Positions 1-64,000 of a DNA stretch of 64,000 bases are shown one piece after another. The translations under genes were made by a program, and so were the position numbers. Origin of the DNA: an uncultured Alphaproteobacteria bacterium. GTDB lineage: Bacteria > Pseudomonadota > Alphaproteobacteria > Geminicoccales > Geminicoccaceae. Each line of letters starts with the position of its first letter. Within the stretch, counting starts at the first letter, position 1. The notes under the pieces are model-generated. The model was not told the origin of the DNA, did no database searches, and was given only the letters and a program-made list of their open reading frames with translations. The stretch covers positions 1-64,000 of the forward strand of contig CALKJU010000046.1 of NCBI GenBank assembly GCA_937995535.1. The letters run 5' to 3'.

Positions 1-46
1 ACGACCAGGTTGCCGTGCCCGGTGATCCCGGCGGCCTGGAGGCTCA
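1..46 (-). CDS. Partial CDS, N-terminus only, unknown
   Basis: An ATG on the minus strand at 46-44 opens a frame that runs off the left edge and gives 15 or so residues starting MSLQAAGITGHGNL. It lies 86 bp beyond the permease stop and points the same way, so it may be the next gene of the importer operon. The GxGN-type start is reminiscent of PfkB-like sugar kinases, but the piece is too short to name. Confidence 0.3.
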
Positions 47-132
47 TCGCCCGCTATCCGATGTGGCGCGGGACGCATTCTAGCAGAGGTTGCGCATCCT
101 GTCCGTTCGCAAACGCGGGCGTGCGGGGACGC

Positions 133-903
133 TCACCCCGCCGGCTGCTGGCCGCGGAACGCCCAGCCGGTGATGCGCCGCTCGAGGACGGCGAAGGCGG
201 CGTACATCACGATGCCCATGGCGGCGACGACGATCAGGCCGGCGAAGACCAGCGGAACGTTGAAGCTCGAGCTGGCCTGCAGCATGAGGTAGCCGATGCC
301 GCGGTTGCCGGCGATCGTCTCGGAGATCACCGAGCCGACGAAGGCCAGGGTCACCGCCACCTTGAGGCTGGCGAAGAAGTAGGGCATCGCCCGCGGCAGG
401 CCGACCTTCAGCAGGATGTCGATCGGCCGCGCACCCAGCGAGCGCAGCACGTCCTTGAGCTCGGGCTCCAGTGTGGCGATGCCGGTGGCGACGTTGACCG
501 CGATCGGGAAGAACGAGATCAGGAAAGCGGTCAGCACCGCCGGGACGGTGCCGATGCCGAACCAGATCACCAGGATCGGCACGATCGCCACCTTGGGGAT
601 CGAGTTGAAGCCGATCAGCAGCGGATTGAGCGCGGCGTAGGCGAGCGGCGAGGCGCCGATCAGCACGCCGAGCACCAGCCCGACCCCGACCGCGATGGCG
701 AAGCCGAGCAGCGTCACCCAGAAGGTGAACACGGCGTTGAACGCGATCGGGCCGAGATAGGCCCACAAGGCACCCACGCTGGCCGAGGGCGTGGGCAGGA
801 TGAAGGCCGGCACGGCGAACAGCCGGCAGCCCGCCTCCCATACCAGCAGGAGCGCCAGGCCCGCGACCCAGGGGGCGAGCGCGTTGCGGGTGCCCGCGGT
901 CAT
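133..903 (-). CDS. ABC transporter permease (SsuC/TauC/ThiX type)
   Basis: Inner-membrane permease of a NitT/TauT-type importer, 256 aa, the usual family length. It is strongly hydrophobic with about six membrane segments and carries the cytoplasmic EAA loop that contacts the ATPase (EPELKDVLRSLGA...ILLKVGLPRA, about residues 155-185). The start ATG at 903 follows the binding-protein and ATPase genes on the same strand, but a 740-bp stretch with an oppositely oriented toxin-antitoxin pair separates it from the ATPase. It probably works with the proteins encoded at 1643-2425 and 2442-3449. The substrate is not identifiable; thiamine or pyrimidine precursors, riboflavin and sulfonates are all transported by relatives. 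Confidence 0.9.
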   Translation of the reverse strand: MTAGTRNALAPWVAGLALLLVWEAGCRLFAVPAFILPTPSASVGALWAYLGPIAFNAVFTFWVTLLGFAIAVGVGLVLGVLIGASPLAYAALNPLLIGFNSIPKVAIVPILVIWFGIGTVPAVLTAFLISFFPIAVNVATGIATLEPELKDVLRSLGARPIDILLKVGLPRAMPYFFASLKVAVTLAFVGSVISETIAGNRGIGYLMLQASSSFNVPLVFAGLIVVAAMGIVMYAAFAVLERRITGWAFRGQQPAG

Positions 904-948
904 GGCGCCTGCACGGCGCCGGAGCCGGCCCGCGGCGAGTGGTGACGC

Positions 949-977
949 TTGGCGTAACCGGGCGGGTGCGGTAGGAA
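949..977 (+). promoter_or_regulatory. Possible sigma70-like promoter of higBA
   Basis: TTGGCG and TAGGAA separated by 17 bp lie directly before the GTG start of the toxin gene. If used, the transcript would begin at or next to that GTG, giving a leaderless mRNA. The match is modest and not otherwise supported. Confidence 0.28.
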
Positions 978-983
978 TGCAAG

Positions 984-1265
984 GTGATCCAGACGCTCCG
1001 CGACCGCCGGACGGCGATGATGTTCGAGGGGCGCCTGGTCAAGGGCGTCCCGGCCGAGCTGGTCGCCGCGGCGCGCAAGAAGCTGCGGCGCGTCGACGGT
1101 GCGGCGAGCCTGGAGCAGCTTCGGCGGCCACCGGGCAACCGGCTGGAGAAGCTCCATGCCGATCGCGCCGGTCATTGGTCGCTCCGGATCAACGACCAGT
1201 GGCGCGTGTGCTTTCGCTGGGAGGACGGGCATGCCTACGGGGTCGAGGTGGTCGACTCTCACTGA
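984..1265 (+). CDS. higB: HigB/RelE-type toxin
   Basis: A 93-aa protein of the HigB (plasmid maintenance killer) family, ribosome-dependent mRNA interferases of the RelE fold. The sequence shows the family end-to-end pattern: a start like MIQTLRDRRT, a middle LRRPPGNRLEKL block, and a C-terminal HWSLRINDQWRVCFRW segment followed by VEVVD. The GTG start is preferred over the internal ATGs near 1018 because the N-terminal strand is conserved in HigB. The antitoxin gene follows 9 bp downstream, in the toxin-first order typical of hig modules. The pair sits antisense to, and inside, an ABC importer operon. Confidence 0.9.
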   Translation: MIQTLRDRRTAMMFEGRLVKGVPAELVAAARKKLRRVDGAASLEQLRRPPGNRLEKLHADRAGHWSLRINDQWRVCFRWEDGHAYGVEVVDSH

Positions 1266-1274
1266 GAGTAGCTC

Positions 1275-1634
1275 ATGATGATTCGCCGCGAGGATGTCGA
1301 TGCGGGCCGGATCGACTTCTCCGATCTCGTCGATCCGGCGGCGCCGCCGCTCGATCCCGTGCATCCGGGCGCCATCCTCCGGCACGACTTCCTCGAGCCA
1401 CTGGGCCTGTCGGCCAAGGCGCTGGCCCGGGCGCTGCAGGTGCCGACCAACCGGATCACCGCCATCCTGCGCGGCGAGCGCGCGGTGACCGCCGACACGG
1501 CGATGCGCCTGGCCCGCTATTTCGGCACCAGCGTCGATCTCTGGCTTGGCCTGCAGATGGCCTACGAGCGCGACGTGGCGCAGGGCGAGCTGGCGCAGCG
1601 GATCGAGCGCGAGGTCCAGCCGCGCGCCGCCTGA
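1275..1634 (+). CDS. higA: HigA-type antitoxin, XRE family
   Basis: A 119-aa antitoxin with a Xre/Cro helix-turn-helix at about residues 35-95. The HPGAILRHDFLEPLGLS start and the ALARALQVPTNRITAILRGE helices are the HigA/VapI signature. The protein has about 30 extra N-terminal residues (acidic, MMIRREDVDAGRIDF) before the domain, which may contact the toxin. It is expected to neutralise HigB and to repress the module from an operator upstream of 984; no clear palindrome was seen there. The gene ends 8 bp before the convergent ATPase gene. Confidence 0.92.
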   Translation: MMIRREDVDAGRIDFSDLVDPAAPPLDPVHPGAILRHDFLEPLGLSAKALARALQVPTNRITAILRGERAVTADTAMRLARYFGTSVDLWLGLQMAYERDVAQGELAQRIEREVQPRAA

Positions 1635-1642
1635 GGGTCCCG

Positions 1643-2425
1643 TCACGCCGCCCGGACCTCGCCGATCGCGTCGCGCAGCTCGTGGTAGAGCTCGACGAAG
1701 GCCGGCTCGAAGGTGGTGGCGAGCGTGCGCGGGCGGGGCAGGTCGACGCGCCGTGAGAGCACGATCCGCCCCGGCCGCTTGCTGACCACGTGCACCACGT
1801 CGGCGAGGAACACCGCCTCGCGCAGGTCGTGGGTGACCAGGATCACGGTGAAGCGCTGGCGCAGCCAGAGATCCTGCAGCACGCTCCACAGCTCCTCGCG
1901 GGTGAACGCGTCGAGGGCGGCGAACGGCTCGTCGAGCATCAGGAGCGCTGGCTCGTGGATCAGCGCCCGGCACAGGTTCGCGCGCTGCTGCATGCCCCCC
2001 GACAGCTCGTAGGGGGCCCGAGCCTCGAACTCGGCGAGCCCCACCGTGCGCAGCAGCGCGCGCGCCGCCTCGACATGCTGCGCCCGCCTGGCGCGGAAGG
2101 TGCGCCGGTGCGCGTCGCTGACCTCGAGCGGCAGCAGCACGTTCCCGAGCGTCGTCCGCCAGGGCAGGAGCGTGGCGTTCTGGAACGCCATGCCGATGCC
2201 GTGCTGCGGCCCGTCGATCGGCCGCCCGTCGAGGCGGGCCCGGCCCGCCGACGGGCGGTGCAGGCCGGAGAGCAGCTTGAGCAGGGTCGACTTGCCGCAG
2301 CCGGACGGCCCGACCACGGCCGCGAACTCGCCCCTCTCGACGGTGAGCGAGCAGCTCTCGAGCGCGAGGACGCCGCCGTCGCCCCCGTAGCGCAGGGCGA
2401 CGTCCTCGATCTCAATGAACGCCAT
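1643..2425 (-). CDS. ABC transporter ATP-binding protein (NitT/TauT type)
   Basis: A 260-aa ATPase energising the importer. It has a Walker A (GPSGCGKST), Q-loop (MAFQNATLLPW), ABC signature (LSGGMQQR), Walker B (LLMLDEPFAALD) and switch His (VTHD). The start is placed at the ATG at 2425 (MAFIEIEDV) because the 50 residues upstream in the open frame are Arg/Ser-rich and lie inside the binding-protein gene. It begins 16 bp after the binding-protein stop. The permease that should complete the system lies beyond the HigBA insert. Confidence 0.93.
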   Translation of the reverse strand: MAFIEIEDVALRYGGDGGVLALESCSLTVERGEFAAVVGPSGCGKSTLLKLLSGLHRPSAGRARLDGRPIDGPQHGIGMAFQNATLLPWRTTLGNVLLPLEVSDAHRRTFRARRAQHVEAARALLRTVGLAEFEARAPYELSGGMQQRANLCRALIHEPALLMLDEPFAALDAFTREELWSVLQDLWLRQRFTVILVTHDLREAVFLADVVHVVSKRPGRIVLSRRVDLPRPRTLATTFEPAFVELYHELRDAIGEVRAA

Positions 2426-2441
2426 CGACGCCGTCGACGGC

Positions 2442-3449
2442 TCAGAGCCGGCGGTCCTCCGGCGGCGGCAGGAAGGCGTCGGTCCAGATGTCGGCCGCAG
2501 CCGGTGTGGTCGGGAGCTTGAGCGCCGTGGCGAGCTGGCGGATCGAGCTGTCGAGCCGGGCCGGGTCGACCGCACCCAGCCCGTGCTCCTTGACCCACGG
2601 GGTCAGGATGTTGACGTCCAGCGCGAGCTGCAGCCGCTGGAGCTCGAGCGCCTTGTCGATCAAGGGATCGACCTTGGCGACGATGTCGACCGCGGCCGCG
2701 GGGTTCTGCACCACCCATTGCCAGGCGCGGGCCACGGCCCGGTTGAAGCCGGCCACCGCCGCGGGGTCGGACTCGATGAACCCGGCGCTGGCGATCACCG
2801 CGTTGCCGTAGAAGTCCATGCCGAAGTCCTTGTAGAGCATGGTCACGATGTCGTCGCGCGCGACGCCCTTGGCCTGGAGGTCGAGGATCGAGCTGAAATG
2901 GTGCCCGGAGATCACGTCGACCTCGCCGCGGACCAGCATCGCCTCGCGCAGCGGCGGGTCCATGTTGACCCGCGGCACCGCGGCCTCGTCGATGCCGACC
3001 TCGGCGGCGAAGGCCGGGAACAGCTTGTAGCTGGCGTCGAACACCGGCGCACCCAGACGCTTGCCGACGAGATCCTGCGGGCTGGCGATGCCGTTGGCCT
3101 TGAGCGTGTACAGCCCGAACGGCGGCGCGTCGTAGACCATCATCACCGCCTTAACCGCCTGGCCGGGGTTGGCGACGTTGAACTCGACCAGCGCGTTGAT
3201 GTCGGCGAAGCCCATCTGGTAGGCACCGCTCGCGACCCGGGTCACGGCGCCGGCCGAGCCGTTGCCGCTGTCGATCGAGACCGACAGCCCCTCGTCCGTG
3301 AAATAGCCCTGCTCCTGGGCGACGAAGAACGCCGCCGTCGGCCCCTGGAACTTCCAGTCGAGGGTGAACTTGATCGAGGTTTCGGCCAGCGCCGGGGCGA
3401 CGAGGCCGGCGGCGAGCAGCGCCGCGGTGAGGCTGGTGCGGATCGGCAT
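2442..3449 (-). CDS. NMT1/THI5-like periplasmic binding protein
   Basis: A 335-aa solute-binding protein with a Sec signal peptide (about residues 1-22, ending ALA|ET). The mature start, IKFTLDWKFQGPTAAFFVA, followed by EQGYFTDEGL, is the NMT1/THI5 and SsuA-like signature, and the central QDLVGKRLGAP block is also conserved. It would deliver a small organic ligand to the permease at 133-903. The ATG at 3449 is chosen because it starts the signal peptide; the longer upstream frame overlaps genes on the other strand. First gene of the minus-strand importer operon. Confidence 0.92.
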   Translation of the reverse strand: MPIRTSLTAALLAAGLVAPALAETSIKFTLDWKFQGPTAAFFVAQEQGYFTDEGLSVSIDSGNGSAGAVTRVASGAYQMGFADINALVEFNVANPGQAVKAVMMVYDAPPFGLYTLKANGIASPQDLVGKRLGAPVFDASYKLFPAFAAEVGIDEAAVPRVNMDPPLREAMLVRGEVDVISGHHFSSILDLQAKGVARDDIVTMLYKDFGMDFYGNAVIASAGFIESDPAAVAGFNRAVARAWQWVVQNPAAAVDIVAKVDPLIDKALELQRLQLALDVNILTPWVKEHGLGAVDPARLDSSIRQLATALKLPTTPAAADIWTDAFLPPPEDRRL

Positions 3450-3536
3450 GGGAAGAAACTCCGCCTTGGGGCTTGTCACGATCGTATCGCCGTGGCCCGG
3501 CTTCGCAAGCCACGTGCCACGGGCCCGGCAGCGTCG

Positions 3537-3911
3537 ATGGTCGATCTCGACCGCCTCGAACGCGCGCTGATCGCCGCCGCCCGCGCCCGGCGGCCGGTGA
3601 CCTACGGGCAGCTCCTCGCGCTCTTCGACCGCAAGGTGACGCGGATCACGGTGGCGGCGCTGTGCCGCGACCTCGGCCGGGTCTGCGCGCGGGTCGAGGC
3701 CGCGGGCGGCCCGGATCTCGCCTGCCTCGTGGTGCGCAAGGCCGACGGCCTGCCCGGCGAGGGCTATTTCGCGGCGCTCCGCGCGGAGGGTGGCTATGCC
3801 GGGCCGAGCCGCGGCCCGCAGGCGGCGGCGCTGGTCGCCGCGCGGCAGGCGGCGGCCTACGCGTTCGCCAGCCTGTCGGGTCCGGTTGCGCGGACCGCCA
3901 TGGACCCATAG
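3537..3911 (+). CDS. Small conserved protein, unknown function
   Basis: A 124-aa soluble protein beginning MVDLDRLERAL. It contains RPVTYGQLLALFDRK, an ITVAALCRDLGRV helix, and CLVVRKADGLPGEGYFAAL. This combination, a winged-helix-like N-terminal half followed by a LVV.K..G.PG.G(Y/F)F motif, recurs in small uncharacterised proteobacterial proteins. I cannot give a function. The gene starts 87 bp from the divergent binding-protein gene and is followed after 24 bp by a secreted protein gene on the same strand. Confidence 0.65.
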   Translation: MVDLDRLERALIAAARARRPVTYGQLLALFDRKVTRITVAALCRDLGRVCARVEAAGGPDLACLVVRKADGLPGEGYFAALRAEGGYAGPSRGPQAAALVAARQAAAYAFASLSGPVARTAMDP

Positions 3912-3935
3912 GGTCCAGGTTGGTGGAGGCCGGGC

Positions 3936-4541
3936 ATGCATCTTCTCGCGGTGGCGGCGGCGCTCGCGGTCGCGGTCGGGGCCGTCGCCGCGGCGGCGGC
4001 GCCGGTGGTGCTCGACGGCATCACCTTCGACGACGAGCTGGGCGGCCTCGTGCTGCGCGGCGGCAGCGGCCGCGGTACCCTGGACGACCCGTTCGTGCTC
4101 CACGAGGACATCACCGACGACGGGCCGGCGGTGCTGACCATCCGCGGCCTGCGCAGCGAGTTCGGCAACCGCGTCGCGACGCAACACACGGTCGGCTTCG
4201 CGCTGACCAAGGTGGTCCGCAACCTCACCACGCGGCAGTGGGACAGCTTCGAGCTCGAGCTGCGCGAGATCCTGACCCGCACCAGCCCCTACGAGGATGG
4301 CCTGTCCTTTGCCCAGGACGCGAGCCGCGACGTGGTCGTCGGCTCGGACCGCTTCACGCACGCCTACAGGACCGACGAGCCGCTCGACGAGCTGGTCTTC
4401 TCCGGAGCCAGCATCCTGCCCGGCGAGACCGTCACCGTGCGTTTCGTCGTCACCGACTACTCGCCCACCTACCAGTTCTACTTGGTGCAGCGGCGCAACG
4501 CGCCGGTGGCGCTGGACGGGCGGGCCACGGCGCCGCGTTGA
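3936..4541 (+). CDS. Secreted protein of unknown function
   Basis: A 201-aa protein with an Ala/Val-rich signal peptide (about residues 1-21) and no further membrane segment. The mature part is rich in beta-strand-like, acidic sequence with no Cys and no recognisable catalytic motif. It is probably periplasmic. It ends 2 bp before the Crp/Fnr regulator gene, which implies cotranscription. Function unknown. Confidence 0.7.
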   Translation: MHLLAVAAALAVAVGAVAAAAAPVVLDGITFDDELGGLVLRGGSGRGTLDDPFVLHEDITDDGPAVLTIRGLRSEFGNRVATQHTVGFALTKVVRNLTTRQWDSFELELREILTRTSPYEDGLSFAQDASRDVVVGSDRFTHAYRTDEPLDELVFSGASILPGETVTVRFVVTDYSPTYQFYLVQRRNAPVALDGRATAPR

Positions 4542-4543
4542 CC

Positions 4544-5212
4544 ATGCCTGACGCCGCGGCGCTCGCGCAGCATGTCCCGCTGCTCCGAGACCTCGAGCCG
4601 GATGCGCTGCAGCGGCTCGCCGAGGCCGCCCAGCTCGTGCGCCTGTCCCCGGGCGCCGTGGTGTTTCGGCCGGGCGACGCCTGCCGCACCTTCCTCATCG
4701 TCGTCTCCGGCACGGTGCGCGTGCAGCTGGTAACCGAGGGCGGGCACGAGATCGTCCTCTACCGCCTTACCGCCGGCGACGGCTGCGTGCTCACCACCGC
4801 CTGCCTCCTGGCCGGAGTCGACTACGCCGCGGAGGCGGTGGTCGAGAGCCCGACCGAGGCGCTGGCCCTGCCGCGCCCGGCCTTCGAGGCGCTGCTCGCC
4901 GACTCGGCGCGCTTCCGCCACCTCGTCTTCGCCGCCTTCGGCGACCGCCTGCGCGAGATGCTCCTGCTCGTGGCCGAGGTCGCCTTCCGCCGGCTCGACG
5001 CGCGGCTCGCCGCGTGGCTCCTGCAGGCCGCGCGCGACGGCCAGGTCCGCGCGACGCACCACGCGATCGCCGTCGAGCTCGGCACCGCTCGCGAGGTGGT
5101 GAGCCGGGTGCTGAAGGAGCTCGAGCGGCGCGGGCTGGTTCGGCTCGGGCGCGGCGCGCTCACGATCCTGCGGGCCGACGAGCTGCGACGTCTCGCCGCG
5201 CGCGCCGCCTGA
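4544..5212 (+). CDS. Crp/Fnr-family transcriptional regulator
   Basis: A 222-aa regulator with an N-terminal cyclic-nucleotide-binding-type beta-roll (about residues 10-125) and a C-terminal winged helix. The recognition helix GTAREVVSRVLKELE has the E..SR arrangement of FNR-type proteins. There is no N-terminal four-Cys set for an FNR iron-sulfur cluster; Cys residues are scattered in the beta-roll (DACRTF, DGCVLTTACLL). The ATG is 2 bp after the previous stop. A perfect inverted repeat overlapping the downstream side of its stop region (5218-5232) and the DUF2892 and ccoS genes beyond suggest it controls redox-related neighbours; that link is inference. Confidence 0.92.
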   Translation: MPDAAALAQHVPLLRDLEPDALQRLAEAAQLVRLSPGAVVFRPGDACRTFLIVVSGTVRVQLVTEGGHEIVLYRLTAGDGCVLTTACLLAGVDYAAEAVVESPTEALALPRPAFEALLADSARFRHLVFAAFGDRLREMLLLVAEVAFRRLDARLAAWLLQAARDGQVRATHHAIAVELGTAREVVSRVLKELERRGLVRLGRGALTILRADELRRLAARAA

Positions 5213-5217
5213 GCGGC

Positions 5218-5232
5218 GGTGACTTGGTCACC
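5218..5232. promoter_or_regulatory. Palindrome, possible Crp/Fnr-family operator
   Basis: GGTGAC-TTG-GTCACC is a perfect 6-bp inverted repeat with a 3-bp centre. It begins six bases after the stop codon of the Crp/Fnr gene and ends 58 bp before the ATG of the DUF2892 gene. The GTGA/TCAC half-sites resemble Crp-family half-sites, but the spacing is shorter than canonical. Confidence 0.42.
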
Positions 5233-5290
5233 GAGCCGCGCCGCCGCTTCGGGCTAGATGCCATGGTCGGCCAAGGAGAAGGAGGATCGC

Positions 5291-5491
5291 ATGCAGAACG
5301 TGGGAACCATCGATCGGGTCGTCCGGGTCGTGATCGGCGTGGTGCTGATCGCGCTGGTGTTTGTCGGCCCGCAGACGCCGTGGGGCTGGATCGGCGTGAT
5401 CCCCCTGGCGACCGCGCTGATCGGCTTCTGCCCGGCTTACAAGCTGTTCGGGCTGTCGACCTGCCCGCTCACCCCGAAGAAGACCGCCTGA
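5291..5491 (+). CDS. DUF2892 (YgaP-TM-like) inner-membrane protein
   Basis: A 66-aa protein with two membrane helices (about residues 10-29 and 33-52) and a short Cys-containing tail, the DUF2892 layout: NVGTIDRVVRVVIG at the start, and GFCPAYKLFGLSTCP at the end. The ATG at 5291 has a strong ribosome-binding site (GGAGG 5 bp upstream) and is preferred over the ATG at 5258. Such proteins often lie beside Crp/Fnr regulators and sulfur-metabolism genes. Its 3' end overlaps the convergent ccoS gene by 23 bp. Confidence 0.88.
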   Translation: MQNVGTIDRVVRVVIGVVLIALVFVGPQTPWGWIGVIPLATALIGFCPAYKLFGLSTCPLTPKKTA

Positions 5492-5660
5492 GTGGCGGCG
5501 GCGCGTCGGGCGGATCCTCGTCGTCGTCGTCGAACAGGATCCGCTCGGCGGCGCCGTCGAGATCGTCGAACTGGCCGCTCCTGAGCGCCCAGAGGAAGGC
5601 GGCGAGGCCCAGGCCGCCCAGGAACAGGGCGATCGGTATCAGATAGAGCAAGCCTTCCAC
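5469..5660 (-). CDS. ccoS: Cbb3-type cytochrome oxidase assembly protein CcoS
   Basis: A 63-aa single-pass membrane protein. The LYLIPIALFLGGLGLAAFLW helix followed by LRSGQFDDLDGAAERILFDDD is the CcoS signature; CcoS is needed to insert cofactors into cbb3 oxidase. No ATG is available; the GTG at 5660-5658 (VEGLLYLIP) is the best start. The C-terminal tail is Pro/Ser/Arg-rich where it overlaps DUF2892 and is probably not conserved. No ccoNOQP or ccoGHI gene is in the window, so this ccoS is detached from its usual operon. Confidence 0.85.
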   Translation of the reverse strand: MEGLLYLIPIALFLGGLGLAAFLWALRSGQFDDLDGAAERILFDDDDEDPPDAPPPLRRSSSG

Positions 5661-5699
5661 GGGCAGTGTCCCGGCCTGGGGGGGTCGCTGCCAGCCTAG

Positions 5700-5891
5700 T
5701 CCACCGGTCGGCGAAGGCGACCGGAGACTTGGACGACGGCCAAGCACGTCATCCTCGCGGAGTGGATCGTGAGCGAGATTCAGGGCTGTCAAGCAGCGAC
5801 CGCCGCGGCCCGACGCCGCGGCAACCTCCGCACGAAGACGCTCAAGGCGTTCACCGAGGACCCGGATCGCAGCATCCTCGGCGCGCTCTGA
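5700..5891 (+). pseudogene. Possible gene remnant, unknown family
   Basis: A reading frame open from 5700 to a TGA at 5889-5891 ends in coding-like sequence (AEWIVSEIQGCQAAT, then KTLKAFTEDPDRSILGAL) but has no good start and a basic, low-quality N-terminus. It fills most of the 298-bp gap between ccoS and the dehydrogenase gene. It may be the 3' remnant of a decayed gene or a short real gene with an unusual start. Family not recognised. Confidence 0.25.
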
Positions 5892-5958
5892 GCCGGCACG
5901 CTTCCCTGGCCCACCGCGATCGGGCACAATCGATTCGGATCAGCGTGGGAGGGGGGTC

Positions 5959-6747
5959 GTGCGCGCACTCAAGGGACGGGTGGCTCTGGTCACCGGGTCG
6001 ACCAGCGGCATCGGGCTCGGCATCGCCAAGTCCCTGGCTGCGGCCGGGGCTGACATCGCGTTGAATGGGCTCGGCGATCTCGACGCCATCGAGGCGACCC
6101 GGGCGGCGATCGCCGCCGAGCACGATGTGCGCTGCATGTTCGCCGCCGCCGACATGAGCAGGCCCGTCGAGATCCGGCGGATGGTCGAGGAGGCGCGTGG
6201 CGAGCTCGGCCATGTCGACATCCTCGTCAACAACGCCGGCATCCAGCACACCGCCCCGGTGCACGAGTTCCCCGACGAGCGCTGGGACGCGGTCATCGCC
6301 ATCGACCTCTCCTCGGCGTTCCATGCCATCAAGGCGGCTCTGCCCGGCATGTTGGAGCGCGACTGGGGGCGGATCATCAACGTCGCCTCGGCCCACGGCC
6401 TCGTCGCCTCGGTGCACAAGTCGGCCTATGTCGCGGCGAAGCACGGGCTGGTCGGGCTGACCAAGGTGGTCGCCCTGGAGACGGCCACGACCGGCGTGAC
6501 CTGCAACGCGATCTGCCCCGGCTGGGTCCTGACCCCGCTGGTCGAGAAGCAGATCGACGACCGGGCTGCGCGCGAGGGAATCTCCGTCGAGCAGGCGCGC
6601 CGCGAGCTGCTCCAGGAGAAGCAGCCCTCCGGCGCCTTCGTGACCGTCGAGCAGCTCGGCGGCCTCGCCGTGTTCCTGTGCTCCCCCGCCGCCGACCAGA
6701 TCCGCGGCCAGGCGGTCGCCATGGACGGCGGCTGGACGGCGCAGTAG
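5959..6747 (+). CDS. bdhA: 3-hydroxybutyrate dehydrogenase (SDR family)
   Basis: A 262-aa short-chain dehydrogenase, NAD-dependent oxidation of 3-hydroxybutyrate to acetoacetate in poly-hydroxybutyrate and ketone-body use. It shows the TGSTSGIG nucleotide-binding loop, NNAG, catalytic Ser in NVASAHG, and YVAAKHG (Tyr-x3-Lys), with AICPGWVLTPLVEKQI and LQEKQPSG(A)FV, the features that set 3-hydroxybutyrate dehydrogenases apart from generic SDRs. The start is GTG at 5959 behind a GGAGGGGGG ribosome-binding site. It is convergent with, and only 5 bp from, the cyclase gene. Confidence 0.92.
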   Translation: MRALKGRVALVTGSTSGIGLGIAKSLAAAGADIALNGLGDLDAIEATRAAIAAEHDVRCMFAAADMSRPVEIRRMVEEARGELGHVDILVNNAGIQHTAPVHEFPDERWDAVIAIDLSSAFHAIKAALPGMLERDWGRIINVASAHGLVASVHKSAYVAAKHGLVGLTKVVALETATTGVTCNAICPGWVLTPLVEKQIDDRAAREGISVEQARRELLQEKQPSGAFVTVEQLGGLAVFLCSPAADQIRGQAVAMDGGWTAQ

Positions 6748-6752
6748 CCGCC

Positions 6753-8171
6753 TCAGCCCAGCACCCGGACGCCGACCGGGGCGGCGACGCCGGCGACGGC
6801 GCGGCGGGGGCGCAGCTCCTTGGCCCGCGGCGGGACGTAGCCCTGCTCGACCGCGCGGGCGTAGGTCGCGTCGTCGGTCAGCGCCGCGACCGCCTCGGCC
6901 TTGGTGTGCGCCTCGAGCTTGGCGGCGAGGTTCACCGGATCGCCGATCACCGTGTACTCGAGCCGCTCGACGCTGCCGACCGCGCCGAAGGTGACCGTGC
7001 CGCCGGCCACGCCGAACCCCAGCCGCAGCGGCTCCAGGCCGCGCGCCCGCCGATCGGTCGCCCAGTCGGCAGCGACGGCGAGCAGATTGTCGACGGCACG
7101 CAGCGCATCGGCCGCGGCGGTGGGGCTCGGCTCGACCGCACCGAAGCTCGCGAGCACGCCGTCGCCCAGGAACTTGTCGATGCTGCCACCGTGCCGGCGG
7201 ATCACCGGGACCAGGCGGCTCTGATATTCGCCGAGCACCGCCATGACCTCGTTGGGTGCCAGGCGCGCGGCCAGCGTGGTGAAGCCGCGCAGGTCGACGA
7301 CCAGGATCGCCGCCTCGCGCAGGACCCCCTCGCCGGGTGCGATCGCCATCTCGGACTGCTTGATGGTGCGGGCCACCTCCGGGGCGAAGAACCGCGACAG
7401 CTCGGCCCCGGCGATGGTCTCGGCGGTGGCGGTGACGAGCAGGCGGCGCGCGCGCAGGACGACGACGGCGAGGATCACCGAAACCATGGCGAGCGAAACG
7501 ATCTTGTCGAACTCCGCGCCGATCAGGATGTCGTAGGACATCACATAGGTCTTGAAGTCGCGGGTGATGCCGTGGGCGCCCGGGGTGGCGACCGCGTAGC
7601 CGAGCAGGACGAGCCAGCCGATGCAGGCCGCCGCGCCGGCGAGCAGGACCCAGCGCGCCTCGAAGCGCAGCGCGCGCAGAGCGATCAGGATGAACGCGTA
7701 CATCAGCGTGGGCGCCTTGAGATAGAGGCTCGGCGGCGCGTCGTACTGCAGGTGGAAGCTCCAGATGGTGACGTAGAGCAGGGTGAAGTCGACGACGATC
7801 GAAACGGCCAGGAACGGTCCGGCGAGCCGCCGCGCATAGGCCAGCCAGAGGCGCAGCGCGGTGAACAGGCTGTAGGCGGCCAGCGCCCAGGGCACCGGGG
7901 CGAACGGCACGTCCGGCGGAAACGCCTTGGGCGTGAGCGCGTAGAGCGTCCCGAAGGTGACGATCGCGCAGACCTGGACCCAGCCGACCAGGATCTCGGT
8001 CTCGGCGTCCGAGACCTCGATCGCGCGGCGGACCCGCCCGGGCAGGTCGCGCACCGCCGGACCGCCGAGGACGAACCCCGCGAGGCGTGCGACCGGCCCC
8101 TCCCGGCGCACTGCCGGGAGGCTGGCCGTCTCAGAGGTACTTGGCGCGTACATCGACGGTCGATTCGACAC
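6753..8171 (-). CDS. Membrane-bound class III adenylate/guanylate cyclase
   Basis: A 472-aa protein with an N-terminal region of about six membrane helices (residues 60-240) and a C-terminal class III cyclase domain (about 285-450). Both metal-binding Asp are present (D293 in VVDLRGF, D337 in FLGDGVL), as is the GDPVNLAAK block (N414). The position usually held by the transition-state Arg four residues after that Asn is Lys418, a variant seen in some bacterial cyclases. It would make cAMP or cGMP at the membrane; the signal sensed is unknown. The start overlaps the upstream lipase gene by 41 bp (23 bp if the ATG at 8153 is used), so the two are probably cotranscribed and coupled. Confidence 0.9.
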   Translation of the reverse strand: MSNRPSMYAPSTSETASLPAVRREGPVARLAGFVLGGPAVRDLPGRVRRAIEVSDAETEILVGWVQVCAIVTFGTLYALTPKAFPPDVPFAPVPWALAAYSLFTALRLWLAYARRLAGPFLAVSIVVDFTLLYVTIWSFHLQYDAPPSLYLKAPTLMYAFILIALRALRFEARWVLLAGAAACIGWLVLLGYAVATPGAHGITRDFKTYVMSYDILIGAEFDKIVSLAMVSVILAVVVLRARRLLVTATAETIAGAELSRFFAPEVARTIKQSEMAIAPGEGVLREAAILVVDLRGFTTLAARLAPNEVMAVLGEYQSRLVPVIRRHGGSIDKFLGDGVLASFGAVEPSPTAAADALRAVDNLLAVAADWATDRRARGLEPLRLGFGVAGGTVTFGAVGSVERLEYTVIGDPVNLAAKLEAHTKAEAVAALTDDATYARAVEQGYVPPRAKELRPRRAVAGVAAPVGVRVLG

Positions 8172-9180
8172 CGAGCTGGGCGCGGTGGCGCGCGAGCCAG
8201 TCGTCCGTGCGCGCCCGACCCAGCTCGAACAGGCGCTGGAGGAATTCCCAAGCGGGATTGAGCTTGGAGGCGACCCCGAGGCCGCGCATCACGTCCTCGC
8301 CCTCGATCGAGTGGATCAGCATCCGCTTGAGGTTCGTGCCCTGCAGGTGGCCGCCGTCGATCAGCTTGGTGACGAAGGCGATGGCGCGCATCTCCCGCAT
8401 CAGCGAGCTGTTGAAGCTGATCTCGTTGATGCGGTTGATGATCTCGGCGGCGGTGAACGGCACCTCGGGACGTTCGATCGGGTTGATGTGGACGATCACC
8501 ACGTCGCGGCTGTCGCATTCGTAGATCAGCGGGAAGATCGCCGGGTTGCCCATGTAGCCGCCGTCCCAATAGGCCTCGCCGTCGATCTCGACGGCCTGGA
8601 AGAGGAACGGCAGGCAGGTCGAGGCGAGCACCGCGTCGACCGACACCTCCGAGGAGTCGAAGATCTTGACCTTGCCGGTGCGGACGTTGGTGGCTCCGAG
8701 GAAGAGCCGGACCGGGCAGCCGGCGCGCAGCGCGGCGAAGTCGACGTGGCCCTCGAGGATCGCGCGCAAAGGATGATGATTGATCGGGTTGAGCTGATAG
8801 GGCGAGAGCAGCCGCGTCAGCATGTCGAAGCCGAGATAGGCCGGATTGTAGCGCAGCGACTCGTCGCCGAGCGCGCGCTCCCACGGGGTCGGGCGGAGCG
8901 GCCACAGCTCGCCCGCGGTGCTGATCTGGCGCCAGAACGATTCGAGCGCCGCGCGCGCGCCGGCGCGTCCGCCCTTGGCCAGACCGTCCGCGAGGACCAC
9001 GGCGTTGACCGAACCGGCGCTGGTGGCGCTCACCCCCTCGATCTCGATCCCCTCGTCCTCGAGCAGCCGGTCGAGCACGCCCCAGGCGAAGGCGCCGTGT
9101 GCCCCGCCGCCCTGGAGCGCGAGGTTGATGCGCTTGCGATCGGCTGAGCCCCGCTCCGCGTCCTTGGCCACGTCGTCCAT
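8131..9180 (-). CDS. Patatin-like phospholipase
   Basis: A 349-aa cytosolic acyl hydrolase with the Ser-Asp dyad of patatins. It has the GGGAHGAFAWG oxyanion loop near residue 22, the nucleophile elbow as ATSAGS (first Gly of GxSxG replaced by Ala), and the catalytic Asp in WDGGYMGNPAI. No signal peptide. The start is placed at the ATG at 9180 (MDDVAKD) because it precedes the conserved domain closely; the open frame extends 22 codons further. Substrate may be phospholipid or, as in some relatives, polyhydroxyalkanoate-related lipid; the sequence does not decide. It overlaps the cyclase gene. Confidence 0.9.
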   Translation of the reverse strand: MDDVAKDAERGSADRKRINLALQGGGAHGAFAWGVLDRLLEDEGIEIEGVSATSAGSVNAVVLADGLAKGGRAGARAALESFWRQISTAGELWPLRPTPWERALGDESLRYNPAYLGFDMLTRLLSPYQLNPINHHPLRAILEGHVDFAALRAGCPVRLFLGATNVRTGKVKIFDSSEVSVDAVLASTCLPFLFQAVEIDGEAYWDGGYMGNPAIFPLIYECDSRDVVIVHINPIERPEVPFTAAEIINRINEISFNSSLMREMRAIAFVTKLIDGGHLQGTNLKRMLIHSIEGEDVMRGLGVASKLNPAWEFLQRLFELGRARTDDWLARHRAQLGVESTVDVRAKYL

Positions 9181-9350
9181 CCTTCGATCCGCAGGCCCGC
9201 TGCCGACGGCGCAGTTTCGCGCCGCCAGAGCGCGCGTGCAACGCACGCCCGTTCACGTTCGCTGGCAGCGCCCCGTGTGGTGCTCGGCGCTATCGGCAGC
9301 CGCCGGGCTGCGCTAACCCGATGGCTGCTAAGGGCTCTTGAAGGGCGGGG

Positions 9351-10607
9351 ATGACGGCGGCCACGATAGCTGACGATCGAGGGGCGCGGGCGCTTGCCTG
9401 CCACGATTGCGGCCAGATCCATCGTGTGGTCGAGCTGCGGCCCGGTAGCGGGGCACGATGCACGCGCTGCGGCGCGCTCCTCTACACCCGCCACCGGCTC
9501 GGCATCGACGGCGTGATCGCCCTCTACCTGACCGCGGCGATCCTCTTCCTGATCGCCATGTCGACGAAGTTCATCACGCTGAACATCGAGGGCCTCGGCG
9601 AGACCAGCGCGCTCTGGTCCGGGGTCACGGCGCTGTGGCGCGCGGGCATGCCGGAGCTCGCGGTGGTTGTCCTGTTCTTCGTCGTCCTCGCCCCGGCGGT
9701 GCGGATCGCGTGCGCCCTGTGGGTCATCCTGCCGCTTCGGCAGGGCTACCGCCCGTGGCTCGCGGTGCCGCTGATGAGTGCCCTCGACCGCTTGCGGCCG
9801 TGGGCGATGCTCGAGGTCTATCTGCTCGCCGCGCTGGTGTCCTACGTGAAGCTGCGCGATCTCGCCCAGGTCGAGATGGGCCCGGGCCTGTGGGCGCTGG
9901 GCGCGGCCATCTTCACCGTCGCCGCCGCCGAGGCGGCGCTCGACGACCACGAGATCTGGGATCGCCTCCAGCCCCAGGCGACGCTCGCCACGGCCCGAGG
10001 ACGCTCGGGCGACGTCACGCTCGACTGCCACACCTGCGGCCAGCTCGTCGCCGTGCCTTCTGGCGCCGCGCATCCGCATTGTCCGCGCTGCCACGGCGCG
10101 CTGCATCGGCGGAAGCCGGACAGCCTCCCGCGCGCCTGGGCGCTGCTGCTGGCGGCGGTGATCTTCTATCTGCCAGCCAACATGTACCCGGTGATGACCT
10201 TCGTCTATCTCGGCGGCGGCGAGCCGCAGACGATCCTCCAGGGTGTCAGCTTCCTCCTGCACGAAGGCATGTGGCCGCTGGCCGCGCTGATCTTCTTCGC
10301 CAGCGTGCTGATCCCGGTGCTGAAGATCGTGGTGCTGACGCTCCTGCTTCTCGGCGTCCAGCGCGGCTGGGTGGGCGGCGAGCGGCAGCGCACGCAGCTC
10401 TACCGGCTCGTCGAGGGCGTCGGGCGCTGGTCGATGGTCGACGTGTTCGTCATCGCCATTCTGGTGGCCCTGGTGCAGGTCGGCAGCCTCGCCACGATCA
10501 CCCCCGGCGTCGGCGCGATCGCGTTCTGCCTCGTGGTCATCTTGACCATGCTGGCGGCATCCGCGTTCGATCCGCGCCTGATCTGGGACGTCCGTGATGC
10601 GCCCTGA
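9351..10607 (+). CDS. pqiA: PqiA-family integral membrane protein
   Basis: A 418-aa protein with two tandem PqiA domains, each led by a zinc ribbon (CHDCGQ...CTRCGA near residue 17; CHTCGQ...CPRCHG near residue 226) and followed by four membrane helices. The PANMYPVM motif is typical of the second domain. PqiA partners the MCE protein PqiB in lipid transfer between inner and outer membrane. It is the first gene of a tightly coupled operon (pqiA-pqiB-pqiC-GT42-like); its stop overlaps the pqiB start. The 170 bp before it, shared with the divergent lipase gene, contain a GCAGCC/GGCTGC hairpin at 9296-9311 but no convincing promoter. Confidence 0.93.
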   Translation: MTAATIADDRGARALACHDCGQIHRVVELRPGSGARCTRCGALLYTRHRLGIDGVIALYLTAAILFLIAMSTKFITLNIEGLGETSALWSGVTALWRAGMPELAVVVLFFVVLAPAVRIACALWVILPLRQGYRPWLAVPLMSALDRLRPWAMLEVYLLAALVSYVKLRDLAQVEMGPGLWALGAAIFTVAAAEAALDDHEIWDRLQPQATLATARGRSGDVTLDCHTCGQLVAVPSGAAHPHCPRCHGALHRRKPDSLPRAWALLLAAVIFYLPANMYPVMTFVYLGGGEPQTILQGVSFLLHEGMWPLAALIFFASVLIPVLKIVVLTLLLLGVQRGWVGGERQRTQLYRLVEGVGRWSMVDVFVIAILVALVQVGSLATITPGVGAIAFCLVVILTMLAASAFDPRLIWDVRDAP

Positions 10608-12300
10608 CCACGGCCCCGCGCCCGATCCTGCCGAGGACGCGCCCCCGGTGGCAGTGCGCCGGCGTCGCCTGCCGTCGGCGATCTGGGCCATCCCGATCGT
10701 CGCCGCGCTGATCGGTGCCTACCTCGTCTGGGTCGACTACAGCACGCGCGGGCCGACGATCACGATCACGTTCGACGACGCGACCGGCCTCGTCGCGGGC
10801 AAGACCATCGTCAAGTACAAGGACGTCGAGATCGGCAAGGTGGCGACGGTCGCGCTCAGCGACGGTCTGTCCAAGATCAACGTCACCGCCGCGATGCGTC
10901 CGGAGTTCGCGCCGTTCCTGACCGACGGCGCCCGCTTCTGGCTCGTCAGCGCCGAGGTCTCGGCCTCGGGCATCTCGGGGCTCGAGACGCTGCTCTCCGG
11001 CTCCTATGTCGGCGCCGATCCCGGCCCGACCGACGGTCGGCGGCAGCGAGTGTTCAGCGCATTGCCGGAGCCGCCGCTGATCCGCGCCGACGTGCCGGGC
11101 ACGGAGTTCATCCTGCACGCCGATCAACTCGGCGGCATCGGCCGCGGCAGCATCATCACCTTCCAGGGCTTCACGGCCGGGCGGATCCTCGGCGCGGAAC
11201 TCAGCGACGATCGGCGGTCGACGGTGTTCCGCGCGTTCGTCCAGTCACCCTACGACGAGCTCGTCACCCCGACGAGCCGGTTCTGGAACGCGAGCGGTTT
11301 TTCGGTCGACGTGAGCGCCACCGGCGTCACGGTCAACATCGACTCCTTGCCCACGGTGCTCGCCGGTGGGATCGGTTTCGATGCCGGCGCGGGCGGGTCG
11401 CGCGCCGAAGCGGGCGCCCGGTTCCGGCTCTTCCCCAATCGCCAGGCGGCGGAGGACGCGGCCTTCACCGCTCGGGTCGAGATGATCGCGGTGTTCGCGG
11501 ATTCGGTGCGCGGCCTGCGGCCCGGAGCGGAGGTCAGCTTGCGTGGCCTGCGCATCGGCCGGGTCAAGGACGTGGGTCTGGTCTTCGATCCCGCGCAGCG
11601 TTCCTTCACCGTCCCGGTGCGGCTGGAGGTGGAGCCGGAGAGGTTCCGGATGGCCGACGACGCGGCGCAGCGTACGCCGGAACAGGGCATGGACCGGCTG
11701 CGCGCGCTGGTCGCCAGCGGACTCCGCGCCCAGCTCCAGACGGCCAGCCTGATCACCGGGGAGCTGCTGGTGGCGTTCGATTTCTTTCCCGACGCGCCGG
11801 TGGCCGCGCTGGGTGACCAGGACGGCGTTCCGGTGGTCCCGACAGTGCCGACGCAGCTCGAGACGCTGTCGGCATCGCTCACCGCCATCCTGAACAAGGT
11901 CGCCGGTCTGCCGTTGGAGGGCCTCGTGTCCGATCTGCGGACCACTGTCCAGCATGTCGATGCGCTGGTCGCCTCGCCCGAGATCAAGACCTCGCTCGCC
12001 GCCGTCGAGGGCTCGGCGCAGGCGATACGCAGGCTGTCCGACGACCTCGCCGCGGCGACGCCGGCGGTGGTCGCCGGCTTGAGCCAGAACCTCGGCCAGC
12101 TCGAGGCGACGCTGCGCTCGGCCCGGGCGGTGCTGGGGACGGCGGACGGCACGTTGGCGCCGGATTCGCCGCTGCGCACCGACCTCACACGGCTGCTCCG
12201 CGAGCTGCAGAGCGCCGCGCGCTCGATCCGTGTCTTCGCCGAGTATCTGGAGCGCCATCCCGAGGCGCTCCTGCGCGGCAAGGGAGTGCCCACGCGATGA
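10597..12300 (+). CDS. pqiB: PqiB-family MCE protein
   Basis: A 567-aa protein with one N-terminal membrane helix (about residues 27-47) and three consecutive MCE domains in the periplasm (first near ITITFDDATGLVAGKTIVKYKDVEIGKV). A C-terminal helical region follows. PqiB hexamers form a lipid-conducting tube spanning the periplasm. ATG at 10597 is chosen; a GTG immediately before it (10594) is equally possible. The gene overlaps pqiA by 11 bp and pqiC by 4 bp, indicating translational coupling. Confidence 0.93.
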   Translation: MRPDHGPAPDPAEDAPPVAVRRRRLPSAIWAIPIVAALIGAYLVWVDYSTRGPTITITFDDATGLVAGKTIVKYKDVEIGKVATVALSDGLSKINVTAAMRPEFAPFLTDGARFWLVSAEVSASGISGLETLLSGSYVGADPGPTDGRRQRVFSALPEPPLIRADVPGTEFILHADQLGGIGRGSIITFQGFTAGRILGAELSDDRRSTVFRAFVQSPYDELVTPTSRFWNASGFSVDVSATGVTVNIDSLPTVLAGGIGFDAGAGGSRAEAGARFRLFPNRQAAEDAAFTARVEMIAVFADSVRGLRPGAEVSLRGLRIGRVKDVGLVFDPAQRSFTVPVRLEVEPERFRMADDAAQRTPEQGMDRLRALVASGLRAQLQTASLITGELLVAFDFFPDAPVAALGDQDGVPVVPTVPTQLETLSASLTAILNKVAGLPLEGLVSDLRTTVQHVDALVASPEIKTSLAAVEGSAQAIRRLSDDLAAATPAVVAGLSQNLGQLEATLRSARAVLGTADGTLAPDSPLRTDLTRLLRELQSAARSIRVFAEYLERHPEALLRGKGVPTR

Positions 12301-12896
12301 GGAGGTGGACCGTCGCGGCACTGCTGCTCGCCGCGTTCGCCGCCGGCTGCGCCGGAATCAGCCCACCGACCCGCTTCTACAGCCTTGCACCGACGGTTGC
12401 GGCCGAGCCGGTGGCGGAGCGGCCGCTCGGCCTCGCGGTCGGCCCGGTGCTGGTCGCGGAGTACCTCCGCCGGCCGCAGATCGTCACCCGGCTCGACGAG
12501 ACCCGCCTCGCGCTCGCCGACTTCGATCAGTGGGTCGAGGCCTTCGACATCATGCTCCCGCGGGTGCTGGCGGAGAACCTCGCCGCGGCGCTCGGCACCG
12601 ACCGGATCAGCCTGACGCCGGTGCCGCGCGACATGCGCATCGACCACCAAGTCGAGGTCGATGTGGTGCGTTTCGACGCCACGCAGGGCGGCGACGTGGT
12701 CCTCGACGCGCTGTGGCGGGTCTACGGTCGCGATGGCGAACGTCTCCTGCAGCAGAGCCGCAGCTTGATCACCCGGCCGCTGCCGCCGATCGGCGAGGAC
12801 GGCCTCGCCTACGACGCGATCGTGGTGGCGATGAGCGAGGCCACGGCCGAGCTGGCGCGGACCATCGCCGCGGCCGTGCGCGGCGCGCGGCGCTGA
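12297..12896 (+). CDS. pqiC: PqiC-family outer-membrane lipoprotein
   Basis: A 199-aa lipoprotein of the ABC-type transport auxiliary (PqiC/DUF330) family. It has a short signal with lipobox AAGC (Cys19) followed by PTRFYSLAP, the family start. It is expected to anchor the PqiB tube at the outer membrane. ATG overlaps the pqiB stop (ATGA), and its own stop overlaps the next gene's ATG by one base. Confidence 0.92.
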   Translation: MRRWTVAALLLAAFAAGCAGISPPTRFYSLAPTVAAEPVAERPLGLAVGPVLVAEYLRRPQIVTRLDETRLALADFDQWVEAFDIMLPRVLAENLAAALGTDRISLTPVPRDMRIDHQVEVDVVRFDATQGGDVVLDALWRVYGRDGERLLQQSRSLITRPLPPIGEDGLAYDAIVVAMSEATAELARTIAAAVRGARR

Positions 12897-13600
12897 TGGC
12901 GACCCTCTTGGTCCTGGGCTCGAAGCCGGCACCGCTGCTGCCACCACTGGCCTCGGTGGATGCGGTCGCCTGCGCCAACGCGTCCGGTTTCTCGGCGCGG
13001 CAGGCCGGTCTGCCGACGCCCGAGCTGACCGTGATGACCGCGGTCCTGACCTCCGGCAAGGCGGCCGACGATCACTCCCTCGCCGCGCTGCGCGGCCTCG
13101 CCACCCGGCGGCTCTACATCTACCCGCGGCCACGCCACGCGGCCGGACGCGCCGGCTCGATCGTCCGGCTCAAGGGCTGGCGGATGAGCCCCTGGTGGAT
13201 GCGGCGCCGGCTGCGGGCCCTCGGCTATCGCTGGGAGGAGGCGATCGTGCACCCGGCCGCCTGGTACCACGAGCTCGCGCTCGATCTCGCCGGCCACGCG
13301 CCGGCCGCCGTCGCCGCCATGGCCGGCAAGCAGCCCTCGACCGGGATGATCGCCGTGGCGTTGGCCTTGGCCGACCGGCGCTTCGACCGCGTCGTCATGG
13401 CCGGGTTCGACTTCACCTTGACCCACGCCTATGGCGAGAACCCGCGGATCGCCGAGCGCGGCGCGGCGATCAGCAAGCACGCCGACACCGATCGGGCGCT
13501 GCTCGCTGCCTGGGTCGCGCGCGGCCTGCCGCTGTCCACCAGCGAGCCCGCCGTGCACGAGCGGGCCGGCGTCCCGTTCCTGCCGCCCGCTGCGGCGTGA
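12896..13600 (+). CDS. GT42-like (sialyltransferase-fold) glycosyltransferase
   Basis: A 234-aa protein not usually found with pqiABC. The layout matches Cst-II-type GT42 enzymes: LVLGSKPAP at residue 4 in the place of the GNGPSL nucleotide loop, VACANAS in the next strand, PSTGM before an AVALALADRRFDRVVMAGFDF strand-helix, and a late KHADTDRALL segment where Cst-II carries its catalytic His. This is a by-eye family assignment. It would transfer a CMP- or nucleotide-linked sugar to a glycan; no CMP-sialate synthesis gene is in the window. The ATG overlaps the pqiC stop, so it is part of that operon by position. Confidence 0.6.
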   Translation: MATLLVLGSKPAPLLPPLASVDAVACANASGFSARQAGLPTPELTVMTAVLTSGKAADDHSLAALRGLATRRLYIYPRPRHAAGRAGSIVRLKGWRMSPWWMRRRLRALGYRWEEAIVHPAAWYHELALDLAGHAPAAVAAMAGKQPSTGMIAVALALADRRFDRVVMAGFDFTLTHAYGENPRIAERGAAISKHADTDRALLAAWVARGLPLSTSEPAVHERAGVPFLPPAAA

Positions 13601-13632
13601 GGCCGCCGACCACGCGCCGCGGGGGCCCGCCC

Positions 13633-13663
13633 TTGACAGGCCGCCGCGCCGCGCCCTTATGAG
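13633..13663 (+). promoter_or_regulatory. Probable sigma70-type promoter
   Basis: A perfect TTGACA at 13633-13638 is followed after 18 bp by TTATGA (13657-13662). It lies 64 bp before the methyltransferase start and after the stop of the pqi operon, so it would serve the glycan-related genes to the right. Confidence 0.5.
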
Positions 13664-13726
13664 CGGCGCCCGAGATATGAGCATCGGGTCCCCTCGCCCT
13701 CGGGTCGACGTGCGCATGACAGACCG

Positions 13727-14461
13727 GTGCCGCCTGTGATCAGGCGCCTCGCCAACTTGGCCCGTTTCGGCTTCGGCGATCGCGGCCGGCAGCGCAAGCA
13801 GGCGTTCCGCGAGGCGCAGCGGCAGCAGGCGTTCGAGTCCGAGCGCTGGGACCGTTCCGGCGAACTGGCGCGCCGGACTTATCGCTCCTACGACGAGTAC
13901 CTCGCCCACCAGTCGGCCAAGCTGGCCCAGGTCAGCGAGCGCTTGGCGGAGACCGAGGCCGAGGATCTCGCCGAGTTCGAGCGCCGCTTCGCGCTCTGCG
14001 AGGAGCTCGCCGGCTGCCGCAACGCGCTGTGCCTCGGCGCACGGCTCGGGACCGAGGTCGAGGCGCTGCTCCGCCGCGGCCTGTTCGCGGTCGGCATCGA
14101 CCTCAACCCGGGATCCGACAACCGCTACGTCCTGCCCGGCGACTTCCACGCCCTGGTGTTCGCCGACGGGACCATCGACGCGGTCTACACCAACGCCCTC
14201 GACCACGCCTTCGACCTCGCCAAGCTGATGGGCGAAGTGCGCCGGGTGCTGCGCCCGGGCGGGATCCTGGTCGCCGACGTGCTGGACGGCTTCGCCGAGG
14301 GCTTCACGCCGGGCGAGTACGAGGCCCTGCACTGGCGCGACGTCGAGACCCTGTGCGCGCGGATCGCCGCGGCCGGTGCGCTCGAGCTGGTCGCGCAGCG
14401 GCCGCTCGGCCATACGCGGCGTAACCGCTGGACCCAGGTCGTCTTCCGCAAGCCGACCTGA
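13727..14461 (+). CDS. Class I SAM-dependent methyltransferase
   Basis: A 244-aa protein. The N-terminal 80 residues are helical and charged; the rest is a methyltransferase type 11 fold. Motif I is altered (NALCLGARLGTE instead of a DxGxGxG loop), but GIDLNP, the VYTNALDH strand and the RVLRPGGILVADV block are standard. Start is GTG at 13727, with another GTG at 13736 possible. It probably modifies a glycan or related metabolite, judged from its neighbours (GT42-like gene upstream, hydroxylase and glycosyltransferase downstream). Confidence 0.82.
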   Translation: MPPVIRRLANLARFGFGDRGRQRKQAFREAQRQQAFESERWDRSGELARRTYRSYDEYLAHQSAKLAQVSERLAETEAEDLAEFERRFALCEELAGCRNALCLGARLGTEVEALLRRGLFAVGIDLNPGSDNRYVLPGDFHALVFADGTIDAVYTNALDHAFDLAKLMGEVRRVLRPGGILVADVLDGFAEGFTPGEYEALHWRDVETLCARIAAAGALELVAQRPLGHTRRNRWTQVVFRKPT

Positions 14462-14496
14462 CCGCGCGCGGAGGACCGCCTCCTGGGAGACAAGCC

Positions 14497-15249
14497 CTGC
14501 TCGACTTCGCCAACCTGACCCTGCGCTACGAGCCGTTCCCGATCGGGCTCGCCCGCCCGGTCCTCGATCCGACACTCTACGATGCCCTGACCGCCGCCTA
14601 TCCGCCGCGTGAGCTGTTCCACTACCTGCCCAAGGTCGGCCACAAATACTCGCTGTCGGAGAAGAACAATCCGCGGCACTACGCGGCATGGATCGCGGAC
14701 CACCGTGTCTGGCGCGAGTTCCACCGTTGGATCAAGGGGCGCGGCTTCGTCGAGACGGTCCTCGCGGCACTCAAGGAGCGCGGTGTGGACACAGGATATC
14801 GGGCGCGCGTGCCGGCCGCGCGGCGTCTCGCCAAGCTCGCCCGCAACCTCGCCCGCGGCAACATCGACGCCGGCCAGCCCGGCCTCTCGGCGCGCTTCGA
14901 GTTCTCGATGCTGCCCGCCGACGGCGGCTCGGTCATCCCGCACACCGACTCGCCCGGCAAGGTGATCACGCTGGTGGTGTCGATGATCCGCGACGGCGAA
15001 TGGGATCCCGCCTTCGGTGGCGGCACCGACGTCAACCGGCCGAAGGATCCGCGGCTCTACTACAACGAGCTCAACCGCCAGGCCGAGTTCGACGAGATGG
15101 AGGTGCTCGAGACCTTTCCGTTCGATCCCAACCAGGCGGTCGTGTTCGTCAAGACCTTCAATTCCTGGCACTCGGTGCGCCCGATGACCGGCCGGGGCTC
15201 GCCGGCGATGCGCAAGACGTTGACCATCAACATCGAGGCGGACGGGTAG
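14497..15249 (+). CDS. 2OG-Fe(II) oxygenase-like protein, apparent CTG start
   Basis: About 250 aa. The HTDSPGK (His-x-Asp), NSWHSVRPM (second His) and RKTLTINI (2OG-binding Arg) motifs define a prolyl-4-hydroxylase-like 2OG-Fe(II) oxygenase. Coding-quality sequence extends upstream of the only in-frame GTG (14785): LLDFANLTLRYEPFPIGLA at 14497 onward, then YDALTAAYPPRELFHYL. No ATG, GTG or TTG occurs in frame between the preceding gene and 14785, so the likely start is the CTG at 14497, with GGGAG 7 bp upstream. Starting at 14785 would remove the N-terminal 96 residues. It probably hydroxylates a sugar or aglycone in the adjacent glycan pathway. Confidence 0.75.
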   Translation: MLDFANLTLRYEPFPIGLARPVLDPTLYDALTAAYPPRELFHYLPKVGHKYSLSEKNNPRHYAAWIADHRVWREFHRWIKGRGFVETVLAALKERGVDTGYRARVPAARRLAKLARNLARGNIDAGQPGLSARFEFSMLPADGGSVIPHTDSPGKVITLVVSMIRDGEWDPAFGGGTDVNRPKDPRLYYNELNRQAEFDEMEVLETFPFDPNQAVVFVKTFNSWHSVRPMTGRGSPAMRKTLTINIEADG

Positions 15250-15292
15250 CGCCGTCGGCCATCTCCACGTGCACCGACCAGGTCGATCGGCT

Positions 15293-16261
15293 ATGTCGGC
15301 GCCAGCCGACGCGGCTTGCGAGGTGCTTTCGATGCAGTACGGCGTGTTCATCCACACCAATCACAAGCAGTATCTGGGCGCGGTGGTCTCCGCCTACTCG
15401 ATGCGGCGGCATTCGCGTCATGCCGACGAGCTGCGCATCGAGCTGATCCACACCAAGGACCATCCCTTCCTGCAGCGTCGCGAGGGGCAGCAGTTCCTGC
15501 GCGGCGGACGCATGGCGACCTGGCGGATGGAGGATCTCCAGTCCTTCACCCCCTTGCGCTTCATGCCGCCGGAGCTGATGGGCTACCGGGGCCGCGCGGT
15601 CGTCGTCGATCCCGACATCTTCGCGGTCGGCGACATCTACGAGCTGCTCACGCGCGACATGGGCGGGAAGGCGATCCTGTGCCGCAAGCGCCCCGGCAAG
15701 GAGAGCGAGCCCGGCCACTACGCGACGAGCTGCATGCTGCTCGACAACGCCAAGCTCACCCACTGGCGGGTCGCGGCGACGTTCGACGCGCTGTTCGAGG
15801 GCCGCAAGGACTACATCGACTGGATCGAGCTCAAGGACGAGGACCCGGCGACCATCGGCATCTTCGAGCCGGAATGGAACGACTTCGACCATCTCGACGG
15901 GCGCACGCGGCTCGTCCACAACACCAAACGCCATACCCAGCCGTGGAAGACCGGGCTGCCGATCGACTTCGTCGAGGCCGACAAGTTCCGGCTGTTCCCG
16001 CCCAAGGGCTGGGTGCGCCGGGCGCGGATGACCCTGCTCGGCGACTACGCGCTGGCCGGCACCTACAAGCCGCATCCCGATCCGAACCAGGAGCGGCTGT
16101 TCTTCGGACTGCTCAAGGAGTGCCTGGCGCAGGGGATCGTCACCGAGGCGCAGCTCAGGGACGAGATGCAGCGCAACCATGTCCGGCACGACGCGCTCGA
16201 GGTGCTGGCACGCACGCCGGACCTGCCGCCGCCCGGCGAGGGGTTCCTCAAGGCGGCGTGA
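15293..16261 (+). CDS. Putative nucleotide-sugar glycosyltransferase
   Basis: A 322-aa soluble protein. A GT-A-like start (YGVFIHTNHKQYLGAVVSAYSM), a DxD-type metal motif (VVVDPDIFAVGD, about residue 105) and LVHNTKRHTQPWKTG near residue 215 resemble GT8-like transferases. ATG at 15293 is used; the ATG at 15332 begins immediately before the first strand and may be the true start. It lies 43 bp after the hydroxylase gene and is probably cotranscribed. The acceptor is unknown. Confidence 0.72.
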   Translation: MSAPADAACEVLSMQYGVFIHTNHKQYLGAVVSAYSMRRHSRHADELRIELIHTKDHPFLQRREGQQFLRGGRMATWRMEDLQSFTPLRFMPPELMGYRGRAVVVDPDIFAVGDIYELLTRDMGGKAILCRKRPGKESEPGHYATSCMLLDNAKLTHWRVAATFDALFEGRKDYIDWIELKDEDPATIGIFEPEWNDFDHLDGRTRLVHNTKRHTQPWKTGLPIDFVEADKFRLFPPKGWVRRARMTLLGDYALAGTYKPHPDPNQERLFFGLLKECLAQGIVTEAQLRDEMQRNHVRHDALEVLARTPDLPPPGEGFLKAA

Positions 16262-16283
16262 CGCGTCGCCGGCGGCGAGGAGC

Positions 16284-16300
16284 GCGGCGCTGACCGCCGC
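16284..16300. terminator. Hairpin between convergent genes
   Basis: GCGGCG-CTGAC-CGCCGC forms a 6-bp stem with a 5-nt loop in the 74-bp gap between the glycosyltransferase and the convergent methyltransferase. There is no T-tract on either side, so a terminator role is only suggested by position. Confidence 0.28.
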
Positions 16301-16335
16301 CGCGGGGATCTCGTGCAGGACGGCGGACGCGCGTC

Positions 16336-17271
16336 TCAGCCGCGCTTGCGCGCCAGCACAAGGCAGGCGCCGAGAAACACCTCCTGCGGGAAGTCGGCGG
16401 TGACCAGCTCCGGGACGAGGCCGAAGCCGGGCAGATCCGCGATCCGCCCGCGAAAGTAGTCGCGACGGTAGATGTTGAGCCGCCGCCAGAAGGTCGCGTT
16501 CACGTCGGCGAACGGCTCGATCATCAGCGCGTGGCCGTGCGTCACCCGGGCCAGCTCGGCCAGTGCCTTGGCCCGCAGCGACTCCATCTGCTCCAGCGCC
16601 AGCATCGTAAAGACGAGATCGAAACTGCCATCGGGGAATGGCAGCGCCCCGGCGTCGCCCTGGCGGAAATCGATCCGGGTGAAGGCCGTGTCGTCGGCGA
16701 TGCCGTCGGGCGCGTAGCCGGCCATGCCCTCGGGGAGACGCCCGGCGCGTTGCAGCTCCGTCGCCGCCCGGACGCCTGCGGCGGTGAGCTCGACGCCGGT
16801 CAGCTCCAGTTCGGGGAACCGGCTCGCCAGGAGGATCAGGTTGATCCCGTTGCCGCTGCCGACCTCGAGCACCCGACGCGGTCGTAGCCGGGCGACGACG
16901 CGCTGCAGCAGCAGCTGGCGGATCCGGGTGGCCCCGGCGTCGGCCGCGAACCAGCGTCGCTCGCGATGGATCCAGGGGCTGACGAAGGCGAGCGGTCGGC
17001 CGAGCGCGTACATGCCGTAGTCGATCTTCGCCCAGGCTTCGCCGTACTCGGCCTCGACGGTCTCGCGGCCGCGGCTGCCGCCGCCAGGATCGCGCCCGCC
17101 GAGCAGCCGGCGCAGCGCCTGCCGGACGAGCTTGCGCCGGCGGCGCGAGAGCTCGGCCGTCCAATCCGGCTCGTCCGGTGCGAAGGAGCGCGCGACGAAG
17201 GGCGCGAACAACGCCTCGATCCGAGCGTCGGTGACGTCGAGGCCGGTCGCGGCGAGCGGGGTCGGCTGCAT
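16336..17271 (-). CDS. Class I SAM-dependent methyltransferase
   Basis: A 311-aa protein with an N-terminal helical region (residues 1-130, including YGMYALGRPLAFVSPWIHRE) and a methyltransferase type 11 domain. Motif I is canonical (VLEVGSGNGIN, about residue 138), followed by GVELTAAGV and the SFDLVFTMLALEQM strand. It is transcribed toward the glycan genes and divergent from the giant cyclase gene, with 124 bp between their starts. Substrate unknown. Confidence 0.85.
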   Translation of the reverse strand: MQPTPLAATGLDVTDARIEALFAPFVARSFAPDEPDWTAELSRRRRKLVRQALRRLLGGRDPGGGSRGRETVEAEYGEAWAKIDYGMYALGRPLAFVSPWIHRERRWFAADAGATRIRQLLLQRVVARLRPRRVLEVGSGNGINLILLASRFPELELTGVELTAAGVRAATELQRAGRLPEGMAGYAPDGIADDTAFTRIDFRQGDAGALPFPDGSFDLVFTMLALEQMESLRAKALAELARVTHGHALMIEPFADVNATFWRRLNIYRRDYFRGRIADLPGFGLVPELVTADFPQEVFLGACLVLARKRG

Positions 17272-17395
17272 GGCGCGGCGGAGCTAGCAGGACGCCGGCG
17301 ACGCGGCCAGTCCCGGGCCCGAGACGATGCGTTTTCGCACAGACTCCCGCGTTCATCAGTCGTAGGTTTGCATCAACCGAGGGGAAACGCGGCCG

Positions 17396-20300
17396 ATGCC
17401 CGGCTGGAAGGAGTGGCTCCCGTGGTCCGCTGCGGGTGGTCTGCTCGCGGCGGTGATGGCATTGAGCGAGGTCGGGTTCGCCCTGGAGGAGGGTTACGGC
17501 CTCGAGACGCTGTTCCGCCTGCGCGGCGCGTTCGCGCCGCCGTCCGAGATCGTCGTCCTGCGTCTCGACAATGACAGCCTCAGCGTGCTGCGTGCGCTGC
17601 CCGACGACGTCGACGCGTGGCCGGCGCCGCTCCGCGGCTGCGCCGAGCGCCATCCCGGCTTGGTCGGCGAGGTCCTTCAGGTCGCCGGGATCGACCGTCT
17701 GCCGCGCCGCCTGCAAGCGTGCGTGGTCGAGCTGGCGCACGCCGCTGGGGCCAGGACCATCGTCTACGATATAGCCTTCCCGGCAAGCCCGGACCGCGAG
17801 GCGGGGACGCCCGAGTTCGCCGCCGCGATCGCCGCGCATGGCCGGGTCGTGCTGCGCGAGGCCACGCGCCGCGAGCACCTTCCCGGGCGCACCCAGCTCG
17901 ACATCGTGACCAGCCTGCACCCGCGCCTCGCCGCGGTCGCGGCGGGGATCGCCACCGCACGCCTCCCCGACGCCACGGGCCGGATCGACCAGTTCTGGGT
18001 CCGCGATCGCGCCTCGCCTTCACCGGTCCAGCTCGCCGGCCGGGCGCTCGAGGTCTCGCTGCTCAACACGCTCGACGCGCTGGCCCGCCGACTCGGGCGG
18101 AGCGCACCCGACCTCGGCCCGGACGCGCGCCGTGAGTGGCTCGTGGCGACGGCCCTGGCGGTCGACGCCGCAAGCGAGCGGCTCACCGCCGCCGAGCAGG
18201 CCGCGCTCGCCGCGCTGCGCCGCGTGCACGAGGGCGAAGCGCATCTCTACTTCAACTTCTACGGTCCGCCTGGGACCGTGCCGAGCCTGCCCCTGTGGCA
18301 GCTCCTCGACGGCTCGTCCATGGTCAGGCTCGCCGGGGCGACGCTCTTCGTCGGCAAGGCCAATCTGACCACCTCGCGCGAGCCGGACACGTTCGAGACC
18401 GTCATGACGACCGCCGACGGGGTGCGGATGAGCGGCGTCGAGCTGTGGGCGACCGCGTTCGCCAACCTGCGCGACGGCACCGCCCTGCGCGCGCTTCCGG
18501 AATGGCGGCGCATCGGCGTGCTGGCGACACTGGGCGCGTTGCTGATGCTGCTGGCGATGAGCGGCGGTGTGACCCGCAGCATCGTGCTGACCGTGGCGGC
18601 TGCCACCGCATGGCTGGCCGTGGCCATCGCGGCCTTCATGCTCTGGACCCTGTGGTTGCCGTTCGTCGGCCTTGTCGTCCTGTTGCCGGCGACGCTGCTG
18701 AGCGCTGAGCTGCGTCGCTTCGCCCGCGCCCGTCGCTCGGCCGCGCGCTTCATGCCCGCCGCGGTGGCGCATCGGGTCTTCGACGAGATCGACATCCCGA
18801 CCACCTGGCTCGACGCCACGGTGCTGCTGACCGACGTCGTCGACTTCGCCGCGCGGGCGCGGCGGCTGGAGGCCCAGGGCAGGGGTGCCCTGCGCGCCTT
18901 CCAGGACCGCCACATCGCGATGCTCGCCGCCGCGGTTCGCGCCGAGGGCGGCGAGGTGCTCGAGCAGACCGGCGATGGTGTCCTCGCCCTGTGGACCGGT
19001 CACGACCATGCCGCCGCCGCGTGCCGCGCGGCGCTCGCCATCGCCGCCCGGATCGAGCGCCAGAACGCGGTGCCGCAGGACGACGAGCCGCCGCTGCGGA
19101 TCCGCATCGGCATCAACAGCGGGCCGGTGACCGTCGGGCTGATCGGCGGGCCCGAGCGCGGCTTCCTCACCTGCTCGGGCGACACGGTCAACATGACCCA
19201 GCGGCTCGAGGCACTGGGCAAGAAGCTCTGCCCGGACGAGCCGGCGGTGGCGATCCTGCTCGGGCAGCACACCGCCGCGGCGCTCGGGCCGGCCTTCGCC
19301 GTCGAACTCGTCGCCCGGGAGGTCCTGCCCGGCCACCTCCAGCCCGATCCGGTCTACCGCCTGCATCCGACGCAGGTGGCCCGAGCGCGGCGCCCGGCGG
19401 CCGCGGCCGCCGTCCTGCTGGCCCTTCTGCTGTCCGCGGCCGGCGCCGAGGCGGCGCCCGACTGTTCCGAGCCGATCGCGCGGCTGGTCGCACGCGCCGG
19501 CAGTGTCAGCATCGACGGCGTGACGGTCGATCCAGGCAGCGGCGGAATCCCCCTCTGCGGCGACAGCGTCGTCGTGGTCGGCGCCGACTCCCGCGCGACG
19601 CTGCTGCACCTCGCCGGCGACACGATGCTCCAGCTCGATGCCAACAGCCGCGTGCGCCTCGGCGGTCCGCCCGAGCCGGAAAGCGGCCTTGTCGAGCTGA
19701 CCCGCGGCGCCCTGTTCTTCATCAGCCAGGTCCGCCGCATCCTGACCGTGCGCACGCCGTCGGCGGACGCCGGCATCGAGGGCACCGAGGTCCTGGTGGC
19801 GGTGGGCGAGGGCGACGCCCCGGCCTTGGACCTGCGCGTCTACGACGGCCGCGTGGCGCTGCGCCCTGGGGCCGCGCCGCCGGTCGAGCCGCTCCCCGCC
19901 GAGCCGCTGCTCGCGGGCGATCGCCTCCTCGTTACGGCCGACGGCGGCGTCGCGGTCGCCCGCGGCGACGGCGCCTCGCTGCGCCTCGCCGCCGCCCGCG
20001 AGCTGGCCTGGACCCTCTACTACCCACCGCTGTTCCCCGACCTCGCGGCCGCGCCGCCGCAACTGGCCGAGGCGTCGCGGCTCCTCGCCGCCGGGCGGAT
20101 CGAGGAGGCGCAGGCCGTGCTGGCCACGGTCGCCGACGACTCGCCGGCGGCGCCCGACCGCGACTCGCTCCTGGCGGTGATCGCGGTGAGCCAGGGCGAT
20201 CCCGCGGCCGCTCTGCCGATCGCCGACGCGGCCGTGGCACGGCGGCGCAGCGCCGCCACGCTGCTCGCCCGTTCCTACGCCCTGCAGGCGCTGCGCCGCC

Positions 20301-22687
20301 TCGAGGAGGCACGCGGCAGCGCGCGCGAGGCGACCGAAGTCGAGCCGGGCAACGCGCTGGCCTGGGCGCGACTCGCCGAGCTGGAGCTGGCCTTCGGCGA
20401 CAGCCGTGCGGCGCGCCGGGCGGCCGACCGCTCGGTGGCCACCGGCGCCGTGCCGCTGGTCCACGTCGTGCAGGGCTTCGCGCGCCTCGCCGCGTTCGAT
20501 GCCCGCGGCGCGGAGGCGAGCTTCGCCACGGCGCTGGACGCCGACAGCAACCAGCCTCTGGCCCATCTCGGCCGCGGCCTCGCGCTGATCCGCCGCAACG
20601 ACCTCGTGGAGGGGCGCCTCGGGCTCGAGGCCGCGGCGGCGCTCGACCCGGTCCGCTCGCTGCTGCGCAGCTATCTCGGCAAGGCCTATTTCGAGGAGCA
20701 CCGCGACGGGGCCGCCGCCGCCCAGCTGCGCATCGCCAAGGAACTCGACCCCGACGACCCGACCCCCTGGCTCTACAGCGCGATCCAGAAGCAGCTCGCC
20801 AACCGCCCGGTCGAGGCGCTCCGCGACCTCGAGCGCAGCATCGAGCTCAACGACAACCGGGCGACGTTCCGGAGCGGGCTGTTGCTGGACGAGGACCGGG
20901 TGGTGCGGCAGCTGGCCGTCGGTCGGATCTACAACGACCTCAAGCTCGATCGCCCCGGTCGCCTGGTCGCCAGCGAGGCGCTGGCGGTCGATCCAGGCGG
21001 CGCCGGTGCGCATCGGTTGTTGAGCGATCTCTACCAAGGCGACCCGCAGCTCGAGGTCGCGCGTGTCAGCGAGGTTCTGCAGGCCCAGCTCTTGCAGGAT
21101 CCTGGCCTCAACCCGGTGCGGCCGAGCCTCGCATTCGCCGACCTCGACCTGCCACACCTCGGCAGCTTCTCCACGCCAGGGCTGAACGAGTACTCGGCGC
21201 TGTTCGAGCGCGAGCGGCTGCTCGTGACCGGCAGCGGCGCCGTCGGCAACCAGGGCACCTGGGGCAACGAGGTCACCTTGACCGGGCTCGTCGGCCGGGC
21301 CGCGGCGAGCCTCGGGCAGTACCACTTCGAGACCGACGGCTTTCGCGACAACGCCGATCTCAACCACGACATTGTGAGCGCGTTCGCCCAGGCGGCCGTG
21401 ACCGAGTCCCTGACGCTGCAGGCGGAGTTGCGACACCGCGACAGCAAGCTCGGTGATCGGCGCCTGGACTTCGACCCGGACGCCTTCTCGAGGAACGAGC
21501 GCCGCCATATCGAGGAGGGCTTGGCCCGAGTGGGTGGACGCCTGCGGACCTCGGTCGCGTCGGACCTGATCTTCTCCTTCTCGGTCGTCAGTCGCGACGA
21601 GCGGGTCGAGGACGCCGAGATCCTTCCGGGGCCGCCGCCGAACTTCCAGGACACGTTGGTCCGTGCGCAACTGGCCGACGACAGTGACGCCGGCGCGGCC
21701 GAGATCGGCTGGCTCTGGCGCGGCGAGACGCTGTCCGGGATCTTCGGCGGCGGTGTCTACCACGTCGACAACACCGAGGTTGTCAGAAGCTCGTTCGCGC
21801 CGTGCGACGCGGAGCCGTGTGTCAGCAGCCAACGCCGGAAGAGCGACGGCGACGGCGGCAACATCTTCGCCCAGACCACGGTTCGTGCCGGGCAGGCGGT
21901 CGACCTCTCGGTCGGAATGGGCGCTGCGTGGTTCAGCGGCGACGAGCTCAGCCGCCACACGCTGACGCCGCGCCTCGGGGTGAGCTGGCGGCCCGGCGGC
22001 TGGCTGACGATCCGTGCCGGTGCCGCTCGCGCGCTTCGCCGCCCTGTGGCGGTCAACCAGACGATCGAGCCCACGCAACTCGTCGGCTTTCCCCAGCTCT
22101 TCGACGACGTCAACGCGACGGTGTCCGACCTTTACTCGCTGGCTGCCGACGCTCGCGTCGGCCGGCACGCCTTGCTCGGGCTTGAGGCCGCCTATCGCGA
22201 CTCGTCGCCGCCTGCGCTCGGCAACATCGCCGACGACACCGACGCCTGGATCCGTGGCTACGCCAACTGGTTCGTCAACGAGCGGCTCATCCTGTCCGTC
22301 GAGCCGGAGGTCCACAGCTATAAGCGGGCCAAGCGGGACGCGACGCTGACGCCGAGGAGCATCAACACGGTCACGGTGCCGCTGACAGCACAGTTCTACC
22401 ATCCCAGCGGCTGGTTTCTCCAAGCCGGCATGGCTCTGATCAGCCAGGATGTCGCTCGGCTGGGCGACTTCGGTAGCCTCGAAGGGACGGGGGAAGCGGT
22501 CGTCGTCGACCTCGCTGCCGGCTACCGGCTCGGCAGCCGTCTGGGCTCGATCCGGATCGATCTTCTCAATCTCTTCGATGAGCGTGTCGAGTATCAGGAC
22601 GACGCCTTTCGAACGGCGGAACAGGTGCGCGCCGTTCGCTTCGCGCCCGACAGGACGATCCTGCTGCGGGCGTCGCTGGCATGGTAG
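17396..22687 (+). CDS. Giant CHASE2-cyclase-FecR-TPR-outer membrane barrel protein
   Basis: A continuous 1763-aa frame. Residues 8-24: membrane helix; about 25-365: CHASE2-type extracytoplasmic sensor; about 373-433: three membrane helices; about 470-660: class III cyclase with both metal Asp (D480, D527), a GDTVNM block (N599) and Arg603; 665-687: RR followed by an Ala/Leu helix ending AGAEAA, like a signal peptide; about 696-850: FecR domain (TVRTPSADAGIEGTEV); about 885-1225: TPR-like repeats; about 1257-1763: beta-barrel of alternating strands ending in Trp. The helix count places the cyclase in the cytoplasm and FecR/TPR in the periplasm. It may work as one chain or be cleaved after residue 687. 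CHASE2-cyclase and FecR-TPR-barrel modules are known separately; the fusion is the oddity. Confidence 0.88.
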   Translation: MPGWKEWLPWSAAGGLLAAVMALSEVGFALEEGYGLETLFRLRGAFAPPSEIVVLRLDNDSLSVLRALPDDVDAWPAPLRGCAERHPGLVGEVLQVAGIDRLPRRLQACVVELAHAAGARTIVYDIAFPASPDREAGTPEFAAAIAAHGRVVLREATRREHLPGRTQLDIVTSLHPRLAAVAAGIATARLPDATGRIDQFWVRDRASPSPVQLAGRALEVSLLNTLDALARRLGRSAPDLGPDARREWLVATALAVDAASERLTAAEQAALAALRRVHEGEAHLYFNFYGPPGTVPSLPLWQLLDGSSMVRLAGATLFVGKANLTTSREPDTFETVMTTADGVRMSGVELWATAFANLRDGTALRALPEWRRIGVLATLGALLMLLAMSGGVTRSIVLTVAAATAWLAVAIAAFMLWTLWLPFVGLVVLLPATLLSAELRRFARARRSAARFMPAAVAHRVFDEIDIPTTWLDATVLLTDVVDFAARARRLEAQGRGALRAFQDRHIAMLAAAVRAEGGEVLEQTGDGVLALWTGHDHAAAACRAALAIAARIERQNAVPQDDEPPLRIRIGINSGPVTVGLIGGPERGFLTCSGDTVNMTQRLEALGKKLCPDEPAVAILLGQHTAAALGPAFAVELVAREVLPGHLQPDPVYRLHPTQVARARRPAAAAAVLLALLLSAAGAEAAPDCSEPIARLVARAGSVSIDGVTVDPGSGGIPLCGDSVVVVGADSRATLLHLAGDTMLQLDANSRVRLGGPPEPESGLVELTRGALFFISQVRRILTVRTPSADAGIEGTEVLVAVGEGDAPALDLRVYDGRVALRPGAAPPVEPLPAEPLLAGDRLLVTADGGVAVARGDGASLRLAAARELAWTLYYPPLFPDLAAAPPQLAEASRLLAAGRIEEAQAVLATVADDSPAAPDRDSLLAVIAVSQGDPAAALPIADAAVARRRSAATLLARSYALQALRRLEEARGSAREATEVEPGNALAWARLAELELAFGDSRAARRAADRSVATGAVPLVHVVQGFARLAAFDARGAEASFATALDADSNQPLAHLGRGLALIRRNDLVEGRLGLEAAAALDPVRSLLRSYLGKAYFEEHRDGAAAAQLRIAKELDPDDPTPWLYSAIQKQLANRPVEALRDLERSIELNDNRATFRSGLLLDEDRVVRQLAVGRIYNDLKLDRPGRLVASEALAVDPGGAGAHRLLSDLYQGDPQLEVARVSEVLQAQLLQDPGLNPVRPSLAFADLDLPHLGSFSTPGLNEYSALFERERLLVTGSGAVGNQGTWGNEVTLTGLVGRAAASLGQYHFETDGFRDNADLNHDIVSAFAQAAVTESLTLQAELRHRDSKLGDRRLDFDPDAFSRNERRHIEEGLARVGGRLRTSVASDLIFSFSVVSRDERVEDAEILPGPPPNFQDTLVRAQLADDSDAGAAEIGWLWRGETLSGIFGGGVYHVDNTEVVRSSFAPCDAEPCVSSQRRKSDGDGGNIFAQTTVRAGQAVDLSVGMGAAWFSGDELSRHTLTPRLGVSWRPGGWLTIRAGAARALRRPVAVNQTIEPTQLVGFPQLFDDVNATVSDLYSLAADARVGRHALLGLEAAYRDSSPPALGNIADDTDAWIRGYANWFVNERLILSVEPEVHSYKRAKRDATLTPRSINTVTVPLTAQFYHPSGWFLQAGMALISQDVARLGDFGSLEGTGEAVVVDLAAGYRLGSRLGSIRIDLLNLFDERVEYQDDAFRTAEQVRAVRFAPDRTILLRASLAW

Positions 22688-22705
22688 CACCCGGAGACAG
22701 CGAGC

Positions 22706-23002
22706 ATGGTCGACGACGGCGAGCGCAAAGAGCCACGTGCCCGGATCCCCGATGAGCTCTGGGATGGCGTCGAGGCGGAAGTGGAGCGCCAGAACCCCGG
22801 GTTCGACATGAAGATGCTGATCGCCGTCGACGGCGACGGCAACTCGGTCGATATCGAGTCGCCGAAGAACCCCTTGGCGCCTGCCGCCACGGCGAGATCA
22901 AGCAAAGTGATCAAATGGACGTGTAAGAATGGATATTGGCACTATACGCAGATGGTAGGCGGGCAGATCCAGGAGTTGAAGACCACTCTCAGATGCTCGT
23001 GA
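22706..23002 (+). CDS. Small protein of unknown function
   Basis: A 98-aa protein starting 18 bp after the giant cyclase gene. The first half is acidic and charged (RIPDELWDGVEAEVERQN); the second half reads KWTCKNGYWHYTQMVGGQ and ends in LRCS. Two Cys, no membrane segment, no recognised domain. The last 110 bp are clearly richer in A and T than anything around them, suggesting foreign origin or a recent addition. It could be an operon partner of the giant protein or an unrelated insert. Confidence 0.55.
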   Translation: MVDDGERKEPRARIPDELWDGVEAEVERQNPGFDMKMLIAVDGDGNSVDIESPKNPLAPAATARSSKVIKWTCKNGYWHYTQMVGGQIQELKTTLRCS

Positions 23003-23069
23003 GATCCGCACCGGCCTGCCACCGCCTCCAGTCGCAGCTTCCGGGCTGATCCGGGATCCTGGCGCGCGC

Positions 23070-23096
23070 GGAACGGCGATCGAGCTCACGAACGTC
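23070..23096 (+). promoter_or_regulatory. Possible ECF-sigma promoter of the bufferin operon
   Basis: GGAAC and CGTC are separated by 18 bp, about 100 bp before the ATG of the bufferin precursor. The elements resemble ECF-sigma consensus boxes. Two short hairpins follow (CGCATC/GATGCG at 23144-23159 and CGCCG/CGGCG at 23161-23173). The assignment is weak without a comparison set. Nothing else was seen in the 194-bp gap. Confidence 0.25.
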
Positions 23097-23196
23097 GAGC
23101 AGCCCCCTCACGGCCCTTTGTCTCGTCCGTGAACGGGGGTGGGCGCATCCTCCGATGCGTCGCCGATCCGGCGATCGCCCAGGAGAGGTTCGTCCC

Positions 23197-23487
23197 ATGC
23201 TCACCCGCAAGATGGCTCTGCTCTCGGTCGCCGGCGCGCTCGCCGGGGCCCTCTCGATGGCCGCGGCCTCCGCTCCGGCCGAGGCCGCCACCGGTACGAA
23301 GTGCTACGGCATCGCCATGGCCGGCAAGAACGACTGCGCCAACGCCGCCGGCACGCATTCCTGCGCCGGCCAGGCCAAGGCCGACTTCGACGGCGGCGAC
23401 TGGCGCGCCGTGGCCGACGAGGCCGCCTGCACCGCCGAGGGCGGCAAGCTCGAGCCGTTCGAGGGCAAGAACCCGGCCAAGGCCTGA
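23197..23487 (+). CDS. bufA1: Bufferin precursor, DUF2282 (BufA1)
   Basis: A 96-aa exported peptide precursor. A long N-terminal signal peptide (about residues 1-29, ending AEA|ATG) is followed by a core with the DUF2282 pattern: KCYGIAMAGKNDCANAAG, THSCAGQAK, and a fourth Cys in DEAACTAEGG. In characterised bufferins the core Cys are converted by the MNIO enzyme to thiooxazole-type heterocycles that bind copper, buffering metal stress in the periplasm. ATG at 23197 has AGGAGAGG 8 bp upstream and starts the signal peptide. First gene of a four-gene operon. Confidence 0.92.
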   Translation: MLTRKMALLSVAGALAGALSMAAASAPAEAATGTKCYGIAMAGKNDCANAAGTHSCAGQAKADFDGGDWRAVADEAACTAEGGKLEPFEGKNPAKA

Positions 23488-23508
23488 GCCGGAAGAGGGA
23501 GCCCGATC

Positions 23509-24393
23509 ATGGCTGCGCCCGCCGCCGTCTCGCCCCGTCCGCCTTGGGAGGTTCGGCTCGCGGCCGGGATCGGGCTCCGCCACCCGCACGTCGCCCAGCT
23601 CATCGAGGAACCGCCCGCCGATCTCGCCTGGGTCGAGGTGCACACCGAGAACTACCTGGTCGACGGCGGGCCGCGGCTGCGTCAGCTTGAGCTGATCGCC
23701 GAGCGCTACGCGCTGTCCTTCCACGGCGTCGGCCTGTCGCTCGGCTCGGCCGACGAGCCCGACCGCGCCCATCTCGCCCGCATCCGCCGCCTGTGCGACC
23801 GCTTCGGCCCCGGTCTCGTCTCCGAGCACATCGCCTGGAGCGTCGAGGGCGGGCACTATCTCAACGACCTGTTCCCGATCCCCTACACCGAGGAGGCCCT
23901 GGCGACGGTCGCGCGCAACATCCGCATCGCGCAGGACGCGCTGGGCCGCCGCATCATGGTCGAGAACCCCAGCTCCTATCTGCGCTTTCTGGACAGCACC
24001 ATGGCCGAGTGCCGGTTCGTCGCCGAACTCGCGGCGCGCGCCGACTGCGATCTGCTGCTCGACGTCAACAACATCCATGTCAGCGCGCACAATCACGGCT
24101 TTGCCGTCGACGACTACCTCGCCGCGATCCCGTCCGAGCGGGTCGGCGAGCTGCATCTCGCCGGGCACGCCCGCGTCCTGGCCGATGGCGCCGTCCTGCT
24201 GATCGACGACCATGCCAGCGCCGTGATCCCCGCGGTCTGGGCGCTCTACGAGCGGACGCTGGCCAGGGTCGGCCCGCGGCCGACCCTGCTCGAGTGGGAC
24301 AACGACATCCCGCCGCTCGAGGTGCTGCTCGCCGAGCGCAGCCAGGCGCAGGCTTGGCTCGACCGCGTCGCCGTCCATGCCCGCGCTGCGTGA
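23509..24393 (+). CDS. bufB: MNIO-family (DUF692) peptide-modifying oxidase, BufB
   Basis: A 294-aa TIM-barrel multinuclear non-heme iron oxidase. Conserved metal-binding blocks include FHGVGLSLGS, EHIAWS, ENPSSYL, DVNNIHVSAHNH, ELHLAGH and DDHAS. It is predicted to modify Cys of the DUF2282 precursor encoded 21 bp upstream, with help from the DUF2063 protein whose gene overlaps its 3' end by 17 bp. Confidence 0.93.
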   Translation: MAAPAAVSPRPPWEVRLAAGIGLRHPHVAQLIEEPPADLAWVEVHTENYLVDGGPRLRQLELIAERYALSFHGVGLSLGSADEPDRAHLARIRRLCDRFGPGLVSEHIAWSVEGGHYLNDLFPIPYTEEALATVARNIRIAQDALGRRIMVENPSSYLRFLDSTMAECRFVAELAARADCDLLLDVNNIHVSAHNHGFAVDDYLAAIPSERVGELHLAGHARVLADGAVLLIDDHASAVIPAVWALYERTLARVGPRPTLLEWDNDIPPLEVLLAERSQAQAWLDRVAVHARAA

Positions 24394-25120
24394 GCTGCAG
24401 GCGCGTTTCGCCCGCGCCGTCCTCGGCGGGCCGCCGTCGGGCCTGCTCGACTCACTGGTCGCGGACCATCTGCCCCCGGCCCGCCGGCTCGCCGTCTACC
24501 GCGCCAACGTCCACATCGCGCTGCTGCGGGTGCTCGAGGGCGGTTTTCCGGCAACGCGCCGCGCTGCCGGAGAGGACCGGTTCCGCGCCGCGGCCATCGC
24601 GTTCCTGCGCGCCTCTCCGCCGGTCGAGCCGCGTCTGCACCTCTGGGGCGGCGCGTTCCCCGCCTGGCTCGCAGCGCACCCCGAAACCGCAGGTCAGCCC
24701 TGGCTCGGCGACCTCGCCGGGCTCGAATGGGCGCGCGAGGAGGTCTACTACGCCGCCGACGCCCCTGCGCTGGTGCCAACGGCGCTCGCCGCGCTGCCGC
24801 AGGAGCGCTATCCCGCCTTACGTCTGCGCCTGCATCCGACCGCGCGGCTGCTCGCCTCGCGCTGGCCGATCGACGCCCTGTGGCGGGGCGAGGTGGCGTC
24901 GCCGCCGCCCACGCCCGCGCACGTTCTCGTGAGCCGCCCGGGCATGGAGGTGCAGACCCTGGTGCTCACGGCGGGCGAGCATGCCCTCCTGGCGGCGCTG
25001 TCCGCGGACGCCACCCTGGCCGATGCCGCCGAGGCGGCGCTCGATGCCGAGCCCGGCCTCGACCTGACGGCGATCCTCGCCCGCCATCTCGCCGCGGGCA
25101 CCTTCACCAGCTTCGGCTGA
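24377..25120 (+). CDS. bufC: DUF2063 partner protein, BufC
   Basis: A 247-aa protein of the DUF2063 family (its N-terminal domain is often labelled as a putative DNA-binding domain). Family features: LRELQARFARAVLG at the start, YRANVHIALLRVLEGGFPATRR, and PWLGDLAGLEWAREEVYYA. In bufferin-type systems this protein binds the precursor and presents it to the MNIO enzyme. The 17-bp overlap with bufB supports a complex. Confidence 0.9.
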   Translation: MPALRELQARFARAVLGGPPSGLLDSLVADHLPPARRLAVYRANVHIALLRVLEGGFPATRRAAGEDRFRAAAIAFLRASPPVEPRLHLWGGAFPAWLAAHPETAGQPWLGDLAGLEWAREEVYYAADAPALVPTALAALPQERYPALRLRLHPTARLLASRWPIDALWRGEVASPPPTPAHVLVSRPGMEVQTLVLTAGEHALLAALSADATLADAAEAALDAEPGLDLTAILARHLAAGTFTSFG

Positions 25121-25143
25121 CCGCGATCTCCAGGAGGGAGACC

Positions 25144-25635
25144 ATGGGAGCGACGTCGCTCGAGGGCAGGGCCGCGATTGCGCCCGCCGGGATCCCCGCC
25201 CGGATCGATCGGCTGATCGGCTGGCTCGAAGGTTGGCCCGCCGGCGTCGTCCTGCTCGCCGCGCGGGTCTGGATGGCCTCGATCTTCTTCAGATCGGGGC
25301 TGCTGAAGATCCAGAACTTCGCCTCGGCGCAGTTCCTCTTCGCCGAGGTCCATCCGGTGCCGTTCCTGTCGCCCGCGCTCGCCGCCGCCCTCGCCACCGG
25401 CTTCGAGCTCGTCTGTCCGGTCCTGCTCGCCCTGGGCCTGCTGACCCGGCTCGCGGCTCTGCCGATGCTGGCGATGGCCCTGGTCATCCAGTTCGTCGTC
25501 GGCGCCGCCGACCCGGCCTTCTGGCAGACCGAGCACTACTACTGGATGCTGCTTCTGGGCATCCTCGTCACCAAGGGTGGCGGCCGCCTTTCGCTCGACG
25601 CGCTGCTCGAGCGCCGGACCGGCATTGCTCCGTAG
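25144..25635 (+). CDS. DoxX-family membrane protein of the bufferin operon
   Basis: A 163-aa protein with four membrane helices and the DoxX pattern (ARVWMASIFFRSGLLKIQNF, then GFELVCPVLLALGLLTR). DoxX genes are regular members of DUF2282/MNIO operons, where the product may assist quinone-linked oxidation or metal stress defence. ATG at 25144 lies 10 bp after GGAGGGAG. It ends 41 bp from the convergent SET gene. Confidence 0.9.
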   Translation: MGATSLEGRAAIAPAGIPARIDRLIGWLEGWPAGVVLLAARVWMASIFFRSGLLKIQNFASAQFLFAEVHPVPFLSPALAAALATGFELVCPVLLALGLLTRLAALPMLAMALVIQFVVGAADPAFWQTEHYYWMLLLGILVTKGGGRLSLDALLERRTGIAP

Positions 25636-25676
25636 CGCCCGGTGGCGCGCCGGCCCGTCCGCGCAACGCTCTGAGC

Positions 25677-26651
25677 CTACTCCGCCGCGACGCGGGCCGC
25701 TGCCCAGGCCGGCTCGGGTTCCAGCTCCGCCAGGACGAAGCTGCCGACGACACCGGCGGCGATGTAGAACTGGCGGCGCTCCGCCGGCAGGGCCGCGAAA
25801 GCGCCGACCAGCCCGCGGCAGTGCCGCGAGCCGCAGCAGCAGCGCATCGCCTCGTGGTCGCCGGCGAGATAGGTCGAGTAGTCGTAGGTGATCTCCTCGC
25901 CCGGCGCGATGTCGCGCAGGGCGATCAGCCGGTAGCCGCCCTGGTCGAGGCGGATGCCGGCGGTCGGCTCGCAGGAGTGGTTGGTGAGATCGTCGATGGC
26001 ACCGCGCGGCAGCAGGTACGCGTCGCGGCCGACCTGGAAGGTGTACCAGTCGAGCTCGTGGCCGTGCGCCGCGAGCTCGGCGCGGGTCACGGTGCGCGAA
26101 CTGTAGGTGGCCGCGTCCTCGTGCACGATGGTCTCGCCGGCGCGGAACGGGCGCGCGGCGAAGATGCCCGCCCCCTTGCCCCCGGCGTCGCTCACGTAGA
26201 GATCCCGGCACAGGGCGAGGTTGCGCATGATCTCGGCGCAGCGCTCGGGCGAGGGCAGGTCGGGCTCGGCGAACGTCGTCGCCGGCGGGCGGAACGGGGC
26301 CGCGGCCTCGGCGAGGCCGAGCAGCGGTGGGGCCGGCTCGATCGGGACCGGGGCCAGCGGCTCGGCGAGCGCCGCGTCCTGGAGGCGCTGCGACGCGGCC
26401 AGTGCCACCACCGAGACCTGGAGGAAGATGTTGACCACGCTGACGATGGTCAGCGGCAACTGCTCGATGCTCAGCGCGTAGAGGAGCTGGACGATGTCGA
26501 CCGCGGCCCAGCCGCCCCACGCGACCAGCGAGGTGGCACGACGCGCCTCGCGGCTGTGCCACAGGAGCCAGAGCTGCGGCAGGTAGAACAGGTCGCCGGC
26601 CACGCCGAGGACGCCGTAAAGAAGGCCGAACACCTCAGGGGACAGGCCCAT
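25677..26651 (-). CDS. SET-domain protein with N-terminal membrane region
   Basis: A 324-aa protein (339 if the ATG at 26696 is used). Residues 1-95 hold about three membrane helices resembling a half PQ-loop/SWEET unit (FYLPQLWLLWHS, then WGGWAAVDIVQLLYAL). A Pro/Ala linker leads to a SET domain at about 160-290 with KGAGIFAARPFRAGE, DDLTNHSCEPTAG and EEITYDYSTY, followed by a post-SET cluster (CCCGSRHC) expected to bind zinc. These motifs form the SAM and lysine channel in protein lysine methyltransferases, and all look intact. A membrane-tethered SET enzyme in a bacterium is uncommon; target unknown. Confidence 0.85.
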   Translation of the reverse strand: MGLSPEVFGLLYGVLGVAGDLFYLPQLWLLWHSREARRATSLVAWGGWAAVDIVQLLYALSIEQLPLTIVSVVNIFLQVSVVALAASQRLQDAALAEPLAPVPIEPAPPLLGLAEAAAPFRPPATTFAEPDLPSPERCAEIMRNLALCRDLYVSDAGGKGAGIFAARPFRAGETIVHEDAATYSSRTVTRAELAAHGHELDWYTFQVGRDAYLLPRGAIDDLTNHSCEPTAGIRLDQGGYRLIALRDIAPGEEITYDYSTYLAGDHEAMRCCCGSRHCRGLVGAFAALPAERRQFYIAAGVVGSFVLAELEPEPAWAAARVAAE

Positions 26652-26850
26652 GCCGCAGAAGCCCCCGCTTCCGGCCGTGCAGGCGCCGTCGCGCATCGCA
26701 CCGGCGCGTCGGCCCTTCCGACCCGTACCGTTCGTCGCGGGACCGCGCGCTGATTGTGCTGGTCCTCGATCTTCTTAGCGCACAGGTTGAGTGGGCGGAA
26801 GAACCTTTGCGGGTCGGCGGCCGTGCTGGCCCGATCCGCTCGACGGAAGG

Positions 26851-27285
26851 TCACGCGGCGGCGGCGGGTGGGATGGCGTAGCTGCCGACGCCGTGCGCGA
26901 CCGGTCGAAGCGGATCCTCCGCGGGGACTACGACGACCTCGCCCACCGCCAGGGTCCGCCCGAGGCGCAGGATGCGACCCTTGGCGAGCAGATCGCCGGG
27001 CCGCGGCTTGCTCAGGAAATGAAAGCTCATGTCAGTGGTCACCGCCAGCTCGACCCGGCCGACCAGCGAGAGCACGACACCGTAGAGCGTGACGTCGGCG
27101 AGGCCCATCATCGCCGGTCCGCAGATCGTCCCGCCCGGCCGCACCAGCATGTCCTGCCAGGGCAGGCGCATCTCCACCTCCCCGGCGGTGAATCTCTCGA
27201 CCTTGAGACCGAGCAGGCCGACATAGGGCACGCCCTGGCTCGCCAGCTCCTCGAACTCGGCGGCGGTCAGCTTGAGACGCGGCAT
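26851..27285 (-). CDS. PaaI-type hotdog thioesterase
   Basis: A 144-aa hotdog-fold protein with the PaaI_thioesterase pattern: GGTICGPAMMGLADVTLYG for the core helix and VTTDMSFHFLSKPRPGDL for the following strands. It probably hydrolyses acyl-CoA esters. It is divergent from the crotonase-fold gene, with 32 bp between the starts, so the two may share a control region. The 199 bp between this gene and the SET gene contain nothing recognisable. Confidence 0.88.
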   Translation of the reverse strand: MPRLKLTAAEFEELASQGVPYVGLLGLKVERFTAGEVEMRLPWQDMLVRPGGTICGPAMMGLADVTLYGVVLSLVGRVELAVTTDMSFHFLSKPRPGDLLAKGRILRLGRTLAVGEVVVVPAEDPLRPVAHGVGSYAIPPAAAA

Positions 27286-27317
27286 CGCTGGCGGCCTCCG
27301 GTCCTTGCCTCGCGGGG

Positions 27318-28160
27318 ATGGTGCTGGATATAGGTCGGGTCATGAGTGCTGGGCCAGCCACGGCGCGGGCGGCGCCGGTCAGCGAAGAGCCGCAGCTGCT
27401 GCGCGAGGCGCGCGGCGGCGTGGTGCGGCTGACGCTCAACCGCCCCGCCGCCTTCAACGCCCTGTCGCGCGAGCTCCTGACCGCGCTGCTGGACGAGATC
27501 GAGCGGATCGGCGCCGATCGCGCCGCGCGCGTGGTCGTGCTGGCCGGCCGCGGCCGCGCTTTCTGCGCCGGCCACGATCTCAAGGAGATGGGCTGCGATC
27601 TCGGCCAGGCGGCGCTCGAGGAGCTGTTCGGCCTGTGCGGCCGGTTCATGCTCGGCCTGACCCGGTTGCCGCAGCCGGTGATCGCCCGGGTCGACGGCAT
27701 CGCCACCGCCGCCGGCTGCCAGCTCGTCGCCGCGTGCGACCTCGCGGTCTGCAGCGAGACCAGCCGCTTCGCCACCTCGGGCGTCAAGTACGGCCTGTTC
27801 TGCAGCACGCCGATGGTCCCGCTGTCGCGCAACGTGCCGCGCAAGGCGGCCATGGAGATGCTGCTGACCGGCGACTTCATCGACGCCGCCGAAGCGCACC
27901 GGCTGGGGCTGGTCAACCGTGTCGTCCCGGCGGCCGAGCTCGACGCCGCCGTGGACGCGCTGGCCGATCGCCTTCTCGACAAGCCGCGCGAGGTTCTGGC
28001 GCTCGGCAAGCGGGCCTTCTACGCGCAGCTCGAGCAGTCCTTGGAGGAGGCCTACGCGACCGGGACGCGGGCGATCGTCGCCAATGCGCTGGGCGCGGAC
28101 TTCGCCGCCGGGCTCGATGCGTTCGTGCACAAGCGCAAGCCGGTGTGGCCCGGCGACTGA
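27318..28160 (+). CDS. Enoyl-CoA hydratase/isomerase-family protein
   Basis: A 280-aa crotonase-fold protein. The CoA/oxyanion elements are present (GRGRAFCAGHDLKEM; IATAAGCQLVAACDLAVCS). The two Glu used by enoyl-CoA hydratases are absent: GGCE is GCQ here, and the second Glu region reads GVKYGLFCSTPMVPLSR. This pattern matches the ECHDC2/ECHDC3-like subgroup, whose reactions are poorly defined. ATG at 27318 or 27342 could be the start. It lies 34 bp before the glucan gene. Confidence 0.88.
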   Translation: MVLDIGRVMSAGPATARAAPVSEEPQLLREARGGVVRLTLNRPAAFNALSRELLTALLDEIERIGADRAARVVVLAGRGRAFCAGHDLKEMGCDLGQAALEELFGLCGRFMLGLTRLPQPVIARVDGIATAAGCQLVAACDLAVCSETSRFATSGVKYGLFCSTPMVPLSRNVPRKAAMEMLLTGDFIDAAEAHRLGLVNRVVPAAELDAAVDALADRLLDKPREVLALGKRAFYAQLEQSLEEAYATGTRAIVANALGADFAAGLDAFVHKRKPVWPGD

Positions 28161-28194
28161 GCATTTCCCACCCTCCGCAACGCGAGACCTGCCG

Positions 28195-29790
28195 ATGACG
28201 CGCCGCATCACCCGTCGCCACGCGCTCATGCTCGGCGCGGTCGCTGCGTTGGCGGCGGGGCGGCCGGACGGCGGCGGCCGGGCGCGCGCCGACGAGGGCC
28301 TGGAATTCGGGCCGCCCGAGCCGTTCAGCTTCGACCGGCTGATCGAGCGGGCGCGTGAGATGGCGCGGGGGCCGCATGTCGAGCCGCCGCGCCCCGATCC
28401 GGAGATCGTGCGGCGTATCGACTACGACGCCTACGGGCGGATCGGCACCAAATTCGAGAACGCGCTGTTCGCCACCGGCCCGGGCGTCTACCCGATCTCG
28501 CTCAAGCATGTCGGGGTGTTCTTCCCGAAGACGGTGCGCATGCACACCGTCGAGGACGGCATGGCCCGCGAGGTCGTCTATCGCGACGACTATTTCGCCA
28601 TGCCGCCCGACCATGTGGCGCACGGCCTGCCGTCCGAGCCCTCCGCCTTCGCCGGCTTCTGGATCTACGAATCGCGCCTGCGCGGCGACTGGACCAAGCT
28701 CGAGCCCTGGGCGACCTTTCTCGGCGCGTCCTACTTCCGCGCCGTCGGCGAGCTGGGTCAGGTCGGCCAGTCGGCGCGCGGTCTGGCCCTCGGCTCGGGC
28801 GATCCGGGCCCGGAGGAGTTCCCCGACTTCATCGAGCACTGGTTCGAGCCGGCGCTGACCGAGGACGCGCCGGTGGTCGTGCACAGCCTGCTCAGCTCGC
28901 CCAGCATCACCGGCGCCTACCGCTTCGAGCTGCGGCGCACCTCGGGCGTCGTGATGGACATCGACTGCCGCCTCTTCCCGCGCCGCGAGATCGCGCGCCT
29001 GGGCGTCGCGCCGCTCACCTCGATGTTCTGGTTCGGCGAGCACAACAAGCGCTACGCCGAGGACTGGCGACCCGAGGTACATGACGCCGACGGCCTGGCG
29101 ATGTGGACGAGCTGGGGCGAGCATCTCTGGCGACCGCTCAACAACCCCTGGCGGATCGTGACCTCGAGCTTTTTCGACGAGAACCCGCGCGGCTTCGGGC
29201 TCTCGCAGCGCGACCGCAACTACGACCACTATCTCGACGGCGTGCGCTATCACCTGCGCCCGTCGACCTGGGTCGAGCCGCTCGAGCCCTGGGGCAAGGG
29301 CTCGGTGCAGCTCGTCGAGATCCCGACCGACGACGAGATCTACGACAACATCGTGGCCTTCTGGGTACCCGAGCGGAAGCCGCAGGGCGGCGACGCGCTG
29401 GCCTGGCGCTACCGGCTGCACTGGCTGGCCGACGAGCCGTTCTTTCCCCGCGACCGCCTCGCCATGGTGTTCCAGACCGGGATCGGCAAGGGCGGCCAGC
29501 CGGGCCAGCCCCGGCCGAAGGGCATCTACAAGTTCATGGTCGATTTCGTCGGCGGACCGTTCGACACCTGGGACGCGGTGGACAAGCCCGAGGCCGTCGT
29601 CGGCAGCTCGGTGGGCACGATCGAGCGCATCTTCGTCGAGAACACGCCGTTCACGAAGCGTTGGCGGATGACCTTCGACCTCGACGCGAAGCCGGGCGAG
29701 GTCGCGGAGCTGCGGGCCTATTTCAAGGGGCCGGACGGGCCGATCAGCGAGACCTGGCTGTTCCAGTTCCACGTGCCGCAGGCGGCGTGA
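28195..29790 (+). CDS. opgD: Periplasmic glucan biosynthesis protein, OpgD/OpgG family
   Basis: A 531-aa MdoG-family protein for osmoregulated periplasmic glucan backbone structure. The leader is a Tat signal (RRITRRHALML then an Ala-rich stretch), as in OpgD rather than Sec-exported OpgG. Family blocks include YRIGTKFENALFATG-like DYDAYGRIG, GASYFRAVG, TSMFWFGEHN and NPRGFGLSQRDRNYDHYLD. No opgH glucosyltransferase gene is in the window. ATG at 28195 gives the complete Tat signal. Confidence 0.92.
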   Translation: MTRRITRRHALMLGAVAALAAGRPDGGGRARADEGLEFGPPEPFSFDRLIERAREMARGPHVEPPRPDPEIVRRIDYDAYGRIGTKFENALFATGPGVYPISLKHVGVFFPKTVRMHTVEDGMAREVVYRDDYFAMPPDHVAHGLPSEPSAFAGFWIYESRLRGDWTKLEPWATFLGASYFRAVGELGQVGQSARGLALGSGDPGPEEFPDFIEHWFEPALTEDAPVVVHSLLSSPSITGAYRFELRRTSGVVMDIDCRLFPRREIARLGVAPLTSMFWFGEHNKRYAEDWRPEVHDADGLAMWTSWGEHLWRPLNNPWRIVTSSFFDENPRGFGLSQRDRNYDHYLDGVRYHLRPSTWVEPLEPWGKGSVQLVEIPTDDEIYDNIVAFWVPERKPQGGDALAWRYRLHWLADEPFFPRDRLAMVFQTGIGKGGQPGQPRPKGIYKFMVDFVGGPFDTWDAVDKPEAVVGSSVGTIERIFVENTPFTKRWRMTFDLDAKPGEVAELRAYFKGPDGPISETWLFQFHVPQAA

Positions 29791-29804
29791 CGCCCGCGCC
29801 GCGT

Positions 29805-31289
29805 TCAGACCCCGCCGAGATAGCGCTCGCGCAGGTGGGCGAGGAACGGCTCCGGCGAGAGCGGCGCGCCGGTCGCCTCGACGACCAGCTCCTGCCAGTC
29901 CGGGCGCGATCCGTGCCCATGCACCGCGCGGCGTAGCCAGCCGAGCAGCGGCGCCATGTCGCCGGCGGCGATGCTCGTGCGCAGCTCCGGGACGTCGCGC
30001 AGCGCCGCCTGGAAGAGCTGCGCCGCGAGCATCGCGCCCAGCGTGTAGTCGGGGAAGTAGCCGAATCCGCCGACCGGCCAGTGGATGTCCTGCAGGCAGC
30101 CGTGGCGGTCGTCGGGCGGGACGATGCCGAGCAGCTCGTGCATCGCCTCGTTCCACGCCGCCGGCAGGTCGGCGAGCGCGAGATCGCCCGCGAGCAGCGC
30201 CCGCTCCAGCCGCCAGCGCAGGACGATGTGCAGCGGGTAGGTCATCTCGTCGGCGTCGACCCGGATCAGCGAACGCTCGACCCGCCGGTAGAGCGCCGCG
30301 AGGTTCTCCGGGGCGAAGGCCGGGTCGGGGCCGAAGGTGCGGGCCAGCTCGCCGGCGAGGAAGCCGACGAACTCGGCCGACCGGCAGGCCTGCATCTCCA
30401 TCAGCAGCGACTGGCTCTCGTGGATCACGATGCCGCGCGCGTCGCCGACCGGCTGGCCGCGCCAATCCCGCGGCAGGCCCGCCTCGTAGAGCGCGTGGCC
30501 GGTCTCGTGGAGGATCGCCATCAGCGCCGAGACCACCTCGTCCTCGCGGTAGCGGGTGGTGATGCGGATGTCGTCCGGCACCCCGCCACAGAAGGGGTGG
30601 GTGCTCTCGTCGAGCCGGCCGTGGTCGAAGTCGAAGCCGAGCCGCTCGATCAGCCGCCGGCCCAGCGCGCGCTGCCGCTCGACCGGGAACGGGCCCTTGG
30701 GCGGCACGGCCGGCCGCTGCCGCGCGAGCGCATCGTCGATCATCGCTGGCAGCGCCGCCTCGACCGGTGCCAGCAGCCGTTCGACCTCGGCCGAACGCAG
30801 CCCGGGCTGGAACTCGTCGAGCAGTGCGTCGTAGGGAGCGAGGCCGAGCCCGGCGCCGACCTGACCCGCGGCCTCCCGGGTCAGCCGCACCACTTCCTCG
30901 AGGTGTGGCCGGAGCATCGCGAAGTCGCTGGCGGCGCGCGCATCGCGCCAGACCAACTCGCAGCCGTTGGTGGCGCGCGTCAGCGCCTCGACGATCGCCG
31001 GGTCGAGTGCGGTCGCGCGCACATGGCGGCGGCGCATCTCGCGCAGATTGGCCCGCTGCCAGGGATCGAGCCCGTCCTGCGCCAGCGCCTCGTCGAGCAG
31101 TGCGGCGGTGTCCGGCGAGCTCAGCGTGTCGTGCGCCAGGCGGCGCAGCGTGGCGAGCTGGTCGCCGCGGACACGGCCACCGCCCTTCGGCATGCACACC
31201 GCCTGGTCCCAGGACAGGACCGAGATGGCACCCTCGATGTCGGCGAGGCGTCGGAACCGTGCCTCAAGCGCCGTGTAGGGCGAAGCCAT
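29805..31289 (-). CDS. M32 family carboxypeptidase (Taq type)
   Basis: A 494-aa zinc metallocarboxypeptidase. The HETGH motif (HExxH) with HESQS about 30 residues later gives the zinc ligands; STHPFCGGVPDDIRITTRY is typical of M32, and the length is normal. It acts in the cytoplasm on peptide C-termini. Its ATG at 31289 overlaps the last 26 bp of ctaA, so it is the terminal gene of the cytochrome oxidase operon. Confidence 0.93.
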   Translation of the reverse strand: MASPYTALEARFRRLADIEGAISVLSWDQAVCMPKGGGRVRGDQLATLRRLAHDTLSSPDTAALLDEALAQDGLDPWQRANLREMRRRHVRATALDPAIVEALTRATNGCELVWRDARAASDFAMLRPHLEEVVRLTREAAGQVGAGLGLAPYDALLDEFQPGLRSAEVERLLAPVEAALPAMIDDALARQRPAVPPKGPFPVERQRALGRRLIERLGFDFDHGRLDESTHPFCGGVPDDIRITTRYREDEVVSALMAILHETGHALYEAGLPRDWRGQPVGDARGIVIHESQSLLMEMQACRSAEFVGFLAGELARTFGPDPAFAPENLAALYRRVERSLIRVDADEMTYPLHIVLRWRLERALLAGDLALADLPAAWNEAMHELLGIVPPDDRHGCLQDIHWPVGGFGYFPDYTLGAMLAAQLFQAALRDVPELRTSIAAGDMAPLLGWLRRAVHGHGSRPDWQELVVEATGAPLSPEPFLAHLRERYLGGV

Positions 31290-32226
31290 CCGGGCTCCTC
31301 CTCGCGGCTGCCGGCCGGCCGGTCGACGCCGAGCGCCACAGCAGCCGGCAGATGACGACGAACAGCAGCACGCCGACCGCTTGGTGCAGCACCGCCATGG
31401 GCAGGGGCACCTGCCAGACGATGACCAGCGCGCCCAGCCCGACCTGCGCCACGACCAGGGCGAGCGCGAGGCTGGCGAGGCGGCGACGCGCCGGATCGAG
31501 GCCGCGGCAGGCGAACCACAGCGCCAGCACGGCGATGCCGGTCGCCGCCGCCAGCAGCCGGTGGGCGAAATGGATCGCGACCAGCGGATCGCCGAGATCC
31601 GGCAGCCACGCGCCGTCGCAGTCCGGCCAGGTGGCGCAGGCCAGCGCGGCACCGCTCTTGGTCGTCATCGCCGCGCTGGCCATGGCGCCGAGCGCCAAAA
31701 GGGCGGCGACGCCGGCGAGCAGCGACACGGCCGGTGCGGGTGGCAGCGGCTCCGGCAGCTCTGCGGCACGCGTCGCGACGAGGATCAGCAGCGCCAGGAT
31801 GATCAGCGCGTTGCCGAGATGTACCGCTACCGACCACGGGCTGTTGCTGTCGAAGACGGTGAACGCTCCGAGACCACCCTGGACGAGGAGGAGGACGAGC
31901 AGGAGCGCGCCGAGCCCGGGCAGGCCGCGGTCGCGCGCGCGAAGGGCCACCGCCAGGACGGCGATGGCGAGGACGATCGGCCCGAGCAGCACGCCCGCGA
32001 TCAGCCGGTGCACCCACTCCAGCATCACCTGGCCGTAGCTGTAGGTGATCCCGGGGACCGCTGCGATGTCGGCCGGGAGCGGCACCCAGTGTCCGTAGCA
32101 GGTCGGCCAGTCGGGGCATGACAGGCCGGAATCGGTCACGCGAACGAGACCGCCCAGGACGATGAGCAGGTAGGTCAGGCCAGCCGCGGCGATCGCGGCG
32201 ATCTTGAGGCTGCGCAGGCCCGTCAC
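31264..32226 (-). CDS. ctaA: Heme A synthase (CtaA/COX15)
   Basis: A 320-aa protein with eight membrane helices that oxidises heme O to heme A for aa3-type oxidase. Key features are GGLVRVTDSGLSCPDWPTCYG and paired His in membrane helices (LEWVHRL, HLGNA, HFAHRL, LHQAVG). Start is GTG at 32226, overlapping the SURF1 stop as GTGA; the longer open frame would run into SURF1. Belongs with ctaB, whose product makes heme O. Confidence 0.93.
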   Translation of the reverse strand: MTGLRSLKIAAIAAAGLTYLLIVLGGLVRVTDSGLSCPDWPTCYGHWVPLPADIAAVPGITYSYGQVMLEWVHRLIAGVLLGPIVLAIAVLAVALRARDRGLPGLGALLLVLLLVQGGLGAFTVFDSNSPWSVAVHLGNALIILALLILVATRAAELPEPLPPAPAVSLLAGVAALLALGAMASAAMTTKSGAALACATWPDCDGAWLPDLGDPLVAIHFAHRLLAAATGIAVLALWFACRGLDPARRRLASLALALVVAQVGLGALVIVWQVPLPMAVLHQAVGVLLFVVICRLLWRSASTGRPAAARRSPDGFALHGA

Positions 32227-32951
32227 ACGCTGCTCCGCCGAAACCCGAACATGACATAGACCGCCAGCAGGGCGGCCGCCAGCCCGTACCAGGTCACGGC
32301 GTAGCCCAAGTGGTTGTTGGGCAGCCTCAGGGGCAGCGGCAGCGGTCGCGGCAGCTCGGCCCCCGTGTCGCTGGCCTCGAGCGTCAGCACGAGGGGCAGC
32401 ACCTCCGCTCCGAGCGCGGCTTCGAGCGCCGGCAGGTCGTACCAGTACCAGCGCCGCCGCTCCGGTTCGTTGGCGGGCGTGAAGGGTCCGGCCCGGTCCG
32501 CGCCGTGAGCGCGGACCCGGCCGGTCAGGGTGAGCGGGCCGGCCGGCTCGAGGTCGGACGGCGTGGCCGGGGGCAGCAGCTCCGCCGGCAGCCAGCCCCG
32601 CTCGACCAGCAGCAGCGTGCCGTCGGCGAGCGCCAGCGGCGTCACCAGCCGCGCCCCGACCCGACCCGTCTGGGCGACGGTCCCCATGGCGAAAGCCAGA
32701 TCGTGCCGGTAGGTCCCTTCGGCCGACGCGGCACGGAAGTCCGCCGTCGCCGGGTCTGCGAGCAGGTCGGGGAGCGGCACCGGCGCCGCGCTGGCCCGCG
32801 CCTCGGCGGTGGCGATCAGCTCGTTCTTCCACTGCAGGCGGCGTACCTGCCAGGTGCCGAGGGCGAGCAGCACGATCAGCGCCACGGCGGTGCAGACCGT
32901 GAGGAGCACGCCGGGCCGGAAGCGTGGCGTCGCCAGATCAGCGCCGGTCAC
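32223..32951 (-). CDS. SURF1 family cytochrome oxidase assembly protein
   Basis: A 242-aa protein with the two-helix SURF1 layout: an N-terminal helix (LLTVCTAVALIVLLALGTWQVRRLQWK), a periplasmic domain with VERGWLP and RWYWYDLPAL, and a C-terminal helix (NHLGYAVTWYGLAAALLAVY). It assists heme a insertion into subunit I. Start is GTG at 32951, overlapping the DUF983 gene by 14 bp. Confidence 0.92.
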   Translation of the reverse strand: MTGADLATPRFRPGVLLTVCTAVALIVLLALGTWQVRRLQWKNELIATAEARASAAPVPLPDLLADPATADFRAASAEGTYRHDLAFAMGTVAQTGRVGARLVTPLALADGTLLLVERGWLPAELLPPATPSDLEPAGPLTLTGRVRAHGADRAGPFTPANEPERRRWYWYDLPALEAALGAEVLPLVLTLEASDTGAELPRPLPLPLRLPNNHLGYAVTWYGLAAALLAVYVMFGFRRSSV

Positions 32952-33303
32952 GGGCCCCAGCGCCTCGGACGCGGTACTGGATGCCGACCAGCAGGCCTCG
33001 GGTCGGGCGCAGCAGCGCGAGGCACAAGCCGAGGGCCAGAGGCAGCCAGACCACGAGGTGGAGCCAGATCGGCCACGCATAGCGGATCTCGACGACCAGG
33101 GCGGCGCCGACGACGAGGATCCCCACCGCCAACACGATCAGCGCGAACGGGTCCTCGGCGCCCCCGGGTGGCGCAAGCTCCGTCCCGCACACGCTGCAGC
33201 GCGGTGCCAGTCGGATGAAGCCGTCGAACAGCCGGCCCTGGCCACAGGCCGGACAGCGCCCGGCGAGACCACGACCCGCCGCCGACCCGCCGCCTGCGCT
33301 CAC
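32938..33303 (-). CDS. DUF983 protein of the cytochrome oxidase operon
   Basis: A 121-aa protein with an N-terminal zinc-ribbon-like part (RCPACGQG, then CSVCG) and two membrane helices. DUF983 genes are regular members of alphaproteobacterial cox operons, probably with an assembly role. The GTG at 33303 overlaps the ctaE stop as GTGA; no ATG is available at this position. Confidence 0.88.
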   Translation of the reverse strand: MSAGGGSAAGRGLAGRCPACGQGRLFDGFIRLAPRCSVCGTELAPPGGAEDPFALIVLAVGILVVGAALVVEIRYAWPIWLHLVVWLPLALGLCLALLRPTRGLLVGIQYRVRGAGARDRR

Positions 33304-34169
33304 CCGACCGGCGTGGTGGTGAAGCGCAGACTGCCACCCCACCAGTACACCCAGACGAACAGGAACAGCCACACCACGTCGACGAAGTGCCAGTACCAGG
33401 CGGCGGCCTCGAAGCCGACATGCTTGTCGGGGCGGAAGGTGCCGTACCAGGCGCGCATCATGCAGACGATCAGGAAGGTCGTGCCGACGATCACGTGAAA
33501 GCCGTGGAACCCGGTCGCCATGTAGAAGGTCGAGCCGAAGATCCCGGACTGCAGGGTGAAGCCCTCGTGGATCGCGTGGACGTACTCGTAGACCTGGAAC
33601 AGCGTGAAGGTGACACCCAGCGCGACGGTCAGCGCCAGCGCCTTGAACGCGGTCTGCTGGTCGTTCTCACGGATCGCGTGATGCGCCCATGTGACCGTCG
33701 CCCCGGACAGCAGCAGGATCAGCGTGTTGAGAAACGGGATGTCGAACGCCGGGACGGGCTCGATCCCCTCGGGCGGCCAGGACACCGCGTAGGTCTCCGG
33801 CGGGACCAGGGCACCCCAGAAGAACGCCCAGAAGAAGGCGAAGAAGAAGAACACCTCGGAGGTGATGAAGAGGACCATGCCGATGCGCAGGCCGCGCGAC
33901 ACGACGGCCGAATGGTCGCCGCGGGACGATTCGCGCAGCACGTCCCGCCACCACCGGACCATCACGTAGGCGACGCCGAGGAAGCCCAGCAGCACGACCC
34001 ACGGCCCGGCCGCCGCGCCGTGCATCCACATCACCCCGCCGCCGGTCAGCAGCAGCGCGGCGATCGAGCCGATCAGCGGCCACGGGCTCGGATCGACCAG
34101 ATGGTAGTCATGCTTGGGCTTGTGGTGCGCGTGATCGCCGTGATGGGCGACATCGGCGGTGGCGGCCAT
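33300..34169 (-). CDS. ctaE: Cytochrome c oxidase subunit III
   Basis: A 289-aa integral membrane subunit with seven helices. The His-rich N-terminus (HHGDHAHHKPKHDYHLVDPSPWP), GMVLFITSEVFFFFAFFWAFF and TGFHGFHVIVGT blocks are diagnostic. It stabilises the catalytic core and lines the oxygen entry path. Separated by 26 bp from ctaG. Confidence 0.96.
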   Translation of the reverse strand: MAATADVAHHGDHAHHKPKHDYHLVDPSPWPLIGSIAALLLTGGGVMWMHGAAAGPWVVLLGFLGVAYVMVRWWRDVLRESSRGDHSAVVSRGLRIGMVLFITSEVFFFFAFFWAFFWGALVPPETYAVSWPPEGIEPVPAFDIPFLNTLILLLSGATVTWAHHAIRENDQQTAFKALALTVALGVTFTLFQVYEYVHAIHEGFTLQSGIFGSTFYMATGFHGFHVIVGTTFLIVCMMRAWYGTFRPDKHVGFEAAAWYWHFVDVVWLFLFVWVYWWGGSLRFTTTPVG

Positions 34170-34195
34170 TCTCGGCTCTCCCGATCCCCTGCGGC

Positions 34196-34759
34196 TCAGC
34201 TCATCGGCTCGGCGCGGCGCCGGCGCAGCTCGGCGGTCGCCTCGCGATCGACGAAGAAGGTATAGGACAGGACCATCTGCTTGACGTCGCGCGCGTCCGG
34301 GTCGTCGAGGATCGCCGGATCGACGAAGAACGACACGCCCATCTCGATGCGCTCGCCGGGCTCCAGCGTCTGCTGCTCGAAGCAGAAGCACTGCAGCTTG
34401 TTGAAGTAGGCCCCGACCTTGTGCGGCGTGACGTTGAACACGGCGGTGCCGACCACCGGCTCGCTGCCGCGGTTGACGGCCTCGTAGAATACCAGCCGAT
34501 CCTCGCCGGGACGGACGCTGACGCTGCGCTGCAGCGGCTGGAAGGCCCAGGGCAGATCGGGTGCCACATCGGCGTTGAAGGCGACCGTGATCGGCGCGCC
34601 GCCGACCCGCTCCGGCGGCGCGCTCGCCGCGCGGGTCGTCCCGCCATAGCCGGTGACCTGGCAGAACAGGCGGTAGAGCGGCACCGAGGCGGCGGTCAGC
34701 CCGACCATGGCGAGGATGATGGTCGAGAGCAGCAGCGCGGTCCGCCGGTTGCGCCCCAT
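34196..34759 (-). CDS. ctaG: Cytochrome oxidase copper chaperone CtaG/COX11
   Basis: A 187-aa single-pass protein that delivers copper to the CuB site of subunit I. It has an N-terminal helix and the copper-binding KLQCFCFEQQTLEPGE motif (CFC), followed by MGVSFFVDP. ATG at 34759 is used; a GTG four codons upstream (34771) would overlap the coxF-like stop as GTGA, as in other gene pairs of this operon. Confidence 0.94.
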   Translation of the reverse strand: MGRNRRTALLLSTIILAMVGLTAASVPLYRLFCQVTGYGGTTRAASAPPERVGGAPITVAFNADVAPDLPWAFQPLQRSVSVRPGEDRLVFYEAVNRGSEPVVGTAVFNVTPHKVGAYFNKLQCFCFEQQTLEPGERIEMGVSFFVDPAILDDPDARDVKQMVLSYTFFVDREATAELRRRRAEPMS

Positions 34760-34767
34760 GGCGCCGC

Positions 34768-34890
34768 TCACGGCCCGCCCATCCGCACCAGGCTGACGAC
34801 GAAGAACAGCACCACCAGCGCGACCAGGGCCAGGGCCAGCGCGACGTTCTTGGTCCGCTGCCGGCGGAGCTGCTCGGGCGTCGGGCGCAT
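34768..34890 (-). CDS. Very small CoxF-like membrane protein
   Basis: A 40-aa protein (starts MRPTPEQLRRQRTKNVALAL, ends VRMGGP) with a basic N-terminus and one membrane helix. It sits exactly between ctaB and ctaG, where alphaproteobacterial cox operons carry a tiny CoxF-type gene. It starts 3 bp after the ctaB stop on the same strand. Short length makes it easy to miss; role unknown, probably assembly. Confidence 0.75.
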   Translation of the reverse strand: MRPTPEQLRRQRTKNVALALALVALVVLFFVVSLVRMGGP

Positions 34891-34893
34891 CGC

Positions 34894-35829
34894 TCAGGGT
34901 GTCCATCCGCCGGCCACCGCGCGATCGATCGCCATGAACAGGAACAGCACGAACAGGTGCGCGAGGGAGAAGCGGAACGTCCGCAGCGCCGCGGCGTCGG
35001 TCCCGGTGCGCCACAGAGCCCAGGCATGGCCGACGAAGATCGCACCGAGCGCGAGTGCTGCCGCGCCATAGATCCAGCCCAGAGCACCCAGCAGCGTCGG
35101 CAGGAGCGCCACGGGCAGGAGCAGGACGGCGTAGGCGAGGATCTGGCGCCGGGTCGCCGCGGCCCCTGCGGTCACCGGCAGCATCGGCACGCCGACGCCC
35201 GCATAGTCGCCGCGCCGGTAGAGCGCGAGCGCCCAGAAGTGCGGCGGTGTCCAGAGGAAGATGATCGCCGCCATGACCAGGGGCAGGGCGTCGACGCTGC
35301 CGGTGGCGGCGGTCCAGGCGATCACCGGCGGCACGGCGCCCGCGGCGCCGCCGACGACGATGTTCTGCGCGTGCCGGCGCTTGAGCCACATCGTGTAGAC
35401 GGCGACGTAGAAGAGGATCGTGCCGGCGAGCAGCGCGGCAGCCACCCAGCCCACGGCGAGGCCCATCGTCATCACCGCGAGGATGGCGAGCGCGACGCCG
35501 AGCGTCAGCGCGTCGGCCGGGTCGATGCGGCCGGCCGCGGTCGGGCGCTGGCGCGTCCGCGCCATGCCGCGGTCGATGTCGTGGTCGTACCAGTTGTTGA
35601 TCGCCGCGGCGGCGCCGGCGCCGGTCGCGATGCACAGCATCGTCGTCACCGCGAGCACGGGGTGCAGCTCGCCCGGGGCCAGATAGAGCGCGACCCAGGC
35701 GGTCACGAGCACCAGCTGCATGACGCCCGGCTTCATCAGCAGCCAGAAGTCACGCAGCTCGGATCCCGCGCCACCCGCCGCCGGGGCGGCCAGTGTCCGC
35801 GGGCTCACCGGCTCGATGCCGACCGTCAT
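34894..35829 (-). CDS. ctaB: Protoheme IX farnesyltransferase (heme O synthase)
   Basis: A 311-aa UbiA-family prenyltransferase with about nine membrane helices. The two Asp-rich motifs are present (NNWYDHDIDRGMARTRQRP and the later YRRGDYAGVGVPMLP). It adds a farnesyl group to heme b, feeding CtaA. ATG at 35829 is used; a GTG directly before it is possible. It starts 10 bp after the ctaD stop. Confidence 0.95.
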   Translation of the reverse strand: MTVGIEPVSPRTLAAPAAGGAGSELRDFWLLMKPGVMQLVLVTAWVALYLAPGELHPVLAVTTMLCIATGAGAAAAINNWYDHDIDRGMARTRQRPTAAGRIDPADALTLGVALAILAVMTMGLAVGWVAAALLAGTILFYVAVYTMWLKRRHAQNIVVGGAAGAVPPVIAWTAATGSVDALPLVMAAIIFLWTPPHFWALALYRRGDYAGVGVPMLPVTAGAAATRRQILAYAVLLLPVALLPTLLGALGWIYGAAALALGAIFVGHAWALWRTGTDAAALRTFRFSLAHLFVLFLFMAIDRAVAGGWTP

Positions 35830-35839
35830 CACGCGCCGC

Positions 35840-37456
<1,617 letters not shown>

Positions 37457-37473
37457 TCAGCTCGGCGCGTGGC

Positions 37474-38310
37474 TCAGTCGGCGAAGGCGGCCGTGGCGGC
37501 GACGGCGATCCCGCCGTCGACCCGCGCGAACCGCGTCTGCGCCTCGGCCACCCAGGCCTCGAAATCCTCCTTGGACAGCGCCTCGACCGCGATCGGCATG
37601 AAGCCGTGGTTGGCGCCGCATAGCTCGGAGCACTGCCCGTAATAGACCCCGGGCTCGCTAATGTGCAGCCACAGCTCGTTGAGGCGGCCGGGCACCGCGT
37701 CGACCTTCACGCCCATCGACGGCATCGCCCAGCTGTGCAGCACGTCCGCTGCGGTGACCAGGACCCGGATGTTGGTCCCGACCGGCAGCACGACGCGGTT
37801 GTCGGTCTCCAGCAGGCGGTACTGCCCCTCGGCGATCTCCTCGTCGGGGACCATGATGGCGTCGAAGGTGAAGTTGCCGTGATCGGGGTACTCGTAGGTC
37901 CAGTACCACTGATGCCCGATCGCTTTGACCGTCAGCTCGGTCTCCGGCAGGCGATCTTGATAATACAGCAGCTTGAACGACGGGATGGCGATGATCACCA
38001 GGATCAGCACCGGCACCGCCGTCCAGACGACCTCGAGCAGCGTGTTGTGAGTGCGCCGCGACGGCACCGGATTGCGGCTCTCGCGGAAGCGCACGCAGGT
38101 GTAGACCAGGAGCGCCAGCACGAACAGGGTGATCAGTGTGATCACCCACAGCAGCAGGTTGTGGAAGCTGTGGACGCGCTCGGCGATCGGGCTGGCCGCC
38201 GGCTGCAGGCCGAGCTGCCAGGGCTCAGGCGCCGCCGCGGCAGCGGCCCCGGCGACCAGGAGCGCGCCCAGCACGATGGTCAGCTTGAATGGCAGCAACC
38301 GCGTCGTCAT
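37474..38310 (-). CDS. ctaC: Cytochrome c oxidase subunit II
   Basis: A 278-aa subunit with a cleavable signal peptide (AGAAAAAAPEP near residue 25), two membrane helices and a cupredoxin domain. The CuA site is intact (LHSWAMPS His; CSELCGANHGFM with two Cys, His, Met). No fused cytochrome c domain, so this is an aa3-type cytochrome c oxidase. First gene of the operon. The 260 bp upstream, shared with the divergent gene at 38571, contain a 7-bp hairpin (38342-38358) but no clear promoter. Confidence 0.96.
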   Translation of the reverse strand: MTTRLLPFKLTIVLGALLVAGAAAAAAPEPWQLGLQPAASPIAERVHSFHNLLLWVITLITLFVLALLVYTCVRFRESRNPVPSRRTHNTLLEVVWTAVPVLILVIIAIPSFKLLYYQDRLPETELTVKAIGHQWYWTYEYPDHGNFTFDAIMVPDEEIAEGQYRLLETDNRVVLPVGTNIRVLVTAADVLHSWAMPSMGVKVDAVPGRLNELWLHISEPGVYYGQCSELCGANHGFMPIAVEALSKEDFEAWVAEAQTRFARVDGGIAVAATAAFAD

Positions 38311-38341
38311 GCGTGGCCCGACCGATTGGATGGTTGATGGC

Positions 38342-38358
38342 GCGCGACCCAGTCGCGC
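38342..38358. other. Hairpin in the ctaC leader region
   Basis: GCGCGAC-CCA-GTCGCGC is a perfect 7-bp inverted repeat with a 3-nt loop, 32 bp before the ctaC start on the minus strand. It could be an operator or a leader structure. The rest of the 260-bp divergent region 38311-38570 shows nothing else convincing. Confidence 0.3.
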
Positions 38359-38570
38359 CTTCTGACCGGCGTCGCGGGAGCGAACGCACAGCGTCCGCTA
38401 GCGCAGGATATGGGCCGCCCCAAGGGCTTGCGCGTGACAGAGTGTCGCAACGCGGCGGTCGGCACGCGGGCGCGTTAACCGAGGCTTCACGGGCCGAGAG
38501 CTAAGGACTGGGGGGACGCCGTGGGACAGCGGCCGCACGGCGGCGGCGGCGTCGAGCGGGGAACGAAACG

Positions 38571-39083
38571 ATGCGTGTGTCGAGGCGTGGTGTGTTGGCC
38601 GGGCTGATGCTGCTCGGCCTCGTGGCGGGACCGGCGATGGCGGGTGCCCTGCCCGTGCCGAAGGGCAAGGTGATCCTGCGCATCGAGGGCAACATCGCGC
38701 AGCGCAACGCACCGGACGCGGCCGAGTTCGACGCCGAGATGCTCGAGTCGCTGGGGCTCGTCGAGCTGGTCACGCGCACGCCCTGGACCGAGGGTGAGGT
38801 GCGGTTCTCGGGCGTCTCGCCGAAGGCCCTCCTGGCTGCGGTCGGCGCCGCCGGGAGTACGGTCGACGCGGTCGCGCTCAACGACTACCGGGTCGAGATC
38901 CCGATGCGCGACATCGATACGCTGGGGCCGCTCCTGGCGACCCGGATCGACGGCCGGCCGATGCGGGTCCGTGACAAGGGCCCGCTCTGGTTGGTCTATC
39001 CCTGGAGCCAGCGTCCCGAGCTCGACACCATCGAGTATCAGAGCCGGTCGATCTGGCAGATCAAGACCCTGGTCGTGCGCTGA
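38571..39083 (+). CDS. Small exported molybdopterin-binding-fold protein
   Basis: A 170-aa protein with an N-terminal signal (RRGVLAGLMLLGLVAG ... AMA|GA). The core resembles a shortened oxidoreductase molybdopterin-binding (SUOX-like) fold: VTRTPWTEGEVRFSGVSPKALL, ALNDYRVEIPMRDI and KGPLWLVYPWS. The conserved Cys that ligates molybdenum in true enzymes is absent (no Cys in the protein), so it may be a sensory rather than catalytic version. Such genes often precede a GGDEF or GGDEF-EAL sensor, as here, 41 bp downstream. Confidence 0.78.
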   Translation: MRVSRRGVLAGLMLLGLVAGPAMAGALPVPKGKVILRIEGNIAQRNAPDAAEFDAEMLESLGLVELVTRTPWTEGEVRFSGVSPKALLAAVGAAGSTVDAVALNDYRVEIPMRDIDTLGPLLATRIDGRPMRVRDKGPLWLVYPWSQRPELDTIEYQSRSIWQIKTLVVR

Positions 39084-39124
39084 GCACAGGCCGGCGCAGC
39101 GCCGAGCCCCGGCGGCTCCACCCG

Positions 39125-41509
39125 ATGCGCGGCCATCGCGTCGCCGCCGGCACGCGCCTCGCGCTCGCCATCGCGGTGGTCATGTTCATGACCGCGATGC
39201 TGGTCAGCCTGGTCCGCCTCGAGGCCCAGCGCGAGGCCGATTCGCGGGTCGACCGGCTGGGCATCTGGTCGACCGCGCAGGCCCAGACGCAGCTCGCCCG
39301 GTTCCAGGTCGCCGTCGAGCGCTACGTGACCGGCGCCGCGGAGGTCGGCGCCGACGAGCTGGTCGATGCGTTCGAGCTGCTGTGGAGCCGCATCCCGCTG
39401 CTCGCGACCAAGAACCGGCCGGGCCTCGACGTCACGCCGGGGCTCGAGATCGCCTCGGTGATCGAGCGGCTCGACGCGGTCCTGGCGGAGGCCGAGCCGG
39501 ACGTGCTGCGGCTCGCCCGCGGTGGCCGCGAGGAGGTCTACCACCGGGTCACCCAGGCGATGCAGGCGGTCGATCGGCTGCTCGCCGATCTCAACCAGAA
39601 GATCCATGACGAGCGGCTCGCCGCCGAGCTCGAGAAGCAGATCCGCGTGGCCGCGCTCTACCGCGGCCTGCTGGTCTCGCTGCTGGCCCTGCTGATCAGC
39701 GGCGGGACCCTGATCGCCCTGCTCGACCGGGAGACGCGCCGCGCGCGGCGGCTCGCGGTGGTCGCGGACGAGGCGCACGCCGCCGCCGCGGCCGTGAGCC
39801 GCGATCTGCAGGCGGTGATCGACGCGGTGCCGGCGGCGATCACCGCGACCGACCGGCAGGGCCGCTACCTGTTCATGAACCGCTTCCAGGCCGACCTCCT
39901 GGGTGTGGCGCCGGAGCAGGCCGTAGGCCGCCTGCCGAGCGAGCTGGGCCTCGACCCGGCCGTCGACGCGGAGCTGCGCGCGGTCGCCGAGAGCGGCCGG
40001 GCGATGCCGTTCGTCGAGCAGGTCGAGCAGGACAGCAGCGGGCGCCGGCGGACGCTGCTGACCAGCAAGGTCCCGGTGCGCGACGCCACCGGCGAGGTCG
40101 TGCGCGTGGTCCACGTCGCGCTCGACATCACCGAGCGCAAGCTCGCCGAGGAGCAGGCCCGCCATCTCGCCCACCACGACGCCCTGACCGGGCTGCCGAA
40201 CCGGGCGTTCCTCACCGAGGCGCTGCATCGCGCGCTCGCCCGCGCCATCCGCAGCGGCCAGGGCATCGCCCTGCACCTCATCGATCTCGACCGCTTCAAG
40301 GAGATCAACGACACGCTCGGGCACCCGGCGGGCGACGCGATGCTCGTCGAGGTCGCGGCGCGGATGGCCTGCTGCATCCGCGAGGGCGACACGCTGGCGC
40401 GGATGGGTGGCGACGAGTTCGCGATCCTCCAGGAGGGCCTGCTCGACCCCGGCGAGGCGGCGTCGATGACGCAGCGCCTGCTGGCCGCGCTGGCCGCGCC
40501 GATCCGCCTCGCCGGGCAGGAGATCACGAGCGGCGCGAGCATCGGCGTGGCGCTCGGGCCGGCCGACGGGAACGAGGTCGCCGAGCTGATCCGCCACGCC
40601 GACCTCGCCCTCTATCGGGCGAAGAGCGACGGCCGCAACCTCGCCCGGTTCTACGAGCCGGCGATGAACCTGCAGCTGCGCGACCGGCTGGAGCTCGAGC
40701 AGGCGCTGCGCGCGGCGCTCGCCGCCGAGGCCTTCGAGCTGCACTACCAGCCCAAGTACCGTCTCGCCGACGACCGGCTCGTCGGGGTGGAGGCGCTGAT
40801 CCGCTGGCGTCACCCGGAGCGCGGGCTGGTGCCGCCGGACCGGTTCATCGCGCTCGCCGAGGACACCGGGCTGATCGTGCCGCTCGGCAACTGGGTGCTG
40901 CGCGAGGCCTGCCGGCAGGCGCGCCGCCTGCGCGATCTCGGCCTGCATGCGGGGCGCATCGCCGTCAACCTGTCGCCCGAGCAGCTGCGCCGCCAGGACG
41001 TCGTGGCGGCGGTCGAGGACGCGCTCGCCGCGGCCGATGTCGACGCCAGCCTGATCGAGCTGGAGTTGACCGAGAGCCTGCTCGTCCGCGACGCCGAGCA
41101 CGCGCTGCGGGTGATGCGCGATCTCAAGGCGCTCGGGGTGAGCCTCGCGCTCGACGATTTCGGCACCGGCTACTCGGCGCTCGCCTATCTGCAGCGCTTC
41201 CCGTTCGATACGCTCAAGATCGACCGCGGCTTCGTCTGCACGCTCGACGAGCCCGGTGGCTCGTCGCTGCGGATCATCGAGGCGGTGGTCCGGCTCGCGC
41301 ACGGCCTCGGCCTCGCGGTCGTGGCCGAGGGCGTCGAGACGGCGCAGCAGCGCGACACCCTGCAGGCGATCGGCTGCGACCAGGTGCAGGGGTACCTCTA
41401 CTCGCGGCCGGTCGAGGCGCCGCGGCTCGTGGAGCTGCTCCGCGGGCCGCCGGCGCCACCGCGCGGCCCGCTCCGCCGCACGGCGGCCCTGGCCGAGGCG
41501 GTCGCCTGA
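39125..41509 (+). CDS. Membrane GGDEF-EAL c-di-GMP enzyme with PAS domain
   Basis: A 794-aa protein. Two membrane helices (about residues 11-29 and 179-200) flank a periplasmic helical sensor; then a PAS domain (about 220-340), GGDEF domain (428-432 GGDEF intact, with a RxxD inhibitory site, REGD, upstream) and EAL domain (EAL at 556-558, plus LDDFGTGYS and EGVET). All residues for both synthesis and hydrolysis of c-di-GMP appear present. The signal may come from the molybdopterin-fold protein encoded just upstream; that is inference. Confidence 0.94.
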   Translation: MRGHRVAAGTRLALAIAVVMFMTAMLVSLVRLEAQREADSRVDRLGIWSTAQAQTQLARFQVAVERYVTGAAEVGADELVDAFELLWSRIPLLATKNRPGLDVTPGLEIASVIERLDAVLAEAEPDVLRLARGGREEVYHRVTQAMQAVDRLLADLNQKIHDERLAAELEKQIRVAALYRGLLVSLLALLISGGTLIALLDRETRRARRLAVVADEAHAAAAAVSRDLQAVIDAVPAAITATDRQGRYLFMNRFQADLLGVAPEQAVGRLPSELGLDPAVDAELRAVAESGRAMPFVEQVEQDSSGRRRTLLTSKVPVRDATGEVVRVVHVALDITERKLAEEQARHLAHHDALTGLPNRAFLTEALHRALARAIRSGQGIALHLIDLDRFKEINDTLGHPAGDAMLVEVAARMACCIREGDTLARMGGDEFAILQEGLLDPGEAASMTQRLLAALAAPIRLAGQEITSGASIGVALGPADGNEVAELIRHADLALYRAKSDGRNLARFYEPAMNLQLRDRLELEQALRAALAAEAFELHYQPKYRLADDRLVGVEALIRWRHPERGLVPPDRFIALAEDTGLIVPLGNWVLREACRQARRLRDLGLHAGRIAVNLSPEQLRRQDVVAAVEDALAAADVDASLIELELTESLLVRDAEHALRVMRDLKALGVSLALDDFGTGYSALAYLQRFPFDTLKIDRGFVCTLDEPGGSSLRIIEAVVRLAHGLGLAVVAEGVETAQQRDTLQAIGCDQVQGYLYSRPVEAPRLVELLRGPPAPPRGPLRRTAALAEAVA

Positions 41510-41535
41510 GGGCGCCCGGCCGCCGGGGAGCGCCC
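41510..41535. terminator. Strong hairpin between convergent genes
   Basis: GGGCGC-CCGG-ccg-CCGG-gga-GCGCCC folds into a two-part stem starting at the last base of the GGDEF-EAL stop codon and ending 19 bp before the fhs stop. No T-tract is present. It may act as a bidirectional terminator. Confidence 0.38.
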
Positions 41536-41554
41536 GCCGGCGGTCGCGGCCGGA

Positions 41555-43249
41555 TCAGAACAGGCCCTCGATCTCGCCCCGCGCGTCGAGACGGATCGAT
41601 TCCGCCGCTGGCACCCGCGGCAGGCCCGGCATGGTCATCACCTCGCCGCAGATCACGACCAGGAACTCGGCCCCGCCGGCGACGCGCAGCTCGCGGATCG
41701 GCACGACGTGCCCGGAGGGTGCGCCCTTGAGGTTGGGATCGGTCGAGAAGCTGTACTGGGTCTTGGCGACGCAGAGCGGCAACGGGCGATAGCCCTGCTC
41801 GTCGAGCTCGCGGAACCGGGCGCGCAGCGCCTTGTCGGCGATGATGTCGGCGGCGCCATAGATCTCGGTGGCGATCGTCCGCATCTTGTCCCAGAGCGGC
41901 ATGTCGTCCGGGTAGAGGAGCCGGAAGCCGCGCCCGTTGCGGGCCGGCGGCCGCTCGCACAGGCCCGCGACGGCCTCGGCCAGCGCGGTGATCCCCGCCG
42001 AGCCCTCCGCCCAGTGGCGGCAGACGATCGCCTCGATGCCGAGCTCCTCGCGGCAGTAGGCGGCGACGAGCTGGTGCTCGCCGTCGCGGTCGCTGGCGAA
42101 GTGGTTGAGCGCCACGACCGCCGGCACACCGAACTTCCGCACGTTGCCGACATGCCTTGCGAGGTTGGCGAGGCCCTTGCGCAAGGCGCCGGGATCCTCG
42201 CGCCCGAGCTCCTCCTTGGTCAGCCCGCCATGCATCTTCAGCGCGCGGACCGTCGCCACGATCACCGCCGCGTCCGGCACCAGCCCCGCCTTGCGGCACT
42301 TGATGTCGAAGAACTTCTCCGCCCCCAGGTCGGCGCCGAAGCCGGCCTCGGTGACGACATAGTCGGCGAGGCGCAGCGCGGTGCGCGTGGCCATCACCGA
42401 GTTGCAGCCATGCGCGATGTTGGCGAACGGCCCGCCATGGACGAAGGCCGGGCTGCCCTCGAGCGTCTGCACCAGATTGGGCATCAGCGCGTCGCGCAGC
42501 AGCACCGCCATCGCGCCGGCGGCCTTGAGGTCGGCCGCCCTGACCGGCTGCTTGGCCCGGGTCCAGCCGACGATCATCCGCCCGAGGCGCTCCTCCAGCT
42601 CGGCCAGCCCGCCGCTCAGGCAGAACACCGCCATGACCTCGGAGGCGACGGTGATGTCGAAGCCGTCCTCGCGCGGGAAGCCGTTGGCCACGCCGCCGAG
42701 GCCGGAGACGATCTGGCGCAGCGCGCGGTCGTTCATGTCGACGACCCGCCGCCAGGCGATCCGCCGCAGGTCGAGGTCGCACGCGTTGCCCCAGTAGACA
42801 TGGTTGTCGACCAGCGCGGCGAGGAGGTTGTGCGCGCTGCCGATGGCATGGAAGTCGCCGGTGAAGTGCAGGTTGATGCTGTCCATCGGCACGACCTGGG
42901 CGTGGCCGCCGCCGGCGGCTCCGCCCTTCATGCCGAAGCACGGGCCGAGCGACGGCTCGCGCAGGCAGATCGCCGCCCGGCGGCCGATCCGGTTGAGCCC
43001 GTCGCCGAGGCCGACCGTGGTGGTCGTCTTGCCCTCGCCGGCCGGGGTCGGGTTGATCGCCGTGACCAGCACCAGCTTGCCGGCCGGGCGGTCGCGCAGC
43101 CCGTCGACGAAGGCGAGATCGAGCTTGGCGATGTGCCGGCCGTAGCGGTGCAACGCCGTATCCGGTACGCCCAGCCGCTCCGCCACCGCCTCGATCGGGC
43201 GCAGCCGTGCCGCGCGCGCGATCTCGATGTCGGACGCCATCTCCGCCAT
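41555..43249 (-). CDS. fhs: Formate-tetrahydrofolate ligase
   Basis: A 564-aa ATP-dependent enzyme making 10-formyl-THF from formate. The [19 protein letters not shown]-loop, [18 protein letters not shown], the [10 protein letters not shown] block and [12 protein letters not shown] are all diagnostic, and the length is standard. ATG at 43249 or 43240 may be the start. Single-gene unit; the 174 bp upstream are shared with the divergent MFS gene and contain nothing clear. Confidence 0.97.
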
Positions 43250-43423
43250 GCTGCGCTCCCCTCATCGGCCGCGGCGACGTGATCGCGCCCGGCGGCCGGT
43301 TGCCTGTCCGAAAGCGCCACATGCCGTCGCGGCGGCGCACGGTCCGGAGCGCGGGGCCAGCCGCCCTGGCACGCCGCGCCACGCTGCGCCATAACCGGCG
43401 CCGGGGCCAGCAGGGACGGAACG

Positions 43424-44641
43424 ATGACCGTCGTCGAGCAGCCGGTCGCGCGCGACGTCGCCGTCATCGGCCTCGTCGGGACGGCGCATTTCAGCAGCCA
43501 CTTCTTCCACCTCGTGCTGCCGCCGCTGTTCCCGCTGCTGCGGGAATCGCTGGGCGTCTCCTACGCCGAGCTCGGCTTCGTGATGACGCTGTTCTTCGCC
43601 ACCTCCGGGCTGGCGCAGACACCGGCCGGTTTCCTCGTCGACCGGCATGGCGCGACCCGGGTGCTGATCGGTGGCGTGACGCTGCTCGCCGCCGCGATCG
43701 GCCTCATGAGCCTGGTCCCCAGCTACCCCTGGCTGCTGCCGCTCGCGGTCGCCGCCGGGCTCGGCAACTCCGTGTTCCATCCGGCCGACTATGCGATCCT
43801 CGGGCAGCGCGTCTCGCCGACGCGGATGGGGCGCGCGTTCAGCGTGCACACCATCGGCGGCACGCTCGGCTGGGCACTCGCCCCGGCCTTCGTCATCGTC
43901 GTCGCCGAGGCGACGGGCTGGCGCAGCGCGCTGGCTGCCGCCGCCGCGCTCGGCCTCGCCGTGGCGCTCCTGCTGCTGCGCCGACGGGCCGACATCGTCC
44001 ACCATCCGCGCGTGACGCCGACCGGTGCCGCCGGCCCGACGCGCGACCGACTGCGCCTCTTCCTCGCCGGCCCGATCCTCGCCTGCTTCCTGTTCTTCTG
44101 CCTCCTCGCCATGTCGTTCATGGCGATGCAGAGCTTCATGCCGCTTGCCCTGCACCAGCTGCACGATGTCCCGTTGGCGGTGGCCACGGCGACCTTGACC
44201 GCGTTCATGCTCGGCAGCGCGCTCGGCACCGCCGCCGGCGGTGTCCTCGCCGACCGACACGGCCAGCACCAGGCGATCATCGCCGCAGGCATGCTCGTGG
44301 GTGCGGGGATCCTGCTGAGTGTCGGCTATCTGCCGTTGCCGGCGCCCAGCCTGCTGGCGCTGGTCGCCGCCGCCGGCTTCGCGCTCGGCGCGATGACGCC
44401 CTCGCGCGACATGCTGGTCCGCGCCGCGGCCCCGCCGGGCGCCTCCGGCAAGGTGTTCGGGTTCGTCTATTCCGGCCTCGACCTCGGCGGGACGATCGCC
44501 CCGGCATTGGTCGGTCTGCTGCTGGACGCGGGCCGCCCGCGGGCGGTGTTCTGGGTCATCGCGCTGGCCTCGCTGCTCGCGGTCGCGGTCGCCCTCGGCG
44601 TGCGCACGCCACCCGCCCGCCCGGCGCCGGCCGCCGCCTGA
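43424..44641 (+). CDS. MFS transporter, fosmidomycin-resistance (Fsr)-like
   Basis: A 405-aa major facilitator with twelve membrane helices. GTAHFSSHFFHLVLPPLFPLL at the N-terminus and GNSVFHPADYAILGQRVSPTRMGRAFSVHTIGGTLGWALAP are Fsr-subfamily signatures. The loop 2-3 motif reads GFLVDRHGATRVL. It probably exports small hydrophilic or drug-like compounds; real substrate unknown. Its stop abuts the convergent DmsC-type gene. Confidence 0.85.
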   Translation: MTVVEQPVARDVAVIGLVGTAHFSSHFFHLVLPPLFPLLRESLGVSYAELGFVMTLFFATSGLAQTPAGFLVDRHGATRVLIGGVTLLAAAIGLMSLVPSYPWLLPLAVAAGLGNSVFHPADYAILGQRVSPTRMGRAFSVHTIGGTLGWALAPAFVIVVAEATGWRSALAAAAALGLAVALLLLRRRADIVHHPRVTPTGAAGPTRDRLRLFLAGPILACFLFFCLLAMSFMAMQSFMPLALHQLHDVPLAVATATLTAFMLGSALGTAAGGVLADRHGQHQAIIAAGMLVGAGILLSVGYLPLPAPSLLALVAAAGFALGAMTPSRDMLVRAAAPPGASGKVFGFVYSGLDLGGTIAPALVGLLLDAGRPRAVFWVIALASLLAVAVALGVRTPPARPAPAAA

Positions 44642-45583
44642 TCACGCCACCTCGGCACCGTAATAGAGCGTCACCGTGTGCCGCGCCTCGGCGAAGAACA
44701 GCCAGCGCTCGAGGAGCGCGCCGAGGATCGCCGCGGCGGCGGCGGCGGCGGCGAGCCCGGGGGTCGGGGCCCCGCGCAGCGCTGTGAGCGCGAGCAGCGC
44801 CAGGAGCAGCGGCGCGCCGCCGCCGAGCAGCACGGCCAGACGGCGCAGCGTCAGGCGGTGCTTGCGCGCCACGCGAAAGCCCATCTCGCGCGTGAGATAG
44901 TTGTCCATGCTGTGCGGCGGCTCGACGAGGCGTACCCGGCCGAGATGGCCCAGCCCGGTGGCCGTCCCGGCGTCGGCCACCGCCTGCGCGCCGTCCGCGG
45001 CCTGCCAGGCCAGCAGCTTCACCGTCCAGGCGAGGAGCGCCGCGAGCCCCGCGACGCCCGGCGCCGCGGTCCCGGGATCGCCGGCGAGCGCCGCGACGAG
45101 CCAAGCGAGCGGCGCGCCCGTGGCCACGGCCAGCGCAAGGAACGTCGCCGGCACCCAGGGGCTGTGCCAGCGCGCGATCGGCCGCAGCGCGGCGTAGATC
45201 ATCGCCGTGCAGAGCACCGTCGCCAGCGCGCAGGCGGCGGTCGCGACACCGAGGACGCGGACCGGTCCGTCGCCGAGCGCCCAGGCGGCGAGCAGCCCGA
45301 GCGCCGGAAGGTAGGTGACGGCGGCGGCCACGGCTTCGCGTGACAGCCAGGAGCTGCGCCACTGGCTGAGCGCCCGCCAGGCGCGCTCGGGATGGCCGAG
45401 ATGCGCCGTCGAGGCGAGCAGCCCGGCGGTGACGAGGAGCAGGGCGGCCGCCGCCCCGCCTGCATCCCAGGCCGTGAGCTCGGACGCGCGACCGGTCGCG
45501 GCGGCGAGCCCGAGCAGCGCGAGCCACCCGTAACCGGCGCCGGACAGCACCGTGAACAGGACCAGCGACGGAGCCGGGTGCAT
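44642..45583 (-). CDS. soeC: DmsC/SoeC-type membrane anchor subunit
   Basis: A 313-aa protein with eight membrane helices of the DmsC anchor family: HPAPSLVLFTVLSGAGYGWL at the start, HLGHPERAWRALSQWRSSWLSRE in the first loop. It anchors the molybdoenzyme to the inner membrane and passes electrons to quinone. It starts 9 bp after the iron-sulfur subunit. The soe symbol rests on the whole operon, not on this subunit alone. Confidence 0.88.
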   Translation of the reverse strand: MHPAPSLVLFTVLSGAGYGWLALLGLAAATGRASELTAWDAGGAAAALLLVTAGLLASTAHLGHPERAWRALSQWRSSWLSREAVAAAVTYLPALGLLAAWALGDGPVRVLGVATAACALATVLCTAMIYAALRPIARWHSPWVPATFLALAVATGAPLAWLVAALAGDPGTAAPGVAGLAALLAWTVKLLAWQAADGAQAVADAGTATGLGHLGRVRLVEPPHSMDNYLTREMGFRVARKHRLTLRRLAVLLGGGAPLLLALLALTALRGAPTPGLAAAAAAAAILGALLERWLFFAEARHTVTLYYGAEVA

Positions 45584-45592
45584 CCGCGCGCG

Positions 45593-46333
45593 TCAGCCGC
45601 CCAGCAGGCGATCGACCCAGCCCCACAGCCCACCCGGCCCGGCGACGTCGGGGAGCGCCCGCGGCGGGTCCTCGTCGCCCTGCCGGCGCGGGCGCGGTGG
45701 CAGGTACTTGTTGGTCGGCCGGTAGCCCAGCTCGGGCATGAGGTCGAAGCCGCCGCGGGCGGCGACCAGCCGTGCCGCCGGGCTCGCCGGGTCGGCGAGG
45801 TCGCCGAAATGGCGCGCGCGCGCCGGGCAGCTCGCCACGCAGGCCGGCTCGCGCTCCTCTTCCGGCAGCGTCTCGTTATAGATCCGGTCGATGCAGAGCG
45901 TGCATTTCTTCATCACGCCCTCGACCGGATCGAGCTCGCGCGCGCCATAGGGGCAGGCCCAGGCGCACAGGCCGCAGCCGATGCACTTCGCCTCGTCGAC
46001 CAGGACGATGCCGTCAGCCGCACGCTTGTACGACGCGCCGGTCGGGCACACCGTGACGCAGGCGGCGTTCTCGCAGTGCAGGCAGGATTTCGGGAAGTAC
46101 ACCGTCTGGCCGCAGCCACCACCGGCCGGCGCGACCTCGTAGCCGTGGACGCGGTTGAGCCACGCCCCCGAAGGCTCGCGGCCATAGGGCTCGACGTCCG
46201 ACAGGGGTGCCGGGTGGCCGCCTGTGTTCCACTGCTTGCAGCTCACGACGCAGGCCTGGCAGCCGACGCAGGTGTCGAGGTCGATCACGAGCCCCAGGCG
46301 GCGCGGCGGCGGGGTCGGCGGCAGTGAGGTCAC
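45593..46333 (-). CDS. soeB: Four-cluster iron-sulfur subunit (DmsB/SoeB type)
   Basis: A 246-aa ferredoxin-like electron carrier with four 4Fe-4S Cys groups: CVGCQACVVSCKQWN, CLHCENAACVTVCPTGAS, CIGCGLCAWACPYGA, and CTLCIDR with CVASCPARA. It links the molybdenum subunit to the membrane anchor. Start is GTG at 46333 overlapping the catalytic subunit stop (GTGA). Confidence 0.93.
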   Translation of the reverse strand: MTSLPPTPPPRRLGLVIDLDTCVGCQACVVSCKQWNTGGHPAPLSDVEPYGREPSGAWLNRVHGYEVAPAGGGCGQTVYFPKSCLHCENAACVTVCPTGASYKRAADGIVLVDEAKCIGCGLCAWACPYGARELDPVEGVMKKCTLCIDRIYNETLPEEEREPACVASCPARARHFGDLADPASPAARLVAARGGFDLMPELGYRPTNKYLPPRPRRQGDEDPPRALPDVAGPGGLWGWVDRLLGG

Positions 46334-49176
46334 GGGAACTCGCCGCCCCGTGCCGGAGCACCGTGACGCAGCACGCGCGGCGGCGGCGCCGCGCCCGGCG
46401 GTGCCGGCAGCGGCGCCCAGTCCGGCGACGGTCCGCGGGCCTCGGCCTTCTCCAGCCGGACCAGCAGGTCGAACCAAGCCGCCTGCCCGGTGATCGGGTC
46501 GGCGTTGGCGAACTCGGCACCGTCCGTGGCGGGCAGCCGATCGTCGATCAGATGGTTGAGCAAGAAGCCCTCCGTGGCCTCGGGCGCGTCCCCGGACAGA
46601 CCCGCCGTTCCGCGTCGCCGGCCGATCGCGTTCCACGTCCACACCGTGTCGGGATGGACGCCCTCGACCAGGCGGATGCGGGCCCGAACCCGGCCGAGCC
46701 GGCCGACGATCCACACCCAGTCGTCGTCGGCCAGGCCGAGACGGGCGGCGGTCGCGCGGTGGACATGGAGGCGATTGGCGGCGTGGAGCTGGCGCAGCCA
46801 GGCATTGTGGCCACCCCAGCTGTGGTACATTGCCATCGGCCGCTGCGTGAGCGCGTGCAGCGGGTAGGCATCGCCGCTCAGCTCCTGATCGAACGGCCGG
46901 TACCAGAACGGGAGCGGGTCGAAGAACCGCTCGATGCGCGCACGGTGGCTCGCCGGCGGGCGGACGGCGCCGTGCCCGCGCGCCGCCAGACGGAAGCGCT
47001 GCAAGGGCTCGCTGTAGAGCTGCAGCACGATCGGCGCGGCGTCGTCGATCAGGCCGATCTGCGCCGCCAGCTTGAGATAGTCGCGGTTGACGTGCTTCAT
47101 CCAGCGCTGCTCGGGAGCGAGCGGTGCCGAGAAGAAGCAGCCGTTGGCGCGGTATCGCTCGAGCTGCGCCGGGTTCGGCTCGCCCTTGCCGATCTTGTCG
47201 CCGGCCGCGCCGCGCCAGCCGGCGAGCGGACCGATCCCCGGCCTGCGCTCGTGGTGCTGGAGATAGTCGGGGTAGCCGCCGGGGAAGCGGGGGCCGCCGT
47301 CCGCCGCGGTGAAGGCCGGTAGCCCGAGGCGATGGCCGAGATCGATCAGCACGTCCTGGAAGGGGCGGACGTCGCGGTCGGGCGCCAGCACCGGCTGGCG
47401 GATCGCGTCCTGGATCGCGTCGGGCGAGCCGATCGGCCGGTCGAGCAGCGAGATGCAGTCCCAGCGCTCGAGATAGGTCGTGTCCGGCAGGACGAGATCG
47501 GCATAGGCGACCATCTCGGAGTGGAACGCATCGGAGTAGATGATCCGTGGAATCCGATAGGCGCCGGTCGTCGGGTCGGTCGCGGTCAGCAGGTCGATCG
47601 TCTCGGCGGTGCTCATCGCCGAGTTCCACGCCATGTTGGTCATGTAGAGGAAGAGCGTGTCGATCGGGTATGGATCGCCGCGGACGGCGTTGCGGATCAC
47701 CGTGTGCAGCATGCCGTGCACGGCGAGCGGCGCGTCCCAGGAGAACGCCTTGTCGAGGCGCCGCGGCGTGCCGTCCGGGTCGACCAGGAGGTCCTCGGGC
47801 CCGGTCGGATAGCCGAGCGGCATCCCGGCGAGCGGCCGGCCGGGCGCCATCTGCACCGCCTTGCCGGCCGGTTTCGGAGCGGGCGGGATCGGCTTCGGAT
47901 GCGGCAGCTTGAACCGCCAGGCGCCCGGGACGTCGACCGCGCCCAGCAGGAGCTGCAGCAGGTGCAGCGCGCGGCAGGTCTGGAAGCCGTTGGCGTGTGC
48001 CGCCACCCCGCGCATCGCGTGGATCGCCACCGGGCGCCCCTCGACGCGCGCGTGGCGCTGCCCGGTCCAGTCGGTCCAGGGCTGCTCCAGCACCGGCGGG
48101 TCGGTGAATGCGGCCGCGGCGATCTCCACGGCGAGGCGGCGGATCGTCGCCGCCGGCAGGCCGGTCCGCTCGGCCACGGCGTCCGGGCTGTAGGCGGCAT
48201 CGAGGTAGCGTTCGGCGACCAGCTCGAGAACCGGTCGCGCGTGCCGCCCGTCCGGGAGCGTCGTGCGGCCGTGCAGCGCGGCGTCGCCGGAAGCGAAGGG
48301 GACGACGATCCCGCGCGCGCGGTCGCGCACCAGCGGCCGGCCCTCCGCATCGCGTGCGATCAGCCCGTCGCTGGCCTCGCCCGGCGCATCGACGACGAGC
48401 CAGCCGGCGTTGGTCCAGCGCTGCAGGTAGGACGCGTCGATCCGCCCGGCGCGGAGCAGCTCGTGGATCAGCGCCAGGATCAGCAGCCCGTCGGTCCCCG
48501 GCCGGATCGGCAGCCACTCGTCGGCGATCGCCGAGTAGCCGGTGCGCACCGGGTTGACCGAAACGATCTTCGCTCCACGCGCCTTGAGCTCGGCAAGGCC
48601 GCGCTTGATCGGGTTGCTGTCGTGGTCCTCGGCGACGCCGACGAGCAGCAGGTAGCGGGTCCGCTCCCAGTCCGGCTCGCCGAACTCCCAGAACGACCCG
48701 CCCAGCGTGTAGAGGCCGGCGGCGGCCATGTTGACCGAGCAGAAGCCGCCATGCGCGGCGTAGTTGGGCGTGCCGAACTGCGCCGCCCAGAATCCGGTCA
48801 AGGCCTGGCTCTGGTCCCGGCCGGTGAAGAAGGCGAGACGGCGCGGATCGGTGGCGCGGATCGACCGCAGCCAGTCGGTCGCGATCGCCAGCGCCTCGTC
48901 CCACGAGATCCGGCGGAACTCGCCGCTGCCGCGGGGGCCCGTGCGCAGCAGCGGCGCGCGCAGCCGCGACGGCGCAAGCTGCTGCATGATGCCGGCCGAG
49001 CCCTTGGCGCAGAGCACGCCGCGATTGACCGGGTGGCGCCGGTTGCCCTCGATGTAGCGCAGCCGGCCGTCGCTCAGGTGGACCCGGATCCCGCACCGAC
49101 AGGCGCACATGTAGCAGGTCGTCGTCTTGACCTCGTCGGCCGTCGGCCGGGACAGGTCGAGCACGGGCTCGGCCAC
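46330..49176 (-). CDS. soeA: Cytoplasmic molybdopterin oxidoreductase, SoeA-like
   Basis: A 948-aa CISM-family catalytic subunit: N-terminal 4Fe-4S (CYMCACRCGIRV ... GVLCAKGSAG), then bis-MGD domains and a C-terminal dinucleotide-binding domain. No Tat signal precedes the cluster, so it works in the cytoplasm, as does SoeA, the sulfite-oxidising enzyme of phototrophic sulfur bacteria, whose N-terminal motif it closely resembles. GTG at 49176 with GAGG 6 bp upstream is preferred; an ATG at 49227 would add 17 residues. With soeB and soeC it forms a quinone-linked complex. Thiosulfate, polysulfide or DMSO as substrate cannot be excluded. Confidence 0.88.
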   Translation of the reverse strand: MAEPVLDLSRPTADEVKTTTCYMCACRCGIRVHLSDGRLRYIEGNRRHPVNRGVLCAKGSAGIMQQLAPSRLRAPLLRTGPRGSGEFRRISWDEALAIATDWLRSIRATDPRRLAFFTGRDQSQALTGFWAAQFGTPNYAAHGGFCSVNMAAAGLYTLGGSFWEFGEPDWERTRYLLLVGVAEDHDSNPIKRGLAELKARGAKIVSVNPVRTGYSAIADEWLPIRPGTDGLLILALIHELLRAGRIDASYLQRWTNAGWLVVDAPGEASDGLIARDAEGRPLVRDRARGIVVPFASGDAALHGRTTLPDGRHARPVLELVAERYLDAAYSPDAVAERTGLPAATIRRLAVEIAAAAFTDPPVLEQPWTDWTGQRHARVEGRPVAIHAMRGVAAHANGFQTCRALHLLQLLLGAVDVPGAWRFKLPHPKPIPPAPKPAGKAVQMAPGRPLAGMPLGYPTGPEDLLVDPDGTPRRLDKAFSWDAPLAVHGMLHTVIRNAVRGDPYPIDTLFLYMTNMAWNSAMSTAETIDLLTATDPTTGAYRIPRIIYSDAFHSEMVAYADLVLPDTTYLERWDCISLLDRPIGSPDAIQDAIRQPVLAPDRDVRPFQDVLIDLGHRLGLPAFTAADGGPRFPGGYPDYLQHHERRPGIGPLAGWRGAAGDKIGKGEPNPAQLERYRANGCFFSAPLAPEQRWMKHVNRDYLKLAAQIGLIDDAAPIVLQLYSEPLQRFRLAARGHGAVRPPASHRARIERFFDPLPFWYRPFDQELSGDAYPLHALTQRPMAMYHSWGGHNAWLRQLHAANRLHVHRATAARLGLADDDWVWIVGRLGRVRARIRLVEGVHPDTVWTWNAIGRRRGTAGLSGDAPEATEGFLLNHLIDDRLPATDGAEFANADPITGQAAWFDLLVRLEKAEARGPSPDWAPLPAPPGAAPPPRVLRHGAPARGGEFP

Positions 49177-49276
49177 GCGGATCCTCGTCCTCCCTTGCGC
49201 CGCCGTCGGACCGCGCGGCCGCCGCACTCTAGGCGGCGTCCGTCCGGTTGGCGAGCCTGGGGCCGCCCCGGCCCGA

Positions 49277-49771
49277 TCAGAAGGTGAGCGTGATCGCCAC
49301 CGTGTCGCTGTAGGTTCCCGGGGCCACCGTTTGGCCCGCGGGGATGCGGCCGAAGATGCTGACGGTCTGGGCGCCGCTGGTCGGCGCGGTGAGCGTGAGG
49401 CCCGCCGTGCCGCTGCCGAACACGCTCGTCCGGGCGCTGTTCTTGTAGATCTCGTAAGTCAGGAAGCCGCCGGCGTCGGAGCGCATCCGCCGCGTGGTCC
49501 CGCTCGGGTTGGCGCCGGGGCCCAGCTCGAGCGTCAGGGTCAGACCGACGCACTGGGTGTAGCGGATGCTGCCGGTGACATCGAGATTCGCGGTCGCCCC
49601 GGCCTGGTAGGTCCCGAAGTCCATGCTCGCCGTGGTCAGGTTGCAAGCACTCTCGACGGTCGCCGACACTGGCAGGTTGGCGGTGCGGGTGGCCGCGCCC
49701 ACAGGCAGGGCCGCGCTCGCGAGGGCGAGGCCCAGCAGGCAGGCCCGGCCCGCCTTGCGGAAGGTCGTCAT
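49277..49771 (-). CDS. Spore coat protein U (SCPU)-domain pilin-like protein
   Basis: A 164-aa secreted protein with a Sec signal (ends GAA|TRT) and one SCPU domain: VSATVESACNLTTASMDFGTY, a second Cys in RYTQCVGL, and a C-terminal donor-like strand TYSDTVAITLTF. In Csu-type chaperone-usher pili such proteins are pilins. No chaperone or usher gene is nearby, so either the rest of the system is elsewhere or this acts as a stand-alone surface or desiccation-related protein. Confidence 0.85.
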   Translation of the reverse strand: MTTFRKAGRACLLGLALASAALPVGAATRTANLPVSATVESACNLTTASMDFGTYQAGATANLDVTGSIRYTQCVGLTLTLELGPGANPSGTTRRMRSDAGGFLTYEIYKNSARTSVFGSGTAGLTLTAPTSGAQTVSIFGRIPAGQTVAPGTYSDTVAITLTF

Positions 49772-49911
49772 GACAGGTCTCCGGTCTGGCTCAGCGGCGG
49801 CCAGCTTGGCCGGATCAGCCTTGCCGCCCGGTTAACGTTACCGGCGGGACTTTCCGACCGGGTGCCGCAGGCCTATGCAGCCCTGCGGAAGCGGGCGGGG
49901 AGGCCCAGGCG

Positions 49912-51048
49912 ATGCGCTACGACCTGCTGCTGCGCGGTGGCCGGGTGATCGACCCGCGATCCGGGCTCGACGGCGTCGCCGACGTGGCGCTGCACGACGG
50001 CCGGGTCGCGGCGGTCGGCGCGTCGCTCGACGCCGAGGGGACGCTCGAGCGCGACCTCGCCGGCTGCATCGTCATGCCCGGCATGATCGACTTCCACGCC
50101 CATGTCTATCCGGCCGGCACGTCGCTGGGCGTCGATCCCGACGCGCTGGCGCGGCGCGCCGGCACCACCACCTGGCTCGACGTCGGCAGCGCTGGGGCCG
50201 GCAACATCGCCGGCCTGCGCGACCACGTGGCGGCGCGCGCCGCGACCCGCGTGCTGGCCTATCTCCACGTCAGCTTCGCCGGGATCTTCGGCTTCTCGCG
50301 CGAGGTGATGGTCGGCGAGTCTTGGGACCTGCGGCTGCTCGAGCCCGCGGTCTGTGCCCGCGTCGCGCGCGAGAACCCGGACCTCGTCCGCGGCATCAAG
50401 GTCCGGATCGGCGCGCTGACCAGCGGCCCGCACGGACTCCTGCCGCTGCACCTCGCGATCGAGGCCGCCGAGCTCGCCGGACTGCCGGTCATGTGCCACA
50501 TCGACCGGCCGCCGCCGACCTACGCCCAGGTCCTCGAGACGCTCCGCCCGGGCGACATCCTGACCCACTGCTTCCGCCCGCCGCCGAACGCGCCGCTCGG
50601 CGGCGACGGGCGGGTCCGCGAGGCCTGCTGGCAGGCGCGCGAGCGCGGTGTGCTGTTCGACGTGGCGCACGGCATGGGCTCGTTCAGCTTCGCCGTGGCC
50701 GAGGCGATGCTCGCCCAGGGCTTCGCGCCGGACATCGTCAGCTCCGACGTGCACAGCCTGTGCGTCGACGGGCCGGCGTTCGACAATCTCGAGACCATGT
50801 CGAAGTTCCTGACCCTCGGCATGGACCTGCCGAGCCTCGTGGCCGCGGTCAGCGCGACCCCGGCCCTGAAGCTCGGCCGGCCGGACCTCGCCGACCTCGC
50901 CCCGGGCAGCACCGGCGACGTGACCGTGCTCGAACTGGTCGAGGGCGACTTCACCCTGGTCGACGTGACCGGCGCCACGCGCCGCACGCCGCGCAAGCTG
51001 CGCACCCGCGCCGTCGTCCTCGCCGGCCGCCTGTGGCACGAGGCGTGA
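49912..51048 (+). CDS. Amidohydrolase/deacetylase (EF_0837/AHA_3915-like)
   Basis: A 378-aa binuclear metal hydrolase of the dihydroorotase-like superfamily. Metal ligands: DFHAHVY (HxH), carbamylated Lys in GIKVRIG, CHID and HCF His, and the catalytic Asp in SSDVHS. The GTTTWLDVGSAGAG block is typical of the EF_0837/AHA_3915 subgroup, which hydrolyses N-acetyl amino-acid-type compounds. Monocistronic; ends 7 bp from the convergent tolC gene. Confidence 0.88.
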   Translation: MRYDLLLRGGRVIDPRSGLDGVADVALHDGRVAAVGASLDAEGTLERDLAGCIVMPGMIDFHAHVYPAGTSLGVDPDALARRAGTTTWLDVGSAGAGNIAGLRDHVAARAATRVLAYLHVSFAGIFGFSREVMVGESWDLRLLEPAVCARVARENPDLVRGIKVRIGALTSGPHGLLPLHLAIEAAELAGLPVMCHIDRPPPTYAQVLETLRPGDILTHCFRPPPNAPLGGDGRVREACWQARERGVLFDVAHGMGSFSFAVAEAMLAQGFAPDIVSSDVHSLCVDGPAFDNLETMSKFLTLGMDLPSLVAAVSATPALKLGRPDLADLAPGSTGDVTVLELVEGDFTLVDVTGATRRTPRKLRTRAVVLAGRLWHEA

Positions 51049-51055
51049 CGCGCCC

Positions 51056-52441
51056 CTAACGCCCGTCGTCGATGCCGAACAGACGGTTGCGGTTGCGGTC
51101 GTAGTAGACGCTGGGTTGGTACGGCTCGACCGGCAGGCCGAGGTCGACGACGGTGAGGCTGCCGGCCGCGGCGCGCAGGGCATAGCTCGATTCGACCTCG
51201 ATCGCCTGGGCGCGAACCAGGTTGACCTGCGAGGTGAACAGATCCTGCTGCGCGTCGAGTACGTCGATCACCGTGCGCAGGCCGACCTGCTGCTCGGCGT
51301 TGACGCCCTCGTAGGCGATCTCGTTGGCCCGCACCTCGTCGCGCAGCGCGCGGACCGCGGCGGCCGCCGCGAGCAGCCGGTCCCAGGCCGCGGCGACCGT
51401 CGCCTGGACCGAGCGGTTCGCGGACTCGAGCTGGCTGCGCCGCTGCTGCGCCGTCTGCCGGTTCTGGCGCACCGCCGCATATTCGGCCCCGCCCTGATAG
51501 AGCGGGATCGACAGCACCAGCCCCAGCGAGGCGCTGCGGTCCCAGTCGATCCCGGCACGGGGCGAGTCGGCGTAGCCGGCGTCGCCGCGGAGATCGAGAC
51601 TGGGCAGGATGTTGGCGAAGGCGACGTCGACATCGTCGCGCGCGGCGAACAGCTGGTAGGTCGCGCGGACCACCGCCGGGTTGGCCTCGGCCAGGGCCTG
51701 CGCCTCGGCCAGGCTCGCCGGCAGCTCGGTAAGGCGGAGGGGCACCGCAAGCTTCTCCGGGTCGCGCCCGATCACCCGGCGGAACTCGGCGTTCGAAGCG
51801 GCGAGGTCGGCCTTGGCGACCTCGACGTCGGAGCGCCCGCGCGACAGCCGCGCCTCGGCCTGGGCGACGTCGGTTCGCGCCACCTCGCCGACCGCGAACT
51901 GGTCCTGGGTCTGCTGCAGCTGGCGGCGCAGCACCCGCTCGTTGTTGAGTGCCAGATCGAGAACGGCGAGATCGCGCCAGGCGGCGGTGTAGGCGCGCAC
52001 CGCATCGAGCAGCACGGCCTGCTCGGTGGCGACGAGGCCGGCGCGTCCGGCGCGCACGAGGTTCTCGGCCCGGCTGACCTGCGCCTGGGTGCCGCCGCCG
52101 GCATAGAGGTTCTGACGGAAGCTCAGGGCGACGCCCTTGGCGTCGGTGTCGATGTCGACCTCGTTCTTGCTGCCCTCGATCTGCTGCGTGCCGCGGACCG
52201 AGCGCAGCTCGCCGTCGACGAACACCTGCGGCCGATAGCCGGAGAGCGCCTGCGGCACGAGCTCGTCGGTGGCGCGCAGTTCGGCGCGCGCCGCCTCCAG
52301 GTCCGGGTTGCCGAGATAGGCCGAGACGAGCGCCTCGTTGAGCGTGTCCGCGGCCGCGCCGGATACGGCCAGCCCGGCCATGGCCAGACACGCCACGCCG
52401 GCGACCCCTACGCGCCACCAGGCACGTCGCCGCGTGCGCAT
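51056..52441 (-). CDS. tolC: TolC-family outer-membrane channel
   Basis: A 461-aa outer-membrane efflux/secretion channel. A signal peptide (residues 1-30, ending AAA|DT) precedes two homologous TolC repeats (DTLNEALVSAYLGNPDLEAARAELRA; ALAEANPAVVRATYQLFAARDDVDVA). GLRTVIDVLDAQQDLF is the classic TolC C-terminal helix motif. ATG at 52441 directly starts the signal. No partner adaptor or inner-membrane pump gene lies beside it, as is common for shared TolC. Confidence 0.93.
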   Translation of the reverse strand: MRTRRRAWWRVGVAGVACLAMAGLAVSGAAADTLNEALVSAYLGNPDLEAARAELRATDELVPQALSGYRPQVFVDGELRSVRGTQQIEGSKNEVDIDTDAKGVALSFRQNLYAGGGTQAQVSRAENLVRAGRAGLVATEQAVLLDAVRAYTAAWRDLAVLDLALNNERVLRRQLQQTQDQFAVGEVARTDVAQAEARLSRGRSDVEVAKADLAASNAEFRRVIGRDPEKLAVPLRLTELPASLAEAQALAEANPAVVRATYQLFAARDDVDVAFANILPSLDLRGDAGYADSPRAGIDWDRSASLGLVLSIPLYQGGAEYAAVRQNRQTAQQRRSQLESANRSVQATVAAAWDRLLAAAAAVRALRDEVRANEIAYEGVNAEQQVGLRTVIDVLDAQQDLFTSQVNLVRAQAIEVESSYALRAAAGSLTVVDLGLPVEPYQPSVYYDRNRNRLFGIDDGR

Positions 52442-52625
52442 CGCCACCTCCACGCCGATCCCGACCGGTCGGGCGAACCGCACGAAGCCCGACCTCACGG
52501 CGAAACCTAGGTCGCGGGCCGAGCGCGAGGCAAGGCTCAGCGCCCGTGCCGCTGGCGGACGCCCGCCCGCGGCGGCAGGATCGTTGCAGGAAGATCACCC
52601 GAGCTGCACGGTCGCGACGGCCCCG

Positions 52626-53684
<1,059 letters not shown>

Positions 53685-53730
53685 TGGACGCCACAGGCGC
53701 GCACCCGGCGGGGAGTGGTAGAGCGCCACC

Positions 53731-55554
53731 ATGAAGCGTGCCTTCCTCGCCGTCGGCCTGGCACTCCTCGCGGCGCTTGCGCAGGGGCTCGCGGCACCGC
53801 CCGCCGCCGCCGCCAACATCCTGGGCTGCGAGTTCGCCGATGCCGCCGACCTCGTCCGCCGCACCCGTCTGACCGGGACGCGGATCCTCGACATCAAGGA
53901 CCGCTTCGTCGCCGGGCTGGGCAACTACTACGCGCCGCTCGTGCCCTACGCGAAGCTTCCGCGCCACCTGATCGACGCCGTGGTGGTCAGCGAGGACCAG
54001 CGCTTCTTCGAGCATGACGGGATCGACTGGCGCGGCGTGCTGCGGGCGATGCTGGAGAACGCGCGCGCCGGGGCGATCCGCCAGGGCGGCAGCACGCTGA
54101 CCCAGCAGACGCTCAAGAACACCTGCTTTCGCGACGACGACGACCTGCTGCGCAAGGTCAAGGAGGTGCTGAGCGCGGCCGAGATCGAGGGCGCGCTGGG
54201 CAAGCGCGAGGTGCTCGAGGTCTACCTCAACAGCGTGCCGTTCGGTGGCGATCGGGTCGTGGTCCACGGCGTGCAGGCGGCGGCGCGCGTCTATTTCGGC
54301 AAATACGCCGAGGAGCTGACCGTGCTCGAGGCGGCCGTGCTGGCCCAGCTCCTGCCTGCCCCGAACCGCTACAACCCGCACAAGGCGCCCGAGCTCGCCC
54401 GCGAGCGCGCGTTGGCGCTGATCCAGCGCATGGTCCGCGCCGGACGGCTGCCCGCCGCGGCCGAACTCGTCGCCCAGCGCCAGGAGCTGCGCATCGCACC
54501 CTCGATCAGCGGCCTGCCCGGCTACTTCGCGAGTGGCCCGCAGCTCGCTTGGTACGCGCTCTGGGCGCGCGACGAGGCGCGCCGGACGGTCGGGCCGCAG
54601 GCCGGCGTTCTGACCGTCGCCACCACGCTCCGGCCCGGCATCCAGGCCGCCGCCGAGCGCGCGCTTGGCCAGGCCCTGCGCCGCCACGGCCAGGAGCACG
54701 CGATCGGCCAGGGGGCGGTGGTCGTGCTCAGCCACGCCGGCGACGTGCTGGCGATGGTCGGCGGGCGCGACTTCCGTACCCTCGAATGGAACAATGCCAC
54801 ACAGGCCCGCCGCCAGCCCGGCTCGGCCTTCAAACCGTTCGTCTGGGCGGCGGCGCTGGAACGTGGGCTCGCGCCCTCGAGCCGGGTTCTCGACCGGCCG
54901 ATCGAGCTGGGCGGTGTCACCATCGGCAACCATGACGGCCGCTACCGCGGCGAGGTGACGCTCGGCACCGCGCTCGCCTGGTCCTCGAATCCGGCGGCCG
55001 TGCGCCTCGCCCGGGGCCACGTGCCGCAGATCGTCGAGCTCGCGCACCGCCTCGGGATCGTCTCGCCGCTCGGCACGGACGCCGGGATCGCGCTGGGGAC
55101 CAGCGAGGTGACGCTGCTCGAGCTGAGCGCGGCCTACGCCACCATCGGCAATGGCGGGCGGCGCGTCACGCCCTCGGCGCTGCGCCTCGTGCGCGACAAC
55201 GACGACCGGATCGTCTGGTGTCGCCGGCCGCCGGAACGGCCGCGCGTGCTGCGCGCCGAGCACGCCGAGGCGCTGGCCCTGATGCTCCGCCAGGCGGTGC
55301 GCGACGGCACCGGCCGGCAGGCCGACCCGGGCTTTCCCGCCGCCGGCAAGACCGGGACGACCAACGACAACCGCGATGCGTGGTTCGTGGGGTTCACCGA
55401 CCGGTTCGTGGTCGGCGTCTGGCTCGGCAACGAGAAGCCGGTGCCGATGAAGGGTGTGAGCGGCGGCGGGCTGCCGGCGCGGATCTGGCGCGAAATCGTC
55501 CGCGCCGCGCACGAGGAACCGGTGATCCGTCCGGCCGGCTGTCCGGCGGGCTGA
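53731..55554 (+). CDS. Class A penicillin-binding protein (GT51 plus transpeptidase)
   Basis: A 607-aa bifunctional peptidoglycan synthase. The glycosyltransferase has the catalytic Glu88 in VVSEDQRFFEHDGID and RQGGSTLTQQTLKN; the transpeptidase has SAFK (nucleophile Ser), SSN and KTGTT. The N-terminus looks like a cleavable signal (hydrophobic, APPAAAA|N) rather than a long anchor, and the usual OB-fold insert is missing, so the protein is about 200 aa shorter than PBP1a. ATG at 53731 follows the dinB stop by 46 bp. Confidence 0.92.
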   Translation: MKRAFLAVGLALLAALAQGLAAPPAAAANILGCEFADAADLVRRTRLTGTRILDIKDRFVAGLGNYYAPLVPYAKLPRHLIDAVVVSEDQRFFEHDGIDWRGVLRAMLENARAGAIRQGGSTLTQQTLKNTCFRDDDDLLRKVKEVLSAAEIEGALGKREVLEVYLNSVPFGGDRVVVHGVQAAARVYFGKYAEELTVLEAAVLAQLLPAPNRYNPHKAPELARERALALIQRMVRAGRLPAAAELVAQRQELRIAPSISGLPGYFASGPQLAWYALWARDEARRTVGPQAGVLTVATTLRPGIQAAAERALGQALRRHGQEHAIGQGAVVVLSHAGDVLAMVGGRDFRTLEWNNATQARRQPGSAFKPFVWAAALERGLAPSSRVLDRPIELGGVTIGNHDGRYRGEVTLGTALAWSSNPAAVRLARGHVPQIVELAHRLGIVSPLGTDAGIALGTSEVTLLELSAAYATIGNGGRRVTPSALRLVRDNDDRIVWCRRPPERPRVLRAEHAEALALMLRQAVRDGTGRQADPGFPAAGKTGTTNDNRDAWFVGFTDRFVVGVWLGNEKPVPMKGVSGGGLPARIWREIVRAAHEEPVIRPAGCPAG

Positions 55555-55628
55555 GCCCGACGCCCCTTGCGGGGTCGACGCCCTGGTCGCACTCTCGCCA
55601 TCGCCCCAGCTCCCGGAGGACGCCCCGG

Positions 55629-56900
55629 ATGACCCTGCCAATCCGCTCCGCCCTCGCGCTCGCGCTTCTGGCGCTGGCACCCACGGCGCTCGCCCAGGAC
55701 AGGCCGTTCGCCGGGGTCAGGCTCACCGTCGCCTCGCAGAACGACCAGTTCGCCAACCCGATGGCCCGGCTGGCCGAGCGCTTCACCGCCGTGACCGGCG
55801 CCGAGGTGACCGTCGACATCCTGAGCTACCCGGAGCTGCTGACCAAGGTGACCGCAGACTTCGTTGGCAACACGCAGGGCTACGACGTGGTCACCATGGA
55901 CAATGTCTGGTCCGGCCAGTTCGCCGAGGCGGGCCACTCGGTGGTCCTCGACGAGTGGATCGCGCGCGACGCGGCGGAGATCGGCCTCGACGACATCTAT
56001 CCCGTGCTGATGACCTCGCTGGGCAACTATCAGGGCAGGCAGATCGCCTTCCCCTTCGCCGGCTACGCCAACGTCCTGGCCTATCGTAAGGACCTCTACG
56101 CGGCGGCCGGGCTCGAACCACCCCGGACGATGGGCGAGCTGATCGAGGCGGCCAGGAAGCTGACCGACCGCGGCGCCAACCAGTACGGCTGGGTCGCCAA
56201 CGGGCAGAAGGGGCCGGCGGTGGCGCAGGACTGGATGCAGTACAACGCCCAGCTCGGCGGCTCGATCCTCGACGCCCAGGGGCGCCCGGCGCTCAACTCC
56301 GCCGCCAACGTCAAGAGCCTGACCCTCTACAAGGAGCTGTTCGACACCACGGCCCCGCCCGGGGCGGTCGAGTTCGACTGGGGTGGGCGCGAGGAGAGCT
56401 TCCGCCAGGGCCTCGTCGCCAACATGCAGACCTGGTCGGTGGGCGCCGCCGGCTATGACGACCCGGCCCAGTCGCGGATCGTCGGCAAGGCCGGGATCAT
56501 GGTGGCGCCGGTCGCCGAGGGCATGGCCCCGACCTATGGGATCGGCGGCTGGGGCCTCGCGATCAACGCCGACATCGAGCCGCGGCAGCAGCAGGCGGCG
56601 TGGGCCTTCATCAAGTGGCTGACGAGCCCGGAGATCCAGAAGGAGATGGCGAAGCTGGGAGCCGGCGGCTATCTGCGCCGCAGCACCGTCAACGACCCCG
56701 AGCTGCAGCAGCAGTTCCCGTTCCTCCCGGTGCTCCACGAGAGCTTCGAGAACGGCAACGGCGAGTTCCGCCCGCGCATCCCGCAATATCCCGAGCTCCA
56801 GGACCTCCTCGGCACCGCGGTCAACGCCGTCCTGGTCGGCAACGCCGAGCCCCAGGCCGCCCTCGACGAGGCGCAGGCGAAGGCCGAGGGGCTGTTCTGA
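55629..56900 (+). CDS. Extracellular sugar-binding protein of an ABC importer
   Basis: A 423-aa family 1 solute-binding protein with a Sec signal (residues 1-22, ALA|QD). LTVASQNDQFANPMARLAERF, the FPFAGYANVLAYRKDLY hinge and GGWGLAINAD are typical of sugar- and polyol-binding members. No permease or ATPase gene lies beside it, so it is an orphan or its partners are elsewhere. Ligand unknown. ATG at 55629 lies behind GGAGGACG. Confidence 0.88.
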   Translation: MTLPIRSALALALLALAPTALAQDRPFAGVRLTVASQNDQFANPMARLAERFTAVTGAEVTVDILSYPELLTKVTADFVGNTQGYDVVTMDNVWSGQFAEAGHSVVLDEWIARDAAEIGLDDIYPVLMTSLGNYQGRQIAFPFAGYANVLAYRKDLYAAAGLEPPRTMGELIEAARKLTDRGANQYGWVANGQKGPAVAQDWMQYNAQLGGSILDAQGRPALNSAANVKSLTLYKELFDTTAPPGAVEFDWGGREESFRQGLVANMQTWSVGAAGYDDPAQSRIVGKAGIMVAPVAEGMAPTYGIGGWGLAINADIEPRQQQAAWAFIKWLTSPEIQKEMAKLGAGGYLRRSTVNDPELQQQFPFLPVLHESFENGNGEFRPRIPQYPELQDLLGTAVNAVLVGNAEPQAALDEAQAKAEGLF

Positions 56901-56988
56901 ACGGGCATGCCGGGCCGCGATCGGCGCTGCCGGAACCGTGCTGGGCCGACGAGAAGCCGGTGCGTCCTCCACCGATGAGAGCCGGCCC

Positions 56989-57180
56989 ATGCGCCCGATG
57001 ACCCGACGCTGCTTCGGCGCGGCGACGCTGCCGGTGCTGGGCGCGGCCTTCTCCTGCAGCTTCGGCGACGACGAGGACGACGACGAGAAGCCGGGCGACC
57101 AGCCGGCCGAAAGGAGACCCTCGAGTGAGGCACGATCGGCCCGGGCGGGCCCCGGCGCGCTCGCCGGTGACACCAGATGA
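56989..57180 (+). CDS. Possible small lipoprotein-like ORF
   Basis: A 63-codon frame in the 337-bp gap between the sugar-binding gene and tRNA-Pro. It starts MRPMTRRCFGAATLPVLGAAFSC, a hydrophobic stretch ending in a lipobox-like AFSC, followed by an Asp/Glu-rich run (GDDEDDDEKPG). The tail is Arg/Ala-rich and looks non-conserved. No homology recognised; could be chance. Nothing else was seen in the gap. Confidence 0.3.
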   Translation: MRPMTRRCFGAATLPVLGAAFSCSFGDDEDDDEKPGDQPAERRPSSEARSARAGPGALAGDTR

Positions 57181-57237
57181 GCGCCGCGCCCGGCGAGCTG
57201 AGTGCACCGGATCGGTCGCGATGACCCCGGACGGTGA

Positions 57238-57314
57238 TGGTCGGAGCGGCGAGATTTGAACTCGCGACCCCCAGTCCCCCAGACTGATGCGCTACCAGGC
57301 TGCGCTACGCTCCG
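57238..57314 (-). tRNA. tRNA-Pro (GGG)
   Basis: A complete 77-nt cloverleaf on the minus strand including the encoded CCA end (TGG at 57238-57240 on the plus strand). Acceptor stem CGGAGCG/CGCTCCG, T-arm with TTCAAAT loop, and a seven-base anticodon loop CTGGGGG giving anticodon GGG. It reads CCC and CCU Pro codons. It follows the fatty-acid/ihfA cluster, a common alphaproteobacterial position. Confidence 0.96.
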
Positions 57315-57376
57315 ACCGGGCGCTCAGGGCACGCTGGCCCTATAGCGCGCGGCCGGCGGCGTCGCAACGCGGCCGG

Positions 57377-57844
57377 TCAGCGCCGGGCGAGCTGGAGACG
57401 GTCCCTCAGCTCGATCAGCTCGTCGAGGATCGGGGCGAGCCGGCGGCGCAGCTCCTGAGCCGCGCCACGCGCCGTGGTCGGCGCCGACGGCGCCGGCGCC
57501 GCGACCTCGAGGCTCGCCTGCGCCGGCTGGGCCTGCTCGGCGGCGCCGCGCGCGCGGCGCGCCCGCAGCAGCTTCTGCGCGCCCTTGATGGTGTAGCCCT
57601 CGTCGTAAAGCAAGGCACGGATCTGGCGCAGCAGCTCGACGTCCTCGGGCCGGTAGTAGCGCCGCCCGCCGCCGCGCTTGAGCGGGCGTACCTGGGCGAA
57701 CTTGGTCTCCCAGAAGCGCAGCACGTGCTGCGCCACGTCGAGTTCCTCGGCGACCTCGCTGATGGTGCGGAAGGCGCTCTGCGACTTGGGGATGCGCGGC
57801 GCGGCCGCGGACTCGGGCGTGGTCGGATCGGCGGGCAGCGACAT
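57377..57844 (-). CDS. MerR-family transcriptional regulator
   Basis: A 155-aa regulator with a MerR helix-turn-helix at about residues 25-95 ([26 protein letters not shown], then [28 protein letters not shown]). The C-terminal part is a short Ala/Pro linker and one helix, with no effector domain. It overlaps ihfA by one base (ATGA) and is the standard gene after ihfA in alphaproteobacteria. Confidence 0.92.
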
Positions 57845-58149
57845 CAGGACCGACCCGGGTGGCGGTTGATCCGGTCCTTGAGCACCTGCGAGGCGCGGAA
57901 GACGAGCACGCGGCGCGGCAGAATCGGCACCTCCTCGCCGGTCTTGGGATTGCGGCCGAGGCGTTGGCCCTTCTGGCGCACGCTGAAGGTTCCGAAGGAC
58001 GAGATCTTGACCGTGCCGTCGCGCAACAGCGAGCCGGTGATCTCGGCGAGGATCGCGTCGACCAGCGCCGCCGATTCGCTGCGCGACAGGCCGACCTCCT
58101 GGTAGACCGCCTCGGCGAGATGGGCTCGGGTGACCGTCTTCCCGGCCAT
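57844..58149 (-). CDS. ihfA: Integration host factor subunit alpha
   Basis: A 101-aa HU/IHF-family DNA-bending protein. [32 protein letters not shown] and [17 protein letters not shown] (with the Pro that intercalates into DNA) identify the alpha subunit. ATG at 58149 lies downstream of a good promoter (58183-58211) and after the fabH gene. Confidence 0.95.
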
Positions 58150-58182
58150 CGGCGGCGCTCTCCCTGGCTCCGTGCCGAAAAA

Positions 58183-58211
58183 ACCTATGGTGAGCCAATG
58201 GGTTCCGTCAA
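58183..58211 (-). promoter_or_regulatory. Sigma70-type promoter of ihfA
   Basis: On the minus strand, TTGACG (58211-58206) and ATAGGT (58188-58183) are separated by exactly 17 bp. The start point would be near 58176, leaving a leader of about 27 nt before the ihfA ATG. It lets ihfA-merR be expressed apart from the plsX-fabH genes upstream. Confidence 0.6.
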
Positions 58212-58225
58212 TAGCGGCGGACCGC

Positions 58226-59197
58226 TCACCAGCGCAACAGCACCGCGCCCCAGGCGAAGCCGCCGCCCATCGCCGTGGCGCAGACGAGATGGCCCGGGCG
58301 CAGCCGGCCCTCGGCCACCGCATGGTCGAGCGCCAGCGGGATCGACGCGGCCGAGGTGTTGGCGTGCCGGTCGACGGTGACGACGACCTTCTCGGGCGGC
58401 AGGTCGAGCCGCCGGCCGACCGCCTCGATGATGCGCAGATTGGCCTGGTGCGGGACCAGGAGGTCGAGCTCGGCCAGGGACAGCCCGGCGTCCGCCACGA
58501 CCGCCGCCGCGACGTCGGCGAGATCGTGCACGGCGTGGCGGAACACCTCGCGGCCGTTCATCCGCAGGTGCCCGACCGGGCCGCCCTGGGACGGCCCACC
58601 GTCGACGTAGAGCTGCTCGTAGTGGCGGCCGTCGGCGGCGAGCCGGGTGGCGAGGATGCCGCGGTCGGCGGACGTACCGGCCTGGCGCTCGGCGCGCAGC
58701 AGCACCGCCCCGGCGCCATCGCCGAACAGCACGCAGGTGCCGCGGTCGGTCCAGTCGAGGATCCGGCTGAACGTCTCCGCGCCGATCACCAGGGCATGGG
58801 TCGCCTGCCCGAGACGCAGGAAGTTGTCGGCGACGGTCAGCGCGTAGGCGAAGCCGGCGCAGACCGCCTGGACGTCGAGCGCCGGCCCCGGCGGCAGGGC
58901 GAGCTTGCGCTGGATCGCGGTCGCCGTGGCGGGAAAGGTGTTGTCGGGCGTCGAGGTGGCGACGACGACGAGGTCGACCCGGCTCGGCGGCAGGTCGGCG
59001 CGCTCGAGCGCGAGGCGTGCCGCGGCGGCGCCGAGATCCGAGGTCAGCTCGCCCTCGGCCGCGATGTGGCGCTGGCGGATCCCGGTGCGCTCGCGGATCC
59101 ACGGATCCGAGGTGTCGAGCCGCAAGGCCAGCTCGTCATTGTCGACGACGCGCGTCGGCAGGCGTCCGCCGACGCCGCGCACCACGGAGCGGATCAA
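58226..59197 (-). CDS. fabH: Beta-ketoacyl-ACP synthase III
   Basis: A 323-aa enzyme that starts fatty-acid synthesis by condensing acetyl-CoA with malonyl-ACP. The catalytic triad is complete: Cys113 (VQAVCAGF), His250 (VPHQANLRI) and Asn280 (RHANTSAAS). The ATG at 59197 overlaps the plsX stop (ATGA). Confidence 0.96.
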
Positions 59198-60237
59198 GAG
59201 ACGGCTGCCTTCACGCCAAGTGGTTGAGCCGCCGCCAGCCGCCCCATCTCCTCGATGATCCGCTCGGTGGTCCGCTGCCGGACGAGGTCGGCGGCGACGC
59301 GCACTGCGCTGGAGAAGCCCAGCGCGTCGGTACCGCCATGGCTCTTCACCACGACCCCGTTGAGGCCGAGGAACATGGCGCCGTTGTAGCGGCGCGGGTC
59401 GAACTGGTCGCGGAGCGTCTGCAGCGCCGGGCGGGCGATCAGATAGCCGAGCCGGCCGCGCCAGGTCGAGGCGAAGGCGTCGCGCAGCGCACCGGTGAAC
59501 ATCGCGGCCGTGCCCTCGGCGATCTTGAGTGCGACATTACCGGTGAAGCCGTCGGTGACGACGACGTCGGCGGCGCCGTTGGTCACGTCGTGCCCTTCGA
59601 CGAAGCCACCGAAGTCGATGCTCAAGGACGACTCCTTGAGCCGTGCCGCGGCGCGGCGCACCACGTCGCCGCCCTTGAGCTCCTCGGTCCCGATGTTGAG
59701 CAGCGCCACGCGCGGCTTGGGCACGGCCAGGATGACCCGCGAGTAGACCTCGCCCATGACCGCGAACTGGACGAGATTGTCCTCGCTGCACTCGACATTG
59801 GCGCCGAGGTCGAGGACCACGACCGGCTTGCGCTGGGTCGGCAGGATCGCCGCGATCGCCGGCCGGTCGATCCCCGGCAGGGTGCGCAAGACGAGCGTCG
59901 CCATGCCCATCAAGGCGCCGGTGTTCCCGGCCGAGACGGCGGCGGCCGCGGCGCCCGCCTTCACCGCGTCGATGGCCAGGCGCATGCTGCTGTTGCGCCC
60001 CTGGCGCACCGCCACCGAGGGTCGCGCGTCCGCCGCGACGGCATGCGGGGTGTGGGTCAGCTCGACCTTGGCGGCCAGCTCCGGCATCCGCGCCAGCAGC
60101 GGCCGGACCACCGTCTCGTCGCCGAACAGCAGGAAGCGCAGCTCGGGCTGCCCGCGCAGCGCCGCGGCGGCGCCCTCGACGACGATCGCCGGTGCGTTGT
60201 CGCCGCCCATGGCGTCGAGCGCGATGACCAAGCTCAC
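59194..60237 (-). CDS. plsX: Phosphate acyltransferase PlsX
   Basis: A 347-aa enzyme converting acyl-ACP to acyl-phosphate for phospholipid synthesis. [12 protein letters not shown] at the start, SAGNTGALM, and [14 protein letters not shown] are diagnostic. Start is GTG at 60237 ([13 protein letters not shown]); the longer open frame has no conserved sequence and overlaps DUF177. It is 17 bp downstream of the DUF177 gene. Confidence 0.95.
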
Positions 60238-60254
60238 GCTGCGGCTTCCGGCGG

Positions 60255-60761
60255 TCAGACCAGTTGGCGAGGCGCCGCGCCCGCGGCCGCGCGGTCCGGC
60301 TCGCCGGAGGGCTCGCACTCCGGAGCGCGCGGATAGGGATCGAGCGCGAGCGCCAGCTCCTCGGCGACGACCTCGCCGATGTCGATCTCGCGGCCGGGCA
60401 GCGGCTCGGGCTCGTCCGCCACGGGGTCGACAACGACCTCGCGGCCGGTCGGGCCGGCTGCGGGCGCGGCCGCGACGAAGAGCCGGCGGAAGTCGAACGC
60501 GAGGCTCGCCGGCACCGGTGCCAAGCTGACCACGCAGGCCTGGGTCACGGCCGCTTCGAGCCGACCCTCGACGACGACGCTGCCGCGTGCCTCACCCCGC
60601 CGGATCCAGCCGCTGGCCGCCAAGCGGTCGAGCGCCAGCAGGTCGAGGCGCCGCGCGAGCGCGGTGCGCTCGGCCGGCGTGGCATCGACGGCAAAGGTCA
60701 GCCCGGCGTGCGGCAGCGGCTCGACGACCAGGGTCCGCGTGAACTCGTTACCAGCCGACAC
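60255..60761 (-). CDS. YceD/DUF177 family protein
   Basis: A 168-aa protein related to YceD, which acts in 23S rRNA/ribosome metabolism. The block GRLEAAVTQACVVSLAPVPASL matches the family core (single Cys), and EVVAEELALALDPYPRAPEC the C-terminal block. In many bacteria rpmF lies between yceD and plsX; here the two are adjacent, the usual alphaproteobacterial arrangement. Confidence 0.9.
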   Translation of the reverse strand: MSAGNEFTRTLVVEPLPHAGLTFAVDATPAERTALARRLDLLALDRLAASGWIRRGEARGSVVVEGRLEAAVTQACVVSLAPVPASLAFDFRRLFVAAAPAAGPTGREVVVDPVADEPEPLPGREIDIGEVVAEELALALDPYPRAPECEPSGEPDRAAAGAAPRQLV

Positions 60762-60888
60762 GATCGATTCTCCGCGGAGGCCGTAGCATGGGCCTCGGGG
60801 TAGCTCTTGGCGGCCTGTGCGTCTTCGGCCCGCTTCGGCGGCACAGCAGCTCGACGGCCAACGACCTTAGGGGCGCGGCGGTGGAGGG

Positions 60889-61518
60889 TCAACGGCGTTG
60901 CTCTGGCGCTGGTGCCGCAGGCGCCGGCACCCGGCCCTCGAGCAGCTCGCTGATTGGTGCCGTGGCGAGGTGGGCGTCCAGCGCGACGATGTGGCGCGCC
61001 AGGGCAGCGCGCTGCACCGGATCCGGACCGCGGCCGTCGGGCCCGACATTGCGTTCGAGGATCTCGCCGACGGCCGCTTCGTCGCCGGCGGCGAGCGCGG
61101 CCTCGAGCGCGCTCGCCCGGGCGAGGAAGGTGGCGGCCACCGCCTGCACCCGCTTGCCGATCGACAGGTCGCCCACGCCGAGTTCGCGCAGCGTGCGGTC
61201 GATGTCCGCGAACATCAGGTCGAACAGCTCCTGGCCCAGCGCCTGGGCGTCGGCGCCGCCCAGTGCCAGCCGCCGCATCACCAGGGCTGCGTGCAGGGCC
61301 ACCATCTCGAAGCGTCCATCGACGTCGTCGGGCACGCCCAGCGCCGCGTAGAGGTGCGGCTGGCGGGCCAACGCGACCACCGCGCCGTAGAGGCGATGCG
61401 CGGCCTCGCGCCGCGCCAGGCGCGCCGCGCGCCGCTGCCGCCAGCGGCCGAGCGGACCCGGCCCGTCTTGTTGCGTCGCGCCCATCCGTGGTACCCGCCG
61501 CTGCTGTTGTTTCGCCAT
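60889..61518 (-). CDS. Ubiquinol-cytochrome c chaperone (Cbp3 family)
   Basis: A 209-aa protein of the Ubiq_cyt_C_chap family, relatives of which promote cytochrome bc1 assembly. HRLYGAVVALARQPHLYAALGVPDDVDGRFEMVALHAALVM is the family core. ATG at 61518 or 61485 can start it. It lies 127 bp upstream of the DUF177 gene on the same strand and is divergent from bamE with 24 bp between, so both promoters must sit within neighbouring coding sequence or be very compact. Confidence 0.88.
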   Translation of the reverse strand: MAKQQQRRVPRMGATQQDGPGPLGRWRQRRAARLARREAAHRLYGAVVALARQPHLYAALGVPDDVDGRFEMVALHAALVMRRLALGGADAQALGQELFDLMFADIDRTLRELGVGDLSIGKRVQAVAATFLARASALEAALAAGDEAAVGEILERNVGPDGRGPDPVQRAALARHIVALDAHLATAPISELLEGRVPAPAAPAPEQRR

Positions 61519-61542
61519 CGCTGCGAGCTAGGTGCGCGTCGC

Positions 61543-62019
61543 ATGTCGGCCAGCCTTCGTTTCTCCCGCGGCGTCGCCTTGGTGGCGCTCGGCCTCGCCG
61601 GGTGCTCGCCGCAGGTCACCAACCAGGGCCATCGCCTCGATCCGGACAGGCTCGCGGCGATCCAGCCGGGCGTGACCAGTCGCGAGCAGGTCTACCGGCA
61701 GCTCGGCTCGCCATCCTCGATCGGCACCTTCGACCGCGAGCGCTGGCATTATATCAGCCAGCGCATCGAGCAAATGTCCTTCTACCAGCGCGAGGTGACC
61801 AACCAGGACGTGGTCACGATCGAGTTCGACGACAGCGGCATCGTCCGCGACGTGCGGACCCGGGATCTTAGCGCCGCGCTGGCCGTCGAGCCCTCGCCCG
61901 ACGCCACCCAGACCCTCGGCAACGAGCTGACCCTGCTGCAGCAGCTTCTCGGCAACATCGGCCGCTTCAATACCCAGCCGCAGGACCGCGGACTCCAGCC
62001 ACGAGCTCCAGGGCCCTGA
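61543..62019 (+). CDS. bamE: Outer-membrane assembly lipoprotein BamE (SmpA/OmlA)
   Basis: A 158-aa lipoprotein with lipobox LAGC (near residue 20). LDPDRLAAIQPGVTSREQVYRQLGSPSSIGTFDRERWHYIS is the SmpA/OmlA core. It belongs to the BAM complex for outer-membrane protein insertion. The C-terminal extension (LLGNIGRFN) is typical of alphaproteobacterial versions. ATG at 61543. Confidence 0.92.
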   Translation: MSASLRFSRGVALVALGLAGCSPQVTNQGHRLDPDRLAAIQPGVTSREQVYRQLGSPSSIGTFDRERWHYISQRIEQMSFYQREVTNQDVVTIEFDDSGIVRDVRTRDLSAALAVEPSPDATQTLGNELTLLQQLLGNIGRFNTQPQDRGLQPRAPGP

Positions 62020-62043
62020 TCCTCGGCCCCGTGCCGGCGGGGG

Positions 62044-64000
62044 TCAGTGGCCCGCCGCCAGCGCGGCCAGGATCAGCAGCGCCACGATGTTGATGATCTT
62101 GATCATCGGGTTGACGGCGGGCCCGGCGGTGTCCTTGTAGGGGTCGCCGACCGTGTCACCGGTCACCGCGGCCTTGTGGGCCTCCGAGCCCTTCCCACCG
62201 TAATTGCCTTCCTCGATGAACTTCTTGGCGTTGTCCCAGGCACCGCCACCCGAGGTCATCGAGATGGCGACGAAGATGCCGGTCACGATCGTGCCCAGCA
62301 GCATCGAGCCCAGCGCGGTGAACGCCGCCGCCTGCCCGGCGATCCACGAGATCACGAAATAGACCACGACCGGAGCCAGGACCGGGAGCAGCGAGGGGAC
62401 GATCATCTCCTTGATCGCCGCCTTGGTCAGCATGTCGACGGCGCGCCCGTAGTCGGGCTTGCTCGTGCCGGCCATGATCCCGGCGTTCTCGCGGAACTGC
62501 CGGCGAACCTCCTCGACGATCGAGCCGGCGGCGCGGCCGACCGCCTGCATGCCCATCGAGCCGAACAGGTAGGGCAGCATGCCGCCGATGAACAGGCCGA
62601 TCACGACATAGGGGTCGGACAGCGTGAACTCGATCTCCAGTGCCGGGAAATAGTGCTTGAGATCCTGGACGTAGGCGGTGAACAGAACGAGTGCGGCCAA
62701 GCCCGCGGAGCCGATCGCGTAGCCCTTGGTGACCGCCTTCGTGGTGTTGCCGACGGCGTCGAGCGCGTCGGTGTGGACCCGGACCTCCTTCGGCAGGCCG
62801 GCCATCTCGGCGATGCCGCCGGCATTGTCGGTGACCGGTCCGTAGGCGTCGAGCGAGACGACGAGGCCGGTCAGCGCCAGCATCGTCGTCGCGGCGACAC
62901 CGATGCCGTACAGGCCGGCGTTCAGATAGGCCGTCAGGATGCCGGCGCAGATGACGATGACCGGAAGCGCCGTCGCCTCCATCGACACGGCGAGGCCCTG
63001 GATGACGTTGGTCCCGTGCCCGGTGGTCGAGGACTTGGCGATCGACTTGACCGGCCGGAAATCCGTGCCCGTGTAATACTCTGTGATCCAGATGAGCAGC
63101 CCGGTGACCAGCAGGCCGACCAGCGTGCAATAGTAGACATGCCGTCCGGAGAACGTCGTGACGACGGTCTCGCCGATCCGCGCCTCGAAGACGGTGCCAC
63201 CGAAGCCGAGCACGATCCAGGTCGCCGGGACCAGCGCCACGACGGCGATCGCACCCGCCACGATCACCCCGCGATAGAGCGCGCGCATGATGCCGTTGTC
63301 GCTGCCGAGCTTGACGAAGTAGGTGCCGGCGATCGAGGCGAGCAGGCACACGCCGCCGACGACCAGCGGGTAGAGCATCAGCAGGTTGGCGTCGTTGCCA
63401 CTGAAGAAGATCGCCCCGAGCAGCATGGTGGCGACAATGGTGACCGCGTAGGTCTCGAACAGGTCGGCGGCCATGCCGGCGCAGTCGCCGACATTGTCGC
63501 CGACATTGTCGGCGATCACCGCGGGATTGCGCGGATCGTCCTCCGGGATGCCGGCCTCGACCTTGCCCACGAGATCCGCGCCGACGTCGGCCCCCTTGGT
63601 GAAGATGCCGCCGCCGAGCCGGGCGAAGATCGAGATCAGCGAGGCGCCGAACGACAGTCCCACCAGCGCCTCGAGCACGCCGCGCTGCTCGACACCGACC
63701 AGCAGCAGAAACCCGTAATAGACCGAGACGCCGAGCAGCCCCAGCGCCACCACTAGCATGCCGGTGACGGCGCCGGCCTTGAACGCGACGTCGAGGCCCT
63801 TGGCGAGTCCGCTCTCGGCCGCCGCCTGGGCGGTGCGCGAGTTGGCCTGCACGGAGACGTTCATGCCGATGTAGCCGGCGCAGCCGGACAGCACCGCGCC
63901 GATCAGGAAGCCGATCCCGACCCACATCCCGAGGAAGTAGCTGAGCAGCAGGAAGATGACCACGCCGACCCCGGCGATGGTCATGTACTGACGGTTGAGG
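62044..64000 (-). CDS. hppA: Proton-pumping membrane pyrophosphatase (partial, 5' end beyond window)
   Basis: About 651 aa of a membrane H+-pyrophosphatase; the frame continues past the right edge (LNRQY before the internal Met at 63984), so the N-terminus is missing. Catalytic motifs are complete: [23 protein letters not shown] and [35 protein letters not shown] carries Lys where potassium-dependent enzymes have Ala, so this is the potassium-independent type. It conserves energy from PPi as a proton gradient. Convergent with bamE, 24 bp apart. Confidence 0.95.

Follow-up and report, generated by a model that had tools for sequence, protein, structure and literature searches.

The window, by which we mean the whole stretch of 64,000 nucleotides that was analysed, carries on the forward strand an open reading frame (17396..22687, +) that starts with an ATG and continues for 1763 codons without an internal stop. 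Within this frame (1763 aa) a CyaK-like CHASE2 cyclase is fused to an NsrA-like FecR-TPR-barrel receptor. The ribosome site at the ATG is fair (-7.8 kcal/mol) and the GC content per codon position follows the pattern of coding genes, continuously across the junction between the two halves. Four Pfam domains scored above their curated cut-offs (CHASE2, Guanylate_cyc, FecR and TonB_dep_Rec_b-barrel) and hydropathy analysis identified hydrophobic segments at residues 12-30, 372-439 and 666-688. A preliminary description, made from the sequence alone, had proposed the unbroken frame and the order of the domains; the frame is present as described and the order was recovered by Pfam, hydropathy and structure modelling. 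The topology given there on basis of helix counting is supported as well. By that count the cyclase should reside in the cytoplasm, the FecR and TPR modules in the periplasm and the barrel in the outer membrane. All features of the frame specified below are on the + strand.

The N-terminal half was modelled with good confidence (pLDDT 84.5). It starts with a first membrane helix (residues 12-30, 17429..17485; modelled as helices 4-23 and 25-43), followed by a CHASE2 sensor domain that is periplasmic by topology (residues 19-382, 17450..18541; PF05226, 9e-17) and by three membrane helices that lead back to the cytoplasm (residues ~372-439, 18509..18712; modelled helices 369-388, 392-417 and 425-452). 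Next comes a class III nucleotide cyclase (residues 474-610, 18815..19225; PF00211, Guanylate_cyc, 2e-9), the last strand of which ends at residue 656 in the model. The catalytic residues that had been named, D480, D527, N599 and R603, are all in place. Like CyaK, the N-terminal half thus combines a CHASE2 domain between membrane helices with a class III cyclase that has its metal and transition-state residues, and an HMM of its family recovered CyaK at 3e-57. The half is therefore predicted to be a CyaK-like inner-membrane CHASE2 nucleotide cyclase, whose activity is deduced from these residues.

The purine site deserves separate attention. Adenylate cyclases possess a Lys and a subsequent Ser/Thr at the two purine positions, and here the Lys is replaced by Glu523 while Thr592 is present; judged by these residues, the half was not classed as an adenylate cyclase. 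The Lys-to-Glu change is one of the two exchanges that characterize guanylate cyclases. Considering that the Lys is exchanged but the second position is still a Thr, the product could be cAMP or cGMP. The same position is occupied by Glu in genomes G020-G024, G087 and G575 and by Asp in the genus of G375, and the Lys is kept in CyaK and in the three other CHASE2 cyclases of the window's own genome. Hence, within the clade of the window the receptor-paired CHASE2 cyclases carry Glu/Asp at the adenine-binding position, and those of the CyaK type keep Lys. It is possible, as far as these residues go, that the cyclases of the receptor-paired clade have shifted to cGMP.

The C-terminal half contains a FecR domain (residues 726-820, 19571..19855; PF04773, 1.4e-7), a TPR superhelix (residues ~890-1159, 20063..20872) and an outer-membrane beta-barrel of the TonB-dependent-receptor type (residues ~1274-1763, 21215..22684; PF00593, 2.6e-8 over residues 1367-1557). 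The TPR-like repeats that were proposed earlier are found between FecR and barrel and form a superhelix in the model, although all of the matches (TPR_19, TPR_16, TPR_17 and a TIGR02917 segment) stayed below the curated cut-offs. The structure model of this half is of moderate confidence (pLDDT 67.7) and displays a signal helix, a FecR-like beta domain, the superhelix and some 20 long barrel strands. A Foldseek search of the PDB with this model put TonB-dependent receptors on top, with PqqU as the best match (E 1.3e-16) and FptA, FecA and BtuB also recovered. Both PF00593 and the PDB fold matches are indicative of a 22-strand-type barrel, the number of strands being approximate in a model of this confidence. 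The C-terminal region thus behaves as the barrel that was foreseen, including the barrel-like strands and the terminal Trp (Phe or Trp in the relatives), except that it starts near residue 1274 in the model and not at 1240. Within the frame no Pfam match to a Plug domain was obtained up to E = 1, and the half was consequently not classed as a TonB-dependent transporter. Sequence searches of the PDB and PHROGs with this half returned matches in the TPR region only.

The two halves meet at CAG GTG (Q660-V661, 19373..19378), where the relatives have a stop codon and, after a gap of 46-234 bp, another start codon. This arrangement was found in 9 out of 9 relatives with a readable junction, and in the window the gap is zero. 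Since the last strand of the cyclase ends at residue 656, the joint directly follows the folded domain. The cyclase runs straight into a signal-peptide-like segment (residues 661-687, 19376..19456), the first codon of which is the GTG. Its signal-peptide pattern is intact, with a basic n-region, a hydrophobic core and A-E-A, it aligns with the signal peptides of relatives that have separate genes, and a candidate cut by signal peptidase I falls, by the sequence pattern, after residue 686 or 687. The Shine-Dalgarno duplex energies at nine receptor starts (those of eight separate pairs and of the receptor on contig C35 of the window's own genome) ranged from -2.4 to -13.6 kcal/mol, with seven of the nine at -8.4 or below. 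At the in-frame GTG (19376) the energy was +0.4 kcal/mol, which ranks 69th among the 76 in-frame start codons of the frame. The start codons of the cyclase genes are uncertain in several relatives. Stop, spacer and ribosome site have all disappeared together, which is the pattern expected of a deletion.

To place the frame among its relatives, the two halves were followed through other genomes. They were found as adjacent but separate genes in 15 genomes (G020-G024, G087, G153, G256, G375, G486-G488, G575, G580 and G767), and about 1,270 genome searches (repeats counted) revealed no further fusion. Within the order (31 genomes), adjacent genes for both halves occurred in five genomes of one genus, and in a sixth a gene for the C-terminal half was located at a contig end. 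The pairs outside G580 and G767 belong to the same families as the halves of the window and have the same order where it was read; separate frames were found in all, with a stop codon and an own start wherever the junction could be read, whereas the window has one frame. As the halves are separate in all 15 of these genomes, the single chain is best described as a lineage-specific fusion. The preliminary description had listed such consistently separate halves among the findings that would refute it, but this outcome does not remove the fusion itself. The trees of the N-terminal and of the C-terminal half both group the window with G020-G024 (support 1.000), whose pairs are the closest in the trees and show 40-43% (N-terminal half) and 37-38% (C-terminal half) identity. 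The halves consequently share one history, which would be expected if an inherited pair was fused and speaks against a union of two unrelated partners. The order cyclase-receptor is that of the window and its closer relatives; G580 and G767 have the reversed order (receptor-cyclase), and their receptors group with NsrA. A scan of genome contigs with the whole protein recovered only two Elusimicrobia cyclases, and a tblastn search of plasmids with the same query matched the cyclase part only, among the matches listed.

Several of the related loci show variations on the pair. In G153, the cyclase (L077, 10537-12471, -) has lost catalytic residues (Asn to Ile, and a degenerate purine site), but the gene still adjoins a full-length receptor gene and a gene for a Crp-family cNMP-binding regulator, found downstream of the pair in the same orientation. 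Two tandem NsrA-like receptors are encoded behind one CHASE2 cyclase in G575, a member of another class of the phylum (L120, 4929-17133, -). The window's own genome contains a second receptor of the C-terminal family on contig C35; a CyaK-like cyclase is encoded ~2 kb further on, on the opposite strand. On its contig C9 (L128, 6811-9674) a FecR-only protein with a signal-peptide-like start is encoded directly before a CHASE2 cyclase, which amounts to a barrel-less version of the pairing of receptor and cyclase.

The preliminary description had found no described system of this form. In this respect it has to be corrected, as NsrA and CyaK of Sinorhizobium meliloti constitute the same system in two genes. 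NsrA is reported to be an outer-membrane receptor and CyaK its cognate inner-membrane adenylate cyclase, which together perceive the plant ribosomal protein uL2 and feed the regulator Clr (PMC7529298, PMC13001267), with uL2 reported as the signal and a C-terminal barrel reported for NsrA in PMC7529298. The link emerged when the gene preceding the cyclase match in S. meliloti was inspected. On pSymB, nsrA and cyaK overlap by 1 base, receptor first. According to Pfam, NsrA contains FecR and TPRs, and CyaK contains CHASE2 and a cyclase; the partners thus have the domain inventory of the halves of the fused frame, including the C-terminal barrel behind a signal peptide, and homology extends over both halves. 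An HMM of the C-terminal family matched NsrA at 1.3e-32 (9e-22 for the FecR/TPR segment and 6e-8 for the barrel segment), and none of 40 shuffled controls was reported. A profile-profile comparison (hhalign) gave E 1.1e-36 over 980 columns at 18% identity, and E 5e-9 with a probability of 95.9 for the barrel region alone; the homology therefore extends over the entire receptor including the barrel. Part of the score is due to the TPRs, and plain BLASTP was significant in the TPRs only, so that profiles were needed. The reverse search, with an NsrA HMM against the C-terminal half alone, was weak (0.011), which implies that the relation is distant. Taken by its sequence, the C-terminal half is best explained as an NsrA-like outer-membrane receptor, with FecR and TPR on the periplasmic side of a barrel of the TonB-receptor type. 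NsrA/CyaK differs from the window in having two adjacent genes, the receptor first and a Lys at the adenine position, instead of one frame, the cyclase first and a Glu. Given the single frame, the fused gene represents a variant and not a plain member of the NsrA/CyaK type; the kind of system had already been described, and the novelty lies in its encoding by a single frame.

We consider it probable that the frame arose by natural fusion of an ancestrally adjacent CyaK/NsrA-type pair and most likely yields a polyprotein that is cut after residue 686/687. Against this reading it can be held that the fusion was seen in one genome only, a draft (118 contigs, 93.6% complete), that the identity to NsrA is as low as given above, and that the gene order is opposite to that of rhizobial nsrA-cyaK. 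Probably a deletion took out the stop codon together with the spacer and the second gene's ribosome-binding site, so that a single chain would now be translated. Upon insertion of the cyclase its catalytic domain would face the cytoplasm, and the Sec machinery would handle the old signal peptide as a final transmembrane segment. The basic-hydrophobic-AXA segment that was retained at the joint suggests cleavage by signal peptidase I, presumably after A686 or A687, in agreement with the polyprotein that was suggested before as one of two forms. BAM would then recognize the C-terminal beta-signal of the freed receptor and insert the protein in the outer membrane. An arrangement of this kind has a precedent in FbcH of Bradyrhizobium japonicum, a cytochrome b/c1 polyprotein that is cleaved at its internal signal peptide. 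There, too, an inner-membrane protein is fused to a signal-peptide-led protein, but both products stay at the inner membrane and there is no sequence relation.

A chain that stays uncut would have four to five helices in the inner membrane and a barrel in the outer membrane, with FecR and TPRs bridging the periplasm, so that the receptor could gate its own cyclase mechanically. The frame has neither a stop nor a ribosome site for a separate second product, and in the model a TPR superhelix separates FecR from the barrel. Nevertheless, we regard this as rather unlikely, considering that the signal peptide at the joint is complete, with an A-E-A like that of the separate relatives, and that tethering to the inner membrane could hinder assembly by BAM. 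Moreover, we know of no single-chain receptor that extends from the inner to the outer membrane. The implication that one molecule serves both as receptor and as nucleotide cyclase, perhaps a guanylate cyclase, and signals a surface ligand via its own FecR/TPR bridge is accordingly a doubtful one. The GTG at 19376 could also serve as an extra translation start, by which both the fusion and a separate receptor would be made; it coincides with the first codon of the signal peptide, and some of the relatives use a GTG for their receptor too. This we deem highly improbable, as the GTG lacks a Shine-Dalgarno-like sequence upstream (the +0.4 kcal/mol compares with mostly -8 to -13 in the relatives), and an independent start of the receptor half was rejected on this ground.

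The remaining alternative is that an error in sequencing or assembly, or a mixed-strain consensus, hides a stop, and that the true arrangement is one of two genes, as in the relatives. In favour of it, the assembly is in draft state, two genes are kept in each of the 15 other genomes that have the pair adjacent, and one base change would turn CAG (19373), directly before the in-frame GTG, or CGA (19382) into a stop. However, the window also lacks the spacer (46-234 bp in the relatives) and a ribosome-binding site at the joint, and one wrong base would therefore not restore the arrangement of the relatives. An inserted or deleted base fares no better, because the other two frames offer the first gene no nearby stop: in one the first stop is encountered near 19520, well inside the receptor half, and in the other there is none to 19557. 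The continuous codon-position pattern and the position of the joint, well inside a contig of 88.8 kb, also speak against such an error. Thus, a frameshift or missed stop near the junction, which would have undermined the preliminary description, is not apparent from the other two frames and from the spacer in nine relatives, and we consider an error of this kind unlikely.

Following the fusion and cleavage that we prefer, binding of a ligand to the barrel would be relayed via TPR/FecR to CHASE2 and alter the activity of the cyclase, the output of which would act on a cNMP-dependent Crp-type regulator (nine HTH_Crp_2 matches above cut-off were found in the window's own genome). The analysis itself established the fused frame, the homologies and domain order, the ancestral adjacency of the halves and the loss of stop, spacer and ribosome site, and we infer the cleavage, the direction of the signal, the ligand and the nucleotide (cAMP or cGMP) in this scheme. 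That reception at the outer membrane is coupled to a cyclic nucleotide, as the preliminary description had proposed, is supported. In the FecA/FecR system, similarly, a barrel of the TonB-receptor type and a FecR domain carry a signal from the outer membrane inward, although there the output is a sigma factor, whereas the frame in the window joins FecR to the barrel, gave no plug match and has a nucleotide cyclase as its output. The BiofilmReg operon of Burkholderia resembles the window in that a periplasmic FecR protein (FecR/LysM) is encoded beside a CHASE2 membrane sensor, but this sensor is a histidine kinase, so that the output is a kinase, and there is no barrel (PMC5192318). Since FecR recurs beside CHASE2, in Burkholderia (PMC5192318) and on contig C9 of the window's own genome, a contact between FecR and CHASE2 would by analogy be the best guess for the transfer of the signal.

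The fusion provides evolutionary support for an NsrA-like receptor and a CHASE2 cyclase working as one unit, a link known until now from genetic work in Sinorhizobium. Receptor and cyclase are thereby made in equal amounts, and the control of an inner-membrane cyclase by an outer-membrane barrel can be studied in a single-gene system. In addition, NsrA/CyaK-type pairs occur outside the rhizobia, in several families and in another class of the same phylum, and the perception of plants is thus likely just one use of this type of system.

Several other genes around the fused gene were noted. Around 9 kb upstream a second class III cyclase is encoded (6753-8171, -; Pfam 8e-11), preceded in the protein by a hydrophobic and probably multi-helix membrane part, and close to it a Crp-family cNMP-binding regulator (4544-5212, +; cNMP_binding 3e-15, HTH_Crp_2 1e-14). 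Directly downstream of the fusion, genes for a DUF2282, an MbnB/TglH/ChrH-type and a DUF2063 protein follow in a row (23155-25120, +), and this trio looks like a RiPP-type metal-related operon. Finally, a SET-domain protein with a hydrophobic N-terminal part is encoded at 25677-26696 (-).

Follow-up and report, generated by a model that had tools for sequence, protein, structure and literature searches.

Is a SET-domain methyltransferase built into the membrane of a bacterium and, if so, on what would it act? A single gene raises this question in the 64,000-nucleotide contig stretch that we analysed (the window), which comes from an uncultured Geminicoccaceae bacterium. Bacterial SET proteins have, in our impression, been studied mainly as pathogen effectors. 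In the accessible part of a review devoted to them (PMC3980110), the word "transmembrane" does not occur and "membrane" occurs once, about archaeal nuclei. Our literature searches, which covered mostly papers outside subscription, found nothing on a SET domain with a PQ-loop membrane protein, nothing linking SET, diguanylate cyclase and lysine methyltransferase, and no inner-membrane SET protein in a Sphingomonas context. In the partial texts available in the same searches, SET domain and PQ-loop were mentioned together only in plum-genome work, with one mention each; SemiSWEET with a methyltransferase domain brought up, among the matches listed, only SARS-CoV-2 work; and among the GGDEF/EAL/CHASE4 papers listed none mentioned "SET domain." Lysine methylation in bacterial signal transduction would have a concrete place to be sought in a SET enzyme that recurs with membrane domains and, in many cases, near CHASE4/c-di-GMP genes.

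The gene lies on the minus strand, from 26,651 down to 25,677, and its 324 codons plus stop contain no internal stop. Its sequence shows a SemiSWEET-type membrane domain fused in frame to a SET domain, the catalytic motifs of which are intact. The sequence-only reading had described a PQ-loop-like N terminus joined to a SET domain with NHSC, YDY, and CCCGSRHC, and domain profiles, motifs, and codon bias confirmed this description and placed it on the minus strand. Third-position GC is 0.89 to 1.0 in all 12 blocks of 27 codons, including the disordered, Pro/Ala-rich linker (26,229–26,363, minus strand), which keeps full coding bias and which the AlphaFold2 model leaves in part (residues 101–130) below a pLDDT of 50. 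Because the codon bias is unbroken through the linker, the fusion looks real. A frame is also open on the plus strand across 25,677–26,651, but both domains sit on the minus strand; a chance long ORF in 72% GC DNA is ruled out by the two domain homologies together with the codon bias.

Two in-frame ATGs, at 26,651 and at 26,696 (the latter would add 15 residues), lie upstream of the membrane part, and either may be the start. Another ATG on the minus strand, at codon 142 (26,226–26,228), falls about where the soluble relatives described below begin, so that a second, soluble product is possible. By eye, no candidate start has a strong ribosome-binding site, and no promoter- or terminator-like pattern was found in 25,550–27,350. 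One could argue from the codon-142 ATG and the lack of a strong ribosome-binding site that the mature protein is simply soluble, either because translation begins at codon 142 or because an assembly error lies in the linker. We consider this very improbable, as the coding bias runs continuously across the membrane part and linker and the membrane part has homologues. Translation starting after the membrane region had been named as what would reduce the gene to a normal soluble SET enzyme. A gene for nothing but a soluble SET protein does not agree with the data, because the membrane part is under coding bias and has homologues in a known membrane family; internal initiation at codon 142 may still contribute.

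The SET domain itself (residues 160–258; 25,878–26,174, minus strand) matched Pfam SET with an E-value of 1.6e-15 and 57.9 bits against a curated cut-off of 22.4. It carries NHSC at residues 224–227 (25,971–25,982) and the catalytic-Tyr motif YDY at residues 256–258 (25,878–25,886; Tyr258, within ITYDYS), and it is followed by the post-SET CxCx4C motif, CCCGSRHC, at residues 271–278 (25,818–25,841) and by C-terminal helices in the AlphaFold2 model at residues 290–324 (25,680–25,784), all on the minus strand. Across an alignment of 47 rows, N224, H225, C227, D257, Y258, C271, C273, and C278 do not vary, and AlphaFold2 run on that alignment modeled the domain with block pLDDT means of 68 to 97, exceeding 90 in six of the ten blocks of residues 161–260.

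Among solved structures, the best sequence and fold matches were the lysine methyltransferases ASH1L (Z 13.4) and MLL1 (Z 13.2), which share with the window protein the SET fold, NHSC, the Tyr, and the post-SET CxCx4C; unlike them, the window protein is bacterial, membrane-anchored, and without histone context. The methionine S-methyltransferase BurB (PDB 9l4t/9l4v) shares the SET fold with a near-tied Z of 12.3, in an alignment reaching residue 290, and matched by sequence at E 3.4e-9. BurB and the lysine methyltransferases are nearly tied against the window SET in both sequence and fold, with histone-type lysine methyltransferases scoring equal to or above BurB. To our knowledge BurB has no membrane domain, and we saw no sign that the window protein shares its substrate, methionine. 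According to the accessible part of the BurB report, a SET enzyme can act on methionine (PMC12542666), and this precedent, with the sequence and fold matches, raises the possibility that the window SET methylates a metabolite that its transporter-like membrane partner imports or exports. The partners do have a transporter-like cast (SemiSWEET-type in the window, an MFS_1 match next to one relative's SET, and a weak PQ-loop resemblance in the seven-helix fusions described below). Even so, we think this reading unlikely, given that histone-type enzymes score as high or higher, that the sugar-site residues of the membrane domain are replaced, and that the relatives' neighbors are signaling genes.

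The membrane part is a SemiSWEET-type/PQ-loop triple-helix domain (residues 1–96; 26,364–26,651, minus strand), akin to the halves of sugar transporters. AlphaFold2 predicted three long helices, at residues 5–32, 34–59, and 67–96, with block means of 57 to 86, and the PQ motif, Pro25-Gln26 (26,574–26,579, minus strand), is invariant in a 14-row alignment. Pfam PQ-loop and MtN3 gave no match to the window protein, and NCBIfam SemiSWEET_3 matched residues 14–82 weakly (E 7e-4; 19.8 bits, far below its 100-bit cut-off). With a profile of 13 relatives built without the window, the window protein scored 64.8 bits, and the highest-scoring of 2000 hydropathy-preserving decoys reached 19.4; this score is partly selected, as the window had served as query in finding those relatives. 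Six canonical SemiSWEETs alone, used as a profile, gave 29.9 bits against 16.8 for the best decoy. In the other direction, a profile including the window found solved SemiSWEETs at E-values down to 6e-20. The N terminus modeled alone from its single sequence reached a pLDDT of 69, and a fold search of the PDB with that model gave no significant match. In three helices, PQ motif, and profile match to solved structures, the domain resembles SemiSWEET/PQ-loop proteins; it differs in being fused to an enzyme and in two residues. Trp48 and Asn64 are what we take to be the sugar site of LbSemiSWEET, and at the aligned positions the window protein carries Gln55 and Ser71. We did not class the domain as a sugar transporter for this reason, and sugar transport as its main role is weakened.

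Loop charges bear on which way the protein faces. The loop between helices 1 and 2 has three Arg and one Glu, that between helices 2 and 3 has no positive residue and one Glu, and one Arg and two acidic residues are found in the stretch past helix 3. Because the positive residues fall in the first loop (three versus none in the second), the predicted topology is, on balance, N-out/C-in, with the SET domain cytosolic. The earlier proposal of an inner-membrane SET protein is consequently still the best reading, now with a cytosol-facing enzyme suggested by three predicted helices and their loop charges.

The same fusion of three helices and SET was found in no second genome among the 31 family, 385 class, and 398 phylum genomes searched, where up to five candidates were scored per genome at class and phylum level and larger groups were sampled. 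None of the class and phylum matches to the window N terminus had a SET domain in the same frame. The search of other genomes that the sequence-only reading had proposed thus left the particular fusion alone in the window and turned up membrane–SET fusions built separately. At the level of genome contigs, 80 of 234 relatives were kept. The closest SET domains were those of G003, G020, and G025, from the window's family, and G375, from another family (42–54% identity), and G375 grouped with the window and the other three with full tree support (100/100). SET domains of the window type were present at E≤1e-8 in 4 of the 31 family genomes (the window's, G003, G020, and G025), and some further family genomes carry weaker, different SETs. 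Unlike the window protein, the four close relatives lack a membrane domain; no membrane helices appeared in G003, G020, and G025 at a TM threshold of 1.7, a setting so strict that it reports a single helix for the window protein and could miss weak helices in these "soluble" proteins.

These soluble SET loci differ from the window in a second way, since a separate frame comes after the SET. In all four, a conserved frame of 908 to 1083 residues lies directly 3′ of the SET on the same strand (L125, 4820–7933; L126, 1249–4497; L127, 1147–4332; L128, 8420–11,143), some copies of which match MFS-like, HEAT, and cNMP-binding domains. Pfam recognized parts of three of the four: MFS and HEAT over the cut-off in G003 (MFS_1 just over it), with cNMP-binding below; HEAT and cNMP-binding in G375; and cNMP-binding just below the cut-off in G020. 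The G025 copy had no Pfam match. The G003 protein was aligned nearly over its full length by the G020 (39%) and G025 (37%) copies. Across the 31 family genomes, the large protein occurred at E≤1e-10 in three, exactly those with a soluble SET at E≤1e-8 (G003, G020, and G025), and it was not found in the window's genome. By kinship, we infer that the membrane part built into the window enzyme stands in for the separate protein used by its relatives.

We also weighed the plainer account in which an ordinary SET enzyme acquired a membrane domain in a recent fusion and has no special membrane role. A soluble sister clade, and a three-helix fusion confined to one of the genomes searched, speak for that account. 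The large frame directly 3′ of the soluble SETs, with its MFS match in G003, speaks against it, as does another family in which a membrane domain joined to SET has been kept across five genera, and we regard it as improbable.

That other family is f13, in which full-span matches to a seven-helix fusion (7TM-SET) were found in 8 of 199 family genomes and in 23 of 396 genomes of the order, which makes 28 distinct genomes belonging to five genera. Like the window protein, these fusions (mostly 378–426 residues) carry an intact SET preceded by a membrane domain; unlike it, they have seven helices, their SETs belong to other clades, and most lie near a CHASE4 gene. NHxC, xDY, and CxCx4C are kept in all 33 proteins compared (the window, four soluble relatives, and 28 7TM-SETs), with NHHC in place of NHSC in the 7TM-SETs of G933 and G803, and the residue preceding DY is Tyr in the window's clade and Trp, Phe, Leu, or Ile in 7TM-SETs. 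Loop charges in three charted frames, including a 7TM domain that stands alone, are as for a 3+1+3 arrangement, N-out and C-in, clearly in two and less so in the third. Pfam put no name to this membrane domain in any of four 7TM-SET proteins tried, one of which had a DUF998 match below the cut-off. The second repeat of the 7TM domain resembles the window N terminus (hhalign probability 74.8%; E 2.6e-5), a resemblance that is no more than suggestive.

A single origin of all membrane–SET fusions was set aside, as the tree places the window with the soluble SETs; holding the window SET with either 7TM clade was weakly rejected (p-AU 0.041 and 0.029), for groups named after the tree had been seen. 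The 7TM domain also turned up apart from an intact fusion. G790 has a frame like the membrane domain of 7TM-SET, without a SET, at 2616–3305 of L208 on a 3.3-kb contig. In G1144 (L267, 5763–7199), a 7TM-domain fragment and a HATPase frame lie downstream of a full 7TM-SET gene and beside a complete-looking CHASE4-kinase gene, and they are perhaps a decayed duplicate.

The relatives' neighborhoods pointed to signaling. Of 27 7TM-SET loci that were resolved, 22 had a CHASE4 sensor gene, mostly with GGDEF-EAL, within 8 kb of the SET; so had all three resolved soluble loci, and none of 83 control SET loci had one. Flanks were resolved in 11 genomes, and by the gaps between domain matches CHASE4 was less than 3 kb from the SET in 10 of them (G003, G020, G375, G615, G627, G834, G897, G885, G933, and G803) and 7.4 kb away in G609. 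In the 12 genomes with both a CHASE4 match and such a SET, there were one to four CHASE4 matches per genome, and the chance of one falling within 5 kb is 0.2 to 1% per genome, for a pattern that was noticed first and then measured. Two genomes were dropped from the linkage counts: G025, whose SET is at the end of a 4.3-kb contig and whose 82%-complete assembly has no CHASE4 match anywhere, and G814, whose 7TM-SET is at a contig start and whose four CHASE4 matches are all on other contigs. Of 19 further 7TM-SET loci from one genus, 14 had a CHASE4-kinase homologue within 8-kb flanks and 5 had none there (L252, L258, L260, L265, and L269). The linked loci span three SET clades; many share one genus, and those of one clade do not count as independent cases.

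As a control, the 83 SET loci (850 kb) gave CHASE4 or EAL in none, GGDEF in three, and a weak HATPase match in one (L035). These controls were drawn for the most part from other phyla, which may differ in CHASE4 content, have flanks of up to 6 kb for L001–L080, and leave out short class and f13 soluble SET loci (L085–L124, L194–L201); the profiles used to scan them were built from loci with CHASE4.

The 7TM-SET neighbors are either a CHASE4-HAMP-HATPase frame with a REC-GGDEF-EAL frame or a CHASE4-GGDEF-EAL protein, as identified by Pfam for L180 and L205 and by similarity for the others. Because the CHASE4 genes are convergent with the SET in L180, L182, L202, and L203 and divergent in L204–L206, we describe this as a neighborhood and not as one operon. 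At the soluble loci of G003 and G020, the gene 5′ of the SET, in line with it, encodes CHASE4-GGDEF-EAL, and in G375 CHASE4 and HATPase frames come after the large frame. A separate arrangement was seen in G979 (family f238; L244, 495–2477), where an EAL-domain frame, running to the locus end, comes after a SET-only frame of 178 residues on the same strand.

The window locus has no CHASE4 neighbor. Its genome has three CHASE4 matches, two over the cut-off, only on contigs C5, C58, and C15, and the signaling link of the window gene is accordingly by kinship only. The match on C5 belongs to a CHASE4-GGDEF-EAL protein (L270, 5037–7292) like those beside the relatives' SETs, here unlinked to the SET. 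When the relatives' flanks were compared with window positions 15,000–40,000, the matches listed fell on two frames, the SET frame and an overlapping one on the opposite strand. The one GGDEF/EAL frame found in a scan of the window encodes a PAS-GGDEF-EAL protein (38,975–41,506, plus strand), 12 kb from the SET.

Taken with these neighborhoods, we favor a cytosol-facing, membrane-anchored SET methyltransferase acting in signaling, an account we consider about evenly poised between right and wrong. Three SemiSWEET/PQ-loop helices would hold the protein in the inner membrane with its N terminus outside, and the SET domain would sit in the cytosol, where SAM is available. The intact catalytic and zinc-binding motifs suggest that it is an active methyltransferase. 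The membrane domain may dimerize, as SemiSWEETs do, and would serve as anchor or sensor rather than as a sugar channel, since both sugar-site residues are replaced. The SET enzymes of this group would work with transporter- or receptor-like membrane partners and CHASE4/c-di-GMP circuits, as seen in the relatives and not at the window locus, and methylation of a signaling protein would tune the pathway. Because the relatives' SETs keep such company, the substrate is probably a lysine on a membrane or membrane-proximal signaling protein; for the lipid-linked substrate that had also been suggested, nothing in the analysis points to one. A broader and distinctly more tentative proposal, which we hold to be less probable than not, is that of a membrane signaling class in which a SWEET/PQ-loop-type receptor would have SET as its output or tuning module. 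Such proteins would have been built more than once, by fusion or operon pairing, and would operate alongside CHASE4 sensors and enzymes of c-di-GMP turnover, in a manner akin to the tuning of chemoreceptors by CheR methylation.

The genes immediately around the fusion are of other kinds. A 4HBT thioesterase gene lies on the same strand (26,851–27,285), and on the other side a DoxX gene is convergent. An operon at 23,197–25,635 on the plus strand, which we take to be of the Bufferin type, encodes a small, secreted-looking, cysteine-bearing precursor (23,197–23,487; 96 residues), an MNIO enzyme (PF05114, E 8e-104), a DUF2063 partner, and DoxX.
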